Shown one piece after another: positions 1 to 64,000 of a stretch of 64,000 bases of DNA. This DNA is from Gemmatimonadales bacterium. Its GTDB lineage: Bacteria > Gemmatimonadota > Gemmatimonadetes > Longimicrobiales > Gaopeijiaceae. The stretch spans positions 1 to 64,000 of the forward strand of contig REBS01000135.1 in NCBI GenBank assembly GCA_007692605.1, read 5' to 3'. A program made the position numbers and the translations under genes. The number at the start of each line of letters is the position of its first letter. Position 1 is the first letter of the stretch. The notes under the pieces were generated by a model, which worked only from the letters and a program-made list of their open reading frames with translations, made no database searches and was not told the DNA's origin.

Positions 1-603
1 AAGATCGGCACCGGGCACCCCCCCCGGAGCTGCCCCCGTATCGGCGTCGACTCCGGAGGGCAGGTCGAGCGCCACGACCCGGGCACCCCGGGCGCGGCGG
101 GCTCCGAGCTCGGCAAGGATGCGGTCGAAGGGGGGGCGGGGGGATCCCCGAACCCCGGTGCCCAGCAGGGCGTCGACGACGACCGGACATTCGGCGAGCG
201 CCACATCGAGCGCCTCCCACTCGTCGGCCGTGGCTTCGGCGTCGACCCGGATCAGGGCCGGCGAGTGCCCGTGCAGGAGGGGATCGGGATCCTCCCGCTT
301 CCCGACGATCACCACGCGCACATCTCGACCAGAGAGAAGGAGTGCACGGGCGAGGACGATCCCGTCTCCCCCATTGTTGCCGGGCCCGGCCAGAACGCAG
401 ATCGGGGTGTGGGGAACGAGTGCGTCGAGCACGAGCGCTGCACTTCTACCGGCGTTCTCCATCAGCAGCCGTGAGGGAATGCCCCAGTTTTCGATCGCCT
501 CCCGGTCAAAGGCCGCGGATTCGGAGCCGGTGGGAAGGGCGAGGGGGCTTCGTGCGAACAGGGGTCTCGGAGTCCCGGACCCTGGAGCCGCCGGATGGAT
601 CAC
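1..603 (-). CDS. nnr: NAD(P)H-hydrate epimerase (YjeF N-domain), 3' end cut off by window
   Basis: Repairs the damaged, hydrated forms of NADH and NADPH by interconverting the R and S epimers. The visible 201 codons carry the YjeF_N signatures: LMENAGR near residues 47-53, the nucleotide-binding GPGNNGGDG at 73-81, DALLGTG, and DLPSGVDADTG just before the window edge. The likely start is GTG at 603, whose GTGA overlaps the stop of the upstream zinc-ribbon gene. Sequence before residue 26 is not conserved, so the start is not certain. A C-terminal ADP-dependent dehydratase domain, as in the E. coli fusion, may follow outside the window and cannot be seen. Confidence 0.9.
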   Translation of the reverse strand, partial: MIHPAAPGSGTPRPLFARSPLALPTGSESAAFDREAIENWGIPSRLLMENAGRSAALVLDALVPHTPICVLAGPGNNGGDGIVLARALLLSGRDVRVVIVGKREDPDPLLHGHSPALIRVDAEATADEWEALDVALAECPVVVDALLGTGVRGSPRPPFDRILAELGARRARGARVVALDLPSGVDADTGAAPGGVPGADL

Positions 604-797
604 TTGTAGCTCTGGCCGATCGCGCGTCCGAAGGTGATCTCACCGTTGTCGATCCGGATGTTGAATCCGCACTCCGGATTCGAACAGACCCACGCCTTGT
701 ATCGGATCGGCGCTCCTTCACGGCCGTAGTCGGACAGCGGGATCAGAAGCCCCGCATCACATTTCTGACACGCGGGAAACTGCGTTTCACCCTCCAT
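600..797 (-). CDS. small zinc-ribbon protein, 65 aa
   Basis: A 65-residue protein with two cysteine pairs: C-K-C spacing CxxC at residues 10-13 and CSNPEC at 38-43. This is the layout of a small zinc ribbon in which four cysteines hold one zinc ion. A GAGGGG ribosome-binding site precedes the ATG. Its stop overlaps the start of the NAD(P)HX epimerase gene, so the two are probably co-translated. I do not recognise a named family. A role as a small regulator or RNA/protein-binding adaptor would be a guess. Confidence 0.75.
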   Translation of the reverse strand: MEGETQFPACQKCDAGLLIPLSDYGREGAPIRYKAWVCSNPECGFNIRIDNGEITFGRAIGQSYK

Positions 798-874
798 ATT
801 CCACCCCTCCCGGCAGCAGGGAAGCCACCCCCGTCCGCGGCGTCCTCACCCGGCGGCTTGGCTCCGTCCTCGAT

Positions 875-1255
875 TCAACCCCCGGCAGCCCAAGGATAGT
901 TCCGCTCGAACTCTTCCTCGAAGTCGAAGAGATTCCGGAAATCCTCGGGCCGGTCCCCATCCTCGGCGACCAGTACCTCCGCTTCGACGAGTGCGAAAAC
1001 GATCTCGCCCAGATCGTCGGTTCGATGGATCCCCCAGTGCTCGAGCACCGAGCGTGCCGTGGGACCGAACTTCCGGATCGCGAGATCGCGCACGCCGCCG
1101 GCCAATTCGGCCCCGGTGATGTGGCGCGGCTGGTCCAGATCCTTGAGAACATGCTGGAGCGCCGACAGCAGAAAGACATACGCCTTCGGATGAAAGCGGG
1201 GGTTCCGCTCTCTCAGGCGATCCAGGATCTCATCTGCGAATTGCACGTCGGTCAT
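875..1255 (-). CDS. Minf_1886 family protein, 126 aa
   Basis: Matches the pattern of the Minf_1886 family of unknown function: an N-terminal helix (FADEILDRLRE), the block YVFLLSALQHVL around residues 26-38, an ITGAELAGGVRDLAIRKFG-type middle, and an acidic C-terminus (FDFEEEFERNYPW). The family is widespread in Gemmatimonadota, Verrucomicrobia and Planctomycetes as a short cytoplasmic protein. No catalytic residue is evident. It lies 59 bases downstream of glyA on the same strand and may share its transcript. The family call is from memory of the motif pattern. Confidence 0.75.
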   Translation of the reverse strand: MTDVQFADEILDRLRERNPRFHPKAYVFLLSALQHVLKDLDQPRHITGAELAGGVRDLAIRKFGPTARSVLEHWGIHRTDDLGEIVFALVEAEVLVAEDGDRPEDFRNLFDFEEEFERNYPWAAGG

Positions 1256-1314
1256 GCGGCAATCTCACATCCGGACCGTCGGGACGCCAGTGTCGGGCAC
1301 TCGGGCCGGTCGCA

Positions 1315-2622
1315 TCAGTCCGCTCCGCCAGGAAGATCGGGGTAGAGGGGAAAGCCTGCACAAAGCTCCCGGATCTCGCCGCGCACGGCGTCCCGGACCG
1401 ATGCATCCTCGGGCTCGGAAAGCACCCGGGAAATCCAGTGACCGATCTGCCGCATCTGGTCCTCCTCCATCCCCCGGGTCGTGAGGGCAGCCGTCCCGAT
1501 CCGAAGTCCGGACGTGACGAAGGGCGAACGGGTCTCGCCCGGCACGGTGTTCTTGTTCACGGTGAGGCCCGAGGCCTCGAGCGCCTGCTCCGCCATCTTT
1601 CCCGTCAGCTCCCCACGATCTCTCAGGTCGACCAGCACCAGGTGAGTGTCCGTCCCACCCGAGACGAGTCGGAATCCGTGCTCCACGAGGGCTTCGCCCA
1701 GCGCCCGGGCGTTCGATACGACCTGGCGTGCGTACGTGGTGAACGCCGGCTGGAGGGCTTCGCCGAAGGCGACGGCCTTCCCTGCAATCACATGCATCAG
1801 GGGGCCACCCTGTGTGCCCGGAAAGACCGCCTTGTCCACGGCCCGGGCGTGTTCGTCGCGGGCGAGAATCATTCCGCCACGCGGACCCCGGAGCGTCTTG
1901 TGGGTGGTGGTGGTGACCACATCGGCGTGTGGAACGGGACTCGGATGCACACCGGTCGCCACGAGTCCCGCGATATGGGCCATGTCCACCAGGAGAACCG
2001 CACCCGCCTCGCGGGCGATCGACCCGAAGGCTTCGAAGTCGATCTGGCGGGGATAGGCACTCGCACCCGCCACGATCATCGCCGGACGAAGCTCGAGCGC
2101 CTGCCGGCGGACGGCATCGTAGTCGATCCGTCCGTCCTCTTCACGCACGCCGTAGGCCGACACGTCGTAGAGGATCCCCGAAGCGTTGACATGCGAACCG
2201 TGGGTCAGGTGACCTCCGTGGCTGAGATCCATGCCCAGCAGTCGGTCTCCGGGCTTCAGGAACGCCAGGTAGACCGCCATGTTCGCCTGGGCGCCGGAGT
2301 GGGGCTGCACGTTGACATGGTCGGCCCCGAAGAGCGCCTTCGCCCGATCCCGCGCCAGGTTCTCGACGACATCCACGAACTCGCATCCACCGTAGTACCG
2401 CTTGCCGGGGAGTCCTTCGGCGTACTTGTTCGTCAGCACCGTACTCACCGCCTCGAGGACCGCGCGGGAGACGAAGTTCTCGGAAGCGATCAGCTCCAAC
2501 TGTTCCGACTGCCGGGCGCACTCGGACCGAACGGCCCCGAAGACGTCGGGGTCTGCCGCCTCGAGATGAGGGTAGGAGACCGGCCCGCCCCCCACCTTCA
2601 CCGCCACCGACCCCCCGCTCAC
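1315..2622 (-). CDS. glyA: serine hydroxymethyltransferase
   Basis: PLP enzyme that interconverts serine and glycine while charging tetrahydrofolate with a one-carbon unit, in the cytoplasm. At 435 residues it is the usual length. It shows LELIASENF near 42-50, the [15 protein letters not shown] block at 67-81, and the PLP lysine K242 in [14 protein letters not shown]. The start is GTG, overlapping the leucine dehydrogenase stop by four bases (GTGA). The first 15 residues are a little longer than usual, and another start slightly downstream is possible. Coupling to leucine dehydrogenase links amino-acid breakdown to one-carbon metabolism. Confidence 0.96.
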
Positions 2623-3674
2623 AGGAAGCTGCGGGAGAGGTGACGCACCTTGTCGATCCGGGCCTGGGCCACGCGATCGGCGGCAACCGCGTTCGGCACG
2701 CCTTCCTCCTCGGCCAGCTCGAAAATGCGAAGAAGGGTCGCGTAGATCTCGCCCGCCTTCCGCTTGCTGCGGTCGGCGCTCCAGTCGTGGAGTTCCCCGT
2801 AGACGTTGATCAATCCCCCCGCGTTGATCACGTAATCGGGGGCGTAGAGCACCTTTCGGCTGTGGAGCTCCTGTCCGTGGCGGGGTTCGGCGAGCTGATT
2901 GTTCGCGGCACCGGCCACGATCCGCACCTTCAGCACCTTGAGGGTATCGTCGTTGACGATCGCTCCGAGAGCGCAGGGGGCGAAGATGTCGGCGTCCACG
3001 GCATAGATCTCATCCGGACCCACGGGTTGCGCGCCGAACTCCTCGCGAGCCCGGGCGATGCGGTCCTGGTCGATATCGGTCACCGTCAGGCGGGCTCCTT
3101 CTTCGTGCAGGAAGGCACAGAGGTGGTACCCGACGTTGCCGAGCCCCTGCACGGTCACGTGCTTCCCCTCGAGGGCGGGGGACCCCCAGATGCGCTCGGC
3201 ACAGGCGCGGATCCCCTGATAGGTCCCGTAGGCCGTGATCGGGGACGGATCCCCGGAGCCCCCGTAGATGCCCACCACGGAGTCGGTCTCCATGCGGACG
3301 AACTCCATGTCGTCGACCGAGGTCCCGACGTCTTCGGCGGTGTAGTAGCGCCCGCCCAGCGACTCCACGGCTCGCCCGTGCGCACGAAAGATCATTTCCC
3401 GATCACGGGTCTTGTTGTCTCCGATGATGACCGACTTACCGCCCCCGAGGTTCACCCCGGCGATCGAAGCCTTGTAGGTCATGCCCTGCGAAAGCCGCAG
3501 GACGTCGATCAGCGCCTCCTGGTCCGAGGAATAGTTCCAGAAGCGGGTTCCGCCCAGGGCGGGTCCCAGCGTCGAGTCGTGGATGGCAATGATTCCGCGG
3601 TAGCCCAACTCGGGCTCCGACCAGAAGACGACCTGCTCGTGACCGTGCTCGGCGAGGTGCTCAAAAACGTTCAT
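2619..3674 (-). CDS. leuDH: leucine dehydrogenase (Glu/Leu/Phe/Val dehydrogenase family)
   Basis: Oxidatively deaminates branched-chain amino acids to 2-oxo acids with NAD+, or runs in reverse for amination. The 351 residues track Bacillus leucine dehydrogenase closely. K68 (MTYK) and K80 (NLGGGK) fall on the exact family positions of the substrate-binding and catalytic lysines, with D115 in TAEDVG. A Rossmann GLGNVG motif follows near 176-181, and AGAANNQL lies in the NAD domain. Leucine is more likely than glutamate as substrate because of this length and similarity. It is followed directly by glyA with a GTGA overlap. Confidence 0.92.
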
Positions 3675-3780
3675 CCTGAACGGCTCCAGGTTACGCGTGG
3701 CGTGTGATCCTGCTCTTCGTCGAAGGCGAAATTCATCGGGAACCCCGCCGGTGCGTCGTCGTTCATTCGAGGTCGGGGCC

Positions 3781-4983
3781 TCAACGGCCCTGGACCTCGT
3801 TCAGGAGGTCCCGTGCAACCAGCCAGCGCAGAACCTCGTTCGATCCCTCGTAGATCTCGGTACCCTTGGCGTCACGCATCAGCTTCTCGACCGGGTAGTC
3901 CCGCATGTACCCGTAGCCGCCGAAGATCTGCACGGCCTCGTCGGTCACCCACATCGCGGACTCGCTGGCCGAGATCTTCGCCAGGGCCGCCGCCGAGGCG
4001 AGTGAGGCGGGGAGGTGAAGCGCGGTGTCGTCGGCCGGCCGGTCGCCAGCACCCTCGCCGGACCCGCGATCCTCCCAACGACCCGCCGTGGCCAGAAGGA
4101 GCGTGCGCGACTCTTCGATCCGCAGCGCCATCCCGGCGAGCTTCTCGCGGATTGCGCCGAACTCCGCGAGTGCGTGCCCGAACTGCTCGCGTTCCCGGGC
4201 GTACCGGATCGCGTGCTCGTAGGCCGCCTGGGCGACCCCGACCGCCTGTGCCGCCACCGAGAGTCGACCCACCACCAGGCAGCTCCGTGCGACCTCCCAA
4301 CCCTGTCCTGCCTCGCCGAGGAGGGCATCGTCGGAGAGTTCGATGCCGGAGAACTCCAGCGAGAGGGTCTCCGAGGCCGACATCCCCAGAGTGCGCTCCC
4401 TCCCGACATTCGCGATCCCGGGCGTCGATCGCGGGACCAGGAAGGCGGACAGCTCCTTGCGCCCCTCACCCGTCCGGGCAAAGACCAGGAGGAGACCGGC
4501 ACGGTCCCCATTGGTCACCCAACGCTTGCGGCCCGAAAGCGACCACCCGTCGCTCGTGCGCTCGGCCTTCGTCGTGAGCGCGGTGGCGTCGCTGCCGGCG
4601 TCTTTCTCCGAGAGCGCAAAGGCCGCGAGTGTCTCACCGGTGGCCAGACCTGGAAGCCACCGGCTGCGCTGCGCCTCGGTCCCATGCTCCAGGAGCGCCC
4701 GAACCACGGGGCCGCCATGGACCGCGACCGTGAGGGCGACCGCCGCATCACCCCAAGCGAGTGACTCCAGCGCGAGGAGCGCCGTGGGAAGATCCAGGTC
4801 GAGCCCCCCGTACTCCTCGGGGATCCCCATCCCCAGGAACCCCAGTTCCCCGAGCTTGCGGATGATCTCGACCGGAAACTCGCGGTCGGCATCCCAGGCG
4901 GCCGAATACGGACGGATCTCGCCGTCGGCGAATTCGCGCGCCATCGCACGGATCTCGAGGGCCTCGGGAGCGATCGTGGCCAT
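3781..4983 (-). CDS. acyl-CoA dehydrogenase, short/branched-chain type
   Basis: FAD enzyme that introduces the alpha-beta double bond in acyl-CoA, passing electrons to electron-transfer flavoprotein. The 400-residue protein has the three classical regions: helical N-terminus, beta middle (FALSEKDAGSDATALTT), and helical C-terminus with RYAREREQFG. The catalytic base is E379 in YEGSNE, the position used by short-chain and butyryl-CoA dehydrogenases. The ATG at 4983 was chosen because the upstream 33 in-frame codons lie inside the hydroxyacyl-CoA dehydrogenase gene, which ends one base before it. Exact chain length cannot be told from sequence. Confidence 0.93.
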   Translation of the reverse strand: MATIAPEALEIRAMAREFADGEIRPYSAAWDADREFPVEIIRKLGELGFLGMGIPEEYGGLDLDLPTALLALESLAWGDAAVALTVAVHGGPVVRALLEHGTEAQRSRWLPGLATGETLAAFALSEKDAGSDATALTTKAERTSDGWSLSGRKRWVTNGDRAGLLLVFARTGEGRKELSAFLVPRSTPGIANVGRERTLGMSASETLSLEFSGIELSDDALLGEAGQGWEVARSCLVVGRLSVAAQAVGVAQAAYEHAIRYAREREQFGHALAEFGAIREKLAGMALRIEESRTLLLATAGRWEDRGSGEGAGDRPADDTALHLPASLASAAALAKISASESAMWVTDEAVQIFGGYGYMRDYPVEKLMRDAKGTEIYEGSNEVLRWLVARDLLNEVQGR

Positions 4984-4984
4984 C

Positions 4985-5848
4985 TCAGCCCTCGTATCGG
5001 TAGAAGCCGCGGCCGCTCTTTCGTCCGAGCCATCCCGCCGCCACGTACTTCCGGAGAAGGGGGCAGGGACGGTAGCGGTCATCTCCGAGCTCCCGGTGGA
5101 GGACCTCGAGGATGTTCAGGCAGGTGTCGAGGCCGATCAGGTCGGCCAGCGCCAGGGGGCCCATCGGATGGTTCATCCCGAGCTTCATCACGGTGTCGAT
5201 CGCCTCGGTCTCGGCCACCCCTTCCATGAGAGCGAAGACCGCCTCGTTGATCATCGGCATGAGGACGCGGTTGGAGACGAAACCGGGGTAGTCGTTCACC
5301 TCGACCGGGGTTTTCCCCAGCGCCCGCGACAGCTCCATCACCGTCGCGGTCGTGGCGTCGTCGGTCGCCAGCCCCCGGATCACCTCGACGAGCTTCATCA
5401 CCGGGACCGGGTTCATGAAGTGCATCCCGATCACCTTTTCGGGTCGCTCGGTCCGGGCCGCGATCTCGGTGATCGAGATCGACGACGTGTTCGTGGCCAG
5501 GATCGTGTCGGGTGCCGCGAGACGGTCCAGGTCGGAGAAGAGCTCGTACTTGAGCTCCGCCCGCTCGGGAATCGCCTCGACCACCAGCCCCGAGCCCTCG
5601 ACTCCGACCCCCCGATCCGTGGTGAACTCGATCCGGCCGAGCGCCGAATCGCGCTGCTCGGCCGAGAGGATCTCCTTGTTCACCTGTCGGTCGAGGTTCT
5701 TTGCGATCGTGGCGTGCGCTCGCTCCAGATACGACTCCTCGAGATCCACGAGGGCCACATCCAACCCGCTCTGGGCGCAGACATGGGCGATCCCGTTACC
5801 CATCGTCCCACTCCCGATCACGGTCACCTTCCTGATTCCATCTCCCAT
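4985..5848 (-). CDS. hbd: 3-hydroxybutyryl-CoA dehydrogenase
   Basis: Interconverts 3-hydroxyacyl-CoA and 3-oxoacyl-CoA with NAD(P). At 287 residues it is the standard single-function size. The N-terminal Rossmann motif is GSGTMG (residues 12-17) and the catalytic pair is H143 ([10 protein letters not shown]) with E155 (KLVEV). The C-terminal helical dimer domain includes PGFVSNRV and [12 protein letters not shown] 5848 is the first start that aligns with the family; the longer frame overlaps the membrane protein gene upstream. With the adjacent thiolase and acyl-CoA dehydrogenase it can build or break C4-CoA units. Confidence 0.95.
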
Positions 5849-5927
5849 ATCCGTCGTCCTCAACCCACCTGTGAGTGCATGTCTGTCGGTCCACTCCGGA
5901 GTCGTGCTCCGGGCTTCATCCCGTGGT

Positions 5928-6320
5928 TCATCCAATCATCCATCCGACCAGGTAGAGGCCGAGGAGGCCTCCCCCGACCTCGATCATCCAGGCCCCAGCC
6001 CGACCAACGTTCCCTCGTCCGGTCGAGCGTTCGTGCGGCTCGTCGTTTCCACGCCCCCGATCGGGGCCCAGGAAGGCGTCGAGCCGATCCCGCAGGGTCC
6101 CGGATCCCGGCCACCCTCCGATCAACGTCGACAGGCCGAGCAGGATCGCGAGGACCCCGGCCGTGAAGACGCAGAGGAGCCAGAGCTCCCCCGTCGACTG
6201 CATCTGCATCAGCCCACCGCGAAGCTCGAGACTCGAAAGCCCTGCCGCCACGATGCCACAGATCGCCCCGATCCCGAGGGCCGCGCCCAAAGCGGTCCCG
6301 TGGTAGCCGAGCCCGTTCAT
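5928..6320 (-). CDS. hypothetical membrane protein, 130 aa
   Basis: No family is recognised. The protein has two clear hydrophobic segments near the N-terminus (about residues 8-30 and 46-67), a charged loop of about 40 residues ([19 protein letters not shown]), and a third segment at the C-terminus (about 109-129). It sits between thiolase and 3-hydroxybutyryl-CoA dehydrogenase on the same strand with short gaps of 34 and 79 bases, so it is probably on the same transcript. Whether it works with those enzymes is unknown. Confidence 0.6.
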
Positions 6321-6354
6321 CCGGCCCCCTCCCTCGGCCCGCGCGCGAGAGCCG

Positions 6355-7566
6355 TCAGTCGCGGGTCACCGAGAGTGCGACCGCGTTCCCGCCCCCCAAA
6401 CACAGGGTCGCCATTCCCGACTCCACGCCCCGATCCTCCATCGCGTGCAGGAGGGTGACGAGAATCCGCGCTCCCGAGCACCCGATCGGATGGCCGAGCG
6501 CGACGGCCCCACCGTGAACGTTCACCCGCTCCGGATCCATCTCTAGCTCCCGCATGTCCGCGATCGCCTGCACCGCGAAGGCCTCGTTCACCTCGAAGAG
6601 GTCGTAGTCGTCGATCGTCGTGCCATCTCGCTTCATCAGGTTTCGGACCGCGGCGATCGGGGCGAAAAAGAGGTCCTGTGGCTCGGTCCCTCCCGCGGCG
6701 TACCCCCGAATCCGGGCCTGCACCTCGAGCCCGTGGGCCTGCGCGAATTCGAGGGAGGTCACCACCAGCGCCGCCCCACCGTCATTGAGGCCCGGAGCGT
6801 TTCCGGCGGTGACGACCAACGGGTCGATCCCGTCGGGAGCATCCTTCGGAAAGGCGGGGCGGAGTCGGCCCAGGGCCTCCATCGAAGTATCGGCTCGCGG
6901 TGACTCGTCGCGATCGATCCGGGTGGTGCCCCGTCGCCCCTCGATCTCGACCGGTACGATCTCGCGGTCGAACTTGCCGCCCTCGATGGCCGCGACCGCC
7001 TTGCGATGGGAGTGGAGCGCAAAGGTGTCGGCGTCCTCGCGGGTGATTCCGGCCCTGGACGCCGTGTACTCGGCATGCCCTCCCATGTGGCAGTTGCCGA
7101 ACGAGCACCAGAGTCCGTCGTAGATCAGGCCGTCCTGGAGGGTCTGGTCGCCGAACTTGACCCCGTTGCGCAGCCCGCGGGCGTAGAAGGGGACGTTCGA
7201 CATCGACTCGAACCCACCCGCGACGGCCGAACGGATGTCTCCCGCCCGGATCGCCTGGGCCGCAAGCATGACGGCCTTCAGACCGGACCCGCAGACCTTG
7301 TTGACCGTAACGGCGGGGATCGTGGCCGGGAGTCCCGCGTGAATCGCCGCCTGGCGTGCCGGCGCCTGTCCCCCTCCCCCCTGAACGACGTTGCCCAGGA
7401 TAACCTCGTCGACCAGCTCGGGGTCGATCCCCGAACGTTCGACCGCCGCCTTCACCGCCCGAGCCCCCAGCTGGGTGGCGGCGAGCGGGCTCAGCCCCCC
7501 CAGGAAGCGACCGACGGGGGTGCGTGCGCCGCTCACGATCACAGGGATGCGGGACGGGTCGGTCAT
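6355..7566 (-). CDS. atoB: acetyl-CoA C-acetyltransferase (thiolase)
   Basis: Condenses two acetyl-CoA to acetoacetyl-CoA, or cleaves 3-oxoacyl-CoA in the degradative direction. The 403-residue protein has the nucleophile C92 in NKVCGSG, H359 in GHPIGCSG and the acid/base C389 in ATLCLGGG, the full thiolase set. The ATG is preceded by a strong AAAGGAG site seven bases upstream. It is the first gene of a minus-strand block with a membrane protein, hbd and an acyl-CoA dehydrogenase. The region before it follows a terminator, so a promoter is expected there. Biosynthetic and degradative roles cannot be separated. Confidence 0.95.
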
Positions 7567-7690
7567 GACTGGACTCCTTTGCGTTCTATATGGGTTCGGA
7601 TACTGCCTGAGAGGTGAGACGGATCGTGGATCCGGGCTCCGGAAGAGGGGTGTGCGGGCGCCGTCTCCACCGGAGCCAGAGAAAGATAGG

Positions 7691-7721
7691 AAAAATCCCC
7701 GGAGAGGTCACCCTTTCGGGG
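7691..7721 (-). terminator. Rho-independent terminator after the MBL hydrolase gene
   Basis: Read on the minus strand, CCCCG at 7721-7717 pairs with CGGGG at 7701-7697, with a possible inner AGG/CCT pair. The hairpin is followed at once by ATTTTT (7696-7691). It lies 59 bases past the stop of the metallo-beta-lactamase-fold gene, so it separates that gene from the thiolase operon. Confidence 0.7.
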
Positions 7722-7779
7722 CGAACGCTCTGCCCGTCCGAGGCATCCCGAACGCGTCCATTCCGAGGCCCGTCCCCCC

Positions 7780-8730
7780 TCACTCCTCGCGAAGCGATCG
7801 GCGATTCTCGGCCAGCCGGCCCCACGGGACGACGGGGTCGTGTTCGAAGATCAGGAGCCAGTCCTCGTGCAGCGCGCGCTCCCACATCTCGCGTTTGGAC
7901 TCCAGGGTCACCAGGGGCTCGAGGTCGTAGCCCATGATCCAGGGGAGGGGCAGGTGCGCGGTCGTCGGACAGAGGTCGGCGAGGAAGCATGCTCGCTCCC
8001 CGCCGGACTCCAGGACCACCGAATGGTGATGAGGGGTGTGGCCGGGCGTGTGCCTCAGGTGGATGCCCCCGGTGATCTCCGCGTTGGTCCCGACGAAGTC
8101 CCACAGGTTGAAACGTGAAATCGGCTCCAGGTTCTCCCTCAGGTACGAGGCCCGGATCCGCTCGTTGGGGCTCCCGGCGAAGCGGAACTCGTCCTCATGG
8201 ACGACATACCGGGCCCCCGGGAAGGAGGGCACGATCTCGCCGTCGTCGCGTCGCATTGTTCCGCCCCCGGCATGATCGAAGTGGAGGTGGGTCATGAGGA
8301 CGATGTCGACGTCGGAGGGCTCGTGGCCGGCCTCTCGGATCCCCAGTTCCAGCCGGGTGGGAGCCCCCGCGGCCGGATCCCCCTCGTTCTCGATGCCGTA
8401 GATCTGTCGGAAGGAGTCGTCCCCCTTGTTTCCGACCCCGGTGTCGATGAGGATCAGCGCCTCGGGTGCCTCGACCAGGAGGCAGCGGAGCGCCAGTGGG
8501 ATGCGGTTGCGGGCATCGGGGGGGATTCGCTTCTCCCAGAGCGGCCGGGGCACGACCCCGAACATCGCCCCCCCATCGAGCCGCTGGAGTCCCGCCTCGA
8601 TGGCATGGACTCGGAGCGCTCCGAGTTCGAACGACCGCACGAGGGGAAGGCCGGCCGCGGTCGGAAAGCCCGGCGGGTCTCCCGAATCGACGGCCTGCTG
8701 CGATCCCTTCGAATCCTGGTCCTGGGTCAT
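7780..8730 (-). CDS. metallo-beta-lactamase-fold hydrolase
   Basis: A 316-residue MBL-fold enzyme with the metal motif HLHFDH (H148, H150, D152, H153). The later metal ligands are HTPGHT (third histidine), the aspartate in FLADLCPT and the final histidine in FEHDP. The arrangement resembles lactonase/glyoxalase-like MBL proteins of the quorum-quenching type, but the substrate cannot be read from the sequence. A GGAG site sits six bases before the ATG. The gene is followed by a terminator and appears to end its transcript. No signal peptide is visible, so it is likely cytoplasmic. Confidence 0.85.
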   Translation of the reverse strand: MTQDQDSKGSQQAVDSGDPPGFPTAAGLPLVRSFELGALRVHAIEAGLQRLDGGAMFGVVPRPLWEKRIPPDARNRIPLALRCLLVEAPEALILIDTGVGNKGDDSFRQIYGIENEGDPAAGAPTRLELGIREAGHEPSDVDIVLMTHLHFDHAGGGTMRRDDGEIVPSFPGARYVVHEDEFRFAGSPNERIRASYLRENLEPISRFNLWDFVGTNAEITGGIHLRHTPGHTPHHHSVVLESGGERACFLADLCPTTAHLPLPWIMGYDLEPLVTLESKREMWERALHEDWLLIFEHDPVVPWGRLAENRRSLREE

Positions 8731-8780
8731 GATCCACTCCTCGACGTTCGATGGATGGAGACCGCCGGGGACCCGGAAGG

Positions 8781-9602
8781 TCAGCCCCGGCGCCGCCTCG
8801 GCGCCTGCCGCACCGAAAGATAGTGATGCAGCCCCTCGAGATCTCCGACCCCCTCGGTTTCGGCCCGCTCGATGAGCAGCAGGAGGAGGCGGGCGGTCGC
8901 GAGCGCATCGCCAAAGGCACGATGACGGTCGTGAATCGAAATCTCGAAATGTCGGGTCAGAGCGTCCAGGGCGTAGCTGCGGAGCCCCGGCACCAGCCGG
9001 CGGCCCATCTTCACCGTGCAGAGTCGCTCCACTTCGGGAACATCGCCCCGGGCAGCCAGCAGCTCCTCTCGGATGAACCCCCAGTCGAACGACACGTTGT
9101 GGGCCACGAAGATCCGACCCTCGAGCTCGTCTCGGAGATCGTCGGCGATCACGTCGAAGGGCGGTGCACCCCGGACCATCGCGTCACTGATCCCGGTGAG
9201 CGCCTCGATCCGAGGGGGGATGCTGCGGCCGGGGTGCACGAGGGTCCGATAGGCCTCTCCGATCCGCCCCCGGCTCACCGGAACGACGGCGACTTCGGTG
9301 ACCCGGTGCCCACGCCCGTAGCCCCCCCCGGTCGTCTCCACGTCGACCACGGCGAACTCCAGCTCGCGCAGGGGCGTGCCCGGCGGGGCGGCACCCTCGG
9401 TGAGACGCCAGATGCCTTGGGAATCGACGGTGAAGCGAGGATCGGTTCCTAGAAGCGCGAAGACGGCCGCCGATGCCGCCGACGGATTCCCTCCCTTCAG
9501 CTTCAGAACCTGGCGGGCCAGATCGAGGGTGTGCAGGGGTGCGCGGGCGAGTGCGGCCCCTGCGCTCTCGAGGAGTGAGCCGCCCCCCCCGCCCTCGGTC
9601 AC
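8781..9602 (-). CDS. DEDDh 3'-5' exonuclease (DnaQ-like) with N-terminal winged-helix-like region
   Basis: Probable DNA proofreading or repair exonuclease. The C-terminal part has exonuclease motif I VVDVETTGG (D87, E89), motif II with HNVSFDWGF, and motif III HRAFGDA (catalytic H and D), which is the DEDDh set. The first 70 residues end in a block (LLGTDPRFTVDSQGIWRL) that resembles a small winged helix of the HARE-HTH kind and may bind DNA. The GTG start overlaps the rex stop (GTGA). It is not the usual DnaQ epsilon subunit, because that lacks this N-terminal region. Confidence 0.85.
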   Translation of the reverse strand: MTEGGGGGSLLESAGAALARAPLHTLDLARQVLKLKGGNPSAASAAVFALLGTDPRFTVDSQGIWRLTEGAAPPGTPLRELEFAVVDVETTGGGYGRGHRVTEVAVVPVSRGRIGEAYRTLVHPGRSIPPRIEALTGISDAMVRGAPPFDVIADDLRDELEGRIFVAHNVSFDWGFIREELLAARGDVPEVERLCTVKMGRRLVPGLRSYALDALTRHFEISIHDRHRAFGDALATARLLLLLIERAETEGVGDLEGLHHYLSVRQAPRRRRG

Positions 9603-10240
9603 CGGGACTCGCCCCGGGTCAGCGCGAAGGAGAGGAGTTCGAGCTCCATGGCTAGATTCACCTCGTTGACGGCGACATGCGAGGGCATTTCGAGCCGGGC
9701 CGGCGCGAAGTTCAGAATCGCCCCCACTCCCGCCTTCGCGACCCGGTCCGCAAGCGTCGGGGCCGGAGCTGCCGGGACCGTGAGGATCACGATCTCGACG
9801 GCTTCCCGGGCGAGCACCGCCTCGAGCTCGTCGATGTGCCGGATCGGAGTGTCGCCCCAGCGAAGCCCGATCTTGTCGCGATCATCGTCGAAGATCGCGA
9901 CGATGCGGAATCCGCGCTCCCGGAAGAAGGGATAGGCGTGAAGGGCCGCACCGATCCGACCCGCGCCCAGGAGCGCGACCCGCCATTCCCGGGTGAGTCC
10001 CAGGATCTCCTCGAGGTTCCCGATGAGGGGGGCCACCGGATACCCGAGGCCCCGCTTCCCGAACGATCCGAAAGCCGAAAGGTCCTTGCGGACCTGCGCG
10101 GCGGTCGTGCCGGCGCGTCGGGCGAGCTCTCCGCTCGAGGCCATCTCGGCGCCGGAGCGCTGGAGTGCCTCGAGGCTTCGCAGGTACTCCGACAGGCGAC
10201 GGACCGTGGATTCCGAGATTTTCCGGTCGGGGGAGGGCAC
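9599..10240 (-). CDS. rex: redox-sensing transcriptional repressor Rex
   Basis: Senses the NADH/NAD+ ratio and releases DNA when NADH rises. From GTG 10240 the protein is 213 residues, the family length. It has an N-terminal winged helix (about 10-70, with TTAAQVRKDLSAFGSFGKRGLGY) and a Rossmann domain with LGAGRIG at 91-97. A longer frame begins at 10339, overlapping the rsmA stop. It would have to translate through a perfect Rex operator at 10296-10313 and would add 33 unconserved residues, so 10240 is preferred. The operator implies self-repression. The start is less certain than the identity because the ribosome-binding site is weak. Confidence 0.93.
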   Translation of the reverse strand: MPSPDRKISESTVRRLSEYLRSLEALQRSGAEMASSGELARRAGTTAAQVRKDLSAFGSFGKRGLGYPVAPLIGNLEEILGLTREWRVALLGAGRIGAALHAYPFFRERGFRIVAIFDDDRDKIGLRWGDTPIRHIDELEAVLAREAVEIVILTVPAAPAPTLADRVAKAGVGAILNFAPARLEMPSHVAVNEVNLAMELELLSFALTRGESR

Positions 10241-10295
10241 GTCGAAGGGGTCCGCAGGCTGAGAGCGAGACGTCGGGCCGAAGGGGTCGACCCGC

Positions 10296-10313
10296 TTGTG
10301 AATAGATTCACAA
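10296..10313. promoter_or_regulatory. Rex operator (perfect palindrome)
   Basis: TTGTGAA, four A/T-rich bases (TAGA), then TTCACAA: an exact match to the Rex consensus known from Bacillus and Clostridia. It lies 55 bases upstream of the proposed rex start and just past the end of rsmA, fitting negative autoregulation by Rex. No second copy was noticed elsewhere in the window. Confidence 0.85.
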
Positions 10314-10335
10314 CCCAAGGTAGAAAGCTCCGGGA

Positions 10336-11193
10336 TCACCCGTCAACGTCCCGCCGGGCGGAGGGGTCCGACTCCGGGCTCTCGGCGAAGAGCCAACGGG
10401 AGAGCTCGACGAACTCGGTCGGACTCAGGGTTTCCGGCCGCCGCTCCAGGTCGAGGGTCTCGCCGAGTCTCTCGAGCCGGGCCGGTGGGAGCGCCAGATC
10501 GGGGTGATCCCTCAGGGTCCGACGCAGTTGCTTCCTCCGCCACTGGAAGGCGGCGCGGGTGAGCCTGCGCAGCCGGTGCTCCTCGTCGCGGCTCAGGGGG
10601 AAGGGCCGAATGGGTCGGATCCGGATGACGGCGGAGTCGACCCGGGGACGGGGGCGAAAGGCACCCGGAGGTACGCGCAGCAGCGTCTCGACCTCGGCGA
10701 CCGTCTGCACCCCCACCGAGAGCGCACCGTACCCCGACGTGCCCTCGACTGCCGCGATCCGTTCGGCCACCTCCTTTTGCACCATCAGGAGGATATCGGC
10801 AGGTCGGGGGGCCTCGAGGAGATGGAAGAGGATCGGGGTGGTGATGTTGTACGGAATGTTTCCGATCACGCGAAGCGACGACGGGTCGGAGCTGATCGCC
10901 GAGAGGCGGGTCTCGAGGATGTCGGCGTGGAGCACACGCACATGATCGATGTCTCGGAATCGCTCCTCGAGTTCTGCGGCGAGAAGGTCGTCGAGCTCCA
11001 CCAGCGTCAGTTGCCCGGCCCGCTCCGCCAGAAGCCCCGTCAGCGCGCCCCTGCCGGGACCGATCTCGACCACCGCGTCATCGGGCTCGATGGCCGCGAC
11101 GTCGACGATGCGGCGCTGGATGTTGCCGTCGACCAGAAAATTCTGGCCGAGTGCCCGCTTCGGGCGTCGGCTCGGGGGCGGGGGCCTGGACAC
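10336..11193 (-). CDS. rsmA: 16S rRNA (adenine1518/1519-N6)-dimethyltransferase
   Basis: Dimethylates two adjacent adenines in the loop near the 3' end of 16S rRNA and checks small-subunit assembly (KsgA). The 285 residues show the entry motif ALGQNFLVD (about 14-22), SAM motif EIGPGRGALT, and the catalytic NIPYNI. The C-terminal domain follows (FQWRRKQLRRTL). The start is GTG, whose first base is the last base of the upstream phosphatase stop (TAGTG), so translation is likely coupled. It lies between the Rsb-like set and rex. Confidence 0.94.
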   Translation of the reverse strand: MSRPPPPSRRPKRALGQNFLVDGNIQRRIVDVAAIEPDDAVVEIGPGRGALTGLLAERAGQLTLVELDDLLAAELEERFRDIDHVRVLHADILETRLSAISSDPSSLRVIGNIPYNITTPILFHLLEAPRPADILLMVQKEVAERIAAVEGTSGYGALSVGVQTVAEVETLLRVPPGAFRPRPRVDSAVIRIRPIRPFPLSRDEEHRLRRLTRAAFQWRRKQLRRTLRDHPDLALPPARLERLGETLDLERRPETLSPTEFVELSRWLFAESPESDPSARRDVDG

Positions 11194-12776
11194 TAGAGGC
11201 GGAGGACGATCGCGGTCCGGTCGTCACCATCGGTTCCCTCGCCCCCTCCATCGAGTTCGAAGAGCGCGTCGACGATCTCGTCCGCCCGCTGGTGTCTCAG
11301 GCGCGACGCCATCCGCACCACCCGCTGCTCCGCCGCCCTGCGCGAGGTCGCCAGGAGGGTGTCCGAGAGCCCGTCGGTAAAGAGGAAGAGGAGGTCGGAA
11401 CCCGGAGTCCAGGGGACCCGGGCCGCCTCGTACTCGTCGCCGGGAAGGATCCCCATCGGAAGGTTCAGCGCCTCGAGCCGCTCCTTCGATCCGTCTCCCC
11501 GGATCATGAAGGCGTGCGGGTGCCCGGCGTTCGCGTAGACCAACTCCCCGCGCTCGGGGTCGAGCACCCCGTAGAAGAGAGTCAGATACATCTCGGTACT
11601 CTCGAGCTCGTCCCGGAGGGCCTCGCCCATTTCGGAGAGGACCGCCTCGGGTGCCTCGTGCTGCGAGGCGTAGATCGTCGCCGCACTGAGGGCGAGCGCC
11701 ATGATGAGCGCCGCCGGAAACCCATGACTCGAAACGTCTCCGATCATGACCCCGAAGCGGCCTCCTGGAAGCTGGAAGAAGTGGTAGAAGTCCCCACCGA
11801 CCACTTCTGCCGGCTGGACCCGGGCGGCGACCCGCACCGGATCGAAGCTTCCGACCGCCGGAAGGAGCTTCATCTGAAGGTCGTGCGCGAGCTCCATCTC
11901 ACGGGTCACCCGCTCGCGCTCGACGGACTCGCGCATGAGGCGGTTGTTCTCGAGGGCCGAGCCGACCTGCGAGGCGATCGCGGAGAGGAGCTTCTGGTCC
12001 GAGGCCGTGAAGCGCCCCCCTCGTCGCCGGCCGATCAGATTGATGACCCCGACGGTGCGCGGCTGACCGGTCGGAGGGGTGAACCGGATCGGCACCGAGA
12101 GGACCGAGTCCCCGATGGTCGCCGCACTCCCGGAGCTCTCGTCGCCATTCGATCCCATGCGATCAGTGGTCAGGATCAGCGCGCGCCCCTCGCGAAAGAC
12201 CTGGCTGGTGACGGCCGTGGCGTCGCCGATTCCGATCGGGCCCATGAGGCCGCGGTCCCCCACCGAGGCGATCAGCTTCAGGTGGTCGTCTTCGGGCTGG
12301 TAGACCCAGAGGGAACCCCGCCCGGCTCCCATGACGTCGCACACCTCCCCGAGGATCAGCTTCGCCGCGTCCTTGAGGCTGAGAAGGGATCCGAGGGTCT
12401 CGGCGATCGAGTACAGGAGGTTGATCTCCTCGTACCGCTCCGAGACCTCGTAGGTGAAAAACCGGATCTCCTCGACACACTCGTAGAGCTGCTCGAGGGT
12501 CGAGCGCAGAACCCCGGCTGCGGTCACATCGGTGCCGCCCTTCGGGCATCGCAGCTCGAGAGTGAGTTCGACCCCGGCTCGGGTCGGTACGGCCAGCAGG
12601 AGAGAGTCCGGGGACGGCTCCCCCTCGATCTCCTCGGCCGGAAAGAGGTGGAAGGACGAATCGGCGTCCCTCGGAAGCCAGAGGTGCACATCGAGATGAA
12701 AGGAACGGCGGAACTCCTCGATCACCTGCGACACCGACTCGGGAACCAACTCCCGAGTGGTGCGCTCTGGGGTCAT
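11193..12776 (-). CDS. GAF-domain PP2C/SpoIIE-type phosphatase (RsbU-like)
   Basis: Likely dephosphorylates the STAS protein encoded two genes upstream, switching on the partner-switching output. The 527 residues hold an N-terminal region of unknown fold (1-110), a GAF sensor domain (about 130-280) and a short helical linker. The SpoIIE/PPM phosphatase domain (310-527) has metal aspartates in VGGDFYHF (D329), IGDVSSHG (D347), FTDGLSD (D468) and GDDRTAIV (D519). ATG 12776 overlaps the kinase stop (ATGA). The signal bound by the GAF domain is unknown, and no transmembrane segment is visible. Confidence 0.9.
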   Translation of the reverse strand: MTPERTTRELVPESVSQVIEEFRRSFHLDVHLWLPRDADSSFHLFPAEEIEGEPSPDSLLLAVPTRAGVELTLELRCPKGGTDVTAAGVLRSTLEQLYECVEEIRFFTYEVSERYEEINLLYSIAETLGSLLSLKDAAKLILGEVCDVMGAGRGSLWVYQPEDDHLKLIASVGDRGLMGPIGIGDATAVTSQVFREGRALILTTDRMGSNGDESSGSAATIGDSVLSVPIRFTPPTGQPRTVGVINLIGRRRGGRFTASDQKLLSAIASQVGSALENNRLMRESVERERVTREMELAHDLQMKLLPAVGSFDPVRVAARVQPAEVVGGDFYHFFQLPGGRFGVMIGDVSSHGFPAALIMALALSAATIYASQHEAPEAVLSEMGEALRDELESTEMYLTLFYGVLDPERGELVYANAGHPHAFMIRGDGSKERLEALNLPMGILPGDEYEAARVPWTPGSDLLFLFTDGLSDTLLATSRRAAEQRVVRMASRLRHQRADEIVDALFELDGGGEGTDGDDRTAIVLRL

Positions 12777-13213
12777 GCCGAGGCCTCTCGCCGGATCGAC
12801 TCCGTTTCGGGCAGGCGCAGGACGAGGGTCACCGCGTTCCCGCGCTCGTTGAAGTGCACTTCGTCCATCAGCTTCCGCATCAGAAAAATTCCCCGGCCCC
12901 CGGGACACTCGATGTTTTCGGGCGCCGTGGGGTCGGGCACCGTGGTACGGTCGAAGCCATGCCCCTGGTCGATCACCCGCGCCTTCAGGGCACTCCCGCG
13001 CAACGCCACCTCGACTCGAACCCGTTTCGAGGGATCCCGGCCATTCCCGTAGATCATCGCGTTGGCCAGGGCCTCGGTGAAGCTCACCCGGAAGTTGAAC
13101 CGGAGCTTCCGGCCCGTCTCCTCGCAGGTGGCACAGCGTCCCACCACGAACTCCACGGCTTCCTCGATACATTGGAGGTCGTTCGGGAGTTCAAACACCA
13201 GTTCTCGATCCAT
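12773..13213 (-). CDS. anti-sigma factor serine kinase (RsbW/SpoIIAB-like HATPase)
   Basis: Small GHKL ATPase that in this family phosphorylates a STAS partner and, when free, holds a sigma factor inactive. The 146 residues show the N-box FTEALANAMIYGN (E47, N51), the G1 motif VIDQGHGFD and the G2 motif GGRGIFLM. A CATC pair at C27-C30 is an extra, possibly redox or metal, feature. It lies between the STAS gene and the phosphatase, with a four-base overlap to the latter. No sigma factor gene is adjacent, so the target must be encoded elsewhere. Confidence 0.88.
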   Translation of the reverse strand: MDRELVFELPNDLQCIEEAVEFVVGRCATCEETGRKLRFNFRVSFTEALANAMIYGNGRDPSKRVRVEVALRGSALKARVIDQGHGFDRTTVPDPTAPENIECPGGRGIFLMRKLMDEVHFNERGNAVTLVLRLPETESIRREASA

Positions 13214-13274
13214 CCTGCCTCCCGGTGTTCATCGAATCCATCACCCCCCGGAGGATTCCGAAGGGCTCACCGCC

Positions 13275-13300
13275 GGGACGGTCCGCTCCCGGTCCGTCCC
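13275..13300 (-). other. intercistronic hairpin between STAS and kinase genes
   Basis: GGGACGG (13275-13281) pairs with CCGTCCC (13294-13300), and the stem extends inward by CCG/CGG after a T-T mismatch. No U-tract follows, so it is not a standard terminator. It may set the ratio of STAS protein to kinase by attenuation or RNA processing, which is an inference. Confidence 0.4.
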
Positions 13301-13302
13301 GA

Positions 13303-13635
13303 TCAGAAGCCCTTCAGGCCCTCCTCGCGGGAATCCGCGATTCGGAAGAGGGTGTCGAGCTTCGTCAACTCGAAGAGAGTCCGCAGATCCTCGTTCAGCG
13401 TCGAGAGCCGAAGTTCGCCTCCCTGCTCCCGGATCTTCTTCGAGAGGCTCACCAGAACCCCCAGCCCCGAGGAGTCGATGTACCCGGTGTGGGTGAAGTC
13501 GACGAGAAACTTGCGTTCCCCCGACTCGACCTGGTCGAGGATCATCTGCTTCAACTCCTGCCGGTTTCCCACGATGAGCTGGCCATCCACATCGATCACC
13601 ATCACATCACCTGCTCGGTTTACCTGAAAGGCCAT
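13303..13635 (-). CDS. STAS-domain anti-sigma factor antagonist (RsbV/SpoIIAA-like)
   Basis: Binds the anti-sigma kinase when unphosphorylated and frees its target. The 110-residue protein is one STAS domain with the phosphorylation motif YIDSSGLGVLVSL. By alignment to RsbV the modified residue should be S55, right after D54. ATG 13635 has an AGGGGAG site and matches the family start; the longer frame adds 24 unrelated residues. It is first in the order STAS, kinase, phosphatase, with rsmA and rex downstream. The 167 bases before it probably hold a promoter, but none was assigned with confidence. Confidence 0.92.
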   Translation of the reverse strand: MAFQVNRAGDVMVIDVDGQLIVGNRQELKQMILDQVESGERKFLVDFTHTGYIDSSGLGVLVSLSKKIREQGGELRLSTLNEDLRTLFELTKLDTLFRIADSREEGLKGF

Positions 13636-13802
13636 GAATGCTCCCCTTGAGTGCCCGGCGCCGGGAGCGCACGGGTAGATTTGGGCCCCGGAGCTTCCGG
13701 AGCGCACCAGAATGCCTGAAACGTAGTCAAAAACTATTCAAAATGCGGAGGACGAGGCAAGACGCCGAGCGAGATGGCGCTCTTCCTCCCCCTCCGGCTT
13801 CC

Positions 13803-14795
13803 TCATCGGGCCATCAGCGATGTGATGCAGGCGACGTCCACGATGTCGCCCGGCGACGAGCCCCGGGAGAGATCGTTGCAGGGTCTCGCCAGCCCCTGCA
13901 CCACCGGTCCGATCGCCCGGGCCCCGGCCAGCCGTTCCACCAGCTTGTATGCGAGGTTACCCGCGTCGAGATTCGGGAACACCAGGACGTTCGCGTCGCC
14001 TCCGACCGCGGAGTCGGGCGCCTTTCTGCGGGCCACGGCCTCGATGAGTGCCGCATCGCCCTGGAACTCACCGTCGGAAGGTATCCCGGGCTCCATGTCC
14101 CGAAAGAGCTCCAGCCCCTTTCGAACCCGTTGCACGGACGCTCCGGCGGCGCTCCCCCGGGTCGAGTACGAAAGGAAGGCGACGACCGGGGAGTCTCCGA
14201 CGACCGACCGCCGGGCCCGGGCAGCCGCCGCGGCGATCTGCGAGAGCTGCGCGCCGGTGGGATCGGGCACAACGGCGCAGTCGGTGAAGGTGAGCACCTC
14301 GCTGCCCCGGCCCCGGAACTCCTCGACGACCATGTAGAAAGACGACGAGATCGTCTCGATCCCGTCGGTGGGGCCGACGCACCAGAGCGCCGCTCGCAGG
14401 ACATCGCCCGTGGAGTGGACGGCCCCGGCGACCGATCCGTCGGCCTCCCCGGTGGCCACCATCAACGCACCCCGAAAGAGGGGGTCTCGCACCCGCTCCC
14501 GGGCCTCGGCTTCGGACATCCCTCTCGCCCTTCGGCGGTTCCACAGGTGCGCCACCAGCCCACCGGTGCCCTCGGTGATCCGGGGGTCGACCGCCCGAGC
14601 CGTGTCGGGGTCCCCCCCGGCATCGGCGAGTCCGTCGAGGACCCGCGCCCGGTCGCCGAGCAGCACGGGGCTCAGGAGCCCCTCGGTCTGAATCTCCGCG
14701 ACGGCTTCAAGGGTCCGCGGCTCCTCGCCTTCGGGAAACACGATCGTTCGAGGCCGATCCCGCGCCCGATCCCGAAGGCTCTCGAGGAAGCTCAC
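13803..14795 (-). CDS. pta: phosphate acetyltransferase
   Basis: Interconverts acetyl-CoA and acetyl phosphate. The 330-residue protein is the short form, the PTA_PTB domain alone, with VFPEGEEPRTLEA at the N-terminus, GLVAHLW, VAGAVHSTGDVLRAAL and the C-terminal NLDAGNLAYKLVERLAGA typical of the family. GTG 14795 overlaps the coaD stop (GTGA). No acetate kinase gene is present in the window. Since this family also includes phosphate butyryltransferases, acetyl specificity is likely but not proven. Confidence 0.9.
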   Translation of the reverse strand: MSFLESLRDRARDRPRTIVFPEGEEPRTLEAVAEIQTEGLLSPVLLGDRARVLDGLADAGGDPDTARAVDPRITEGTGGLVAHLWNRRRARGMSEAEARERVRDPLFRGALMVATGEADGSVAGAVHSTGDVLRAALWCVGPTDGIETISSSFYMVVEEFRGRGSEVLTFTDCAVVPDPTGAQLSQIAAAAARARRSVVGDSPVVAFLSYSTRGSAAGASVQRVRKGLELFRDMEPGIPSDGEFQGDAALIEAVARRKAPDSAVGGDANVLVFPNLDAGNLAYKLVERLAGARAIGPVVQGLARPCNDLSRGSSPGDIVDVACITSLMAR

Positions 14796-15298
14796 CGGTC
14801 CCCCCCGAAGGTCTGTCGGAGACGTTTCAGAACGGTCGGAGACACGAAGGGAGAAACGTCGCCCCCGAGTCTGGCGACCTCACGGACCAGCGAGGCCGAC
14901 AGGAATGCGAGGTTCACGTCGGGCGTGAGGAAGATGAACTCCATCTTCGGGTCCATTTCCCGGTTCATCTGGGCCATCTGGAACTCGTACTCGAAATCGG
15001 ACACGGCACGCAGCCCCCGGACCACGAACCCGGCACCACTCTCGCGCACGAAATCCACGAGGAGACCCTCGAAGCTCGTGCACTCGATCCGGGGCTCGTC
15101 GGCGAAGACCTCACGGAGCATCTCGAGGCGGTCCTCGAGCGAGAAGGCCGGGGTCTTCGCATGCGTGGACGCCGCGGCCACAGCGACGATCACCCGGTCG
15201 GCGACTCGGAGGGTCCGGCGGGCAATGTCCTCATGGCCCAGGGTCACGGGGTCGAAGGAGCCCGGATAGAGGGCCGTGAGCGTTCCGGGTCGAGTCAT
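14792..15298 (-). CDS. coaD: phosphopantetheine adenylyltransferase
   Basis: Penultimate step of coenzyme A synthesis: ATP plus 4'-phosphopantetheine to dephospho-CoA. The 168 residues have the nucleotidyltransferase motif GSFDPVTLGHEDI (about 13-25), FVVRGLRAVSDFEYEFQMA, and a C-terminal SLVREVARLGGDVSPFV in place of the usual ISSS(F/L)VRE block. It sits between rsmD and pta with ATGA and GTGA overlaps. The rsmD-coaD pair is a common bacterial arrangement. Confidence 0.96.
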   Translation of the reverse strand: MTRPGTLTALYPGSFDPVTLGHEDIARRTLRVADRVIVAVAAASTHAKTPAFSLEDRLEMLREVFADEPRIECTSFEGLLVDFVRESGAGFVVRGLRAVSDFEYEFQMAQMNREMDPKMEFIFLTPDVNLAFLSASLVREVARLGGDVSPFVSPTVLKRLRQTFGGDR

Positions 15299-15879
15299 GA
15301 ATGGGGTTCCTCGGCTGGAGTCCGCATGGAAGCAGGATCGTCGACATCTGGGGGGTGGATCGCGGCGAAGGTGCTAAGGAGAGTATCACCGTAGCGCCGC
15401 TGACGCTGAATGGGCAGGGCCGGCAGAACCTCGGCGCGGGAATGCTCGAGCCAGAGCTCCGCGGCGAAGGGGGCCTGCGCGAAGTGCTCGACGAGGCGGA
15501 CCGCCAGCCCTTCGCCATAGGGTGGGTCGGCGAGGGCCATGTCGAAGGCGGGCGGAAGGCGGGTGAGCTCCCTGAAGACGTCACCGGTCACGACCCGGCA
15601 GCGGGGCTCGGCTCCCAGCACCCCGATGTTCCGGCGCAGGGTGTCGACCACCGGGCGGGACTGCTCCACGAAGACCACCTCGGCCGCGCCCCTCGAGAGA
15701 CACTCCAGTCCGAGGGCGCCCGACCCCGCGAACAGATCCAGCACCCTCGCCCCGGGGAGTGCAGGATGCAGCGACGACATCCAGGCTTCCCGAATCCGGT
15801 CGGTCGTGGGGCGTACCTCGCGCCCCGCGGGTGCGTGGATCCGGCGTCCTCGCCACTCCCCGGCAATGATCCGCGGCAC
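15295..15879 (-). CDS. rsmD: 16S rRNA (guanine966-N2)-methyltransferase
   Basis: Methylates G966 of 16S rRNA. The 194-residue protein shows the entry RIIAGEWRGRRI, the pre-motif RPTTDRIREAWMSSL, SAM motif LDLFAGSGALGLE, and the catalytic DPPYGEG. It starts with GTG three bases after the recJ-side reading ends and runs into coaD with a four-base overlap. The length fits the family. Confidence 0.95.
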   Translation of the reverse strand: MPRIIAGEWRGRRIHAPAGREVRPTTDRIREAWMSSLHPALPGARVLDLFAGSGALGLECLSRGAAEVVFVEQSRPVVDTLRRNIGVLGAEPRCRVVTGDVFRELTRLPPAFDMALADPPYGEGLAVRLVEHFAQAPFAAELWLEHSRAEVLPALPIQRQRRYGDTLLSTFAAIHPPDVDDPASMRTPAEEPHS

Positions 15880-15882
15880 GGC

Positions 15883-17646
15883 TCAGGAGCTCCCGCCGGG
15901 ACGCAGGTCCATCAGACGGGCCTGAAGGGTTCGGCGCCCCCGGTACTCGTTCTCGCGCAACTGGAAGGCCAGCTCCACGCGGCTCGGAAGTGACGCCGGA
16001 GGCAGGCGCTCCGCGAGCCCGAATCCGATCGCCTCGACCGGGCCACGGTGGTGGGCGAGCTGCAGCTTCAGGTGACCACGCCCGACCTCCCGGGGCGTCC
16101 CCTGGATTTCAGCATCGTGGGCGACGAACACGGGACGCGGGTTGCCCATCCCGAAGGGTCCCAGGTAGTCGAGCCAGTGATGGAGCTCCGGGGTCGCCTC
16201 GTCCAGCGAGAGGCGGAGGTCCGCCCGGAGTCGAGGCGCCGGGACCGAACCGGACAGCTGCGTGCGAACCGCCCGATTGAAGGCCAGGCGCAGGGGCTCG
16301 ACGGCCGACTTGCGAACGTCCATCCCCGCCGCCTGGCGGTGGCCTCCGAAACGGTCCAGGTGGTCGCCACACTCGGCGAGCGCGTCGTACAGATGCAGCT
16401 CCGGGATCGACCGGGCGCTCCCCCGCCCCGCATCGCCATCGAGGGCGATCAGCACGACCGGCCGGTGAACCCGCTCGACGATCCGTGACGCCACGATCCC
16501 GATGACTCCGGGGTGCCACCCCTCTCCGGCAAGCACGACCCCGAAGTCGTCCGCGGGATCGAAGCTCAGCGCGAGGGTCCGGAGCGCCTCGTCGAGCGTT
16601 CGCTGGTCCTCGTCTCTGCGCTCGTGGTTCAGTCGATCCAGCTCCGCGGCCAGTCGCCGGGCCTCTTCGCGGCTCTCGGTCAGGAGGAGTTCAAGCGCGT
16701 CCCCCGCGTCTCCCAGGCGCCCCGCCGCATTGATCCGGGGGGCGAGCTGGAATCCGACCTGGCCCGCCTCGAGGGAGCCGTCTCCGATCGCCTGTCCCAT
16801 TCCGCAGACCGCCAGCAGAGCCCGCAGTCCCTCCTTTGAGGTGTGAGCGAGGTATCGGAGGCCGAAGCGGGCGAAGATCCGGTTCTCGCCCAACAGGGGA
16901 ACGAGATCGGCGATCGTGGCCAGCGCGACCAGGTCGAGGTGCGGCAGGAGGAGCTGTCGGTCCCGCCCCCGCCGCTCGAAGAGGAGCTCCATGAGCTTGA
17001 ATACGACACCGGCCCCGCAGAGACCCTTGTCGGGGTAGGGACAGTCGCCGCGGTTCGGATTGACCACCGCCACCGCCGGAGGGAGGGTGGAGCCCGGCGT
17101 ATGGTGGTCCGTGACCACCACATCGATCCCGAGCTCGCCCGCATGGCGGACGGCGTCGTGCGCGACGATCCCGGCGTCGCAGGTCACCAGGAGCGCGGCC
17201 CCCGCCCGATGTGCGCGGTCGACTCCCGCCCGGCTGAGGTCATACCCGTCGCGCAACCGGTGCGGGACGAAGGGAACCACGGTCGCACCCAGCGAACGCA
17301 GGGCCCGGGTAAGAAGGGCAGCGGAGCAGACCCCATCCACATCGTAATCCCCGTGCACGAAGATCGTCTCCCCCCGGTCGATCGCCCGCTCAAGGCGTTC
17401 GACTGCCCGTCCGGCGTCGGCGAGCAGCGCGGGCGGATGCATCTCCTCGATCCGGGGCCGCAGAAAATCCCGGGCCGGGCCGGGTTCGTGAATCCCCCGC
17501 CCCACCAGCACCGCACAGAGGGCTCGGGGCAGCGAGAGCGCCTCGGCCAGGCGTGAGACGACCTCGTGGGGCGGCTCCGGACGTAGCTCCCAGCGGGGTG
17601 GTGGAGGTGGTGGCAGAGAGGGAGTGGACGTGGCGGTCGAGGTCAC
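15883..17646 (-). CDS. recJ: single-stranded-DNA-specific exonuclease RecJ
   Basis: 5'-3' exonuclease on single-stranded DNA for recombination and mismatch repair. The 587 residues carry the DHH-family motifs GDYDVDGVCSAAL (about 99-111), the DHHTPG core, and GEGWHPGVIGIVASR in the DHHA1 part. RecJ-specific FGGHRQAAG follows near residue 440, then a C-terminal OB domain. The Pro-rich first 20 residues are not conserved, so the true start may be later. The assigned GTG overlaps the stop of the zinc-ribbon gene (GTGA). Confidence 0.95.
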   Translation of the reverse strand: MTSTATSTPSLPPPPPPRWELRPEPPHEVVSRLAEALSLPRALCAVLVGRGIHEPGPARDFLRPRIEEMHPPALLADAGRAVERLERAIDRGETIFVHGDYDVDGVCSAALLTRALRSLGATVVPFVPHRLRDGYDLSRAGVDRAHRAGAALLVTCDAGIVAHDAVRHAGELGIDVVVTDHHTPGSTLPPAVAVVNPNRGDCPYPDKGLCGAGVVFKLMELLFERRGRDRQLLLPHLDLVALATIADLVPLLGENRIFARFGLRYLAHTSKEGLRALLAVCGMGQAIGDGSLEAGQVGFQLAPRINAAGRLGDAGDALELLLTESREEARRLAAELDRLNHERRDEDQRTLDEALRTLALSFDPADDFGVVLAGEGWHPGVIGIVASRIVERVHRPVVLIALDGDAGRGSARSIPELHLYDALAECGDHLDRFGGHRQAAGMDVRKSAVEPLRLAFNRAVRTQLSGSVPAPRLRADLRLSLDEATPELHHWLDYLGPFGMGNPRPVFVAHDAEIQGTPREVGRGHLKLQLAHHRGPVEAIGFGLAERLPPASLPSRVELAFQLRENEYRGRRTLQARLMDLRPGGSS

Positions 17647-18479
17647 GAGTCGACGGAGGCCTCCGAAGCCTCGGCATCATCGGGTTCGGCGGACTCGTCG
17701 GACTCCTCGGACTCCTCGGACTCCTCGGACTCGATCGGAGCGACCGGCACGGGATCGGGCTCCTCTTCGGGCTCACTCGTCAGGATCACCCCGCAGGCCT
17801 CGCAGCGGTGCAGGCCCTCGTCTCTGCGGATCTCGTTCTGCTGCTGAAGGGGCACGATGCCGAAACAGTGGCCGCAGGCCCCATCTTCGGTCAGCGCGGC
17901 CACGACCACGGCCCGTCCCGATCCGTGGAAGCTTTCGTAGACCTGGCGCTCCCGCGTCCCCAGCATCTCGAGCACGGTGTCCCGCCGGGCCGAGAGTTCG
18001 GCCAGGGACTCGTCGAGCCCCGAACGCTCATCCAGGAGCTCCTCCTGGCGAGGAAGAACCTCGGCACGGGCGGTCGCGGACTGCTCCTGCAGCTCATCGA
18101 CCAGCAGCTCGTTCTGCCGTACCTGCTCGAGCAGCTGCATCGCCTCCTGTTCATCGGCGTCGATCGAGCGCTGCACCATCTCGAGCTCGGTCTTGACCGC
18201 CGTCTCCTCTCGCAGATTCGTGACCTGGCTCAGGCGCTCGTCGAGCTTCTCTGCCCGTGCCTGCTTGTCCTCGGCACTCCGCTCGAGCCGGCGAGCGTCG
18301 GTCTTCATCTGCTCGAGACGGGTCGACGCCTTTCCATGCTCGTCTTCGAGACGCAACGCGGGCTCCTCGACTTCGGCCAGCAAGGGGTCGAAATCGCGGA
18401 TTCTGCTTCGGATCTCCGAAATTCTGCGATCCAGCTTCTGGAGCTCTCTCAGAGAGCCCATGGTCGTTGTCTTGGTCAT
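17643..18479 (-). CDS. coiled-coil protein with C4 zinc ribbon and acidic tail
   Basis: A long helical N-terminus (about residues 5-175, rich in heptad-like Leu/Glu/Arg) is followed by a C4 zinc ribbon, CGHC and CEAC, around residues 202-234. The tail is acidic (SEE repeats, about 250-278). This is the architecture of the zf-RING_7/CdsZ-like C4-type zinc ribbon family found in many bacteria, whose role is not settled; nucleic-acid or partner binding is proposed. It lies between dnaG and recJ, suggesting a replication or repair context. ATG 18479 is used; M7 is an alternative. Confidence 0.85.
   Translation of the reverse strand: MTKTTTMGSLRELQKLDRRISEIRSRIRDFDPLLAEVEEPALRLEDEHGKASTRLEQMKTDARRLERSAEDKQARAEKLDERLSQVTNLREETAVKTELEMVQRSIDADEQEAMQLLEQVRQNELLVDELQEQSATARAEVLPRQEELLDERSGLDESLAELSARRDTVLEMLGTRERQVYESFHGSGRAVVVAALTEDGACGHCFGIVPLQQQNEIRRDEGLHRCEACGVILTSEPEEEPDPVPVAPIESEESEESEESDESAEPDDAEASEASVDS
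17691..17732. repeat. 9-bp tandem repeat encoding (Ser-Glu-Glu)n
   Basis: Nearly five copies of GGACTC(C/G)TC in direct tandem inside the acidic tail of the zinc-ribbon gene. Each copy is three codons, so copy-number change would lengthen or shorten the tail without shifting frame. Confidence 0.85.
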
Positions 18480-18505
18480 CCACCCATCCGATTCTGGTCA
18501 CCAGT

Positions 18506-20344
18506 TCAGTCCGCGGGTCGTTCCCGCCGAACCACATTCCACCGCCCGGGGCGATCCTTCCGAAGTCTCTGCAGTTGCTCGAGCAGCTCTCGCTCCTCCT
18601 CCGGGCTTCCGGCGTCGGAGAGGGCCTTTCTGAGCTCCACTTCGTGCACGCGCATACTCCGGCTCCGAAGCCTTGCGATCGACTCTTCAAAGACCCGTTG
18701 CGTATGCTCGAGTTCCTCGGGGTGCCCCAGGAGCTGCTCCATTGTGCGCACGGCCTCGGGAGCCATCTCGGGCGGGGGAGCCGTCAATTCGGGCTCGTCG
18801 ACCAACGCCTGAAAGATGGCCTGATAGACCGGGTTCTGAAACTCCCCCGGACCAATCCGCTCGAGCGCACGGTCCAGCCAATCCCTCGCCTGGAGGAGCA
18901 CGAGGAGGAGCTGGCGCTCCGCGCCGAGATCCGGAGGAGGATGCCGAAGTCGCCCCCCGGGCCGTCCGCTGCCGGACCCGTGACCCCGGTTGGATCCGGC
19001 CCCACGCCCCGGACTGAGAGCCGATCTGCCCTCGCCCCCACCGGCCGGATTCGACGTCGACTCGATCTCGCGTTCGAGGGTGTCACGACGGACTCCGGTC
19101 TTTTCGGCGACTCTCGTCACGTACATGTCCCGGAGGGTTTCGTCGGCGGTCGCGCGAAGCGTGGGCAGCAGCTTGTCGACGGCGGTACGCTTCCGATCCA
19201 GCGACCGCAGAAACCCCTTCTCCTCGAGGAGCTGCAGTTTCCGATCGATCACATCGACCGCCTGGTCCAGATAGCGCTCGAGTCCAGCCCGGCCCTCACT
19301 CCGTATGACCGAATCCGGATCCTCTCCCGCGGGCAGGGTGACGACCGAGGGGTGAATCCCGGCAGCGAGCAGGACGTCGGCCCCCCGGAAGGTCGCCCGA
19401 AGCCCGGCCTCGTCGGAGTCGAAGAGGAGGAGCACGCGGCGCGTGTAGCGCTTGAGGAGCCGGGCCTGTTCAGCCGTCAGCGACGTACCCAGCACCCCCA
19501 CCGCGTGATTCACCCCGCCGGCCGAGAGCGCCACCACGTCCATGTACCCCTCGACGAGAAGCGCCGTCTCCTCCTTGCGGATCGCATGGCGGTTCCAACC
19601 CAGCGCGTAGAGGATCTCGCCCTTGTGATAGACCGGGCCTTCGGGGGAGTTCAGGTACTTCGGAGCCCCCTTCCCCGAGACCCCGAGGATCCGTCCTCCA
19701 AAACCCACGATCCGTCCCCCGACCGCCTCGATCGGGAAGATGATCCGGTTGCGAAACCGGTCGTAGGGTTCGGGCGCCCGTTCGCTCTCGACCAGAAGGC
19801 CGTTTTCGACGAGGACGTTCCGCGCGATCCCGTGGACCTCGGCGGCCGATCGCAGCGCCCCCCATTCGTCCGGAGCGAAACCGATCCCGAATCGCTCCCG
19901 GGTCTCGTCGTCGATCCCCCTGCCCCGCAGGTACTCTCGGGCATCGGCCCCGGTCGCGGGATCCGCCAGGGTATCCTGGAAGAACTTCCGAGCGAAGGCG
20001 TTCGCCTCGTAGTAGGCCCGAAAGGGGTCCTCCCGACCCTCATCGCCCGCAGCGACCTCTCTCACCTCGACCCCACTTCGTTCCCCCACGTACCGGATGG
20101 CGTCCGGGAAATCCATCCCCATCCGCTTCATCACGAAGCTGAACACGTCTCCCGACTCGTCACAGCCGAAGCACTTGTAGAACCCCTGGTCGGGGGTGAC
20201 GTAGAAGGAGGGCGTCCGGTCCTCGTGGAAGGGGCACTTCCCCTTGTACTGCTTCCCGGATCGCTTCAGCTCGACGACCTCGCCGATGATCTCGACCAGA
20301 TCCGCCCGGGCGCGGACTTCCTCGACCACATCGTCGGGAATCAC
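18506..20344 (-). CDS. dnaG: DNA primase
   Basis: Makes RNA primers at the replication fork. The 612 residues begin with the CHC2 zinc domain (C37, H40, C58, C61), then the primase catalytic core with RFRNRIIFPI and GFGGR, and a TOPRIM domain with LLVEGYMDVVAL and LFDSDEAGL. The C-terminal third, after a Gly/Ser-rich linker, is the helicase-binding region, and it is low in obvious conservation. GTG 20344 overlaps the mutS2 stop. Unlike the common rpsU-dnaG-rpoD order, no S21 or sigma-70 gene flanks it here. Confidence 0.96.
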   Translation of the reverse strand: MIPDDVVEEVRARADLVEIIGEVVELKRSGKQYKGKCPFHEDRTPSFYVTPDQGFYKCFGCDESGDVFSFVMKRMGMDFPDAIRYVGERSGVEVREVAAGDEGREDPFRAYYEANAFARKFFQDTLADPATGADAREYLRGRGIDDETRERFGIGFAPDEWGALRSAAEVHGIARNVLVENGLLVESERAPEPYDRFRNRIIFPIEAVGGRIVGFGGRILGVSGKGAPKYLNSPEGPVYHKGEILYALGWNRHAIRKEETALLVEGYMDVVALSAGGVNHAVGVLGTSLTAEQARLLKRYTRRVLLLFDSDEAGLRATFRGADVLLAAGIHPSVVTLPAGEDPDSVIRSEGRAGLERYLDQAVDVIDRKLQLLEEKGFLRSLDRKRTAVDKLLPTLRATADETLRDMYVTRVAEKTGVRRDTLEREIESTSNPAGGGEGRSALSPGRGAGSNRGHGSGSGRPGGRLRHPPPDLGAERQLLLVLLQARDWLDRALERIGPGEFQNPVYQAIFQALVDEPELTAPPPEMAPEAVRTMEQLLGHPEELEHTQRVFEESIARLRSRSMRVHEVELRKALSDAGSPEEERELLEQLQRLRKDRPGRWNVVRRERPAD

Positions 20345-22752
20345 CGGAAGACCGCCACGGTCACCCCCGCGCCGCCCTCGCCGACCCCTCCGGGTCGGGC
20401 CTCGAGCACACGGGAGTCCTGTCCGAGAAGCTCGCGCACACGGGCCTTGACCGCACCCGTCCCCTTTCCGTGGATGATCCGAAGTTCGTGCAGGTCTCCC
20501 ATAATCGCGCCATCGAGCGCCCGACGGAGTTCCAGATCGACCTCATCGACCCGAAGGCCCCTCAGGTCGGCCTCGAGACGCACGTCGACGTCCGGAACGG
20601 AGCTGATGCCTCCCCCGGATTTCCGACGCGTTCTCGCCTCGTCGGGTTCGGGGGTCCCGGGGATGATCTCCACCTCGGAGCGGGCGACCCGGAGACGCAG
20701 CCCGCCGACCTCGATCGCGACCCGATCGTCCTCGACCTCGCGCACCACCCCCTTCGTGCCACTTCCGAGCACCCGGACCCGCGCGCCCGGCTCGAGCCCG
20801 GTGCTCTCGGCGCCTCGAGACTCGCCCCCGGCGGAGGGCCGACGTCGCCTCTGCTCCTCGGCCGCCTCCTCGACCACCCGTCGGGCCCGACGCTCGACCT
20901 CACGCTGATCCTCGGCCCCCGACGCACGCACCTGCTGGATCGCGTCCTCGACTTCGGCGCGGGCGTCGAGAAGGAGCTGGCGAGCCTCCTCCCTCGCCCG
21001 GGATTCCGCGGTCCGCTCCCGTTCGCGCAGCCTGGCCTCTCGCTCCGAGGCCTCCCGCCGCTCCCGCTCCGCCTCGGCCCGAAGCGATTCGGCCTCGACC
21101 AGCGCCTTCGAGCGCTCGCGCTCCTTCACCTCGAGCTGTTCGAGGAGGGCTTCGACCTCGATCTCTCCCTCGTCGAGATAGGATTCGGCGCGGTCGAGCA
21201 CCTCGCCCGGAAAGCCGAGTCGGCGGGCAATCGCGAGCCCGTAGCTCCGACCCGGACGCCCCTTCTGAAGCTGATAGGTGGGCTCGATCCGGTCCGAATC
21301 GAAGAGAAGGGACGCGTTGACGATCCCGCTCCCCGGACGATCCAGCCGCTTCATGGCGCCCAGGTGCGACGTCACCACGGCCCGGGCCCCCCGTTCGACG
21401 AGGGTCTCGAGGAGGGCACGAGCCAGCGCGGCCCCCTCCGCCGGATCGGTGCCCGTTCCCATCTCGTCCATCAGAACGAGGGTGTCCGGTCCCGCCCCCT
21501 CGAGGATCTCGCGGGCATTCGCCAGGTGCGCCGAGAAGGTCGAGAGGGACTCGGCGATGGACTGCTCGTCTCCGATATCGGCGAACACGTCCTCGATGAT
21601 CGGGAGGCGGCTCCCCGAGCCCACCGGCGGGAAGATCCCGGTCTGGGCGAGTAAAGGGAGGAGTCCTACGGCCTTCAGGAGGACCGTCTTGCCCCCCGTG
21701 TTCGGGCCCGACACGACCATCGCGCGTTCGTCGGCCTCCAGGTGGAGGAAGAAGGGAACGACCGGCCCCTCGCCTTTCTCGATCAGGAGGGGATGCCGTC
21801 CGTCGAGCACCTCGAATTCCTCCTCGCCCCGGGGCAGGATCTCGGGACGGGAGGCGTCCCATGCCCGGGCCGTGAGGGCTCTCGCCCAGAGGGTGTCGAA
21901 GTCCACGAGGGTCTCGAAGGCCCGTCGGAGTGCGGGGGTCCGACCGCGCAGACGTCCGCTGGCGGCCCGCAGGATCCGATCGACCTCGAGCGCTTCGTCG
22001 CGCTCGAGCTCCGAGAGCTCGCTCATGAGTCGGAGGGCGAGGGGAGGCTCGACGAAGAGGGTGGCGCCACTCCCGGACTCCCCGTGGATGATCCCTCCGA
22101 CCTCGGATTTTCCCTCCCTCCGGATCGGAATCACGAACCGGCCGTCCCGCACCGTCACCGACGCGTCGGGAACCCGGATCCGATCGGAGAGGGTGCCCAG
22201 GTACGCTTCGAGTCTGGAGACGATCCGTGAACGGGCGGCTCGCAGCTTCGTCCGGATCGAGCGGAGATCAGGACTGGCCCGGTCCCGGATCCGGCCCTCT
22301 GCATCGACGGTCCGCTCGAGGCGGGTCTCCTCCTCGGGCCAGGCGGTCAGGCTGGCGCCCAGCCTGCGCAGGTGCCCGTGGTCCGGGGAGGCCCCCTCCG
22401 GATCCGCCTCCTCCGCGGGAACCTCCTGCGTGAGCGCTCGATGGAGGCCGGCCGAGGCCTGCAGCAGGCGGTACGCGACGAGGAGGTCCTCGGCCTCGAG
22501 GACACCCCCCTCCATCTCGAGCACGCGGAGGGCCCGGCGGGCGTCGGGCGGCAGGGGAGGCGTCCACTCGGGGTGGCGCTCCAGGTGGACCCGGGCCTCG
22601 GCCACCCGCTCCAGCTCGGTCGTGACTGCGGCCAGGTCGGTCTGCGGACTTCGGGAGAGAAGCGCCTCTCGGCCCAGCTCGCTCCCGGCCCGCGCGGCGA
22701 CCGCGCGAAGGGTGAGGTCGAACTCGAGGACTTCGAGGGCGTGACGGTTCAT
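20341..22752 (-). CDS. mutS2: endonuclease MutS2 (MutS family with Smr domain)
   Basis: ATPase of the MutS2 branch, linked to suppression of homologous recombination and, in Bacillus, ribosome-collision rescue. The 803 residues lack the mismatch-recognition domain. They show the clamp region, Walker A GPNTGGKT, the STFSAHLANAREIL signature, Walker B LVLMDEMGTGTDP, a long charged coiled coil (about 520-640), a KOW-like segment, and the C-terminal Smr nuclease domain with DLRGLRVDEV and IIHGKGTGAV. It is coupled to dnaG by GTGA and lies four bases after yqeY. Confidence 0.96.
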   Translation of the reverse strand: MNRHALEVLEFDLTLRAVAARAGSELGREALLSRSPQTDLAAVTTELERVAEARVHLERHPEWTPPLPPDARRALRVLEMEGGVLEAEDLLVAYRLLQASAGLHRALTQEVPAEEADPEGASPDHGHLRRLGASLTAWPEEETRLERTVDAEGRIRDRASPDLRSIRTKLRAARSRIVSRLEAYLGTLSDRIRVPDASVTVRDGRFVIPIRREGKSEVGGIIHGESGSGATLFVEPPLALRLMSELSELERDEALEVDRILRAASGRLRGRTPALRRAFETLVDFDTLWARALTARAWDASRPEILPRGEEEFEVLDGRHPLLIEKGEGPVVPFFLHLEADERAMVVSGPNTGGKTVLLKAVGLLPLLAQTGIFPPVGSGSRLPIIEDVFADIGDEQSIAESLSTFSAHLANAREILEGAGPDTLVLMDEMGTGTDPAEGAALARALLETLVERGARAVVTSHLGAMKRLDRPGSGIVNASLLFDSDRIEPTYQLQKGRPGRSYGLAIARRLGFPGEVLDRAESYLDEGEIEVEALLEQLEVKERERSKALVEAESLRAEAERERREASEREARLRERERTAESRAREEARQLLLDARAEVEDAIQQVRASGAEDQREVERRARRVVEEAAEEQRRRRPSAGGESRGAESTGLEPGARVRVLGSGTKGVVREVEDDRVAIEVGGLRLRVARSEVEIIPGTPEPDEARTRRKSGGGISSVPDVDVRLEADLRGLRVDEVDLELRRALDGAIMGDLHELRIIHGKGTGAVKARVRELLGQDSRVLEARPGGVGEGGAGVTVAVFR

Positions 22753-22756
22753 GCGC

Positions 22757-23221
22757 TCACCCGCTGAACTCCTCCCGAACGATGCGGTTCGCGTCCTTGC
22801 CGTCGAACCGGCCCTTGAGCCGGGGCATCAGTCGACCCATGAGCGGCCCTATCTCGGTCACGCCGGAGTCCATCAGCTCGCGAACCATCCTCCGGACTTC
22901 CGCCTCGTCGAGGGCCGGAGGGAGGAACTCGGAAAGTATCTCGGACTCCGCCTCCTCCTTCAGCGCCAGCTCTTCGCGGTTTCCCGCCCGCATCTGTTCG
23001 GCCGCCTCGCGACGCTGCTTCGTGCCCCGGGAGAGGACCTCGTGGATCTGCTCCCGGTCCAGCTCCCCGCCCACCTCGATCTCGCGGTTGTGGATCTCCG
23101 AAAGAACCGAGGACAGCACGGTGGTGCGAAGCCGGTCCCGGTCGCGTCGAGCCTGATCCAGAGCGGAGCGGAGTTCGACCTTCAGCTCGTCGGGTGCGGA
23201 TTGTTCAGCGTTGTTCGCCAC
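22757..23221 (-). CDS. yqeY: GatB/YqeY domain protein
   Basis: A stand-alone version of the tRNA-binding tail domain of GatB; cellular role unsettled. The 154-residue protein has the family layout: a helical N-terminus (LRSALDQARRDRDRLRTTVL), a middle EEAESEILSEFLPPAL, and a C-terminal MGRLMPRLKGRFDGKDANRIVREE. The start is GTG at 23221. It is first in the run yqeY-mutS2-dnaG and the 165 bases upstream to the HIT gene contain no further gene. Confidence 0.92.
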   Translation of the reverse strand: MANNAEQSAPDELKVELRSALDQARRDRDRLRTTVLSSVLSEIHNREIEVGGELDREQIHEVLSRGTKQRREAAEQMRAGNREELALKEEAESEILSEFLPPALDEAEVRRMVRELMDSGVTEIGPLMGRLMPRLKGRFDGKDANRIVREEFSG

Positions 23222-23386
23222 GGTGGACTCCAGTGAAGGGGCGGTGAGTTCAAGGATGTCTCCGACCGCAGAACCCCGGATGGGCCGGCCGCCGATCTCG
23301 CCGCCCGGATCCCTTCGGGAAGCTATCCGCGGCTCCGGGGGGGGTCAACGAACCGGCCGGAGACGTGCGGGATCCCAGGCATGGCC

Positions 23387-23728
23387 TCAGCCGGGGGGCC
23401 ACGTCAGTTTCCTGCCGCCGAGGACGTGAAAGTGCAGATGACCGACGCTCTGCCCACCGTCGTCGCCGATGTTGGTGACCACTCGATAGCCCCGTTCCGA
23501 TAGTCCCTCGGAGGCGGCCACCTCCCGGATGCCCTGGAGGAGGTGGTGGGCGAGTTCGCCGTCCTCGGGACCCAGGGCCTCGAGTGAAGTCACATGCCGC
23601 CTCGGAATGACGAGGACGTGGGTCGGAGCCTGCGGATTCAGATCCCTGAACGCGAGGACGTCCTCGCTCTCGAAGACCCGGTCCGAGGGGATCTCGTCGC
23701 TGGCGATCCTGCAGAATACACAGTCCAT
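23387..23728 (-). CDS. HIT-family nucleotide hydrolase/transferase
   Basis: Histidine-triad protein of the HinT type that hydrolyses nucleoside phosphoramidates. The 113 residues start MDCVFCRIASDEIPSDRV and end with HLHFHVLGG, the histidine triad near residue 100. The second ATG of the MIM start (23728) is chosen because the GGAG site is eight bases from it, but only two from the first. A much longer frame upstream is not conserved and overlaps the divergent gene. Two cysteines (C3, C6), with later histidines, could hold zinc as in many HIT proteins. Confidence 0.93.
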   Translation of the reverse strand: MDCVFCRIASDEIPSDRVFESEDVLAFRDLNPQAPTHVLVIPRRHVTSLEALGPEDGELAHHLLQGIREVAASEGLSERGYRVVTNIGDDGGQSVGHLHFHVLGGRKLTWPPG

Positions 23729-23911
23729 GATCATCGCTCCATCATCGTGAATGAGTGGGCGCTGCGGGAATTCACACCCGAACAGGATGCGGCCCATCCG
23801 GCCATGGTCCCGCCCTTTCGAATCCCTGATCGTGAGCACCCGTAACCGCCGGGAACCCGACCGCCGGGGCCCCGTCGCCCGATCGTTCCGCTTCCACCCG
23901 AGGAGGACCCG

Positions 23912-24355
23912 ATGCAGACTCCCCCCGAGCACCTCGTCCGCATCCTTCGACACCACCCAGCCCCTGCGGTTTCGATCGACGAGGCGCAGGAACTGATCGC
24001 CGAGTCCTCGCCGGAATCCCAGCCCCCCGACCGCGACTCGGTTGCCCGCCTCCTGGCCCGGGACCCTCAACTTCGCCTGCTGACACCGCCCAGCCGGAGG
24101 TGGGCCGGGGCGGGACCCCGCAGCTGGATCCTGATCCGAAACTCGCCGGAGGTTCCGGAGGCCCGCTCGATCGAGGGTCGGCTCCGCACCTCGCTGCGCC
24201 GAATCGGTGACCACCTGGAGCCCGGTTCGATCCGGGCACTCGCTCGCTGGGAGCGGCTCCTGCGCGAGGAGCGCAAGGTGCGCAGCGCTCTGCGACGCCG
24301 ACTTCGATCCCGAACTCCGGAGGCGGGCTCCAGCGCACGGCTCAGTCTGGAGTGA
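23912..24355 (+). CDS. hypothetical basic protein, winged-helix-like N-terminus
   Basis: No named family is recognised. A perfect AGGAGG site five bases before the ATG supports it as a gene. There is no minus-strand gene in this stretch. The first 75 residues (ILRHHPAPAVSIDEAQELI ... DPQLRLLTPPSRRWAG) look like a small winged helix. The remainder is a basic helical tail (LARWERLLREERKVRSALRRRL). It is divergent from the HIT gene and overlaps the 3' end of prmA by 14 bases tail to tail. DNA binding is an inference. Confidence 0.7.
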   Translation: MQTPPEHLVRILRHHPAPAVSIDEAQELIAESSPESQPPDRDSVARLLARDPQLRLLTPPSRRWAGAGPRSWILIRNSPEVPEARSIEGRLRTSLRRIGDHLEPGSIRALARWERLLREERKVRSALRRRLRSRTPEAGSSARLSLE

Positions 24356-25223
24356 CGAACGCTCCAGTCCACCAATCCCCCTCTTCGTCGACGCCGTCGA
24401 GCCCCAGGTCGGCCGCGGCCGCGGCCACCACGCTCGCCTCGGATTCGGTCCGAAGGATCCCGCTCAGGATCAACCAGCCCCCATCCTCGAGCGCGGACCG
24501 AAGCCCCGGGAGCAGAGGGGTCAGGATCGAACTTTCGATATTCGCGACGATCCCGTCGAAGGGAGGCTCGCCGGGAAGCCCCTTCGAGGTGATGGGAGCC
24601 GCCCGGACCCGGACTCGCTCCTCGACCCCGTTCAGGAGGAGATTTTCACGGGCCGCCTGACAGGCCCAGGGGTCGAGCTCGATCGCCAGGACGTCGGCCG
24701 CGCCGAGGAGGGCGGCGGTGATCGCCAGGATCCCGGACCCGGCGCCCACGTCGGCCACTCGATCGCCGGGGCGCACCCGTCCGTCCAACATTCGGATGCA
24801 GCCGCGCGTGGTCGGGTGATCCGAGGTCCCGAAGGCGATGCCGGGGTCCAGGGTGAGAAGGAGGGTCCCCGGGGGAACCTCGGGACGCTCCCAGCTCGGG
24901 GCGACCGTGATCCGCTCGGTGATCCGTCGTGGCTTGAAGTGGGTCCGCCATCGTTCCTCCCACGCCTCATGCGGCTGCCAGTCGAGCTCGACGGCAATCT
25001 CGTGGCTCCCGGAGACCCGCTCCAGCTCGCGGGTCACCCGGCGAACGAAGGCCTGCGGGTCCTCGGACGGCGGCGGGAGGTAGATGACCAGAAGGTCGTC
25101 GCGTTCCTCGACTCCTCTCGCCCCGCACTCCAGGAGGACCTCGACCATCAGGTCTCGCCTCGACTCATCCTGTGGGCGGGGCACCCGCAGGACCATCCAG
25201 CGGTCCGGAACGCCCTCGATCAC
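24342..25223 (-). CDS. prmA: ribosomal protein L11 methyltransferase
   Basis: Trimethylates ribosomal protein L11. GTG 25223 overlaps the dnaJ stop and gives 293 residues, the usual size; the longer frame adds 49 residues that lie within dnaJ. Motifs are [14 protein letters not shown] in the substrate-recognition part, [18 protein letters not shown] motif [13 protein letters not shown], and IVANI as the NxP-like active-site loop. The dnaJ-prmA order is common near heat-shock genes. Confidence 0.94.
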
Positions 25224-26395
25224 GAGGTGAAGGCCTCCTTGACCCGTGACCAGAATCCCCGGCGGTTCCCCGATCCCTCGTCCGGCGGGGTCTCGGGAGC
25301 CGGATCCTCGAGAGCCCGCAGTTCCCGGAAGAGCTCCTCCTGTTCCGAGCTGAGTCGCTCCGGGGTCCACACCCGAATCCGTGCGATCAGGTCACCGCGT
25401 CCACCCCCGTTGAGGTCGGGCACGCCCTCGCCGCGGATCCGGAGCGCCTGCCCGGACTGGATCCCCGATGGCAGGTCGATCCGTGTGGTCCCGTCGACGG
25501 TCGGCACCTCGATGTCCCCGCCGAGCGCGGCCTGGGCGAAGGTCACGGGAATATCGATGACCAGGTGGTTGCCCTCCCTCGAGAACCTCGGATCCGCCTC
25601 GACCTCGAGGAGAACCAGGATGTCGCCCCGGGGGCCACCCCGTGAGCCGACATTGCCCTGACCTCGAATGGTGATGTAGTTCTCGGAGGTGACTCCAGCA
25701 GGGACCTCGACCTGGACCTCACGCTGCTGTCTTTCCCTCCCTTCTCCATGGCATACGGAACAGGGATCCGAGACCACCGTCCCCTCCCCTCGGCAGGTCC
25801 GGCAGGTGGTCAGCGACACGAACTGGCCGAAGACCGAATTCTGGGCGACCCGCTCCTCTCCCGTGCCCCCACAGCTCCCGCACGGCTGTGGGGCCTTTCC
25901 ATCGGACGAGCCGGAGCCGTCGCATTGGTCGCAGGGTTCCAACAGTGCCACACGGATCGTCTTTTGGGTGCCGTGTACCACCTCGGACAGAGTGAGGGGC
26001 AGACGGACCCTCAGGCTCTCTCCCTTCCGGCTCCTCCGGCGGCCGCGCCCGCGGCGGCGGCCCCCTCCGAACATCTCTTCGAAGCCCCCGCCTCCCGCAC
26101 CGAAGTCCCGCATGAAGATCTCGATGGCATCCTGGATATCGAACCCCTGGATGGGGCCGCCCGCACCGGGGCCGCCCCTGACCCCCTCCTTGCCGAACCG
26201 ATCGTACCGGGCCCGGCGCTCAGGGTCCTTCAGGACCTCGTAGGCTTCGGAGATTTCCTTGAAGCGCTCCTCGGAGTCCTTCGCCCCCTCGTTCCGATCA
26301 GGGTGATACTTCATCGCCAGCTTTCGGTACGCCTTCTTGATCGTGCCTTCGTCTGCATCTCGGCTCACGCCGAGGAGTTCGTAGTAATCAGCCAT
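25220..26395 (-). CDS. dnaJ: chaperone DnaJ
   Basis: Co-chaperone that hands unfolded clients to DnaK. The 391 residues contain the J domain with HPD at 31-33, a Gly/Phe-rich stretch, and four CxxCxGxG zinc repeats ([32 protein letters not shown]). The C-terminal client-binding domains include [17 protein letters not shown]. No good ribosome-binding site is visible before the ATG. It follows hrcA by 66 bases, but grpE and dnaK are absent from between them. Confidence 0.96.
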
Positions 26396-26461
26396 ATCGT
26401 GTATTTGAGAATTCAGCGCTGGGCCCGGGGCCCCCTCAGGAAGAGACCCGACACACCCTGA

Positions 26462-27547
26462 TCATTCGAGGATCTGGTTGACCAGCGAAGAGGTATAGTC
26501 GACGATCGCGATGACCTTGTCGTAGGCCATGCGGGTGGGTCCGATGACCCCGATGACCCCCTTCAGGGTCCCCACGCGGTACTCGGCGGTGACGAGGGTG
26601 AAGTCCCGGAGTTCGTCGCGCATGTTCTCGCCACCAATCGTGACCTGCAGGCCGGTGGGATGCGGACGGTCCCCCAGCACGGCCGCAAACAGATCGTGCT
26701 GCTCCGTGAGTTCGATCAGGCCCTTCAGACGCTCCCCGGTCGTGAACTCGGGTTGCGTGGCCAGGACCGAGGTGTGACCGAGATGAATCGCGGTGCCCTC
26801 CACCTCCGGCCAGTCGAACAACTCCGATCCAGACTGCATGAAGACATTGAGGATCTCCTCGGCGGCGTCATCGGCCTCGGCATGCGCATCCCGGATCCGA
26901 TCCGAGACGGTCTCGCGAATTTCCCTCAGGGTCAGACCGCCGAGTCGTTCGTTGAGAAGGTGAGTGATCGTGACGAGGGTGTCGTCGGGGACTTCGGTAT
27001 TCAGGTCCACGTAAAGGGTTCGAGCCAGCCCGCTCCGGATCTGAGCGACGAGGAGTACCTTGGTGGCCGAGACCCGCGCGAGCTCCAGCCGCTCGAGCAC
27101 CGCCGCATCGAGACGCGGTGCCGCCGCCACTCCAAGTTCCTGAGACAGGAGGCCCAGGGCACGGGTGGCGCGTCGGACCAGTCGCTCGACCTCCGACGAG
27201 CCGGGGCGGTCGAGCTCCTTCGCGAGCCGCTGCCGGTCTTCCTCGGAGAGCACGGCCGGCTGCATCAGACGATCAACGAACACCCGGTAGGCGAGGTCGG
27301 TCGGAACCCGTCCGGCCGAGGTATGCGGGTGGATGAGGTACCCCTTCTCCTCGAGGTCACTCATCGTGTTGCGCACGGTCGCCGGCGACACCCCGAGACT
27401 GAACCGCCGGGTGACCGTCCGGCTGCCGGCCGGCTCCGCGGTCTCCACGTAGGTGCGCACCACGGCGTCGAGGACCCGACGCTCCCTCTCCGTCAGGTCG
27501 TCTCCGAGCCGCGCCCGCGACTCCTCTGGATTCAGTGATTCGGCCAT
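26462..27547 (-). CDS. hrcA: heat-inducible transcription repressor HrcA
   Basis: Represses class I heat-shock genes at CIRCE operators. ATG 27547 gives 361 residues; the longer frame runs back into the HemW-like gene. It has the N-terminal winged helix (LTERERRVLDAVVRTYVETAEPAGSRTV ... SPATVRNTMSDLEEKGYL, about 17-75), then AGRVPTDLAYRVFVD. The GAF-like and inserted dimer domains follow, ending at GVIGPTRMAYDKVIAIVDY. No CIRCE inverted repeat was seen next to hrcA or dnaJ, so its targets are probably elsewhere. Confidence 0.94.
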   Translation of the reverse strand: MAESLNPEESRARLGDDLTERERRVLDAVVRTYVETAEPAGSRTVTRRFSLGVSPATVRNTMSDLEEKGYLIHPHTSAGRVPTDLAYRVFVDRLMQPAVLSEEDRQRLAKELDRPGSSEVERLVRRATRALGLLSQELGVAAAPRLDAAVLERLELARVSATKVLLVAQIRSGLARTLYVDLNTEVPDDTLVTITHLLNERLGGLTLREIRETVSDRIRDAHAEADDAAEEILNVFMQSGSELFDWPEVEGTAIHLGHTSVLATQPEFTTGERLKGLIELTEQHDLFAAVLGDRPHPTGLQVTIGGENMRDELRDFTLVTAEYRVGTLKGVIGVIGPTRMAYDKVIAIVDYTSSLVNQILE

Positions 27548-27560
27548 GGTACTCTGAAGA

Positions 27561-28694
27561 TCAGAGATCGGGGGCGCCGCGTCGAGGGGCAGAGAGCAGT
27601 TCGGCCAGATCGACCGCGATCCCGTCGAGCCGAAGAATCCCTTCCGGCGTGAGTCGAATGCGTCCCGCCCCCCACTCAACCCAACCGGCCCTCCGCCATG
27701 CCCGGAGCCTCGGCTCGTCTCTGCCGAGTCCGAGGGGAATTCTCATTCCCTCCCGCGTCGGCAGCCGAGACCAGATGCGCTCCAATCGGACCTCGGCTGG
27801 CGAGAGGATCTCTCCGCCGGCGCCAGGCTCCAGCCCTCGGTTCAGCCGATCCCGGTAGTGCGTCCACGCAGACACATTCCAGCTACGTCGAGGGTTGCGG
27901 AAGCTCCGGGCCCCCGGCCCGAGTCCCAGGATCGGCCAGCGTCGCTGGATCGCCGTCGCCATCGACGAGACCGCTCCGGGCAGCGCCAGATTGACCACAT
28001 CGGTGGACTCGAACCCCAGGTCCGACGCCCGGTCACGAAGCGCCCGCCAGGCATGTGCGAGGCGCTCACCCGAAGCGGAATCTTCCTCTGCTCCCTCGTA
28101 GAACGAAAGGTGCGAGACACCCGACCCCTGCAGTCGATCCAAAAGTTCGAAAAGCGCCGGGAGGGTCTCATCTCCGGGACGGAAAATCAGATCGGCGGCC
28201 AGCACAGGGGGATCGAGCTCGGCGATGTTCTCGAGCAGGGAGACTCTCTCGTCACTCCATCCCCCCGGCCTCGCCGTGGGGTCGGCACGAAGGCAGATGC
28301 GGGTGACGCCACCCTCCATCCAATCCCCCACGGTGGACCGGGGGTCGGCGGCGACTCCCCCCTCCCATCCCGGCTCCACCTCGACCGTCCACTCGCCCAC
28401 GCGGAGCTCGGGGGCCTCCAGAAGCTCGCGTACCAGTCGGGGAAGCGCCCGGCCGAGCGACGCGGGGGCCACGCCTCCAATCAGGAGTGAACTCGGTTCA
28501 GGGCTCACCAGGATGCCCCGCGCCGAACGGAGCGCGCACTCCAGCCCCAGGAGCCGAGCCCACTCGGCAGACGCCCCCTCCCCACCCAACTCTGCCGGTC
28601 GGACCGCTCCCGGTACCTCGAGATACAGATGTCGATAGGTCCCGGGAGCCACTCCGAAACTCTCGGCGCCCCCGACCTCGAGTCCGGTGCTCAC
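27561..28694 (-). CDS. HemW-like protein lacking the radical-SAM cysteines
   Basis: Over 377 residues this aligns by eye with HemW/HemN-like proteins: LYLEVPG at the position of LYVHIPF, LLIGGVAPASLGRALPRLV, VSHLSFYEG, LGLGPGARSF, GGEILSPAEVRLERI, and the C-terminal RLTPEGILRLDGIA. The CxxxCxxC that binds the 4Fe-4S cluster is replaced by A30, A34 and G37, and the GGGTP motif reads GGVAP. It therefore should not do radical-SAM chemistry; a haem-binding or chaperone role is possible. It lies next to hrcA, as true hemW genes often do. GTG 28694 overlaps the dprA stop. Confidence 0.8.
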   Translation of the reverse strand: MSTGLEVGGAESFGVAPGTYRHLYLEVPGAVRPAELGGEGASAEWARLLGLECALRSARGILVSPEPSSLLIGGVAPASLGRALPRLVRELLEAPELRVGEWTVEVEPGWEGGVAADPRSTVGDWMEGGVTRICLRADPTARPGGWSDERVSLLENIAELDPPVLAADLIFRPGDETLPALFELLDRLQGSGVSHLSFYEGAEEDSASGERLAHAWRALRDRASDLGFESTDVVNLALPGAVSSMATAIQRRWPILGLGPGARSFRNPRRSWNVSAWTHYRDRLNRGLEPGAGGEILSPAEVRLERIWSRLPTREGMRIPLGLGRDEPRLRAWRRAGWVEWGAGRIRLTPEGILRLDGIAVDLAELLSAPRRGAPDL

Positions 28695-29851
28695 CGCGCT
28701 GCCGATGTATCCACGCGCACCCACCCCTCGGGCTCCCGCCGAAGCCGTCCCTCGACCTCGAGTCGGGTGAGCGCCGCCAGTGTTCGCGACGCCGGGAGCC
28801 CGGACCGATCCAGGATCGCCTCGAGGGAAAGAGGCTCCAGCCCCACGAGGTCTCCCAGGCGCTCCTCGATCGGGAGCGTTCTCAGCGCCGGGCTGGACCG
28901 GCTCACCCTTCGCGCCGCCTCCAGAAGCTCGGGGGACACCTCTTCGAGTTCGAGGGCAGCCCATGGAACGCATTCCATGATCTCATCGGTCGAGGTCACG
29001 ATACAGCCGAGCCGCTTGATGAGGTCATGGGTGCCTCGGGTCTGCTCCCACTCGACCGAGCCGGGGATCGCCATGACCTCGCGTCCCAGATCGAGCGCGT
29101 GGTCGACCGTGATGAGAGCGCCACTCCGACGCCCGGCCTCGACCACCACGACCCCCCAGGAGAGTGCAGCGATGATCCGGTTCCGCCGCGGGAAGTGGTA
29201 GGGCCGTGCCTTCTCGCCCGGGGGGAACTCGCTCAGAAGGAGCCCCTTTCGAGCCACGGCCCGAAAGAGTCCGGCGTTCGCCACCGGGTAGGCGCGGTCA
29301 GGCCCCCTCGCCAGCACCGCGACCGTGCTGCCCGGTCCCTTGAGCGCGCCCTTGTGCGCCGCACCGTCGATCCCGAGCGCCATCCCGCTCACCACCCCCA
29401 TCCCCCCCGCCGAAAGCTCGGCAGAGAGACGCTCCGCCGTGCGCCGGCCCGTCGCGGTCGCCTTCCGGCTGCCCACGATCGCGACCAGGGGCCTGCGAAG
29501 GATCCCGAAATCGCCGTAGCTGAAGAGCACCGGCGGAGGGTCGTACAGGTGATGCAACGCCCGAGGATAGTCGGGATCGAGGTATCCGGTGATTCGAAAT
29601 CCGTCTCGCCGACACCACGCTCGGATCGCGCGGGCCTCGTCGAGGAGTCGCCCGGGAGTCGAGATCGCCCCCCTGGTTTCGGAACGCCCCGCCTGCGTGA
29701 CCGCGTCAGGGTGCCGCCAGACCTCGCGCGCCGACCCCCACCGCAGCAGAAGCCGGATCACCCCCAGGTCCCCGACCCCCGGAAGGATCCGCAGGGCCAG
29801 GAGGGCTTCCTCCTCGGACGCCTCGCTCAGAGGGGATCGGCGCCCCACCAC
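28691..29851 (-). CDS. dprA: DNA-processing protein DprA
   Basis: Binds incoming single-stranded DNA and loads RecA during natural transformation. The 386 residues have a SAM-like N-terminus (LLALRILPGVGDLG) and the Rossmann core with VAIVGSRKATATGRRTAE, SGMALGIDGAAHKGAL, FPRRNRIIAALSWGVVVVEA and AIPGS. A C-terminal winged helix (DLVGLEPLSLEAILDRSGLPASRTLAAL) completes it. The start is GTG 29851, overlapping obg by 25 bases; a CTG nearer the obg stop cannot be excluded. Confidence 0.94.
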   Translation of the reverse strand: MVGRRSPLSEASEEEALLALRILPGVGDLGVIRLLLRWGSAREVWRHPDAVTQAGRSETRGAISTPGRLLDEARAIRAWCRRDGFRITGYLDPDYPRALHHLYDPPPVLFSYGDFGILRRPLVAIVGSRKATATGRRTAERLSAELSAGGMGVVSGMALGIDGAAHKGALKGPGSTVAVLARGPDRAYPVANAGLFRAVARKGLLLSEFPPGEKARPYHFPRRNRIIAALSWGVVVVEAGRRSGALITVDHALDLGREVMAIPGSVEWEQTRGTHDLIKRLGCIVTSTDEIMECVPWAALELEEVSPELLEAARRVSRSSPALRTLPIEERLGDLVGLEPLSLEAILDRSGLPASRTLAALTRLEVEGRLRREPEGWVRVDTSAAR

Positions 29852-30951
29852 TCGTCCTCGTCCTCGGGGTCAGCGGAATCCCCCGGCGCCTCGCCAGTCG
29901 CCGCGGACTGGGGCTGATCCGCCGCGTCGGCCGCCTCTCGCGTGCGGCTCACCGAAGACCCTTCGCGATCGCGGGTCTCGACCACGATCTTCCACAGTCC
30001 CTCCTGAAGAGCGTCAAGCCCGCTGCGGGAAACCGACGAGATCGCAAAGACGCCCCAAGCCTCGGCCGCCTCGAGCTCGGGCGGAGATTCATCCGGCCCC
30101 AGTAGATCCACCTTGGTCAGCACCAGACAGTGGGGCCGGTCTGCGAGCTCCGGCGAATACTGCCGCAACTCCCTGCGGAGGCGCTCGTAGGTCTCCAGGG
30201 GATCGGGCTCGGTCACCGGGACCAGGATCGCCAGGGTTCGCGTGCGCTCGATATGCCGAAGAAACTGGTGACCCAGGCCCTTGCCCTCGTGCGCGCCCTC
30301 GATGATCCCGGGGATATCGGCGAGCACAAAGGACCGAAACCCGGACAGGGTCACGACCCCCAGGTTCGGAGAGAGGGTCGTGAAGGGATAATCGGCGACC
30401 TTCGGCTTCGCCGCCGAAAGGGCCGAGATGAGGGTCGACTTTCCCGCGTTCGGTTCGCCCACGAGGCCCACATCGGCCATGAGCTTCAGGGTGAGGCGCA
30501 CGGTGCGTTCTTCGCCCTCCCCCCCGGGTTCCCACGTTCGCGGAGCCTGGTTCGTGGCGCTCGTGAAGTGGATGTTCCCGCGGCCCCCGCGGCCTCCGCG
30601 GGCTGCCACGAAACGCTCACCATCTTCCAGGAGTTCTCCGAGATACTCCCCGGAATCGGCATCGTGCACCTCGGTCCCCGGAGGCACCTTGAGGACGAGA
30701 TTCTCGCCCCCCCGTCCCGTCCGGCTCTTTCCCTGTCCGTGCTGACCCCGTTCGGCCCGGTACTCGGCCCGGTACCGGAAATCCATGAGGGTCGAGAGCT
30801 GCTCGTCGACCTCGAGGATCACACTTCCACCCGCTCCCCCGTCCCCACCCGCAGGGCCTCCCCGGGGCACGAAGGACTCCCGCCGGAATGCGTCCGAACC
30901 GGACCCTCCGACTCCTCCGCGGACCTTGATGGTCACCTCGTCAACGAACAT
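29827..30951 (-). CDS. obg: GTPase Obg
   Basis: Essential ribosome-assembly GTPase acting on the large subunit. ATG 30951 has a GAAGGGA site and begins MFVDEVTIKVRGG as in the family. The Gly-rich OBG domain covers residues 1-158 and the G domain follows with the P-loop GEPNAGKS at 165-172. Further G motifs are DIPGIIEGAHEGKGLG, LTKVDLL and ISSVS. The acidic C-terminal tail of about 50 residues (DPEDEDEW) is variable in the family. The longer upstream frame overlaps the asparaginase fusion and is rejected. Confidence 0.96.
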   Translation of the reverse strand: MFVDEVTIKVRGGVGGSGSDAFRRESFVPRGGPAGGDGGAGGSVILEVDEQLSTLMDFRYRAEYRAERGQHGQGKSRTGRGGENLVLKVPPGTEVHDADSGEYLGELLEDGERFVAARGGRGGRGNIHFTSATNQAPRTWEPGGEGEERTVRLTLKLMADVGLVGEPNAGKSTLISALSAAKPKVADYPFTTLSPNLGVVTLSGFRSFVLADIPGIIEGAHEGKGLGHQFLRHIERTRTLAILVPVTEPDPLETYERLRRELRQYSPELADRPHCLVLTKVDLLGPDESPPELEAAEAWGVFAISSVSRSGLDALQEGLWKIVVETRDREGSSVSRTREAADAADQPQSAATGEAPGDSADPEDEDEWWGADPL

Positions 30952-30964
30952 GGTGTTTCCCTTC

Positions 30965-32677
30965 TCATTGGATGTATTCCCGCGCATCGCTATCCGATGC
31001 GTCGGATTGATTCCCGACTCGGTACCTTGACGCCACCGATCTCCAGACCTCGAACGCGCCGCGACCGACTCCCTCGTCGATTCCCTCGATCGCCAGGTGG
31101 AGGGCCGCCTCCACCTCGGCGGGCCGGCAACCGACCCGGAGCGCTCCTCGCAGGTGGGAGTATAGCTGCGGCCCGACCTCCTGAACGGCGAGGACCGCCA
31201 CGACGCATAACTCGCGGGTCGTCGTGGCAAGCCCCGGCCGCCCCAGCACCTTTCCGTACCCCTCTTCGACCATCCATCGATCCATCGCGGGATGAAGGTG
31301 GCCGATATTCTCGCGCAGCCCCTCGTATGCGCTCCCGTAGACCTCCCGGCACAACCGCTCCCCTCGGGCCTTCCAAAGCTCGCGGTCTTCCCCGGACTCC
31401 CCTGTCCGCACAGCGCCGGGGTCCAGCGCGCGCCACCGAGCGAATCCGTTCAGCGCCCGCGGGAACCCCACGAAGAGGTGCGCCTGCAAAAGACACTCCT
31501 CGACCTCGCGGTCCATCTCGAGGCCCGCGGCGACCAAAAGCACCCTGCGGATCCGCTCATCGTCGCCCGCGGCGAGCGCCGAACTCAGCGATACCAGCAC
31601 CCGGACCGAGGGGGAAAGCACCCCATCGGCCCGGGGCCCGGATTCGTCGTCGCCTACCCCGGTGGCCCCCACCCGCCGGAGTTCGAGATCGGGCTCCAGT
31701 TGGGCGGCCGGCTCTCCCCGGGTATTACGAACCCGGGCGGGCTTCCATCGCTCCAGGCGACTCCATGCCTCGATGTCCAGGAGCTCGAGCTGATCCAGGA
31801 TGGCGAGAAGGGCCACCTCGGCCGCCCGCTTCGCACCGTCCTCGACCGTGAGCGCGATCCCGAGGCCCCGTCCCCGAACCCCCGCGCAATAGACGCCTTC
31901 GGCGCCGACCTTGGCCACCACGAGCCCCCGGGTGGCCTCGATCAGTTCGGTGCACAGGCGACCGGTCCCCGCCACCATCCGGGGATGCTTCGTCATCGCG
32001 CCGAGTACCGAGGCCGGACCCGGATCTCCGGCGTCGGCCGCCTGTACGAAGGCACCCATGGCGCGGGCGATCGCCTCGAGAGGCACCGCGAAGCAGACCA
32101 CCCCGCACCCGTCGACCCCTTCCAGGAGCCGGGCGCGCGGGATCCCGGTCCATCGGGCGATCTCGTCGGCCATTCGCTCCTGCAGGGGATGTCCGGCAGC
32201 ATGGTACCCGCGGGGATCCCACCCCCGATGGCGCACGAGTGCCAGCATTCCGGCATGCTTTCCCGAACAGTTGTTGTGGATCCGGCCGGGTTCGCCCCCG
32301 TCCCGCCAGAGCGTCGCGGCGGCACCCTCGGCCATGGGGGGGTGCGCCCCGCAGGCGAGATCTCCACTGTCGAACCCCGCGCGCAACAGGAGCCGCTCGG
32401 CGGTCCTGACGTGCTCGGCCTCTCCATTGTGGGAGCCGCAGGCCAGCGCCAGCTCCGTCGGCTGAATCCCCAGCGCCTCGACGACTCCGTCCTCGACGAG
32501 CGGAAGCGCCTGAAAGGGCTTCGCAGCCGAACGCATGAAGGTGATTCTCGCCACCTCGCCGCACTCCGCCACCCGTCGCCCCCCGGCCTCCACCACCGCC
32601 GCGTGGACTCGGTGTCGGGACTCCTCGATCGAGCCCCGCCGCAGGATCACAATGCCTGCCGCCCCCTCTGCCGTCAT
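30965..32677 (-). CDS. L-asparaginase (rhizobial ReAV type) fused to carboxymuconolactone-decarboxylase-like region
   Basis: Residues 1 to about 335 are a class-3 asparaginase that hydrolyses asparagine to aspartate and ammonia. The ReAV catalytic set is present two positions later: S50 and K53 (SAAK), S82 (CGSHNGE), K256, and the zinc site C137, K140, C191. Residues 350-555 resemble two tandem carboxymuconolactone decarboxylase/AhpD-type helical units (LSPSVRVLVSLSSALAAGDD ... and TTRELCVVAVLAVQEVG ... YSHLRGALRVGC). They have no redox CxxC. One continuous frame links both halves. ATG 32677 fits the family start. The role of the second half is unknown. Confidence 0.85.
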   Translation of the reverse strand: MTAEGAAGIVILRRGSIEESRHRVHAAVVEAGGRRVAECGEVARITFMRSAAKPFQALPLVEDGVVEALGIQPTELALACGSHNGEAEHVRTAERLLLRAGFDSGDLACGAHPPMAEGAAATLWRDGGEPGRIHNNCSGKHAGMLALVRHRGWDPRGYHAAGHPLQERMADEIARWTGIPRARLLEGVDGCGVVCFAVPLEAIARAMGAFVQAADAGDPGPASVLGAMTKHPRMVAGTGRLCTELIEATRGLVVAKVGAEGVYCAGVRGRGLGIALTVEDGAKRAAEVALLAILDQLELLDIEAWSRLERWKPARVRNTRGEPAAQLEPDLELRRVGATGVGDDESGPRADGVLSPSVRVLVSLSSALAAGDDERIRRVLLVAAGLEMDREVEECLLQAHLFVGFPRALNGFARWRALDPGAVRTGESGEDRELWKARGERLCREVYGSAYEGLRENIGHLHPAMDRWMVEEGYGKVLGRPGLATTTRELCVVAVLAVQEVGPQLYSHLRGALRVGCRPAEVEAALHLAIEGIDEGVGRGAFEVWRSVASRYRVGNQSDASDSDAREYIQ

Positions 32678-32768
32678 GAGTCCCGTCCTTCCCGTACGAA
32701 GTAGTCTGCCGCGGCTGCCCGGGCGTTTCCATGGCAGAAAAGGTAACCCTGTCTGTGGCGAGCCGGCC

Positions 32769-33632
32769 TCACCCGGACCACAGCCCCGGAAGCTGCGGAA
32801 GATTCGACCAGAGCAGCCGGATCCCGACGACAAGCATGAGAATCCCGAAGGCCCTTCGCAGGTGCCGAACGGGCAGGGCCTGGTTGATCCGCGTGCCGAG
32901 GGGCGCCAGGAGAACCGCGCCCGGGATCATCGCCAGCGCGAGGGGAACGGCCACGTAGCCGACCGTACCGCCGGGCATCCCTTCCACTCCCCAACCGGCG
33001 GCGGCATACGAAAGGATTCCCGCCGGCGCCGCGAAGGCGACGATCCCGATCGACGCAGCCGCCACACGCTTGAGTTCGAGTCCGACCCAGTTCAGGAGGA
33101 TCGGGATCGCCACGATCCCTCCGCCGATCCCCAGCAGCGCCGACAGCAGTCCCACCCCGGCCCCTCCGACCACTGCCGCCCCTTTCGAGACGCCACTGCC
33201 CGCTTCGCGGTTCAGCGTCGCAGAGCTCCCGCCATCGGAGTGAAGCAGCCGGAGGCAGGAGACGAGAAGGACGATCGCGAATCCGACCCGGAGCAGCGGC
33301 CCCGGCATCGCGACCGCGAGGAGGGCCCCGACGATCGCGGCGCCCCCGGCCGGGACGCCCAGGGGAAGGACCACATCCCAGTCGAGTGTGCCCTGGCGAC
33401 GGTAGGACAGGAAACCCGACACGGCCGTGGGAAGGATGACCGCAAGAGAGGTGGCATGAGCCAGCGCGGTCTGGTGCTCCGACGCCACCACGAGCCCCGA
33501 CCATTCGGGCATCGCCATGAGAAGGTAGAAGAAGGGCACCATCACGATGCCTCCCCCGATCCCGAGAAGCCCCGACAGGACCCCGACGAGCGCTCCCATC
33601 GCGACGGCGAGCAGGAGCGCCAGGAGGCTCAT
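32769..33632 (-). CDS. TauE/SafE family membrane permease
   Basis: Integral inner-membrane protein, 287 residues and about eight hydrophobic segments, likely exporting a small organic or inorganic anion. Two inverted-repeat halves each start with the family motif: GVLSGLLGIGGGIVMVP near residues 17-33 and GLLSALLGIGGGIVAIP near 162-178. The TauE/SafE family exports sulfite, sulfoacetate and similar compounds, but the substrate cannot be deduced. It lies between the asparaginase fusion and the ctpA-type protease with gaps of 91 and 48 bases. Confidence 0.9.
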   Translation of the reverse strand: MSLLALLLAVAMGALVGVLSGLLGIGGGIVMVPFFYLLMAMPEWSGLVVASEHQTALAHATSLAVILPTAVSGFLSYRRQGTLDWDVVLPLGVPAGGAAIVGALLAVAMPGPLLRVGFAIVLLVSCLRLLHSDGGSSATLNREAGSGVSKGAAVVGGAGVGLLSALLGIGGGIVAIPILLNWVGLELKRVAAASIGIVAFAAPAGILSYAAAGWGVEGMPGGTVGYVAVPLALAMIPGAVLLAPLGTRINQALPVRHLRRAFGILMLVVGIRLLWSNLPQLPGLWSG

Positions 33633-33680
33633 GTCAGCCCCCCCCGTACCCGCCCGGACGGACCGGTCCGTCCGGGGCGA

Positions 33681-35384
33681 TCAACGACCCGGGGACTCCG
33701 AGTCCGATCCGCTCTCTTGCTCCGAGTCCGATCCGCCCGCGGTCCCACGCTCGGAACCGAGCGAGAAGAGCGCGAGGGGATCCTCAGATCCCCGGAGTAT
33801 CTCGAGGCTGCGCTGCAGTGGCCGGTCGTAGGGCATGCGCCGCGCGAACTGACCGGCGTCTCCCCACCCCTGCAGGGCGATCTGCGACTCGAGCTGGAGC
33901 CGGGTGAACCGCTCCGCGTCGTCCCAGAGCTCGCGATCCAGCTCGAATCCACGCTCCTGCAACGAGGCGTAGAGGTCATCGAGGTCGCCGTCGGTGACCT
34001 CGAAGTCCTCGTTCGAGTCCTGCCGCTGCAGGTAGGATACGGCGAAATCGAAGAGCCCCGTGGTGTAGACGCCTGCGTGCTGGAAGAGCGCCCGAACCGC
34101 CCGCTGCTCGCGCAACGAGAGCGTGTCCGGATTCACGAGGAGATCGGGCACGATCCCACCACCACCGTAGAGTTGGCGGCCGGCCATCGACTCGACCGTG
34201 GGCCGACCCGCGGTATCCGGAGAGAAGACATACTCGCCGTAGAGTCCGAGGGAGACGGTCTGGGGAACGGGCTCGGCCGGTGTCTCCTCCACCGGCTCCT
34301 CCGGCGCCTCGCCGGGATCCGCCCGGCGTTCGATCGATCGGCCGGCGGGCGTATACCATCGTGCGGTCGTGAGCTTCAGGACGTTCCCCCCGGTCAGGGT
34401 GAACAGCGACTGCACGGAGCCCTTCCCGAACGTCGTCGCACCCACGACCAGGGCGCGGTCGTGGTCCTGCAGCGCTCCCGCCAGGATCTCCGAAGCGGAT
34501 GCGCTTCCCCGATCGACCAGTACCACCACCGGCATCCCTTCATATCGGTCGTCGGTCGAGGATTCGATGACCTCGTTCTGGTCCCGGCTCTGTCCACGCG
34601 TCTCGGCGATCGGGATCCTTCGGGGCAGGAAGAGGTCGGTGATCCCGATTCCCTGGGCCAACAGACCGCCCGGATTACCTCGCAGGTCGAGGATAAACGA
34701 ACGGGCGCCCTCCGCTCGGAGGGAGTCGGCGGCCGCCTGCACCTCGCGTCCGGAATTCTCCTGGAACATTCCGAGCGGGATATATCCCACGTCACCGTCG
34801 AGAAGGGTGGCGAATGCCACCGAACGCAGTTGGATCTGTTGACGGGTGAGAGTGAAGGGGATCGGGTTTTCGACTCCCGGCCGGAGGATCTTCACATCCA
34901 CATCGGATCCCGGACGACCGCGGAGTACCTGCACGGCCTGCTGACTGGACCAGCCCCGGATCGACTCCCCGTCGACCTCGACGATCTGGTCTCCGGCACG
35001 GATCCCCGCGCGGGCCCCGGGGGTGCCGGGGATCGGGCTCACGACAGTCACCAGATTGTCGCGATCCACGATTTCGAGACCCACTCCACCGTAGTCCCCC
35101 TCGGTCTGGATCCTGAAGTTCTCGTAGTCGCTGACGTTCAGCAGGGAGGAGTTCGGATCCCCCAGCTCCCTGAGCAGCCCGTCGATCGCAATGTCATAGA
35201 GCTGCTCACGGTCGAGTTGGTCCACGTATCGATCCGAGATGTGATCCAGGACTTCCTGGAAGAGTCGGGACTGGAGATAGACGTTCTCTTCCTGCGCCAC
35301 ACCCCGCTGAAGAAACCACCCCCCGGCCATGAGAGCCAGAAGGAGGACGATTCCGGGACCTAGGGGGGCGCGTCGAGAGCTCAT
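33681..35384 (-). CDS. ctpA: S41 family C-terminal processing protease (CtpA-like)
   Basis: Periplasmic, membrane-anchored serine protease that trims C-termini of envelope proteins. The 567 residues have an N-terminal membrane segment (about 10-26), a PDZ domain (about 85-165) and the S41 core. The nucleophile is S296 in SASASEIL, with K321 in TFGKGSVQS 25 residues later, the family spacing. The C-terminus is an extra 200-residue helical region with a Ser/Asp/Glu tail containing a short direct repeat. The start overlaps tmk (ATGA). Confidence 0.93.
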   Translation of the reverse strand: MSSRRAPLGPGIVLLLALMAGGWFLQRGVAQEENVYLQSRLFQEVLDHISDRYVDQLDREQLYDIAIDGLLRELGDPNSSLLNVSDYENFRIQTEGDYGGVGLEIVDRDNLVTVVSPIPGTPGARAGIRAGDQIVEVDGESIRGWSSQQAVQVLRGRPGSDVDVKILRPGVENPIPFTLTRQQIQLRSVAFATLLDGDVGYIPLGMFQENSGREVQAAADSLRAEGARSFILDLRGNPGGLLAQGIGITDLFLPRRIPIAETRGQSRDQNEVIESSTDDRYEGMPVVVLVDRGSASASEILAGALQDHDRALVVGATTFGKGSVQSLFTLTGGNVLKLTTARWYTPAGRSIERRADPGEAPEEPVEETPAEPVPQTVSLGLYGEYVFSPDTAGRPTVESMAGRQLYGGGGIVPDLLVNPDTLSLREQRAVRALFQHAGVYTTGLFDFAVSYLQRQDSNEDFEVTDGDLDDLYASLQERGFELDRELWDDAERFTRLQLESQIALQGWGDAGQFARRMPYDRPLQRSLEILRGSEDPLALFSLGSERGTAGGSDSEQESGSDSESPGR

Positions 35385-36115
35385 TCGGAGAGGGGCGGGG
35401 GTTCAGGTTGCTTTGAAGTAGTCGAACCCCCCGCGGTACCGAAGGGTTCCGGGAATCTCAGGGCGAGTTCCGAGCGGATCCGCGATTCCACGCCGTCGGG
35501 CTCGAGGAGCGCGTCCACGAGAACCGCGCGATCGTCCTCCTCGGCCAGGACCCGGTATCCGCTCGCCACCCGTTCGAGGAACCCGTCCCCCGAGGCCTCG
35601 ATCCGATCATCCACCTTTCCCGCCGTCCGTTGACGCGCCCGTCCTTCGGCCGCCGGAAGATCGAGGATGAGGACGAGATCCGGCCTCAGGCCGCCGGTCG
35701 CGAACGCGTTCAGCCGCCGGACCTCCTCGAGGGGAAGCCCCCGCCCGAAGCCCTGGTAGGCGAAGGTCGAGAACTCGAAGCGATCCGCGATCATGACGGC
35801 GCCCCGCTGGAGCGTCGGCCGCACGAACTCGCGCATGAAGGCGGCGCGGGCGGCCAGCATCAGAAAGAGTTCGGACTCCGCTCCGATCCTGAGCTCCTCC
35901 CGATCGAGGAGGATCTCCCGAACCGCCTCGCCGACCGCGGTCCCCCCAGGCTCCCTGGCTCGAACGGCCTCGATCCCGAGAGCATCGATCCAATGGGCCA
36001 GTCGCTCGACCTGCGTGGACTTGCCCGCCCCCTCGACCCCCTCGATCACCAGGAAAAGACCCCGACGCCCCTCCCCACGTGGGGAAGAGGCGCCGGAGCC
36101 CTCCGACGGATTCAT
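35381..36115 (-). CDS. tmk: thymidylate kinase
   Basis: Phosphorylates dTMP to dTDP. The 244 residues carry the P-loop GVEGAGKST (26-34), the REPGGT motif for dTMP binding, DRFEFSTFAYQG, and a LID segment with RARQRTAGKVDDRIE. The N-terminal 17 residues and the C-terminal Pro-rich tail (KQPEPPPLSE) are longer than usual. It lies four bases after the inositol-phosphate synthase gene and overlaps ctpA by ATGA. Confidence 0.95.
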   Translation of the reverse strand: MNPSEGSGASSPRGEGRRGLFLVIEGVEGAGKSTQVERLAHWIDALGIEAVRAREPGGTAVGEAVREILLDREELRIGAESELFLMLAARAAFMREFVRPTLQRGAVMIADRFEFSTFAYQGFGRGLPLEEVRRLNAFATGGLRPDLVLILDLPAAEGRARQRTAGKVDDRIEASGDGFLERVASGYRVLAEEDDRAVLVDALLEPDGVESRIRSELALRFPEPFGTAGGSTTSKQPEPPPLSE

Positions 36116-36119
36116 GGCG

Positions 36120-37439
36120 TCATTCCCCCTCGTAGTACTCGAGCCCCAGGTGGGTCAGGGGCTCCTCGCCACCCAGCCAGCGAAGCGTGTTCTTCAGCTT
36201 CTTGTGCTGGATGAAGAGGTCGTGCTCGGGATAGAGGCCCGCGGGCGTCTGCGGGCTCTTGAAGTAGAACGACAGCCATTCCTGGATCCCGCTCTGCCCG
36301 GAACGCTTGGCCAGGTCCAGGAAGAGCGCCAGGTCGAGGATGATCGGGGCGGCCAGGATCGAGTCCCGACAGAGGAAATCGACCTTGATCTGCATCTTGT
36401 AGCCCATCCACCCCACGATATCGATGTTGTCCCACCCCTCCTTGTTGTCGCCGCGCGGGGGGTAGTAGTTGATTCGCACCTTGTGATAGAGGTCCTTGTA
36501 GAGATCGGGGTACTTTTCGGGCTGCAGGATGTGCTCGAGCACGCTCAGCTTCGACTCCTCCTTCGTCTTGAAGGAGTCCGGGTCGTCGAGGACCGCCCCA
36601 TCGCGGTTGCCCAGGATGTTCGTCGAGAACCAGCCCTCGACGCCCAGCATGCGGGCCTTGAATCCCGGTGCCAGGATGGTCTTCATCATCGTCTGGCCCG
36701 TCTTGAAATCCTTTCCTGCGAGGGGCACGCCCCGCTCGATGGCGGCCTCTTCCAGCGCCGGAATGTCAGCCGAGAGGTTCGGCGCGCCGTTGGCGTACGG
36801 GACCCCCTCCATGATCGCCGCATACGCGTAGAGCATCGACGGAGCGATCGCCGGGTCGTTGTCGCGCATTCCCTGTTCGAAGGCCTCGAGCGTCTCGTGG
36901 ACCGCACCCGTGCGCAGGAAGATCTCGGTGCTCCCACACCAGACCATCACCAGGCGTTCACACCCGTTCTCCTCCTTGAAGCGGCGGAGGTCCTCGCGCA
37001 ACTGCCGGGCGAGTTCGAACTTGTTCTCGCCCTTCTTCACGTTCGGACCATCGAGTCGCCGGACGTACTCCTTGTCGAACACCGCCGGCATCGGCTTGAC
37101 CGACCGCAGGAAGTCCTCCATCGGGTCCAGGTGGTGGCGTTCGAGGACGCCGGCGTTCAACGCACTCTCGTATCCATCGTCAGGGATCGGGTCCCATGTG
37201 CCGAAGACAAGATCATCGAGCTCGGAGAGCGAAACGAAATCCTTGATGAGTGGCGTCCGGTCGTCGGTGCGCTTGCCCAGTCGGATCGTGTTCAACTGGG
37301 TCAGCGAACCGATGGGCTTCGCGAGGCCACGCCGGGCGGCCTCGACCCCCGCGACCACTGTGGTCGCGACGGCGCCGAATCCGGGGAGAAGGATGCCGAG
37401 GCGGCCGGTGGCCGGTTTAATCTCTGGTCGATCGCTCAC
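36120..37439 (-). CDS. ino1: inositol-1-phosphate (myo-inositol-3-phosphate) synthase
   Basis: Converts glucose-6-phosphate to inositol phosphate with bound NAD. The 439 residues show the N-terminal Rossmann motif LLPGFGAVATT (about 17-27), DFKTGQTMMKT, GNRDGAVLDDPDSFKTKEESK-like lysine-rich active-site loop, and VDFLCRDSILAAPIILDL. The layout matches the bacterial Ino1 seen in Bacteroidetes and related groups. It starts with GTG inside the end of the CDP-alcohol phosphotransferase gene (23-base overlap), which strongly suggests joint function in making an inositol phospholipid. Confidence 0.94.
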   Translation of the reverse strand: MSDRPEIKPATGRLGILLPGFGAVATTVVAGVEAARRGLAKPIGSLTQLNTIRLGKRTDDRTPLIKDFVSLSELDDLVFGTWDPIPDDGYESALNAGVLERHHLDPMEDFLRSVKPMPAVFDKEYVRRLDGPNVKKGENKFELARQLREDLRRFKEENGCERLVMVWCGSTEIFLRTGAVHETLEAFEQGMRDNDPAIAPSMLYAYAAIMEGVPYANGAPNLSADIPALEEAAIERGVPLAGKDFKTGQTMMKTILAPGFKARMLGVEGWFSTNILGNRDGAVLDDPDSFKTKEESKLSVLEHILQPEKYPDLYKDLYHKVRINYYPPRGDNKEGWDNIDIVGWMGYKMQIKVDFLCRDSILAAPIILDLALFLDLAKRSGQSGIQEWLSFYFKSPQTPAGLYPEHDLFIQHKKLKNTLRWLGGEEPLTHLGLEYYEGE

Positions 37440-38109
37440 TGATTGACTCCGTTCGCTCGATGTTGGAGGGCGGGGCCTGTGCCTCGTCGAGAGGCACGCC
37501 CGCCGCGTTTAGATAGACCCAGACGATTCGCTGGATCGCTGTAAGCACCGTGGTGATCGCCAGAATGACCAGGACCACCTTGAGTACGAGCCCGTCCCAC
37601 ATGAGCCCGAAGAAGAGGGATCCCCCCCCGAGGAGCGCCACACGCTCCGCCCGCTGCATGAACCCCACGCTGCAGTCGAGACCCAGTGCCTCGGCGCGGG
37701 CGCGTGTATAACTCACCATGACCGACCCGCCCATCGCCAGGGCGATCACGTAGATCATCCAGGCGTCGGCGAGTTCACGCCCATACTGGTTGTAGAGCGA
37801 GATCAGTCCGATGAAGACCACGATCTCGCTCATCCGGTCCAGCGTCGAGTCGTAGAACGACCCGAATTTCGACGCCAGCCCACTTTCGCGCGCCACCCGA
37901 CCGTCGAAAATGTCGACGAGCCCCCCGAGGAGCACGAAGAATCCCGCCCACCGCACGTGATCCATGTGGTAGAGGAGCCCCGCGAACACCGTCACCAGAA
38001 ACCCGAAACTGGTGAGGGCATTGGGGTGAACGCCCCATCGCACCAGAGCCCGGGTCACCGGTTCGATGATCCGGTAGACCGGGCCGCGGAGGTCCTTCAG
38101 GGATGCCAT
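37417..38109 (-). CDS. CDP-alcohol phosphatidyltransferase, candidate phosphatidylinositol-phosphate synthase
   Basis: Transfers a CDP-activated lipid head to an alcohol acceptor in the inner membrane. The family signature is exact: D66, D69-G70, A73-R74, G83, D87 and D91. Five or six hydrophobic segments cover most of the 230 residues. Because ino1 overlaps its end, the acceptor is probably inositol phosphate, giving phosphatidylinositol phosphate. By sequence alone it could equally be a PgsA-like enzyme. No matching phosphatase gene is adjacent. Confidence 0.85.
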   Translation of the reverse strand: MASLKDLRGPVYRIIEPVTRALVRWGVHPNALTSFGFLVTVFAGLLYHMDHVRWAGFFVLLGGLVDIFDGRVARESGLASKFGSFYDSTLDRMSEIVVFIGLISLYNQYGRELADAWMIYVIALAMGGSVMVSYTRARAEALGLDCSVGFMQRAERVALLGGGSLFFGLMWDGLVLKVVLVILAITTVLTAIQRIVWVYLNAAGVPLDEAQAPPSNIERTESISERSTRD

Positions 38110-38126
38110 GCGCGAAGCCGATCCGG

Positions 38127-38486
38127 TCAGGAGGGAAGGATGATACGGCTTTCCGAACCTTCCTGAATGCCCCTGGATATGGTCTCGTTCACCCTCTGCA
38201 GGAGCTTGTCGAAGTTCGACTGCGCGGCGACGAGACGCTGGTATTCGGGCTTCGACTGGAGGTCTCCGGCCATCTCCTCATACCGGTTGCGGTCCTCTTC
38301 CGAAGGCTCCTGGCCCGCCTGGAGTTGCGTTACGAGCGATTGCTCGAGTTTCTGCAGCTCGTTCTTGAGCGTGTTCAGCTCCCGATCCTCATCGAGTCCC
38401 GATGCCGCCCGCTTCAGGGCCTTGTACTCGTCGGTCCGTCCGAGAGCCTCTCCGAGTTCCTTCGCCATCTCTTCGATCTTCGACAT
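38127..38486 (-). CDS. YlbF family protein
   Basis: A 119-residue, almost wholly helical cytoplasmic protein of the YlbF/YmcA family. In Bacillus, members bind RNase Y and tune mRNA decay and development. Seen here: [27 protein letters not shown], a charged middle helix, and FDKLLQRVNETISRGI near the C-terminus. Its first 98 bases overlap the end of prmC in another frame, so translation may be coupled. YmcA/YaaT partners are not in the window. Confidence 0.85.
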   Translation of the reverse strand: MSKIEEMAKELGEALGRTDEYKALKRAASGLDEDRELNTLKNELQKLEQSLVTQLQAGQEPSEEDRNRYEEMAGDLQSKPEYQRLVAAQSNFDKLLQRVNETISRGIQEGSESRIILPS

Positions 38487-39435
38487 CCATCAATCCTTGC
38501 TCTGAGGAAACTGTTTCGCCAATCCATCCGGAGAGGACGATCCGGTCCCGTCCGGCCATATCCCGGAGCACCACCGGCCGCTCCCAGCCGGGATGCCCTC
38601 GAATCCACTCCGCCACCCGGGGGGCCTGACCGGCCCCCACTTCCAACGCCATGAACCCACCCGGTCGGAGGATCCGGCCCCCATCGGCCACCAACCTTCC
38701 ATAGAAGGCCAGACCGTCGTCACCGGCCTCGAGCGCGATCCGCGGCTCGAAGTCGCGAACCTCGGGTGCCAGCTCCGCCCACTCTCCCGGGGCGACATAG
38801 GGCGGATTCGACACCAGCACGTCGAACCGCTCTCCGGTCCCGATGGGCTCGACAAGGTCGCCCTCGAGGAACTCGACGCGCCCGGTCATTCCCAACCGTT
38901 CGGCATTCTCGCGGGCCACCTCGAGTGCCGCCCCCGACCGGTCCACGCCGACCACTCTTCGAAACGGTCCCTCCGCGAGCAGCGAAAGCGCGATCGCGCC
39001 GCTGCCCGTCCCCACATCGATCGCCTCGAGGTCTTCGCGGCCCCACTCGCGCACCCGCGAGAGGACCGCCTCGACCAGCTCTTCGGTTTCGGGACGGGGA
39101 ATCAGCACCCGTTCGTCGACCGCAAGCTCCAGCTCCCGAAAGGAGGCGACACCGAGAATGTACTGCAAGGGCCGACGTCGTGCCCGCTCCAGGAGCCGGG
39201 GCCTGAACGCCGAGAGCTCCGTCGCGCTGAGCGGCCGCTCGTGGTGGAGGTACAGGTCGAGCCGCCGCATGTCCAGGGTGTCGGCCAGCAGGTGCTCCAC
39301 ATCGCTGCGCACATCGGTGATCCCCTTGTCCTCGAGATACCGGGTGCTCCAGCGAAGGAGTCGGAGAACCGACCACGGCTTTCCTTCCTCCGGTGGATCC
39401 ACCGGATCCCGAAAGCGGGGAGGGGAGTCCGTCAC
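38389..39435 (-). CDS. prmC: peptide chain release factor N5-glutamine methyltransferase
   Basis: Methylates the GGQ glutamine of release factors RF1 and RF2. The 348 residues show an N-terminal helical substrate domain, then [25 protein letters not shown] motif [13 protein letters not shown], and the catalytic NPPYVAPGE. The conserved domain ends near DRIVLSGW; about 35 further residues are unconserved and run through the start of ylbF. GTG 39435 overlaps the prfA stop (GTGA), placing it directly after its own substrate gene, the usual prfA-prmC order. Confidence 0.94.
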
Positions 39436-40526
39436 ATCAGCTCCTCGAGCCGCTCTTCCTCGTCCGCCAGTCGCAGGGCATCGAGTACGGGTGTGAGCTC
39501 TCCCTCCAGGACCTGATCCAGCTGGTGCAGCGTCAGCCCGATCCGATGGTCCGTGACCCGGTTCTGCGGAAAGTTGTACGTGCGGATCTTCGCCGAACGG
39601 TCACCGGTTCCGACCTGTGCCTTCCGGTCGCGGGCGCGCTCCGCCTCCCGCTCCGCGATTTCCCGATCCAGGAGCCGGCTGCGCAGTACCTTCATCGCCT
39701 TGTTGCGATTCTTCAGTTGTGACTTCTCGTCCTGACAGGTCACGACGAGTCCGGTGGGAAGGTGAGTGATCCGCACCGCGGAGTCCGTCGTATTCACGGA
39801 CTGGCCTCCGGGGCCCGAGGAACGAAACACGTCGATTCGGAGTTCCGAGGGGTCGATCGACACCTCGACCTCCTCGGCCTCGGGGAGAACCGCCACGGTC
39901 GCGGCGGAGGTGTGAATCCTCCCCTGACTCTCGGTCTCGGGAACCCGCTGCACTCGGTGCACCCCGGACTCGAAGCGCAGCGCTCCGTAGGCCCCATCTC
40001 CCCGAACCGTGACGACCGCTTCGCGTACCGACCCCGGAATCCCCTCCGACAGGTCGATCAATTCCACGGTCCAGCGCTGCGATTCGGCGAAGCGACGATA
40101 CATGCGCAGAAGGTCGGCCGCGAAGAGCCCCGCCTCGTCGCCTCCGGTCCCGGCGCGGATCTCGAGCACCGCGTCTCTCGCGGCGAGCGGATCCTTCGGA
40201 ACCAGAAGTCGGAGCGCCCGATCGGCGAGCCCCTCGAGACGCGCCTCCAGCTCGATCACCTCGGCCTCGGCCAGCGCCCGCATCTCGGAATCGTCGGTCC
40301 CCTCGGTGAGTTCGCGTGCACCCCGCCACTCGGCGAGCGCCTCGCGCAACTCCCCCGCCGTCCGGGCGATGGGCTCCAGCTCGGAGCGCTCCCGACCCAG
40401 GTCCCGGAGTCGATCCGGGTCGCGCGCCACCTCGGGATCACCGAGTCGCACGGTGACCGCGTCGAACCGCTCGACCGCGTCGTCGAGGCGATGAAGCAGG
40501 CGGTCATCGATCGGGGAAGCCGTCAC
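39432..40526 (-). CDS. prfA: peptide chain release factor 1
   Basis: Ends translation at UAA and UAG. GTG 40526 gives 364 residues. It shows the domain-1 helices, the GTGGDEA block, [14 protein letters not shown] carrying the stop-codon-reading P-x-T position (here PET), and GPGGQSVN with the GGQ methylated by PrmC, whose gene follows. The C-terminus [13 protein letters not shown] is family-like. The longer frame overlaps rpmE and was not used. No strong ribosome-binding site precedes the GTG, so the start could shift a little. Confidence 0.94.
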
Positions 40527-40560
40527 CGGTGGGATCGAAGCGGAACGAAGTGGAGTCGAA

Positions 40561-40583
40561 GCCCCGGGGGATTCTCCCCGGGC
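40561..40583 (-). other. hairpin between rpmE and prfA
   Basis: GC-rich stem of eight pairs (GCCCGGGG with CCCCGGGC, one bulged C) around a six-base loop, 10 bases past the rpmE stop. There is no U-tract, so it may slow polymerase, protect the rpmE message or do nothing. Confidence 0.35.
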
Positions 40584-40593
40584 CCTTCGAAAG

Positions 40594-40800
40594 CTACTTC
40601 TTTTCTCCGTACTTGCGGTTGAACCGCTCCACACGACCGGCCGTATCGACCAGGCGCTGCTTGCCCGTGTAGAACGGATGGCACACGGAACAGATTTCGA
40701 CGCGGATCTCGGTGTCCTGCGTGGTACGGGTCTCGATCACCGTGCCGCACGCGCACACGATGTTCGTCGGCTTGTATTGAGGGTGGATCCCTTGCTTCAT
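40594..40800 (-). CDS. rpmE: 50S ribosomal protein L31 (zinc-type)
   Basis: Small ribosomal protein bridging the two subunits. The 68 residues begin [10 protein letters not shown] and hold four cysteines (C16, C18, C37, C40), so this is the zinc-binding form and not the zinc-free paralogue used in zinc shortage. HPFYTGKQR and the basic C-terminus are family-typical. A GGAG site lies seven bases before ATG 40800. A hairpin in the leader at 40825-40847 may mediate feedback control. Confidence 0.97.
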
Positions 40801-40824
40801 CACTCGTCTCCAGTCCGGAAAAGT

Positions 40825-40847
40825 AACGGGCCTCGGAACGGCCCGTT
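40825..40847 (-). promoter_or_regulatory. rpmE leader hairpin
   Basis: AACGGGCC (40825-40832) pairs perfectly with GGCCCGTT (40840-40847) around a seven-base loop. It is followed on the minus strand by ACTTTT, and then by the rpmE ribosome-binding site. It could act as an attenuator or as a binding site for L31, as L31 leader RNAs do in other phyla. Homology to a known leader is not shown. Confidence 0.5.
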
Positions 40848-40861
40848 GTGTATAGCCCGGG

Positions 40862-40909
40862 AAATATAGAAGAGGGCCGCAGCGGGTTCAACCTCACACC
40901 CGCCGCAGC
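40862..40909 (-). terminator. Rho-independent terminator after ferritin-like gene
   Basis: A 12-pair stem, 40876-40887 with 40898-40909 (two G-U pairs), with a ten-base loop, followed on the minus strand by CCTCTTCTATATTT. It ends the ferritin-like transcript 21 bases past its stop and overlaps the proposed rpmE promoter. Confidence 0.65.
40863..40891 (-). promoter_or_regulatory. candidate sigma-70-type promoter for rpmE
   Basis: On the minus strand, TTGAAC (40891-40886), a 17-base spacer, then TATATT (40868-40863). The start of transcription would fall near 40856, just before the leader hairpin. The match is moderate and the -35 overlaps the upstream terminator. Confidence 0.4.
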
Positions 40910-40929
40910 TCTCCTCCCTGCCGGGATTT

Positions 40930-41361
40930 TCACTCCTTCCAGTTCTTGAGCCGACGCTCGATCTCTTCCTTGTGACCGGTCTCGTCGACGATCAGGTCCT
41001 CGAGCCGAACCTTGAGCGCCGTGAGGCCCAGTTCCTCGGCCTGCTTGACCCGTTTCTCGTACCGTTCGATCGTCTCGGACTCGGCACGATGCGCGATCTC
41101 GAGCATTTCCCGGTTGTCGCGGGTGAGCGTCACGGGCAGAGCCTCGGTCGTGGGTGTCCCCCCGAGGGCGACGATCTTGTCCGCCAGGAACTGCGCGTGC
41201 CCCAGTTCGTCGGGAATCTCGCCTTCGAAAAACGTTCGGAGCTCCTGCCGGTACGGTCCCGTCGCCAGGCTCGCAAAGGAGCGATAGGTGATGACGGCCT
41301 GATACTCGGCGGAAAGATCCTTGTTCAGTCCGTCGAGAAGTTCCTCCATCGTGGTTGCCAT
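40930..41361 (-). CDS. ferritin-like di-iron protein
   Basis: Four-helix-bundle protein of 143 residues with a ferritin-like carboxylate pattern: E19 (SAEYQ), E52-x-x-H55 (DELGH), acidic residues near E94-E99, and E127-x-x-H130 (DETGH). This spacing fits bacterioferritin/rubrerythrin-like proteins that bind two irons for storage or peroxide removal. It has no rubredoxin domain and no clear haem methionine. It is a single-gene unit with a terminator just downstream. Confidence 0.85.
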   Translation of the reverse strand: MATTMEELLDGLNKDLSAEYQAVITYRSFASLATGPYRQELRTFFEGEIPDELGHAQFLADKIVALGGTPTTEALPVTLTRDNREMLEIAHRAESETIERYEKRVKQAEELGLTALKVRLEDLIVDETGHKEEIERRLKNWKE

Positions 41362-41430
41362 TCGATCGACCTCCTGAGGTGGCCGGAGCAGGTGATTTCG
41401 TGTCGGGTGATCCGCGAAGAGGCCGGGGCC

Positions 41431-43017
41431 TCATCCACGCTCAGGAACCCCTGAACCGGGTCCTCCGTTCCGCTCCGGTGACCGCCGCCAGACCCTCAAC
41501 CACGCGATCCCCAGGAGCACCCCCGCCAGGGGGGCCGAAAGGCGTGCCAGGTGGGTCGCCGGCGTCGGAGAGCCCAATGCCGGAAGGCCGACGCGGACCC
41601 GCTCCCGGCCACTCCCCGGCACGGGGGTCAGGGGAAGCGCCTTGCCGCGAGCGGTCCACGCCCCGGCCGGGCCCCCGAGGCTGCTCCGGACCACGGGCAG
41701 CCCGTACTCGAAGGCGCGCAGGCGCAGCATCCGTTCCTGCTGAAGGAGCGGAGTGCCCCGTAAAAACGGAATCCGGCCTCCCCCGGTGAGCATGGCGTCA
41801 TTGCCCACATGAAGGAGGAGGGTGGCGCCCCGCCGCCGGAGTTCGGCGACCCCCCGGGGGAATAGGAACTCGAAACAGATCAGCGCGCCGACCCGCCGCC
41901 CGGCATGGTCGAAGGGCTCCGGGATGGCTCCGGGAGCGAGTCCTCCCCCCTCGCCGCCCGGCCGCACGAGTCGGGAACGCTCGATGACCGGCACGAGCCA
42001 TCGCTTCCTGTGTGCGAGTTCCGCCAACCCGTCGACGTCGATGCGGACCAGCGCATTGAACCGGATCCCTCCCTCCTCCCAGCGGGCCCCCACGACCGGG
42101 GGACGCGCCCCGACCCCCGAGGGTCGGATCCGGGCGTCGGGCAGGACGCTCTCGGGCCAGAGGTCCGCCGGCCCGACCTGCACCCCGCGGGTGATCTCGG
42201 TGCGTCGCAGCTCCGGGTCCGAGAGCGCCTCACGGCTGAGCGGCATCTGGACCAGGATCATCTCCCCCGGTTCCGGGCTCGTCCTCGCGGCGGTGTCCGC
42301 AGCCGTCCCGCCCGCGCCGACGCCCCCGGAACCGGCGCGGAGGCCGAGATCGGCGGTCAGGACCACTATCGTCAGCACGCCCAGCCACGCCCCGCCCGCC
42401 CACTTCTCCGCCCGTCGAGCCTCGGCCGGGGTGCGATCCGCCCCCGCTGAGCCGACGAGCATCGCGAGCGCAGCCGCTCCCGCGGCCCAGATCGCCATCG
42501 TCGCCGTCCCCCCGACGAGGGCAGCCGGCGCAAGCAGCGAGGGAGTGGAGACGAAGGCGGAGGCGAGCTCGGGACGGGGCAGGTGCAGCAGGGGGAGGGC
42601 GGTCGGAAGCCACTCGACGAGCAGCCATCCCGCCCCGAAGACCACGGGAAAGGGAAGTCCCCCACGGGCCCGGGCCATCAGCGCGAAGACGAGCGCGGCC
42701 AGGACCGCGTGGGAGCTCCAGACGACGAGCCCGGCCAGGATGCCCCCTGCCGGCCCGAACCAGGGTTCTGCCGCCGAAGGGACCCAGTGGAGGGCGACGA
42801 CGCTGAACGCCGCCCCCATCAGAAACCCCGCCCGGGCCGCATCGACCCGCCGGGGAGCTCGAAGCAGGGCTCGGGCGACGAGGGCCAGCCCCCCCAGGAT
42901 CAGGAGCGCCCGCACCGCCCCGTCCAGGCCGGTCGGAACTCCGGGCACCGGGGGAAGCAGCGCGACCCCGTGCAGGACCCCGCCGAGGAGTGCGGTCCGA
43001 AGGGACCGCGTCCTCAC
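41431..43017 (-). CDS. lnt: apolipoprotein N-acyltransferase (divergent Lnt)
   Basis: Adds the third acyl chain to lipoproteins at the outer face of the inner membrane. Of 528 residues, the first 230 hold about six to eight hydrophobic segments and the rest is a nitrilase-type domain. The catalytic triad is recognisable as E289 (LWPES), K338 (HRKRWLVP) and C381 (LICFEF), with a final hydrophobic segment near 495-512. Identity to E. coli Lnt is limited, so this is a divergent member. GTG 43017 is the assigned start. Confidence 0.85.
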   Translation of the reverse strand: MRTRSLRTALLGGVLHGVALLPPVPGVPTGLDGAVRALLILGGLALVARALLRAPRRVDAARAGFLMGAAFSVVALHWVPSAAEPWFGPAGGILAGLVVWSSHAVLAALVFALMARARGGLPFPVVFGAGWLLVEWLPTALPLLHLPRPELASAFVSTPSLLAPAALVGGTATMAIWAAGAAALAMLVGSAGADRTPAEARRAEKWAGGAWLGVLTIVVLTADLGLRAGSGGVGAGGTAADTAARTSPEPGEMILVQMPLSREALSDPELRRTEITRGVQVGPADLWPESVLPDARIRPSGVGARPPVVGARWEEGGIRFNALVRIDVDGLAELAHRKRWLVPVIERSRLVRPGGEGGGLAPGAIPEPFDHAGRRVGALICFEFLFPRGVAELRRRGATLLLHVGNDAMLTGGGRIPFLRGTPLLQQERMLRLRAFEYGLPVVRSSLGGPAGAWTARGKALPLTPVPGSGRERVRVGLPALGSPTPATHLARLSAPLAGVLLGIAWLRVWRRSPERNGGPGSGVPERG

Positions 43018-43030
43018 GGGACCCCGATGC

Positions 43031-43768
43031 TCAACGCGGCTCCCCGCTCATGCGAGGGCCCCACAGGTACTGGCCTCCAATACGGACCTGCAGGTACGGG
43101 GAGTTCTGCACGAACTCCCAGCGCCCCTCACCCACCACCCGAAATCCGGCCGCCACGGGAAGCTCGACTCCGGCGTGCACATTGAACCCGGCACGGATCT
43201 GATCCAGAAGATCATCGACGAAGGTGTCTTCGATGCTCTCCCCACCCCCCTGCATCACGTGGGCCGTTCCCCCCACCCCGGCATACGTAAGCACGCCCAG
43301 GGGCACGCTCCAGATCATGTGCACGTCGGCGTTCATGGCGAAATCCGTGAGGGTGATCCGGCCCAGGTCGACCTCGACCTCCTCACCCGTCTGGTCGAAG
43401 ACGAGCGACTCGAGGGACTCCTCGAGGCTGCGGACCCGCTCCCGGTCCAGTCGCGAACTCCAGCGCGAAAATCCGGTGGTGACCCGCACCCCCGGTCCCA
43501 GGAAGCCCAGGTCCAGGCGAGCCCCCAGCGACCGGGTGTTCTCGACCCCGTCGGGCATCACGTACCCGGCATCGAGCATCAGCCCCCGGAAGGTCAGGTT
43601 TTCATAGTCGAAGTCCGCGAGCCCCTGCGCCTTCAGGGGCGCCGCCCCCAGGAGAAGGAGGAGGGCGAACACGACCCCCAGAATGACCACGGCCGCGCCA
43701 AGGACACGTGCGGCAACGGTGAGACCGCCTCCCGAATCGCGGGAGCCCGGTCGGTCAAGAAGCCCCAT
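43031..43768 (-). CDS. outer-membrane beta-barrel-like protein
   Basis: No named family is recognised. A hydrophobic segment (about residues 20-45) ends in LKAQG, fitting a signal peptide cut after the alanine. The following 200 residues alternate polar and non-polar residues in short strands ([33 protein letters not shown]), as in small beta-barrels. An outer-membrane location is inferred. Its start overlaps the end of hemL by 14 bases and lnt lies just downstream. Confidence 0.65.
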
Positions 43769-45056
43769 GAATCGCTACCTCCGCGGCTTCGCGCGCCGCA
43801 TTCAGGGTCAGAACGAGTTCTCGATCGCCGTGACGGATCGAAAGGAAGCCCGCCTCGAAGGGAGAGGGCGCCAGGAAAACACCCCGTTCGAGCATGGCGC
43901 GATGAAAGCGCCCGAAGAGTTCTAGGTTCGCCTCACCGGCCTCCTCGAAGGAACGGACCGGCCCCTCGTGCAGGAAGACTCCGAACATCGAACCGAGGGC
44001 ACAGCCGGAGGCGGGAACCCCGAGGTCCCGGAAGATCTCGACCAGGCCTTCGGAGAGCGCGGTGCCATAGTGTTCGAGACCGTCGTAGGGATCATTCGCC
44101 TCGAGCCAGGCGAGCTGGGCGTTGCCCGCAGCGGTGGCGAGCGGGTTTCCGGACAGGGTGCCGGCCTGGTAGACCGGCCCGATCGGCGCCACCTGCTCCA
44201 TGATCTCGCGGCGCCCTCCGAAGGCCCCCACGGGGAGCCCGGCCCCGATCACTTTCCCGAGGGTCGTGAGGTCGGGCGTCACGCCGAAGTGCCCCTGCGC
44301 TCCGCCGAGCCCCACGCGGAACCCCGTCATGACCTCGTCGAAGATGAGAAGCGCGCCGTGCGCCTCCGTGATCGCCCGCAGCCCCTCGAGAAACCCTGGC
44401 TCCGGCAGGATCATCCCGGCGTTGCCCATCACCGGCTCCAGGATGATGGCGGCGAACTCGTCGCCCTCCCGCTCGAAGAGCTCGGTCACACGATCCAGGT
44501 CGTTGAAGGGCAGGATCGCCGTGTCCCGCACCGCGCCCTCGGGAACCCCGGGGGAGTTGGGCAGCCCGAGTGTGGCCACGCCCGATCCGGCCGCCACCAG
44601 GAAGGGGTCGGCATGCCCGTGGTAGCAGCCCGAAAACTTCAGGAAGCGATCCCGACCCGTGAAGCCTCGCGCCACGCGGAGCGCGCTCATCGTGGCCTCG
44701 GTCCCCGAGTTCACCAGTCGCACCATCTCGATCCCTGGCACGAGTCGCACGAGCCGCTCCGCCATCTCGACTTCGGCGAGCGTCGGGGCTCCGTAGCTCG
44801 TGCCCCGATCGAGCTGATCGCGGAGCGCGTCGTGGATCACGGGGTGGGCGTGACCCAGCACGTGCGGTCCCCACGACATGATGTAGTCGATGTAGCGGTG
44901 CCCCTCGGTGTCGTAGAGCCAGGCGCCCTCACCCCGCTCGACGAAAAAGGGCTCTCCTCCCACCGATGCGAAGGAGCGGACCGGTGAATTGACGCCTCCG
45001 GGAAGTACGGCACGCGCGCGCTTCCACTGCGCGGCCAGCTGAGATGGTTCCGTCAT
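43755..45056 (-). CDS. hemL: glutamate-1-semialdehyde 2,1-aminomutase
   Basis: Makes 5-aminolevulinate for haem by the C5 pathway. The 433 residues from ATG 45056 show [10 protein letters not shown] near 20-29, [16 protein letters not shown], and the PLP lysine K268 in [11 protein letters not shown]. The C-terminus is of family length. The longer frame enters the rimO region and is not used. hemA and other haem genes are not in the window, though the HemW-like gene is. Confidence 0.96.
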
Positions 45057-45090
45057 GGTGTGGATTCGATGTGAGAGGAACGGATAGGAT

Positions 45091-46593
45091 TCAGCGTCGG
45101 ATCGGTCGGGCAATCAAATCGTACTCGAGGGCATCGACGATCTCGACGTCGATCATCTCTCCGGGGGTCGGGGGGTCGTCGGCTGCCTCGACGATTCGCG
45201 TGATTCCGTCGACATCGAGGGCCTGTCCGGGGGTCCGCCCTTCGGCGACGTACTCGGCATCGTCGTCGGTGCGTCGGTCGATCAGCACCCGCTGCGTCCG
45301 ACCGATCAGGGCCTCGTTCTGCTCGAACGAGATTTCGCGCTGAAGGTCCATCAGAACGGTCAGGCGGTCCCGCTTTTCTCCCTCGGAGAGATGGCCCTCC
45401 ATCTCGGCCGCGGGGGTCCCCTCTTCGAGCGAATAGGGGAAGGCGCCGACCCGCTCGAAGCGCACCTCTCGCAGCAGGTCGAGCATCTCCTCGAATTCCC
45501 GGTCGGTCTCGTCGGGGAATCCGACGATCACCGTGGTACGCAGCACCAGCTCCGGGATCGCCTCGCGAAGGCGCCCCACCCGATCGCGGATCGTGGCCTG
45601 TCGCTCGGGCCGCCGCATCCGCTTGAGCATAGAATCGCTCCCGTGCTGGATCGGCATGTCGAGATACGGCAGGAGGCGGGGCTCGGAGGCCAGCAGCTCC
45701 ACCAGCTCGGGCGTGATCCCCGACGGGTACATGTAGAAGAGCCGGTACCAGGGGATCGAGGTCCCGTCCAGGAGCGCGCGAAGGAGGTCGGGGAGGAGTG
45801 GCGTGGGCGCCGGCGTGCCCCCGGGGCCCGCATCGCGCACCGCCGTGCGCCGGAGGTCGCGACCGTACCAGGTGGTGTCCTGGGAGATCACGTTGAGCTC
45901 GCGCACTCCACGCCGCTCGAGCTCGAGGGCCTCGCGAACCAGCTCCTCGACGGGGGCGGAACGATGCAGCCCCCGCATGTGCGGGATCGCGCAAAAGGCG
46001 CAGGTGTGGTCACATCCCTCCGAGATCTTGAGATGCGAGGTGTGGGGCGTGTCGGTCGAGAGCACCCGCAGCGAGCGCTCCATGTTCGGCACGCCGGCAG
46101 GCACGTCGGGAATCAGCCCGCGCTCGCGCAGCTCGGGCACGAGGCTCTGCATCTCGGTCAGCCCCAGAAAGAGGTCGACCTCGGGGATCTCGGCCGCGAG
46201 CTCCTCCTTGTAGCGCTGGACCATGCACCCTACCGCCACGACCGCGCGGGTCCGGCCCTCCTCCTTGAGATGGCAGGCCTCGAGGATCGCCTCGACCGAC
46301 TGCTCCTTCGCGTCGGAGATGAAGCCACAGGTGTTGATGATCACGACGTCGGCCCCCTCGACCGCGGAGCTCACCCGAGCCCCGTGTCCCACGAGGGCAG
46401 CCATCATCCGCTCGGAGTCGACCGTGTTCTTGTCGCATCCCAGTGTGACCAGTCCGATCCGCGGGCCATCCTCGGGGCCCTCCGGGGTCAGCTCGTGGTC
46501 CACCGCCTTCACGTTCGGTGGCACCTCGGGCCGGACCGGGTCAGCCGTCACCGGGAATACGGGCAGATCGCGGGTTCGCACCCGTCCACTCAT
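45091..46593 (-). CDS. rimO: ribosomal protein S12 methylthiotransferase RimO
   Basis: Radical-SAM enzyme that thiomethylates an aspartate of ribosomal protein S12. The 500 residues have the N-terminal UPF0004 domain with cluster cysteines C53, C89 and C123, the radical-SAM C194-x3-C198-x2-C201 (CDHTCAFC), and a C-terminal TRAM domain. The first 45 residues are not conserved. MiaB is the nearest alternative; the [14 protein letters not shown] start and the IPHMRG block favour RimO. Confidence 0.94.
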
Positions 46594-46638
46594 GGGTTCA
46601 CTCCAGGCCCTCGGACGCGCCGGCAGAACGTCCGACGC

Positions 46639-47367
46639 TCATCGGACGATCACCTGCACCCCTTCCGGCAGATCGAATTCGAAGGTCCCCGCGGGAATTC
46701 GGGGGTTCAGCCGCATATCGCTCAGATCCAGGGTCCGCACCAGTCCATCGTCCTCGGTAATTTCGAGACGGTGGATGAGCGAGTCCCCGACGCCGACCCA
46801 GATCCGCGCTCGAAGATAGGGCGACGGCTGGAGCGGCTCCAGTGCCAGCCGGTAACTCTCCTGACCGCTGACGGTCTCGACCCCCTCGAAGGTCGGGTCG
46901 TAGCGCTCGCCGGGATCGCTCAGGAATTCGCGGTGCAGGTCGAAGCGACCCTCGGCCGCAGAGGCCCGACTCCGGAAGGCCTGGCCGGGGTCGGTGCTCG
47001 GAAAGTAGATCCAGATGTCCTGCCCGTCGGCGACCACCCGATCCCCCTCGGGCTCGGCGAAGTGCATGGCGAATCGGTCCGGGCGGGCCTGGCAGAGTTC
47101 GCCGTGCGACTCGAACGACTGCCGGAGCAGGTCGTTCTGCACGTGCTGGTCGAAGTGGGCGCAGAACCCCTCGAGCCCGGCGAAGCGGGTCGCGGCCCCT
47201 TCGAGGACCTCCAGCGCATCGACCGACGACGCACCGCCACCCGCCTGGGCGGATGCGGGGGCCGGAGCGGCGAGCCCGACCAGAAGAATCATCACGATCG
47301 GGGCGAGGGCGCGGGGTCCCGGTTGAACGCGGACCGGATGCACGCGGAATTGGGCGGAGGTGGTCAT
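46639..47367 (-). CDS. lolA: LolA-like outer-membrane lipoprotein carrier
   Basis: Likely periplasmic chaperone that ferries lipoproteins to the outer membrane. From ATG 47367 it has 242 residues, with a signal peptide whose hydrophobic core (MILLVGLAAPAPASA) ends near residue 41. The LolA-type half-barrel follows, with RFAMHFAEPEGDRVVADGQDIWIYFPSTDPGQAF and a late DLSDMRLNPRIPAGTFEFDLPEGV. Two cysteines (HFDQ-side C69 and LC92) are unusual for LolA. It is between ftsK and rimO. Confidence 0.85.
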   Translation of the reverse strand: MTTSAQFRVHPVRVQPGPRALAPIVMILLVGLAAPAPASAQAGGGASSVDALEVLEGAATRFAGLEGFCAHFDQHVQNDLLRQSFESHGELCQARPDRFAMHFAEPEGDRVVADGQDIWIYFPSTDPGQAFRSRASAAEGRFDLHREFLSDPGERYDPTFEGVETVSGQESYRLALEPLQPSPYLRARIWVGVGDSLIHRLEITEDDGLVRTLDLSDMRLNPRIPAGTFEFDLPEGVQVIVR

Positions 47368-47453
47368 GGGGCTGGGTCGTCCCTGGAAGGGGGAGAGGTC
47401 TCGATGCGTTCGTCGGTGATACACGGCGCACCCCGGGAACGTTCGTGAAGCCC

Positions 47454-49817
47454 CTACTCCTCTTCGCCGGCGAGCATCCGGTGCAGCTGGTCCATCGTCA
47501 TGAGGAGCTCCCGCGGCTTCGAGCCGTCGGGCGGCCCCACCACCCCGGCCTCGTGGAGCTGGTCGACGATCCGCGCCGCCCGTCCGTACCCGATCCGCAG
47601 CTTCCGCTGCAGGAGCGATGTGGACCCCTGCTCGTTCGAGATGCACACCTCGGCCGCCTCCTGGAAGAGCTCGTCCCAGTCCCCGGCGATCGCGTCGGAG
47701 TCCCCGCCGGCCTCCTCGGCCTCGACGGTCCGGACCAGCTCCAGGATGTCCTCCTCGCGGTCGAGCGGGAGGGGCGCGAGTCCGGCCTCGTCGAGCTTGC
47801 GCTCCCGCAGCTCGCGGAACCACGCCATCAGGGTGTCGGTCTCGGCGGTCGCGATGTACGCCCCCTGCATCCGGATCGGGCTGCTCTCGCCCGGGGGCAG
47901 GAAAAGCATGTCCCCGTTGCCCAGCAGGGCGTCGGCCCCATTCTGGTCGAGGATCGTGCGCGAATCCGTCTTCGACGCAACCCGAAAGGCGATCCGGCAG
48001 GGGAAGTTCGCCTTGATCAGCCCCGTGATCACGTTCACCGATGGGCGCTGGGTCGCCACGATCAGGTGGATCCCGATCGCGCGGGCCTTCTGCGCCAGCA
48101 GCGTTAGCGGCTTCTCGATCTCGGACTGGACCGACATCATCAGGTCGGCCAGCTCGTCCACCACGAGCACGATGAAGGGGAGCACCCCGTCGTCGTAGAT
48201 CCAGCGGTCCGGATCCCCCTCCTCGCCCACGGGCTCCGCCCGGCGCATCGTATTGCCCTTGCGGAGCCGGCGGTTGAACTCGCCGATGGAGCGCACCCCG
48301 TTCTCCTTGAGCAGGGTGTACCGCCGCTCCATCTCGAGCACCGCCCACTTGAGCACCCCCGCGGCGTCCTTCGGGTCGGTCACTACCGGGTGCCGCAGGT
48401 GGGGAAGATCGGAATAGGTCGAGAGCTCCACCATCTTCGGATCGATCAACAGGAGCCGCAGCGTCTCGGGGGTGTGGCGATAGACGAGCGAGGTGATCAC
48501 GGTGTTCAGGCAGACCGACTTCCCCGAGCCCGTGGCCCCCGCGATGAGCGCGTGCGGCATCTTCGCCAGATCGGCCACGTAGGGTTCGCCGTGCAGGTCC
48601 TTGCCCAGCGCCAGGGGTAGCTCCGCCCGGCTGCGGGTGAACTGGTCGGCCTCGAGGATCTCGCGCAGCTGAACGATCTCGGGCGAGGGGTTCGGGATCT
48701 CGACCCCGACCGCCCCCTTCCCCGGGATCGGAGCCACGATCCGGATCGTCCGCGCCTTCATCGCGAGCGCCAGATCGGCGTCGAGGTTCGCGATCCGGTT
48801 CACCTTCACCCCCGGGGCGGGCACCACCTCGTACTGCGTCACGACGGGCCCCGTGGTGCGTCCCCCGATCTCGCTCTCGACATTGAAGGTCCGCAGCTTC
48901 TCGACCAGGACGTCTCCCAGCGCGTCGAGTTCGCGTTCCATGTCCCGGCGTCCCCTCCGCGAGGGCGCCTTGAGCAGCTCGAGCGAAGGAAGTTCGTCGC
49001 CTTCGAGTTCCCTCGGGTCGCGGGGGTCGGGAAGCAGGTCCAGCTGGCTTCCGGGCGTCCCGACCGCCGATCCGTCGACGAGCGCCCGGGCGGGCGAGTC
49101 ATCCCAGGGGAGGTCGGCCTCGGAGCCTCCCTCGCGCTCGGTGTCATCGTCGTGCGCCTCGGGGGATTCGGTTTTCGAGGAGGCCTTCGAAGGCCCCGAT
49201 TTCGACGCGTCCGGATCGTCCTCCCCGGAATCCGAAGGATCGTCGGACAGGTCACGGCTCCAGAGCGGCCCCCGGCCCTCGAGCCAGTCGGCCCCTCTCG
49301 TCCACCCCTCGCGTGCGCCGCTCCAGACCCAGGTGAGCACGGGCCGGAAGGGGTTCCACCCCAGGGTGGCGAGGGTGAGGACCGCAAAGAGAACGACGAC
49401 GAGCAGCCCGGCCCCGAAACCGCCCAGAGCACCGCGCAGGGGGGCCGCGAGCTGTGCACCCAGCCACCCTCCCCAGCCCGGGTGTACCGGAGCGAGATGC
49501 AGGAAGGTGGGGACGATCAGGAGAAGGCCACCGGCGAGCACGGCCATCCGGATCGAGCGCTCCCGCTCCATCCACTCGCCGAAGCGGAGCCCCAGCAGCG
49601 CGCTCAGGAAGGGGAGAAGGAAGACGCCCGCACCCAGAAAGGCCCACCCGCCGTCCCGGAAAGAGCGCCCGGCCACCCCGATCAGATTCCCCGACGGGAA
49701 CCAGTCCCGCAGGGGTCCCCCGATCAGATGGATCGGCAGGAGAGCCAGGAGGACGAAGGCCGAAAGGGCCAGGAGAACGACCCCCAGGATCTCGCGTTGC
49801 TGCTCCGGCTTCACCAT
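47454..49817 (-). CDS. ftsK: DNA translocase FtsK/SpoIIIE
   Basis: Pumps chromosome ends through the division septum. The 787 residues begin with four membrane segments (about 8-150), then an acidic linker (190-260). The motor domains carry Walker A GATGSGKSV and Walker B FIVLVVDELADLMM, followed by SRTILDQNGADALLGNGDML. The C-terminal gamma winged helix is LLQRKLRIGYGRAARIVDQLHEAGVV, which reads KOPS-like sequences. A GGAGGAG site lies seven bases before the ATG. Confidence 0.96.
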   Translation of the reverse strand: MVKPEQQREILGVVLLALSAFVLLALLPIHLIGGPLRDWFPSGNLIGVAGRSFRDGGWAFLGAGVFLLPFLSALLGLRFGEWMERERSIRMAVLAGGLLLIVPTFLHLAPVHPGWGGWLGAQLAAPLRGALGGFGAGLLVVVLFAVLTLATLGWNPFRPVLTWVWSGAREGWTRGADWLEGRGPLWSRDLSDDPSDSGEDDPDASKSGPSKASSKTESPEAHDDDTEREGGSEADLPWDDSPARALVDGSAVGTPGSQLDLLPDPRDPRELEGDELPSLELLKAPSRRGRRDMERELDALGDVLVEKLRTFNVESEIGGRTTGPVVTQYEVVPAPGVKVNRIANLDADLALAMKARTIRIVAPIPGKGAVGVEIPNPSPEIVQLREILEADQFTRSRAELPLALGKDLHGEPYVADLAKMPHALIAGATGSGKSVCLNTVITSLVYRHTPETLRLLLIDPKMVELSTYSDLPHLRHPVVTDPKDAAGVLKWAVLEMERRYTLLKENGVRSIGEFNRRLRKGNTMRRAEPVGEEGDPDRWIYDDGVLPFIVLVVDELADLMMSVQSEIEKPLTLLAQKARAIGIHLIVATQRPSVNVITGLIKANFPCRIAFRVASKTDSRTILDQNGADALLGNGDMLFLPPGESSPIRMQGAYIATAETDTLMAWFRELRERKLDEAGLAPLPLDREEDILELVRTVEAEEAGGDSDAIAGDWDELFQEAAEVCISNEQGSTSLLQRKLRIGYGRAARIVDQLHEAGVVGPPDGSKPRELLMTMDQLHRMLAGEEE

Positions 49818-49869
49818 CGACCACTCCTCCGGTTCGCGACGCCCCGCACCCCGGATCCCCCGGCGACGT

Positions 49870-50607
49870 TCAGGAAGTCTCCTTCGCCGTCCGGATCATC
49901 CGATCGTGCATCTCCGGGATCAGGGAGTACCGATCCCGGTCGGCACAGACCTGCAGGTCCTCGTCGAGGCCGATCCCGATGAGGGCGGCCCCGGCCGCGG
50001 TCCGACGCAGGAAGGGCGCGTCACCCGGAAAGGCATCGGCGAAGGCGAGCGAAGCGCGTGCCTGGTCGTTCAGCTCGAGCTCGGGAGCCTCGCCATGGAC
50101 CCCGGACCCCATCGCCTGGAGGATCAGGCCGGCGCAGAGGGCGTCATCGAGGGAAAACGCCCCCTCCTTTCCGGCGCAGATCAGCGTCAGAGCATCCGCC
50201 TTCAGCGCCTCACGCGTGGTGGCCGAGAGGTTGAGCAGCGATCCCGCGAGGACCCGCTCCGCCCCCTGTGCGGCGAGGAAGGCCCGGGTGCCGTTCGTCG
50301 TGGTCATCACGAGGCGTCGACCCTCGACCGCCTTCGGGGTGAACTCCCGTGGGGAATTGCCGAGGTCGAACCCCTCGACCTTCAGTCCCTTGCGTTCTCC
50401 GCACAGGAGGGTGTCCTCGCGCCCCAGCGAGTTCGCCAGCCGGATCGCCTCCTCGGAGGAGTGGGTCGGATAGATGGCGCGCGCTCCGGAGGCCAGCGCC
50501 TGAACCATGACCGTGGTCGCCCGAATCACGTCGATCACCACCGCCGTCCGCCCCTGGTAATCCCGCCCCTCGGCCTCGGTCGCCGAAAAGTAGACCTCGA
50601 CCTTCAT
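49870..50607 (-). CDS. comB: 2-phosphosulfolactate phosphatase (ComB-like)
   Basis: The 245 residues match Com[21 protein letters not shown] near 23-42, [15 protein letters not shown], and TTTNGTRAF. In methanogens ComB removes phosphate from 2-phospho-3-sulfolactate for coenzyme M. Many bacteria carry homologues, some tied to sulfolactate or spore compounds, and the true substrate here is unknown. The ATG overlaps the accC stop (ATGA), so it is translated with a fatty-acid enzyme. No ComA or ComC gene is nearby. Confidence 0.88.
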
Positions 50608-51968
50608 GCCTTGCTCGCCTCCGCCCGTTCGACCAGGAAACGCTCCACGAAGCGGGTGTCGACCTCTCCCCGCTGAAACCGCTCATCGCTCACCAGCTCG
50701 GCCAGGAACGGGATCGTCGTCTTGACCCCCTCGATCACGAAGGAATTGAGCGCGTAGCGAGCCCGAACCAGAGCCTCCTCGCGGGTGCTTCCACTCACGA
50801 TCAGCTTGGCGAGAAGCGAGTCGTAGTACGGGGGCACCATGTAGCCGTGGTAGGCGTGCGTGTCGAGCCGGACTCCGGGGCCACCGGGAGGATGGAAGGC
50901 CGTGATCCGACCGGGAGAGGGCCGGAACCCGAACTCGGGATCCTCGGCGTTCACCCGGAACTCGATCGCGTGCCCCCGGAGCTTGAGCGGTTCGTCGGGA
51001 AAGGAGAGCGGCTGGCCCGCGGCCACCTGGATCTGCTCCTTCACCAGGTCGAAGCCCGTCACCACCTCGGTGACGGGATGCTCTACCTGGATCCGCGTGT
51101 TCATCTCGATGAAGTAGTACGACCCGTCTTCGTCGAGCAGGAATTCGACGGTTCCCGCGCCCACGTAGTCGATGGCCTCGGCGGCCTTCGTGGCCGCGTC
51201 CCCCATCGATGCACGCAGTTCGGGGGTGAGCGCGGGGGAGGGGGATTCCTCGACCAGCTTCTGATGCCGCCGCTGCAGGGAGCAGTCCCGCTCCCCGAGG
51301 TGCATCACCCGTCCCTGCTGGTCACCGAACACCTGGATCTCGACGTGACGCGGCTTGAGCAGGCACTTCTCGAGATACACGGTGGGGTCCCCGAAGGCGG
51401 CGCGAGCCTCGTTGCGCGCCGCATCGAAGAGGCGCGGGAAGGCGTCGCGGTCCGGAGCGACCCGCATGCCCTTGCCTCCTCCGCCCGCCGAAGCCTTGAT
51501 CATCACCGGGTAACCGATCTGGTCGGCGAGCTCCCGCGCGGATTCCACATCGGCGACAGGCCCGTCCGAGCCGGGAACCGTGGGCACCCCGGCCTTGCGC
51601 ATCATGTCGAGCGCCGTCGCCTTGTCCCCCATCGCCCGGATCTGATCCGGAGTGGGACCGATGAAGGTCAGGTTCGACTTCTGGCAGATCTCCGAGAACT
51701 CGGCATTCTCGGCCAGGAATCCATAGCCCGGGTGGACCGCCTCGGCTCCGGTGATCTCGGCGGCGGCGATGATCCGGGGAATGTTGAGGTAGGACTCGGT
51801 CGAGGACGCGGGCCCGATGCACACCTCTTCGTCGGCGAAGCGGACATGCAGCGACTCCCGGTCCGCCTCCGAGAAGACGGCGACGGTCTCGACGCCGAGT
51901 TCCTGGCACGCACGAATGATTCGAAGGGCGATCTCGCCCCGATTTGCGATGAGGACCTTCTTGAACAC
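50604..51968 (-). CDS. accC: acetyl-CoA carboxylase biotin carboxylase subunit
   Basis: ATP-dependent carboxylation of biotin on AccB, the first half-reaction of fatty-acid synthesis. The 454 residues show [29 protein letters not shown], the ATP-grasp loop [26 protein letters not shown], and a biotin-carboxylase C-terminal domain. It lies 75 bases after accB on the same strand, the common accB-accC order. Confidence 0.97.
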
Positions 51969-52043
51969 CGCGGCCTTCCCCTTCCTTGGGTCTAAGGAGA
52001 CGCGCTTTGCGTCAGAGAGACTGGAGCGACTTCGCTGCCGGGA

Positions 52044-52562
52044 TCAGTCGGGTTGGATGCGAAAAAGCACCTGGCCGTATTCCACCGGCTCCCCGTTCTC
52101 GACACAGACTTCGCGAACCGTGCCCTCGACTTCGGCCTCCAGTTCGTTCATGAGCTTCATGGCCTCGATGATACAGAGCACGTCGCCCTTCGAGATCCGC
52201 TCGCCCTTCTCGGTGAAGGCATCCGCGTCCGGAGACGGGGAACGGTAGAAGGTGCCGACCATCGGCGAGGTGATGTCGACCAGATTCGAGTCCGTTGCCG
52301 GTGCCGAATCGTCCCCGCCACCCGCCGTGGCCGTCGCTCCGCCCGCCGCAGACGAGCCCGGATTCGACGTCGATCCCGCCGCCGGAGCCGGGTTCGACGG
52401 CTGAGCCACCGGAGGGGAGGCGGGATAGAGCATCGGGGCACTTGAACCACTGGGGGTCTTCGCCAGTCGGATCCGGGTTCCCCCCCGTTCGATCTCGATC
52501 GAATCGAGGCTGCTCTCATCCATCGAGCGGATCAACTTCTCTACAAAATCCAGATCTATCAT
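52044..52562 (-). CDS. accB: acetyl-CoA carboxylase biotin carboxyl carrier protein
   Basis: Carries biotin between the two half-sites of acetyl-CoA carboxylase. The 172 residues consist of a short N-terminal helix ([19 protein letters not shown]), a Pro/Ala/Ser/Gly-rich linker (about 40-92) and the biotinyl domain with K136 in EAMKLMNE. The ATG shares one base with the efp stop (TGATG). The longer frame runs through efp and is not used. Confidence 0.96.
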
Positions 52563-53122
52563 CAGACTCGCTCCAGGTACTTGTCTTCGCGACGATCCAC
52601 TCTGAGAACCTCTCCCTCCTCGATGAACAGCGGCACCTGGATCACGGCACCGGTCTCCAGCGTTGCGGGCTTGGAGCCTCCCTGCGCGGTGTCCCCGCGT
52701 AGTCCGGGATCGGTCTGGGTCACCTTGAGTTCGACGAAGGCGGGCAATTCGACCGAGATCACCTTTCCTGCGTGAACCAGGCCCTCGCACTCCATGTTCT
52801 CCTTCAGGTACTTCAGCTGTTCCTCGCCGATCAACTCTCCCGAGATCGGAATCATCTCGAAGGTCTGCTGGTCCATGAAGAAGTAGAGCTGCCCGTCGGT
52901 GTAACTGTAGTTCACCGGTCGGCGCTCGAGCCGCACATCGTTCACCTTCTCTCCGGCCCGGAAGGTCTTTTCCACCACCTGGCCCGTGAGAACGTTCTTG
53001 AGCTTGGTGCGGACGAAGGCGCCCCCCTTCCCGGGCTTCACGTGCTGGAAGTAAGTGATGGTCCACAGGACGCCATCGATGTCCAGGACCATTCCGTTTC
53101 GAAAGTCGGACGTTGAGGCCAT
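52562..53122 (-). CDS. efp: elongation factor P
   Basis: Rescues ribosomes stalled on polyproline. The 186-residue protein has the KOW-like domain I with the loop KPGKGGAF, where K32 is the position lysylated in E. coli (K34), and OB domains II and III. The modifying enzymes EpmA/EpmB are not in the window, so modification is unknown. The order aroQ-efp-accB-accC is conserved across many bacteria, and here TPR-aroQ lie upstream on the same strand. Confidence 0.97.
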
Positions 53123-53207
53123 TGGTGATATTTTCCCTCGTGAAAGGTGCCGGATTGTCGAACAGTGTGTGAATGGGTTCCGTACGTCGAACCGGGGCCC
53201 GCGACGG

Positions 53208-53642
53208 TCAGCCGTGCAGGTGAGCGCAGAGTCCCCTCAGCCCCAGAAGATAGCTTTCGGAGCCGAATCCAAAAACCACCCCGTGCGCGACATCGGCGAG
53301 GTAGGAGTGATGTCGGAAGGGTTCCCGAGCCTTCGGATTCGAAAGATGAACCTCGACGAAGGGCCGATCCACCGCCAGTAGCCCATCCCTCAGGGCGACC
53401 GAGGTGTGGGTCAGCGCCGCGGGATTCACAAGGAAGCCATCGACCCGATTTCCCATCGTCTCGATCCAGTCCAGAATCTCCCCCTCGTGGTTCGTCTGGA
53501 GGATCTCGAGTTCGGCTCCGAGTTCCGCCGCCACTTCTTCGAGGGCGGCATTGATCTCCTCCAGGCTCCTTCGCCCATAGGTTTCGGGCTCCCTGCGTCC
53601 CAGCAACCCGAGATTCGGGCCGTGGATCACGCCGACCCTCAC
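53208..53642 (-). CDS. aroQ: 3-dehydroquinate dehydratase, type II
   Basis: Third step of the shikimate pathway. GTG 53642 overlaps the TPR stop (GTGA) and gives 144 residues, the family size. Motifs are HGPNLGLLGRREPETYG (N and R of the active site, tyrosine of the lid), TNHEGEILDWI, NPAALTHTSVALRDGL with the catalytic histidine, and VEVHLSNPKAREPFRHHS. The longer frame is a shadow of the TPR gene. Confidence 0.95.
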   Translation of the reverse strand: MRVGVIHGPNLGLLGRREPETYGRRSLEEINAALEEVAAELGAELEILQTNHEGEILDWIETMGNRVDGFLVNPAALTHTSVALRDGLLAVDRPFVEVHLSNPKAREPFRHHSYLADVAHGVVFGFGSESYLLGLRGLCAHLHG

Positions 53643-55339
53643 GATCGGAGTCCCCGGAGCCAGTCCTGAAAATCGTCGAGCCCACCCTCTCCATCCTCGG
53701 CCCCGTCCTGGTCGTCGGGGTTTCGGGAGGCCGATCCGGGCGCCTCGGGGTCCAGGTGTCCGGAGGCGCCTCCGGGCGCGAGCGACTCGATCGGGACCGT
53801 TTCCGGGTCCAGCGCTTCGATCGGGATGGCACCCGGCTCCCATGCACGAAGGTCCCCGAGATAGTCTGCGATCGACCGGCCTGTCGCGGGCGCCGGGGTC
53901 TCGTCGACCGGCTCCTCGTCCTCCGGATGCTCCGCACGGCTCCAGGCGAAGGGCGTCGACACCTCGAGCGAGAGTTCCTCGTCGGCCTCGTCCGTCCATT
54001 GCGGCGCCCGTTCCTCCAACTCCAGGCCCTCCTCCGTCGTCGACTCCCCGGTCCCCGCCGTCGCCTCGGCGAGGCCGAGCGCTTCGGTCGCCTCGACATC
54101 GACGCCGGACGCGGCGTGGTCCTCGACCGGGAGATCGATCTCGCCGCGGATCTCCTGGAGCCGCTCCTTCAGGGCGTCGTCGTCGGGGCTTCGGCGCACC
54201 AGATCCTCGTAGATCTCGATCGCGCGCATCGAGAGTCCCTGCCTGAAGTAGAGCTCCCCGAGCGTCCGGGTCACCGTGGGCGAGTCCTCCCGGGGACCCG
54301 CCCCGGTCGCCTCGGAGTCCTTGGAGTCCTCGGAGTCCGGAGGGTCGAACTCGGGACGATCAGAGGCCGGAAGCGGAAGCTCCCCCGCAGGCTCACCCTC
54401 GAGCACAATCTCCCGGTCGGCATCGGCAAGCGCCGACGATCCGGTGCCGGGAGACCAGCCGGCGGCCTCCGGGACCGGAGACCCCCGTTCCGACTCCAGC
54501 GTCGCCTCCGGCGAAAGTTCGGGTTCGGTCGAGACGTCCGGGTCGGGCGGCGAAGGGTCGTCTGCCGAAAAGGCCTCCTCGTCGAAGGGATCCTCCTCGG
54601 CCGGCCCCTCCTCTGGAACCGGGGGCTCCTCCCAGGCCAGGTCGAACGGGTCGCCCTGCGAGTGATCGTCTTCTTCGGACAGCTCCACCGCTCCGAAGTC
54701 GTCGAGCTGGAAGGCGTCGTCCTCGATGGCGGGATGGGCGCGCTCGGCTTCCAGTTCGTCGACACCGTCGCGCTCCACCTCCGGGACCGAGTCGGACTCG
54801 AATTCAGACCCCGCCTCGCCCCCGGCACGGTCGGACTCATCCGTTTCGGAATGCCGGGTCGACTCGGCAGGCGCGTCCATCTCGAGCCGGGTGATCCGGC
54901 TCTCGAGATCGTCATATTCGGGATTGGCCGCCAACGCCCGGCGAAAGGCGTCCAAAGCCTCCCGGGGCCGACCTTCGACCTCGCGGAGCTCTCCAAGGAG
55001 GCGGAGTCCGGCGGCGTTGTCCTTGTCGATCTCGAGAAGTCGCTCCACAGACGTTCGGAACGCCTCGTCGTCCCCGCGCGCCCGATGCACGCGCGCGGCG
55101 ATCAGATGACCGGAGGTGAAGTCCGGAATTCGACCCAGGCCGTCCTCGAGGAGCGCATGCGCTTCGTCCAGGTCGCCCTTTCTCAGGTAGGCGTCCGCGA
55201 GGGGTGCGAAGGCCCGCCCCTCCGGATCCCGCTCGGACCAGAAATGGGCTCGAAGGGTCCGGATCTCGTTTTCGAGGGCCTCAGACAAGGGCTCGACTCC
55301 CGGAGCTAGGGTCGGTGATCGGGCGCGGGCGCGCTCCAT
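53639..55339 (-). CDS. acidic tetratricopeptide-repeat protein, 566 aa
   Basis: N-terminal TPR units (about residues 20-150, e.g. AFAPLADAYLRKGDLDEAHALLEDGL) are followed by a long, very acidic, probably disordered region. A second TPR pair lies near 365-400 (TLGELYFRQGLSMRAIEIYEDLV), then another acidic stretch. The C-terminus holds two similar short motifs, IADYLGDLRAW and LDDFQDWLRGL, and PIEALDPETVPIESLAP. No signal peptide is visible, so it is likely a cytoplasmic scaffold. ATG 55339 is chosen over a longer frame; the exact start is uncertain. Confidence 0.8.
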   Translation of the reverse strand: MERARARSPTLAPGVEPLSEALENEIRTLRAHFWSERDPEGRAFAPLADAYLRKGDLDEAHALLEDGLGRIPDFTSGHLIAARVHRARGDDEAFRTSVERLLEIDKDNAAGLRLLGELREVEGRPREALDAFRRALAANPEYDDLESRITRLEMDAPAESTRHSETDESDRAGGEAGSEFESDSVPEVERDGVDELEAERAHPAIEDDAFQLDDFGAVELSEEDDHSQGDPFDLAWEEPPVPEEGPAEEDPFDEEAFSADDPSPPDPDVSTEPELSPEATLESERGSPVPEAAGWSPGTGSSALADADREIVLEGEPAGELPLPASDRPEFDPPDSEDSKDSEATGAGPREDSPTVTRTLGELYFRQGLSMRAIEIYEDLVRRSPDDDALKERLQEIRGEIDLPVEDHAASGVDVEATEALGLAEATAGTGESTTEEGLELEERAPQWTDEADEELSLEVSTPFAWSRAEHPEDEEPVDETPAPATGRSIADYLGDLRAWEPGAIPIEALDPETVPIESLAPGGASGHLDPEAPGSASRNPDDQDGAEDGEGGLDDFQDWLRGLRS

Positions 55340-55510
55340 CTTCGAGCCATCCCGAACCGCACGAGATGGTCGTGGAACGCCATCGCACCCTTCAAGTAGG
55401 TGTCGCGGCAAGATACCCGCGCCCGGAACCGGGTGTCAACGAACGGGGGTATCACCATGTCAACGGGATTCGTCACAGCGGGTGGTTGGACACCCCTCGA
55501 AGAGTCCCTC

Positions 55511-55532
55511 CTCAACCGCACGTGCGGTTGAG
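55511..55532. promoter_or_regulatory. 22-bp perfect palindrome, candidate operator
   Basis: CTCAACCGCAC followed directly by its reverse complement, with no spacer. It lies in the 298-base region between two divergent genes and covers the proposed -35 of the plus-strand PpiD-like gene. Flanking CCC/GGG bases could extend it as an RNA stem. It is too symmetrical for chance, but the binding protein is unknown. Confidence 0.6.
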
Positions 55533-55556
55533 AGGGGGTCGCGGGTCCGTTAGCTT
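55528..55556 (+). promoter_or_regulatory. candidate sigma-70-type promoter for PpiD-like gene
   Basis: TTGAGA (55528-55533), a 17-base spacer, and TAGCTT (55551-55556). The -35 overlaps the right half of the palindrome. Transcription would start near 55563, about 75 bases before the ATG. Confidence 0.45.
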
Positions 55557-55637
55557 AGGGTTTCCCTTCCGGCTTGGGTGGATTCCGCTCCACCCGCCGG
55601 GATCGACGTTCGCGCCGGGCAGGAGGAATGTGGCGCC

Positions 55638-57485
55638 ATGATGCGGCAGATGCGACAAAACACGAAGATCATCATGCTGGTGACGGCGCTGGCGTTCGTC
55701 GCCCTCATGGTCTTCGAATGGGGAATGGACATGAGTGGCCAGACCGCCGGTGGCGATCTGGGCCGTGTCGGCAGCACCACGGTGACTCCTCAAATGTACC
55801 AGCAGGTCCAGAGCAACATCCGCGACCAGGTGCAGAGAGCCCAGGAGGATCCGATCTCCCCTGCCCAGCAGAGAGAGATCGATGACCTCGCCTGGAATCA
55901 GGTGGTCAACCAGATCCTGATCCAGATGGAGCTCGAGAACCGGGGGATTCGGGTGACCGACGACGAGATCCGGCAGGCGGCGCGGTTCTCGCCCCTTCCC
56001 GAATTCCGGGAAGACCCCCAGTTCCAGGACGAGGACGGTCGGTTCGACTTCCAGCTCTACGAGCAGTTCATCGCCCAACAGATGCAGATGAACCCGATGC
56101 TCCGGCAGGAGCTCGTGCGGTACTATCAGGAGACGATTCCGCGCGAGAAGCTGCTTCGGCAGGTGACGGCCGGGATCTATGTCTCGGACCGCGAGCTCTG
56201 GAGAGACTTCCGCGACCGGAACGAACGCGTCGACGTCCAGTTCATCGCGCTGTCTCCGCAGAACCTGGTCGCCGACGACGACGTCACCGTGACCGACGAC
56301 GAGATCCAGCAGTACTATCGTCAGAACGAGGAGAGCTTCCGGGTCCCCGCGAGTGCCGATGTGCGGTACACGTATCTGGACCAGGCGCCCACGGCCGCGG
56401 ACTCCATTGCCTCGCGCGAGGTCGCGGAGAGTATTCGTCAGGAGATCCTCGACGGGGCTCCCTTCGCAGAGCTGGCGCAGCTCGAGAGTGTGGACCGGAC
56501 CTCGGCCCAGCAGGGTGGAGAGATGGAGCCCTTCTCCGAAGGCGAGCAGGATCCCGCGATCGAGGAGGTCGCCTTCACGATCCCGATCGGCGAGCTGAGC
56601 GAGCCGATCCGTGGGGAACAGGGATACCACATCATCGAAGTGCTCTCGCGCGAGGACGGGCAGGTCCGCGCGAGGCAGATCCTCATCCCCTTCGAGCGCA
56701 GCACGGATTCGGAGATCGAACTTCTGACGATGGCCGACTCATTGGAAGCGCTCGGTCGGAATCTCACCGTGCAGCAGGCGGCTGCCGAGATGGACCTGCC
56801 GGTCATGGAGGGTGAGATCACCGAAGACTTCGCCGTTCTCGCCGGGGTGGGTGTCGCCGTCGAAGGCGAAGAGTGGGTCTTCGAGGACCGTGAGGGCGTC
56901 GGTGCCGTGAGCCCGGTCTTCGAGACCGAAGATGCCTTCTACATGTTGGAGATTCTCTCGGAGTCCCCGGCACGCACGCTGTCGCTCGACGAGGTCCGTG
57001 ACGAGATCCGGGAGACACTGCGGTCGTCGAAGAAGGCCGAGCGCACTCTCGAGATCGCTCGCGGATACGTCTCGGAGATTCGGGACGGTTCGGTGACGCT
57101 CGAGGAACTCGCGGAGCGCGAAGGCTTCTCGCTGAACCAGACGGGGATGTTCAGTCGGATGGAGAACGTGTCCGGGCTGGGCCAGGCCAACGCGGCAGTC
57201 GGCGCGGCGTTCGGGAGTTCGGTCGGTGAAATCGCCGGTCCGGTTCGTCGGGGGGACCAGGTGCTCGTGATGCAGGTGCTCGATCGTGAGGAGGCCAGCC
57301 GCGAGGCGTGGGAGGCACAGAAGGATCTCCAGCGGGCCCAGCTGACGGCTCAGATGCGTCAGCAGCGACTCCAGCTCTGGCTCGAAGGGCTTCGCGAGAC
57401 CGTGCGGATTGTCGACGCCCGGTCGGAGTTCTATCGCCAGGTCGAGGAAGCCTCCGACGGACCTCAGATCCCGATGTTCTTCTGA
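55638..57485 (+). CDS. membrane-anchored PpiD/SurA-like peptidyl-prolyl isomerase
   Basis: Periplasmic folding factor. The 615 residues begin with a short cytoplasmic stretch and one membrane anchor (about 10-28), then a SurA_N-like helical region. A parvulin (PpiC) domain lies near 235-345, with GGEMEPFSEGEQDP, IGELSEPIRGEQGYHIIEV and the final RARQIL. A second, weaker parvulin-like region covers 350-470. ATG 55638 was chosen because an AGGAGG site lies 11 bases upstream and the anchor follows at once; ATG 55641 is equally possible. It is one of only two plus-strand genes. Confidence 0.9.
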   Translation: MMRQMRQNTKIIMLVTALAFVALMVFEWGMDMSGQTAGGDLGRVGSTTVTPQMYQQVQSNIRDQVQRAQEDPISPAQQREIDDLAWNQVVNQILIQMELENRGIRVTDDEIRQAARFSPLPEFREDPQFQDEDGRFDFQLYEQFIAQQMQMNPMLRQELVRYYQETIPREKLLRQVTAGIYVSDRELWRDFRDRNERVDVQFIALSPQNLVADDDVTVTDDEIQQYYRQNEESFRVPASADVRYTYLDQAPTAADSIASREVAESIRQEILDGAPFAELAQLESVDRTSAQQGGEMEPFSEGEQDPAIEEVAFTIPIGELSEPIRGEQGYHIIEVLSREDGQVRARQILIPFERSTDSEIELLTMADSLEALGRNLTVQQAAAEMDLPVMEGEITEDFAVLAGVGVAVEGEEWVFEDREGVGAVSPVFETEDAFYMLEILSESPARTLSLDEVRDEIRETLRSSKKAERTLEIARGYVSEIRDGSVTLEELAEREGFSLNQTGMFSRMENVSGLGQANAAVGAAFGSSVGEIAGPVRRGDQVLVMQVLDREEASREAWEAQKDLQRAQLTAQMRQQRLQLWLEGLRETVRIVDARSEFYRQVEEASDGPQIPMFF

Positions 57486-57564
57486 TCCTGACCTGACCCC
57501 GATCGTTTTCCCGATCGGGCGGACGATCCGCACCATCGTACGCCGGAGGTCACGGCGAACGAAC

Positions 57565-57596
57565 GGAAAAGGGCACCCTCCTCACGGGGGGTGCCC
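57565..57596. terminator. bidirectional hairpin terminator between PpiD-like gene and tatA
   Basis: GGGCACCC (57571-57578) pairs with GGGTGCCC (57589-57596). On the minus strand it is followed by TTTTCC, so it terminates tatA transcription well. On the plus strand it lies 86 bases past the PpiD-like stop without a clear U-tract. Confidence 0.7.
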
Positions 57597-57704
57597 TCGT
57601 TCATGCCTGGAGATTCCGGAGTCCTGCGCGAGCCCGTCCGCCGGGTTCCCGCAGGGCTTCAACGTCGGCGTTGTCCTCTTCGGACTCCTGTGTCCGGCCC
57701 GCGT

Positions 57705-57962
57705 CTACTTCGACGTCGTCAGCCGGCGCGGCTCCCCGTTGTTCTCGTCGTCGGAGGAGGAGTCGTCATCCTTTTCCTTCCGGTCCGAGGACCGGTCCTC
57801 CGGAAGCTTCATCTCTCCTTCCAGTTCGCGAAGCGAGCCCTTGAACTCCCGGATCCCCTTGCCCAGCGAGGAGCCGATCTCCGGCAGGCGTTTCGCCCCG
57901 AACAAGAGGAGGACCACCAGAAAGATCAAGACCAACTCGGGCATTCCAAGGCCACCAAACAT
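57705..57962 (-). CDS. tatA: twin-arginine translocase subunit TatA/TatE
   Basis: Forms the membrane pore that exports folded proteins. The 85 residues show the N-terminal membrane helix (PELVLIFLVVLLLFG), the hinge FGAKRLPEIG, an amphipathic helix (SSLGKGIREFKGSLREL) and a charged tail. TatB and TatC genes are not in the window. It is last in the DUF4321-tatA unit and is followed by a terminator. Confidence 0.95.
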   Translation of the reverse strand: MFGGLGMPELVLIFLVVLLLFGAKRLPEIGSSLGKGIREFKGSLRELEGEMKLPEDRSSDRKEKDDDSSSDDENNGEPRRLTTSK

Positions 57963-57998
57963 TGTCTATCGCCTCCCTCCAAAGGGGAACGTACTGAA

Positions 57999-58283
57999 TC
58001 AGATCAAAGATCTGGAGACCGTCGCGACCAGCGCGATGCCCACCAGGGTCAAAACATTCAGGCTCAGGACCAGTGGTCCGAGCGTGATCGCGACCGCGAC
58101 CAGGTCCAGGTGAAACGGACCCAGCGAAGCCGCCACCGAAGTAATGAGAAAGTCCCGGGCCGCGCTGTCCGGAAGAAAGAGTTCACTCAGCCGTGACAGC
58201 AGTCCCCCCAGAAAGAGTCCCAGAATCAGGATCCACACGACCCTCGAGTTCCCCCGTCGTCGATTGTCCAGCAGGTGACTCAC
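57999..58283 (-). CDS. DUF4321 family membrane protein
   Basis: Two hydrophobic segments (about residues 13-32 and 58-88) with the family pattern FLGGLLSRLSELFLP, FHLDLVAVAITLGPLVLSLNVLTLVGIAL. Function is unknown. GTG 58283 is preferred because GGGGAG lies nine bases upstream; a TTG at 58307 would add eight residues. It sits between polyprenyl diphosphate synthase and tatA. Confidence 0.8.
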   Translation of the reverse strand: MSHLLDNRRRGNSRVVWILILGLFLGGLLSRLSELFLPDSAARDFLITSVAASLGPFHLDLVAVAITLGPLVLSLNVLTLVGIALVATVSRSLI

Positions 58284-58347
58284 GTACTCACTCTCCCCAT
58301 TCCCCAATCCTCACGTTTCGGCGTGTGCGTCCGCACTTCGGACCTCT

Positions 58348-59355
58348 TCAACGACTTCGTTCGATTGCATACGTGATCGCAGCTCGCAAGGCATCCATCG
58401 CCTCGCCTTCGGCTCCCACTTCATCGAGGGCCGCTGCCGCCTGATCGGCATAGAATCTGGCACGGCCTCGAGCGTACTCCAGCCCTCCCGACTCCCGCAC
58501 GATCGTCACGATCCTTTCGATCTCGTCATCGGTGGGATCGAGCAGGGTGAAGAAGCTCCGAATTCGATCCCGCCCGGCGTCATCGACCACCCGCAGGGTT
58601 TCCACAAGGGGAAGGGTCACCTTCCGCTCCCGAAGATCGTGGCCGACGGGCTTGCCCGTCACCGCCTCCGAGCCTTCGTAGTCGAGGAGGTCGTCGGCCA
58701 CCTGAAAGGCCATCCCCAGCGCCTGGCCGTAGCGTCGAAAGGCGTCCCTCCAACGATCCAGCCCCACGACTGCCCCCATTTCGCAGGCGGCCGCCATGAG
58801 AGACGCCGTCTTGCACGAAATGAGACGCGTGTAGTCGTCTTCGGTGAAATCGAGGGCGTCGTAGGAGGTCAGCTGGCGCAGTTCGCCCACGCTCATCTCG
58901 TTCGAAGCCCTGGCCAGCGATCGGATCGCCTCGAGACGTCCCAGTCGAGCCAACTCCATGACCGACCGAGAGTACAGGTAGTCCCCGGTGATCACGGCAA
59001 CCTGATGCGACCAGAGGTGATTCACGGTCGGCATCCCCCTCCGGAGCACCGAATGATCCACCGCATCGTCGTGGACCAGCGTCGCCAGATGAACGAGCTC
59101 CACGACGGCCGCAAGCGATACCGCGTCCTCATGGGGGTGCCCCCCCACTTCGTTGACGAGTAGGAGAAGGGTCGGCCGAAAGAATTTCCCACGCATCCTC
59201 AGGAGAACGTCGTTGACCTCCTCGATCATGTCGAAGTCGCTCAGGACGATCCGCTGGATCTCGTCCATCACTCCGTCGAGCCGATCCTTGACCGGCTCCT
59301 GAATCGGAACCAGGCGGGAGGTGGCGGAGGGCGGTACAGTGGTGGCGTGACTCAT
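58348..59355 (-). CDS. ispB: trans-polyprenyl diphosphate synthase (IspB/HepT type)
   Basis: Builds the C35-C50 side chain of a respiratory quinone from isopentenyl diphosphate. The 335 residues have the first aspartate motif DDAVD (D96-D100) and the second DDLLDYEG, with KFFRPTLLLL and GMAFQVADD. Residues before the first motif that set chain length do not allow a firm prediction; menaquinone is likely in this group. ATG 59355 is chosen over an upstream TTG. It follows the TPR gene with a short gap. Confidence 0.9.
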   Translation of the reverse strand: MSHATTVPPSATSRLVPIQEPVKDRLDGVMDEIQRIVLSDFDMIEEVNDVLLRMRGKFFRPTLLLLVNEVGGHPHEDAVSLAAVVELVHLATLVHDDAVDHSVLRRGMPTVNHLWSHQVAVITGDYLYSRSVMELARLGRLEAIRSLARASNEMSVGELRQLTSYDALDFTEDDYTRLISCKTASLMAAACEMGAVVGLDRWRDAFRRYGQALGMAFQVADDLLDYEGSEAVTGKPVGHDLRERKVTLPLVETLRVVDDAGRDRIRSFFTLLDPTDDEIERIVTIVRESGGLEYARGRARFYADQAAAALDEVGAEGEAMDALRAAITYAIERSR

Positions 59356-59395
59356 GGTTCCGACCGGGGCGGAGGACAAAGCGGAGGCGGGTGTG

Positions 59396-61408
59396 TCATC
59401 GGAGCCCCCTCAAGCGCTCCGTCACATCCTTGAAGTTGATGTCGAGGGAGAAGACCTTCTCATAGAACTCCCTCGCATCGTCGGGGTTCCCGGCGCGCTC
59501 GTGCGCCACCGCCAGATAGTAGTAGATCCCGAGCAGGTCGTCCTCAATCGGACGCGGGAGTTCCAGCGCCCGGGAGAGAACCCGGGCCGCCATCTTCGGC
59601 TCATCCTTGTCGAGGAAACACTGCCCCATCATCTCGATTGCACCCAGGTGCGCGGGCTTTGCCCGAAGCGCCGCCTGAAACATCGAGATCGCCTCGTCCA
59701 GAAGTCCCATCTCCCTGTAGGCTGCACCCAGGTCGTACCGGGAGCTGCTGTCCTCGTGATCCAGGTTTCGGGCCACCTTGTCCTTGAAGTCCGAGAGCAT
59801 GCTCGCAAAATCCATCCCCTCGTCGCCACTCGGCTCATGCCCGGGCGCGACCCAACGCGTAGTCCCGACCTCATCGTCATCGAGGATCATCGCTCCAAGG
59901 TCCACGAACGTCTCGGCCGGAGGGGTCTCGGGTTCGGAGGTCGGGATCGGGGGCGGATCCTCGGGAAGGACTTCAAGGGTTTCGAACGACTCCCCGGATT
60001 CGATCTCGATCTCTTCGCCGGACTCGATGGCGACGGGGCCCTCGTCGAACCCGACCGGCTCGACGGAGCGTCCCAGGGCATCGAGAGCGACCGGGTGGCT
60101 GGGGTCCAGCTGCAGCACCTGCTCGTAGACCGATGTGGCCTTCTCCATCGAGCCCGAGCGCGCCAGGGCACCGGCGAGCCCCACGAAGGCGGAGAGCAGG
60201 AGACCCCGGTCGTTGGTTCGGTAGGCGAACTCCACCAGTTCCTCATGGCGGTCCGGGTCATCGGGATCGGTCGCGATGCGCTCCCGGATCCCCTTGAGTG
60301 AGTCCCCTTCCCCCTCGCCCGGCGCGGCCTCATCCGCACCCCCGAAGTCGAACTCGTCCTCGGCACCCAGGAGCGGCAGAGGCTCCTCGGATTCCGGTAC
60401 GTCGTCTTCGTCGTCGACGTCCAGGTCCCCGGTTCCCACCCCACCCGTCTCGACCGCATTAAATTCGAAGTCTCCGCCGGTCGACTCGAACCCGTCGACG
60501 GGTGAAGGCTCGGGGTCCTCGTACACCTCTTCGTCGTCCTCCAACTGGGCCGACTCGAGCTGCAGGTCCGACGGTCGGTCGTCATCGGCCAGGTGGAAGC
60601 CGTCGTCGAATTCCTCGTCGAAATCGCCACCGAAGTCGTCGGAGAGACCCTCCGCGGGCTCCACCTCGATCACTTCGTCGTCGGAGAGCTCCATCCCGCC
60701 GAGCCCCGTGGACTCGAAGGCGTCCATCCCGGTGAGGTCCTCGTCCGCTTCTCCCCCCATACCGCTCGCGTCCTCCGGGATGGTGTCCGGACTCGGGAAC
60801 CTCACCTCGGGGTCGACCGCACGGATCCGTTCCGCGAGCTCCTCCGACCGCTCGTCAGCTCCGGCCCGCTCAAGCACCTTCCAGGCGTGCAGCAGGTGGG
60901 AGACCCCTTCCTCCACGCGCTCCGACGAGATGAGCTGTTCTCCCAGGAACATCCGGGTCTCGACGTCATCGGGGACCAGGGTAACCAGCTCCTTCAGCCC
61001 TTTGAGCGCGACATCGCGCTCACCGCGAGCCTCCATCATCTCGGCGTAGGTCAGGTAGCTCTGCCGAGCGTCGACCACGAACCCCTGCTTCGCACGGATT
61101 TCACCCATACGGCGAAAGATCTCGGGACGCCCTGGGGCGTTGCGGATCATCTTCCGGCAGATCGCAATCGCATTGTTCGGCAGGTCCGACTCCAGGTAGA
61201 GGTCGATCGCCTCGTCGTACGTCTCGATTGCGGCATCCATGTCGCCATTGCGCACCTGGAGGTCCGCCATCCGGTTCAGGAGGGCGATATCCGGCTCCTC
61301 GGCCTCTTCGAGGGCGTCGGCCGCTCGCCGGTAGAGGGAAAGGGCCTTTCCCCATTCCTCAGCCAACTCGTGCTCTCTCGCCTGCTGCTTCAGGGTGTCG
61401 ATCTTCAT
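59396..61408 (-). CDS. acidic tetratricopeptide-repeat protein, 670 aa
   Basis: Residues 1-200 are TPR helices (AEEWGKALSLYRRAADALEEAEEPDIALLNRMADL, RNGDMDAAIETYDEAIDLY). An acidic disordered region of about 180 residues follows. A middle TPR segment lies near 400-450 (SMEKATSVYEQVLQLDPSHPVALDALG) and a C-terminal TPR block near 555-670. No signal peptide is seen. Its architecture parallels the acidic TPR protein at 53639-55339. The ATG overlaps the ftcD stop (ATGA). Scaffold function is inferred only from the fold. Confidence 0.85.
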   Translation of the reverse strand: MKIDTLKQQAREHELAEEWGKALSLYRRAADALEEAEEPDIALLNRMADLQVRNGDMDAAIETYDEAIDLYLESDLPNNAIAICRKMIRNAPGRPEIFRRMGEIRAKQGFVVDARQSYLTYAEMMEARGERDVALKGLKELVTLVPDDVETRMFLGEQLISSERVEEGVSHLLHAWKVLERAGADERSEELAERIRAVDPEVRFPSPDTIPEDASGMGGEADEDLTGMDAFESTGLGGMELSDDEVIEVEPAEGLSDDFGGDFDEEFDDGFHLADDDRPSDLQLESAQLEDDEEVYEDPEPSPVDGFESTGGDFEFNAVETGGVGTGDLDVDDEDDVPESEEPLPLLGAEDEFDFGGADEAAPGEGEGDSLKGIRERIATDPDDPDRHEELVEFAYRTNDRGLLLSAFVGLAGALARSGSMEKATSVYEQVLQLDPSHPVALDALGRSVEPVGFDEGPVAIESGEEIEIESGESFETLEVLPEDPPPIPTSEPETPPAETFVDLGAMILDDDEVGTTRWVAPGHEPSGDEGMDFASMLSDFKDKVARNLDHEDSSSRYDLGAAYREMGLLDEAISMFQAALRAKPAHLGAIEMMGQCFLDKDEPKMAARVLSRALELPRPIEDDLLGIYYYLAVAHERAGNPDDAREFYEKVFSLDINFKDVTERLRGLR

Positions 61409-62460
61409 CCGGTTTCGTCCTGCTCCCTCGAGCTCGAGAGCTCCTCGGAGAGTCGTGTGAGTTCGTCATTCAGCGCGGCTGGAATCGGGTCCACCGAGGC
61501 TCGCGCGGCCTCAAGCACCCGCCCGGCCACTTTCGCGATGCGTGCTACGCGATGCTCCGCCACCCGAGAGGATAGAACCTTCGGGGGGGTCCGGTCCAGC
61601 GTCGCCAGCCGATCGGCACCGGCCCGGGCCACCAGTTCATCGGGACACATCCCGATGATTTCCGTTCCGGCCAGCCGCCCACCCTCGACCTCGACCCTCT
61701 CCTCGATCCGTCGGAACACCGAAAAGGCATCGCGCCGGCCGGCGTCTTCCAGGTTCATCGAAATCTGCATCCGACCCTGACCGGGCAGTTCGAGTCCGAG
61801 TGTCTGAAGCCCCGGAATGCCTCCGCGGCTCCCTCGCAGCTCGGCCGAAATCCGCTTCAGCGCCGCCATCTCGAGCCCCTCCACATCGATATTCCAGGCC
61901 AGCAGGAGGGGTCGTGCGCCGACACAGACGACCCCTGCGGTCGGATGCACCCGGATCCCCGGAGTGAGGTCGGGCGCCGTGCGCCGGGTCTCTCCCGATC
62001 CCGAGTGTGCGTCGGCGACGAGAGCTTCGAATCCCCCTCTCCGAAGGTCGGCCAGTCGTCTCCGCGGAGGCGTCGATGCTTCGCCGTAGAAATATACGGG
62101 AATCCCCACCTCTTCGGCGATCCGGGCCCCGACGCGGCGCGCGGAGCGGACCGCATCCGTCATGTCGAGACCGGCGAGGGGAACGAAAGGAAGGACGTCG
62201 AGGGCGCCAACTCTGGGATGGACTCCCGTGTGGTCACGAAGGTCGATCGCGCCCGCAGCCCACCGGGCCAGCGCGACCGCCGCCGACTCCACGCGTGGTG
62301 GAGCGCCGATGAAGGTCAGCACCGAACGGTTGTGGTCCGGATCCGAGGAGTAATCGAGGACTTCCGCACCCTCCCCGGCCACGAGCTCGACGCATCGCTC
62401 CAGCAACGCCGTATCCCGCCCGAAGCTGAGGTTGGGCACCGCCTCCAGGACGGGCATCAT
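61405..62460 (-). CDS. ftcD: glutamate formimidoyltransferase
   Basis: Moves the formimino group from formiminoglutamate, made in histidine breakdown, to tetrahydrofolate. The 351 residues align with the N- and middle subdomains of FTCD: VLEAVPNLSFGRD, DPDHNRSVLTFIG, and DHTGVHPRVGALDVLPF with H81 at the catalytic position. The cyclodeaminase half is absent, as in many bacteria. Other hut genes are not in the window. A promoter lies so close upstream that the message may be leaderless. Confidence 0.92.
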   Translation of the reverse strand: MMPVLEAVPNLSFGRDTALLERCVELVAGEGAEVLDYSSDPDHNRSVLTFIGAPPRVESAAVALARWAAGAIDLRDHTGVHPRVGALDVLPFVPLAGLDMTDAVRSARRVGARIAEEVGIPVYFYGEASTPPRRRLADLRRGGFEALVADAHSGSGETRRTAPDLTPGIRVHPTAGVVCVGARPLLLAWNIDVEGLEMAALKRISAELRGSRGGIPGLQTLGLELPGQGRMQISMNLEDAGRRDAFSVFRRIEERVEVEGGRLAGTEIIGMCPDELVARAGADRLATLDRTPPKVLSSRVAEHRVARIAKVAGRVLEAARASVDPIPAALNDELTRLSEELSSSREQDETG

Positions 62461-62468
62461 AGGCCGGG

Positions 62469-62497
62469 AGTATAGCGTCCGGGCGAAGTGGGCACAA
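62469..62497 (-). promoter_or_regulatory. candidate promoter for ftcD
   Basis: Minus strand: TTGTGC (62497-62492), 17-base spacer, TATACT (62474-62469). The -10 ends eight bases before the ATG, so transcription would begin at or next to the start codon. No ribosome-binding site is seen, in keeping with a leaderless message. Confidence 0.45.
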
Positions 62498-62543
62498 CAA
62501 GATCAGGCCCCCGCCCGGACCGCCGACGGCAACCGCGCTTCGC

Positions 62544-63704
62544 TCAGCGGGCGGAGCGCTCCCCGATCGTGGAGAGCGCCGGATTCCCGGGCTGCAGCTG
62601 AAATGCCCAGTCGAAGAGCGCGATCGCACCGTCCTGGGCGAAGCCGACATGGGTGACACGGATGACCCCGTAGTTCCACTGCCCGCCGCTTGCGGGAACG
62701 CGCAGGACATAGCTGTATCCCGAGGTCATCGCGAGGTCCCCCTGGTGATACCCTCCACCCGGGGCGAACCTGAGATCGGTGCATCCGGCATCGGCCGCCG
62801 GTCCGCACCGAAGGGCCGTGGTGGGGAAGGCCTCGCCGTGCACTTCGACCCCCGGGCCGGGCACGAGCCACCAGCCCTCGCTGTCGACCTCCATACGGAA
62901 GTGTCGGTCGCCGCTGGAGCCCGGAACGATCGGGTCGGTCGCCTCGGAGTCCTGGAACCGAAACCCGGAGAGCGCCGGGCGATCCTCGAAGGCGTAGATG
63001 AACTCCCCGTGAAAGTCGGGTCGGGGCGTCCCCTCGGCCAGCACGCTCCCACCACTCTCGTGACCGAGATCATCGACCGAGGTCACAAAGTACCCGTAGG
63101 TGTTCCCATTCTCGACCAGGAGATCCAGGAACCCCTCGGAATCGGTCTCGCCCAGAAAGACGACCTCGCCGTCCCCACCTTCCAGGTACACGCGGTAGAA
63201 GGCGAAGTCGTCGGCCGATCTCGCGAGGTCATCCCACTTCAGGAAGATCGCGTTGTCGAGGGGAACCGCATCGATGCTCCCCGGTGCGGGGGGAGCCACC
63301 GGCTGCGGAACGAAGACCTCGACCGCGAAGTCGCTCGCCGTCTCCGCTCCGCTCCGTGAGTCGAACGACGCCACGTAGTACTCGTAACTTCGGCCCGGAC
63401 TCAGATTGATATCGGAGTAGGAGCAGACGCCGTCGCGGCAGTTGCTCACGTCGGCGACCAGATAATAATCCCGATCCGTGGTGCGCTTCGCGTAGACGCG
63501 AAAGGATTCGCCGTCCCACCCCCGGTGCAGTTCCCACTGAAGGTTCACGGCCTGTGCGTAATACCAGACCTGAAGATCGACCGGTGGAGCCGGGCCGGCG
63601 CCGGACCATGTGGTTCCGACGTCGTCACATCCGGCCATCAGGATGACGAGCACGGGGAGCAGGACGGCCCTGCGAATTCGACGGGTGAAGCTTGGGCTCA
63701 ACAT
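62544..63704 (-). CDS. lipoprotein with fibronectin-type-III-like domains
   Basis: The 386 residues begin with a lipoprotein signal peptide: a basic start, a hydrophobic core and the lipobox LMAGC with C26 as the lipidated residue. Two fibronectin-type-III-like modules follow (about 35-135 and 140-225, with PPVDLQVWYYAQAVNLQW, YEYYVASFDSRSG, APGSIDAVPLDNAIFLKW). A unique C-terminal domain has a cysteine pair (C304, C311 region). An AAGGAG site lies eight bases before ATG 63704. Surface exposure is likely; ligand unknown. Confidence 0.85.
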   Translation of the reverse strand: MLSPSFTRRIRRAVLLPVLVILMAGCDDVGTTWSGAGPAPPVDLQVWYYAQAVNLQWELHRGWDGESFRVYAKRTTDRDYYLVADVSNCRDGVCSYSDINLSPGRSYEYYVASFDSRSGAETASDFAVEVFVPQPVAPPAPGSIDAVPLDNAIFLKWDDLARSADDFAFYRVYLEGGDGEVVFLGETDSEGFLDLLVENGNTYGYFVTSVDDLGHESGGSVLAEGTPRPDFHGEFIYAFEDRPALSGFRFQDSEATDPIVPGSSGDRHFRMEVDSEGWWLVPGPGVEVHGEAFPTTALRCGPAADAGCTDLRFAPGGGYHQGDLAMTSGYSYVLRVPASGGQWNYGVIRVTHVGFAQDGAIALFDWAFQLQPGNPALSTIGERSAR

Positions 63705-64000
63705 GGTTCGACTCCTTCGAAGCGGGCGAACTCGCGTGGGGACTCCTGGGTCGGCCTGCCGGCGAACAACTTCCTTCCGCCGGACGCCCTGCCGACTCCT
63801 CAGTGCAGGAGGCATGCCGGGAAGAACTCGACCCATCGCCCCTGTCAGCAACGCCTCCCGGGGGTGGAGCCGAGCGAGGTGTCCTCCGTTCAGGACACCC
63901 TGCGTCCGCACGCGAGATCAGCGGGCCTCAGTCGGAAACAGGCTCCGATCAGAACCCTGCGGGCAGGCCCTCACCGGGGCCACCGAGTCGCCCGTCGACG
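63705..64000 (-). other. untranslated region with several hairpins upstream of the lipoprotein gene
   Basis: No gene is seen in these 296 bases. On the minus strand there are three stem-loops. One at 63750-63796 has two tiers, GTCGGC/GCCGAC outside and CCGGCG/CGCCGG inside, with a 13-base loop. One at 63796-63811 has five pairs, and one at 63878-63899 has GGTGTCC paired with GGACACC. This fits a structured 5' leader or small RNA. It matches no riboswitch class I know. Confidence 0.45.

Follow-up and report, generated by a model that had tools for sequence, protein, structure and literature searches.

The 570-residue protein considered here is encoded by a read-through fusion of two neighbouring genes, in which a class-3 asparaginase is followed, after a linker, by a duplicated carboxymuconolactone-decarboxylase (CMD) module, hereafter the C module. 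The gene lies in the window, i.e., the whole stretch of 64,000 nucleotides analysed, from a Gemmatimonadota assembly of 3.5 Mb in 188 contigs. As a whole, the explanation that a fusion of neighbours by read-through joined a class-3 asparaginase and a non-redox dualCMD as two domains on a flexible linker is considered very probable.

The first-pass annotation had described an asparaginase and a CMD-like region in one frame and knew of no such fusion. The reading frame is open throughout, and a domain search returned both PF06089 and PF02627. No description of an asparaginase-CMD fusion, or of the C module joined to RdgB/HAM1 (see below), was found in a search of open-licence papers, and the words fusion and operon are absent from a survey of bacterial asparaginases (PMC9500103).

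Table 1. Coordinates of the fusion gene, its parts and adjoining genes in the window, with related loci of the Bacteroidota phylum
Feature	Position	Strand	Remarks
Fusion gene, 570 aa	30965..32677	-	ATG at 32677, stop 30965-30967; uninterrupted ORF
Class-3 (ReAIV/ReAV-type) L-asparaginase domain, residues 11-328	31694..32647	-	PF06089, PDB 8cly/7os3 matches
Linker, residues 329-357	31607..31693	-	Between both domains
Unit 1 of the C module (degenerate CMD), residues 358-418	31424..31606	-	Profile match, model helices, conservation
C module unit 2, residues 432-553, gamma-CMD/MTH234-like	31019..31384	-	PF02627, 2af7 profile, Foldseek
obg/cgtA GTPase	29827..30951	-	Start 13 nt past fusion stop; next gene in block
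TauE/SafE-family permease	32769..33632	-	Upstream of fusion
HAM1/RdgB-type NTP pyrophosphatase and C module, fused	L130-L134, L136, L138, L139		
HAM1 and C module, separate genes	L146 6629-7899; L151 6593-7848		Overlap of a few bases

Domains of the fusion protein

The asparaginase domain matched PF06089 (Asparaginase_II) with 372.6 bits (E 1.9e-111; curated cut-off 25). Its class-3 site is formed by the Ser-Lys pairs S50/K53 and S82/K256 and by the Cys-Lys-Cys zinc site C137/K140/C191, corresponding to S48/K51, S80/K263 and C135/K138/C189 of ReAV (PMC8602277). The full ReAV-type catalytic and zinc set claimed at first reading is therefore present, and all seven residues, together with R49 and D189, are shared without exception by the 72 Gemmatimonadota homologues. 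The ReAV-type label itself fits as far as these residues are concerned, but the score to ReAIV (PDB 8cly; PMC10917881) was higher (207 bits, E 6.2e-60) than that to ReAV (PDB 7os3; 181 bits, E 4.3e-52). Judging from the conserved residues, the domain would be a zinc-containing enzyme that converts L-asparagine to aspartate and ammonia via an acyl-Ser50 intermediate. Elsewhere in the same genome, matches to asparaginase families were detected (one of class 1, two of class 2), as were two further CMD matches, so that the fusion is not the sole candidate of either family.

The C-terminal half matched PF02627 (CMD) in two stretches, the best at residues 465-529 (47.5 bits, E 1.8e-12; cut-off 23). 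A profile made from an alignment of 20 C modules matched 2af7 (E 2.7e-23) and 4g9q (E 6e-12). The match to 2af7 came in two swapped pieces, profile positions 86-173 aligning with residues 3-90 and positions 42-76 with residues 88-122, and the order of the units was swapped against 4g9q as well. Unit 1, which corresponds to residues 198-259 of 4g9q and to the tail of 2af7, retains E394, Q398, G404 and P406 and is without the Glu/His pair. From this distribution of motifs, the module appears to be a duplicated CMD that has undergone complementary degeneration, the tail motif having been kept by unit 1 and the head motif by unit 2. Pfam and the alignment to 4g9q both show two CMD signatures in one chain, one of them degenerate, which is the mark of a dualCMD. 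The AlphaFold2 model of the module (five sequences) was all helical, with a pLDDT of 80 and a pTM of 0.79 obtained from a shallow alignment, since the structure predictions were built from the window and related-locus sequences only; its top Foldseek matches were 4g9q (TMq 0.69) and 2af7 (TMt ~0.87).

Within unit 2, E489, Q504 and H508 are invariant in 80 of 80 C modules (67 from Gemmatimonadota and 13 from the Bacteroidota phylum), a set common to the fused, separate and HAM1-linked forms. The spacing of 19 residues between E489 and H508 equals that of the Glu and His at positions 36 and 55 of PA0269 (PMC3141380). CxxC is absent from every Gemmatimonadota C module and from the core CMD region of the sequences of the Bacteroidota phylum; where the motif was seen, it lies outside that core, either within the HAM1 portion of a fused protein or, in one other protein, close to the N-terminus. 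A peroxidase role of the AhpD type was rejected on account of the missing CxxC, and gamma-CMD proteins, which are without this motif, have been set apart from AhpD as a family of their own (PMC3141380). The two CMD/AhpD units without a CxxC pair that were described at first reading are thus both there, but active-site-type residues are confined to the second. The module would be a short dualCMD with a degenerate unit 1 and with Glu489-Gln504-His508 in unit 2, and probably performs non-redox acid/base chemistry on some small molecule, as an enzyme of the gamma-CMD/"dualCMD" type rather than a peroxidase or a mere scaffold.

In a comparison of the window with its congener G001, dN/dS was 0.83 for the linker versus 0.16 for the asparaginase and 0.24 for the C module. 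The ratios indicate purifying selection on both halves and not on the linker, a pattern that fits two selected domains joined by a free linker and is a poor fit with a sequencing error. The full-length model likewise consists of two well-folded blocks and the linker, in which residues 339-351 are predicted to be disordered (pLDDT below 50), and the polypeptide would accordingly be expected to comprise two independently folded domains with a flexible connection. In-frame GTG codons within the linker (residues 336 and 353) could possibly provide an internal start, and hence some separate C protein.

Origin of the fusion in Gemmatimonadota

When the same fusion was sought in other genomes, a single fused ORF was found in three species of the genus (that of the window and both of the other congeners searched, G001, which is 81% identical, and G002, ~60%), in two loci of another lineage (L032 and L033) and in G213, a genome that is more distant. 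In most relatives, both halves are adjacent genes in unchanged order. In the nearest families (f1-f3), the downstream gene starts between about -10 and +8 nt relative to the upstream stop codon, commonly with an ATG at -7 or a GTG or ATG at -3, while up to ~120 nt precede the conserved C domain in other families. The 72 distinct asparaginase loci comprised 59 with separate genes, 6 fused and 7 without a C module; those counted as separate include L128 (genome G021), in which a 53-residue remnant after the asparaginase apparently reflects decay of the C module in place.

The fused state requires three changes on the asparaginase tree. Forcing the best-supported fused groups, those of the genus and of L032/L033, together costs 18.4 log-likelihood units, and this constraint is modestly rejected (p-AU 0.037, just modestly below 0.05). 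The changes on the tree and the constraint test together make at least two independent fusions likely; a third perhaps took place in G213, which sits on a long branch and is of unsure placement.

Among 59 close genomes, ~34 carry the asparaginase and C module together, ~13 the asparaginase only (some of them fragments) and 4 the C module only, by our reading; 4 others have neither half, and 4 are unclear or have the halves apart. Neither these counts nor those of the 72 loci rest on simple gene calling, which missed genes of the pair in L094, L108 and L119. Either half can be lost without loss of the other.

The pair belongs to a conserved block that includes an S41 protease, a TauE or EamA permease, the asparaginase, the C module, obg, dprA, a HemW-like gene, hrcA, dnaJ and prmA. 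The gene called next after the pair is obg in 28 of 35 loci, and the surviving half stays beside obg where the other has been lost (the C module in L120-L122, the asparaginase in L116-L118). Since the pair sits inside a longer conserved block and its halves have been lost independently, their adjacency is partly inherited synteny, and as evidence of a shared pathway it is weak.

Several other features of the block were observed. In other families, the TauE/SafE permease is replaced or accompanied by an EamA-family permease, or is absent; the EamA gene immediately precedes the asparaginase in L100 (5672-6604), L109 (8163-9071), L112 (7917-9002) and L114 (2-826). In the window, the gene at the HemW position between dprA and hrcA (27561-28973, reverse strand) has no Pfam match, no visible CxxxCxxC near its start and a weak match to a radical-SAM model (E 0.16), and may encode a HemW-like protein that has lost its iron-sulfur site. 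Genes for myo-inositol-1-phosphate synthase and then a CDP-alcohol phosphatidyltransferase (36120-38109, reverse strand), likely an inositol-lipid pair, are found in the block of many relatives. A DUF2064 gene occurs near the position of the pair in L119 (8438-9115) and in L121 (5487-6416), the latter having lost the asparaginase.

A second fusion partner and the role of the C module

Among 198 genomes sampled from the Bacteroidota phylum, 16 had a C-like match over both units. In 8 of the 10 loci inspected, a single ORF of 408-475 codons carries a HAM1/RdgB-like sequence followed by the C module, as verified by Pfam in L133 (Ham1p_like and CMD), and overlapping separate genes also occur (Table 1). 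The remaining C genes of this phylum stand alone beside unrelated neighbours, e.g., TPR proteins or proline dehydrogenase. The tandem module was not found in comparable samples of the two phyla to which an Actinomycetota and an Alphaproteobacteria genome belong, which yielded single-unit CMDs only.

An asparagine- or beta-aspartyl-linked pathway, as suggested in the first-pass annotation, would make the fusion a dedicated bifunctional enzyme whose C module acts on the asparaginase product or on a relative of its substrate. This would agree with the adjacency of the two genes across the phylum, with the repeated formation of the fusion and with the fused pair kept in G213 (L114) though obg no longer adjoins it. 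However, each half occurs without the other in several genomes, and none of 32 class-3 asparaginase loci from other phyla (Paenibacillus, Alphaproteobacteria, Bacteroidota and Actinomycetota) lies within 5 kb of such a CMD. Aspartate decarboxylation, moreover, normally relies on PLP or a pyruvoyl group and not on CMD chemistry. The fusion or coupling of the same module to RdgB/HAM1 argues against a specific asparagine pathway, so that the suggestion is left unsupported and appears improbable. That two unrelated upstream partners are found in two phyla, each both overlapping and fused, and that RdgB/HAM1 is a house-cleaning enzyme, would suit a module that clears a toxic by-product (metabolite-damage control) and was attached separately to two housekeeping hydrolases. 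Yet the number of partners is small, joining to an upstream gene could simply be a consequence of overlapping gene ends, and the stand-alone C genes keep other company; we regard such a function as rather unlikely.

The C module might alternatively be non-catalytic and set the size or stability of the asparaginase oligomer, a structural role also raised at first reading. Homotrimers have been reported for the dualCMDs 4g9q and 2q0t and hexamers for canonical CMDs (PMC5615479), ReAV forms dimers (PMC8602277), and an effect on oligomer state is indeed plausible. A purely structural role, on the other hand, is disfavoured by the invariant polar residues of unit 2 in all forms of the module, by the existence of stand-alone C genes and by the retention of all catalytic residues in asparaginase genes that have no C module, and we consider it distinctly doubtful. 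An artefact of assembly or sequencing, in which a frameshift joins two real genes, might be suspected as all fused loci appear to come from metagenome assemblies and relatives have two overlapping genes, the very arrangement that had been named as evidence against the fusion. Such relatives were found, but they show how the fusion arose rather than an artefact, as three species of the genus retain the ORF; the linker is independently open in these and in the two loci of another lineage, and remains in frame while evolving freely. An artefact is thus most improbable.

Under the preferred reading, in which read-through of neighbouring genes joined two independent domains, the main effect of the fusion would be a 1:1 ratio of the two activities and the joining of a probable asparaginase dimer to a probable dualCMD trimer, with whatever functional benefit this may confer. 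Given that dualCMDs are trimers and ReAV a dimer, a larger assembly of the full-length protein is the natural prediction by analogy. A bolder extension, which is speculative and on balance unlikely, holds that the short permuted dualCMDs of the Gemmatimonadota/Bacteroidota group are a family of non-redox enzymes repeatedly fused to unrelated housekeeping hydrolases, and that in the asparaginase version the dimeric and trimeric domains would build a defined hexamer or cage.

Comparison with known systems

The gene provides a clear case of overlapping-gene fusion that has probably occurred more than once, and relatives still show the genes unfused. It further draws attention to a dualCMD family that is uncharacterised and whose chemistry can be tested through the invariant Glu-Gln-His set. 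As a natural protein in which a domain that is probably dimeric is joined to one that is probably trimeric, it may be of interest to protein engineers. The known mechanism of either family is unchanged by the finding.

With ReAIV and ReAV of Rhizobium etli, the protein shares the PF06089 domain and the seven catalytic and zinc residues; these two, however, are stand-alone enzymes (PDB chains of 341 and 373 residues), whereas a CMD module of ~200 residues is added here. Unit 2 resembles the MTH234-type gamma-CMD 2af7 over its residues 3-90, including the QLxSHxRGALNxG motif. In contrast, 2af7 is a single unit of 125 aa, and its tail motif (ExxxQ...GxP) stands ahead in the C module, inside the degenerate unit 1, in permuted order. 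The dualCMDs (4g9q, 2q0t and Trichomonas TvCMD1) likewise have two CMD units per chain, 4g9q being aligned over 215 columns, but the C module is shorter (~205 aa), has swapped units in the profile alignment and is joined to an asparaginase. AhpD (1gu9) and PA0269 share its fold class and the separation of Glu and His, whereas AhpD peroxidase chemistry would not be expected of a module without CxxC. Membership in PcaC was rejected, as the TIGR02425 score (38.8 bits) lies far under the equivalog cut-off (155.7), and the score against the PcaDC/PcaCD fusions (NF051488) was similarly low (36 vs 390 bits). These fusions resemble the present one in principle, as CMD domains joined to a hydrolase, but their partner is an enol-lactonase from the same pathway. 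The protein thus combines two known families in a domain architecture that is new, but it is not a new kind of system.
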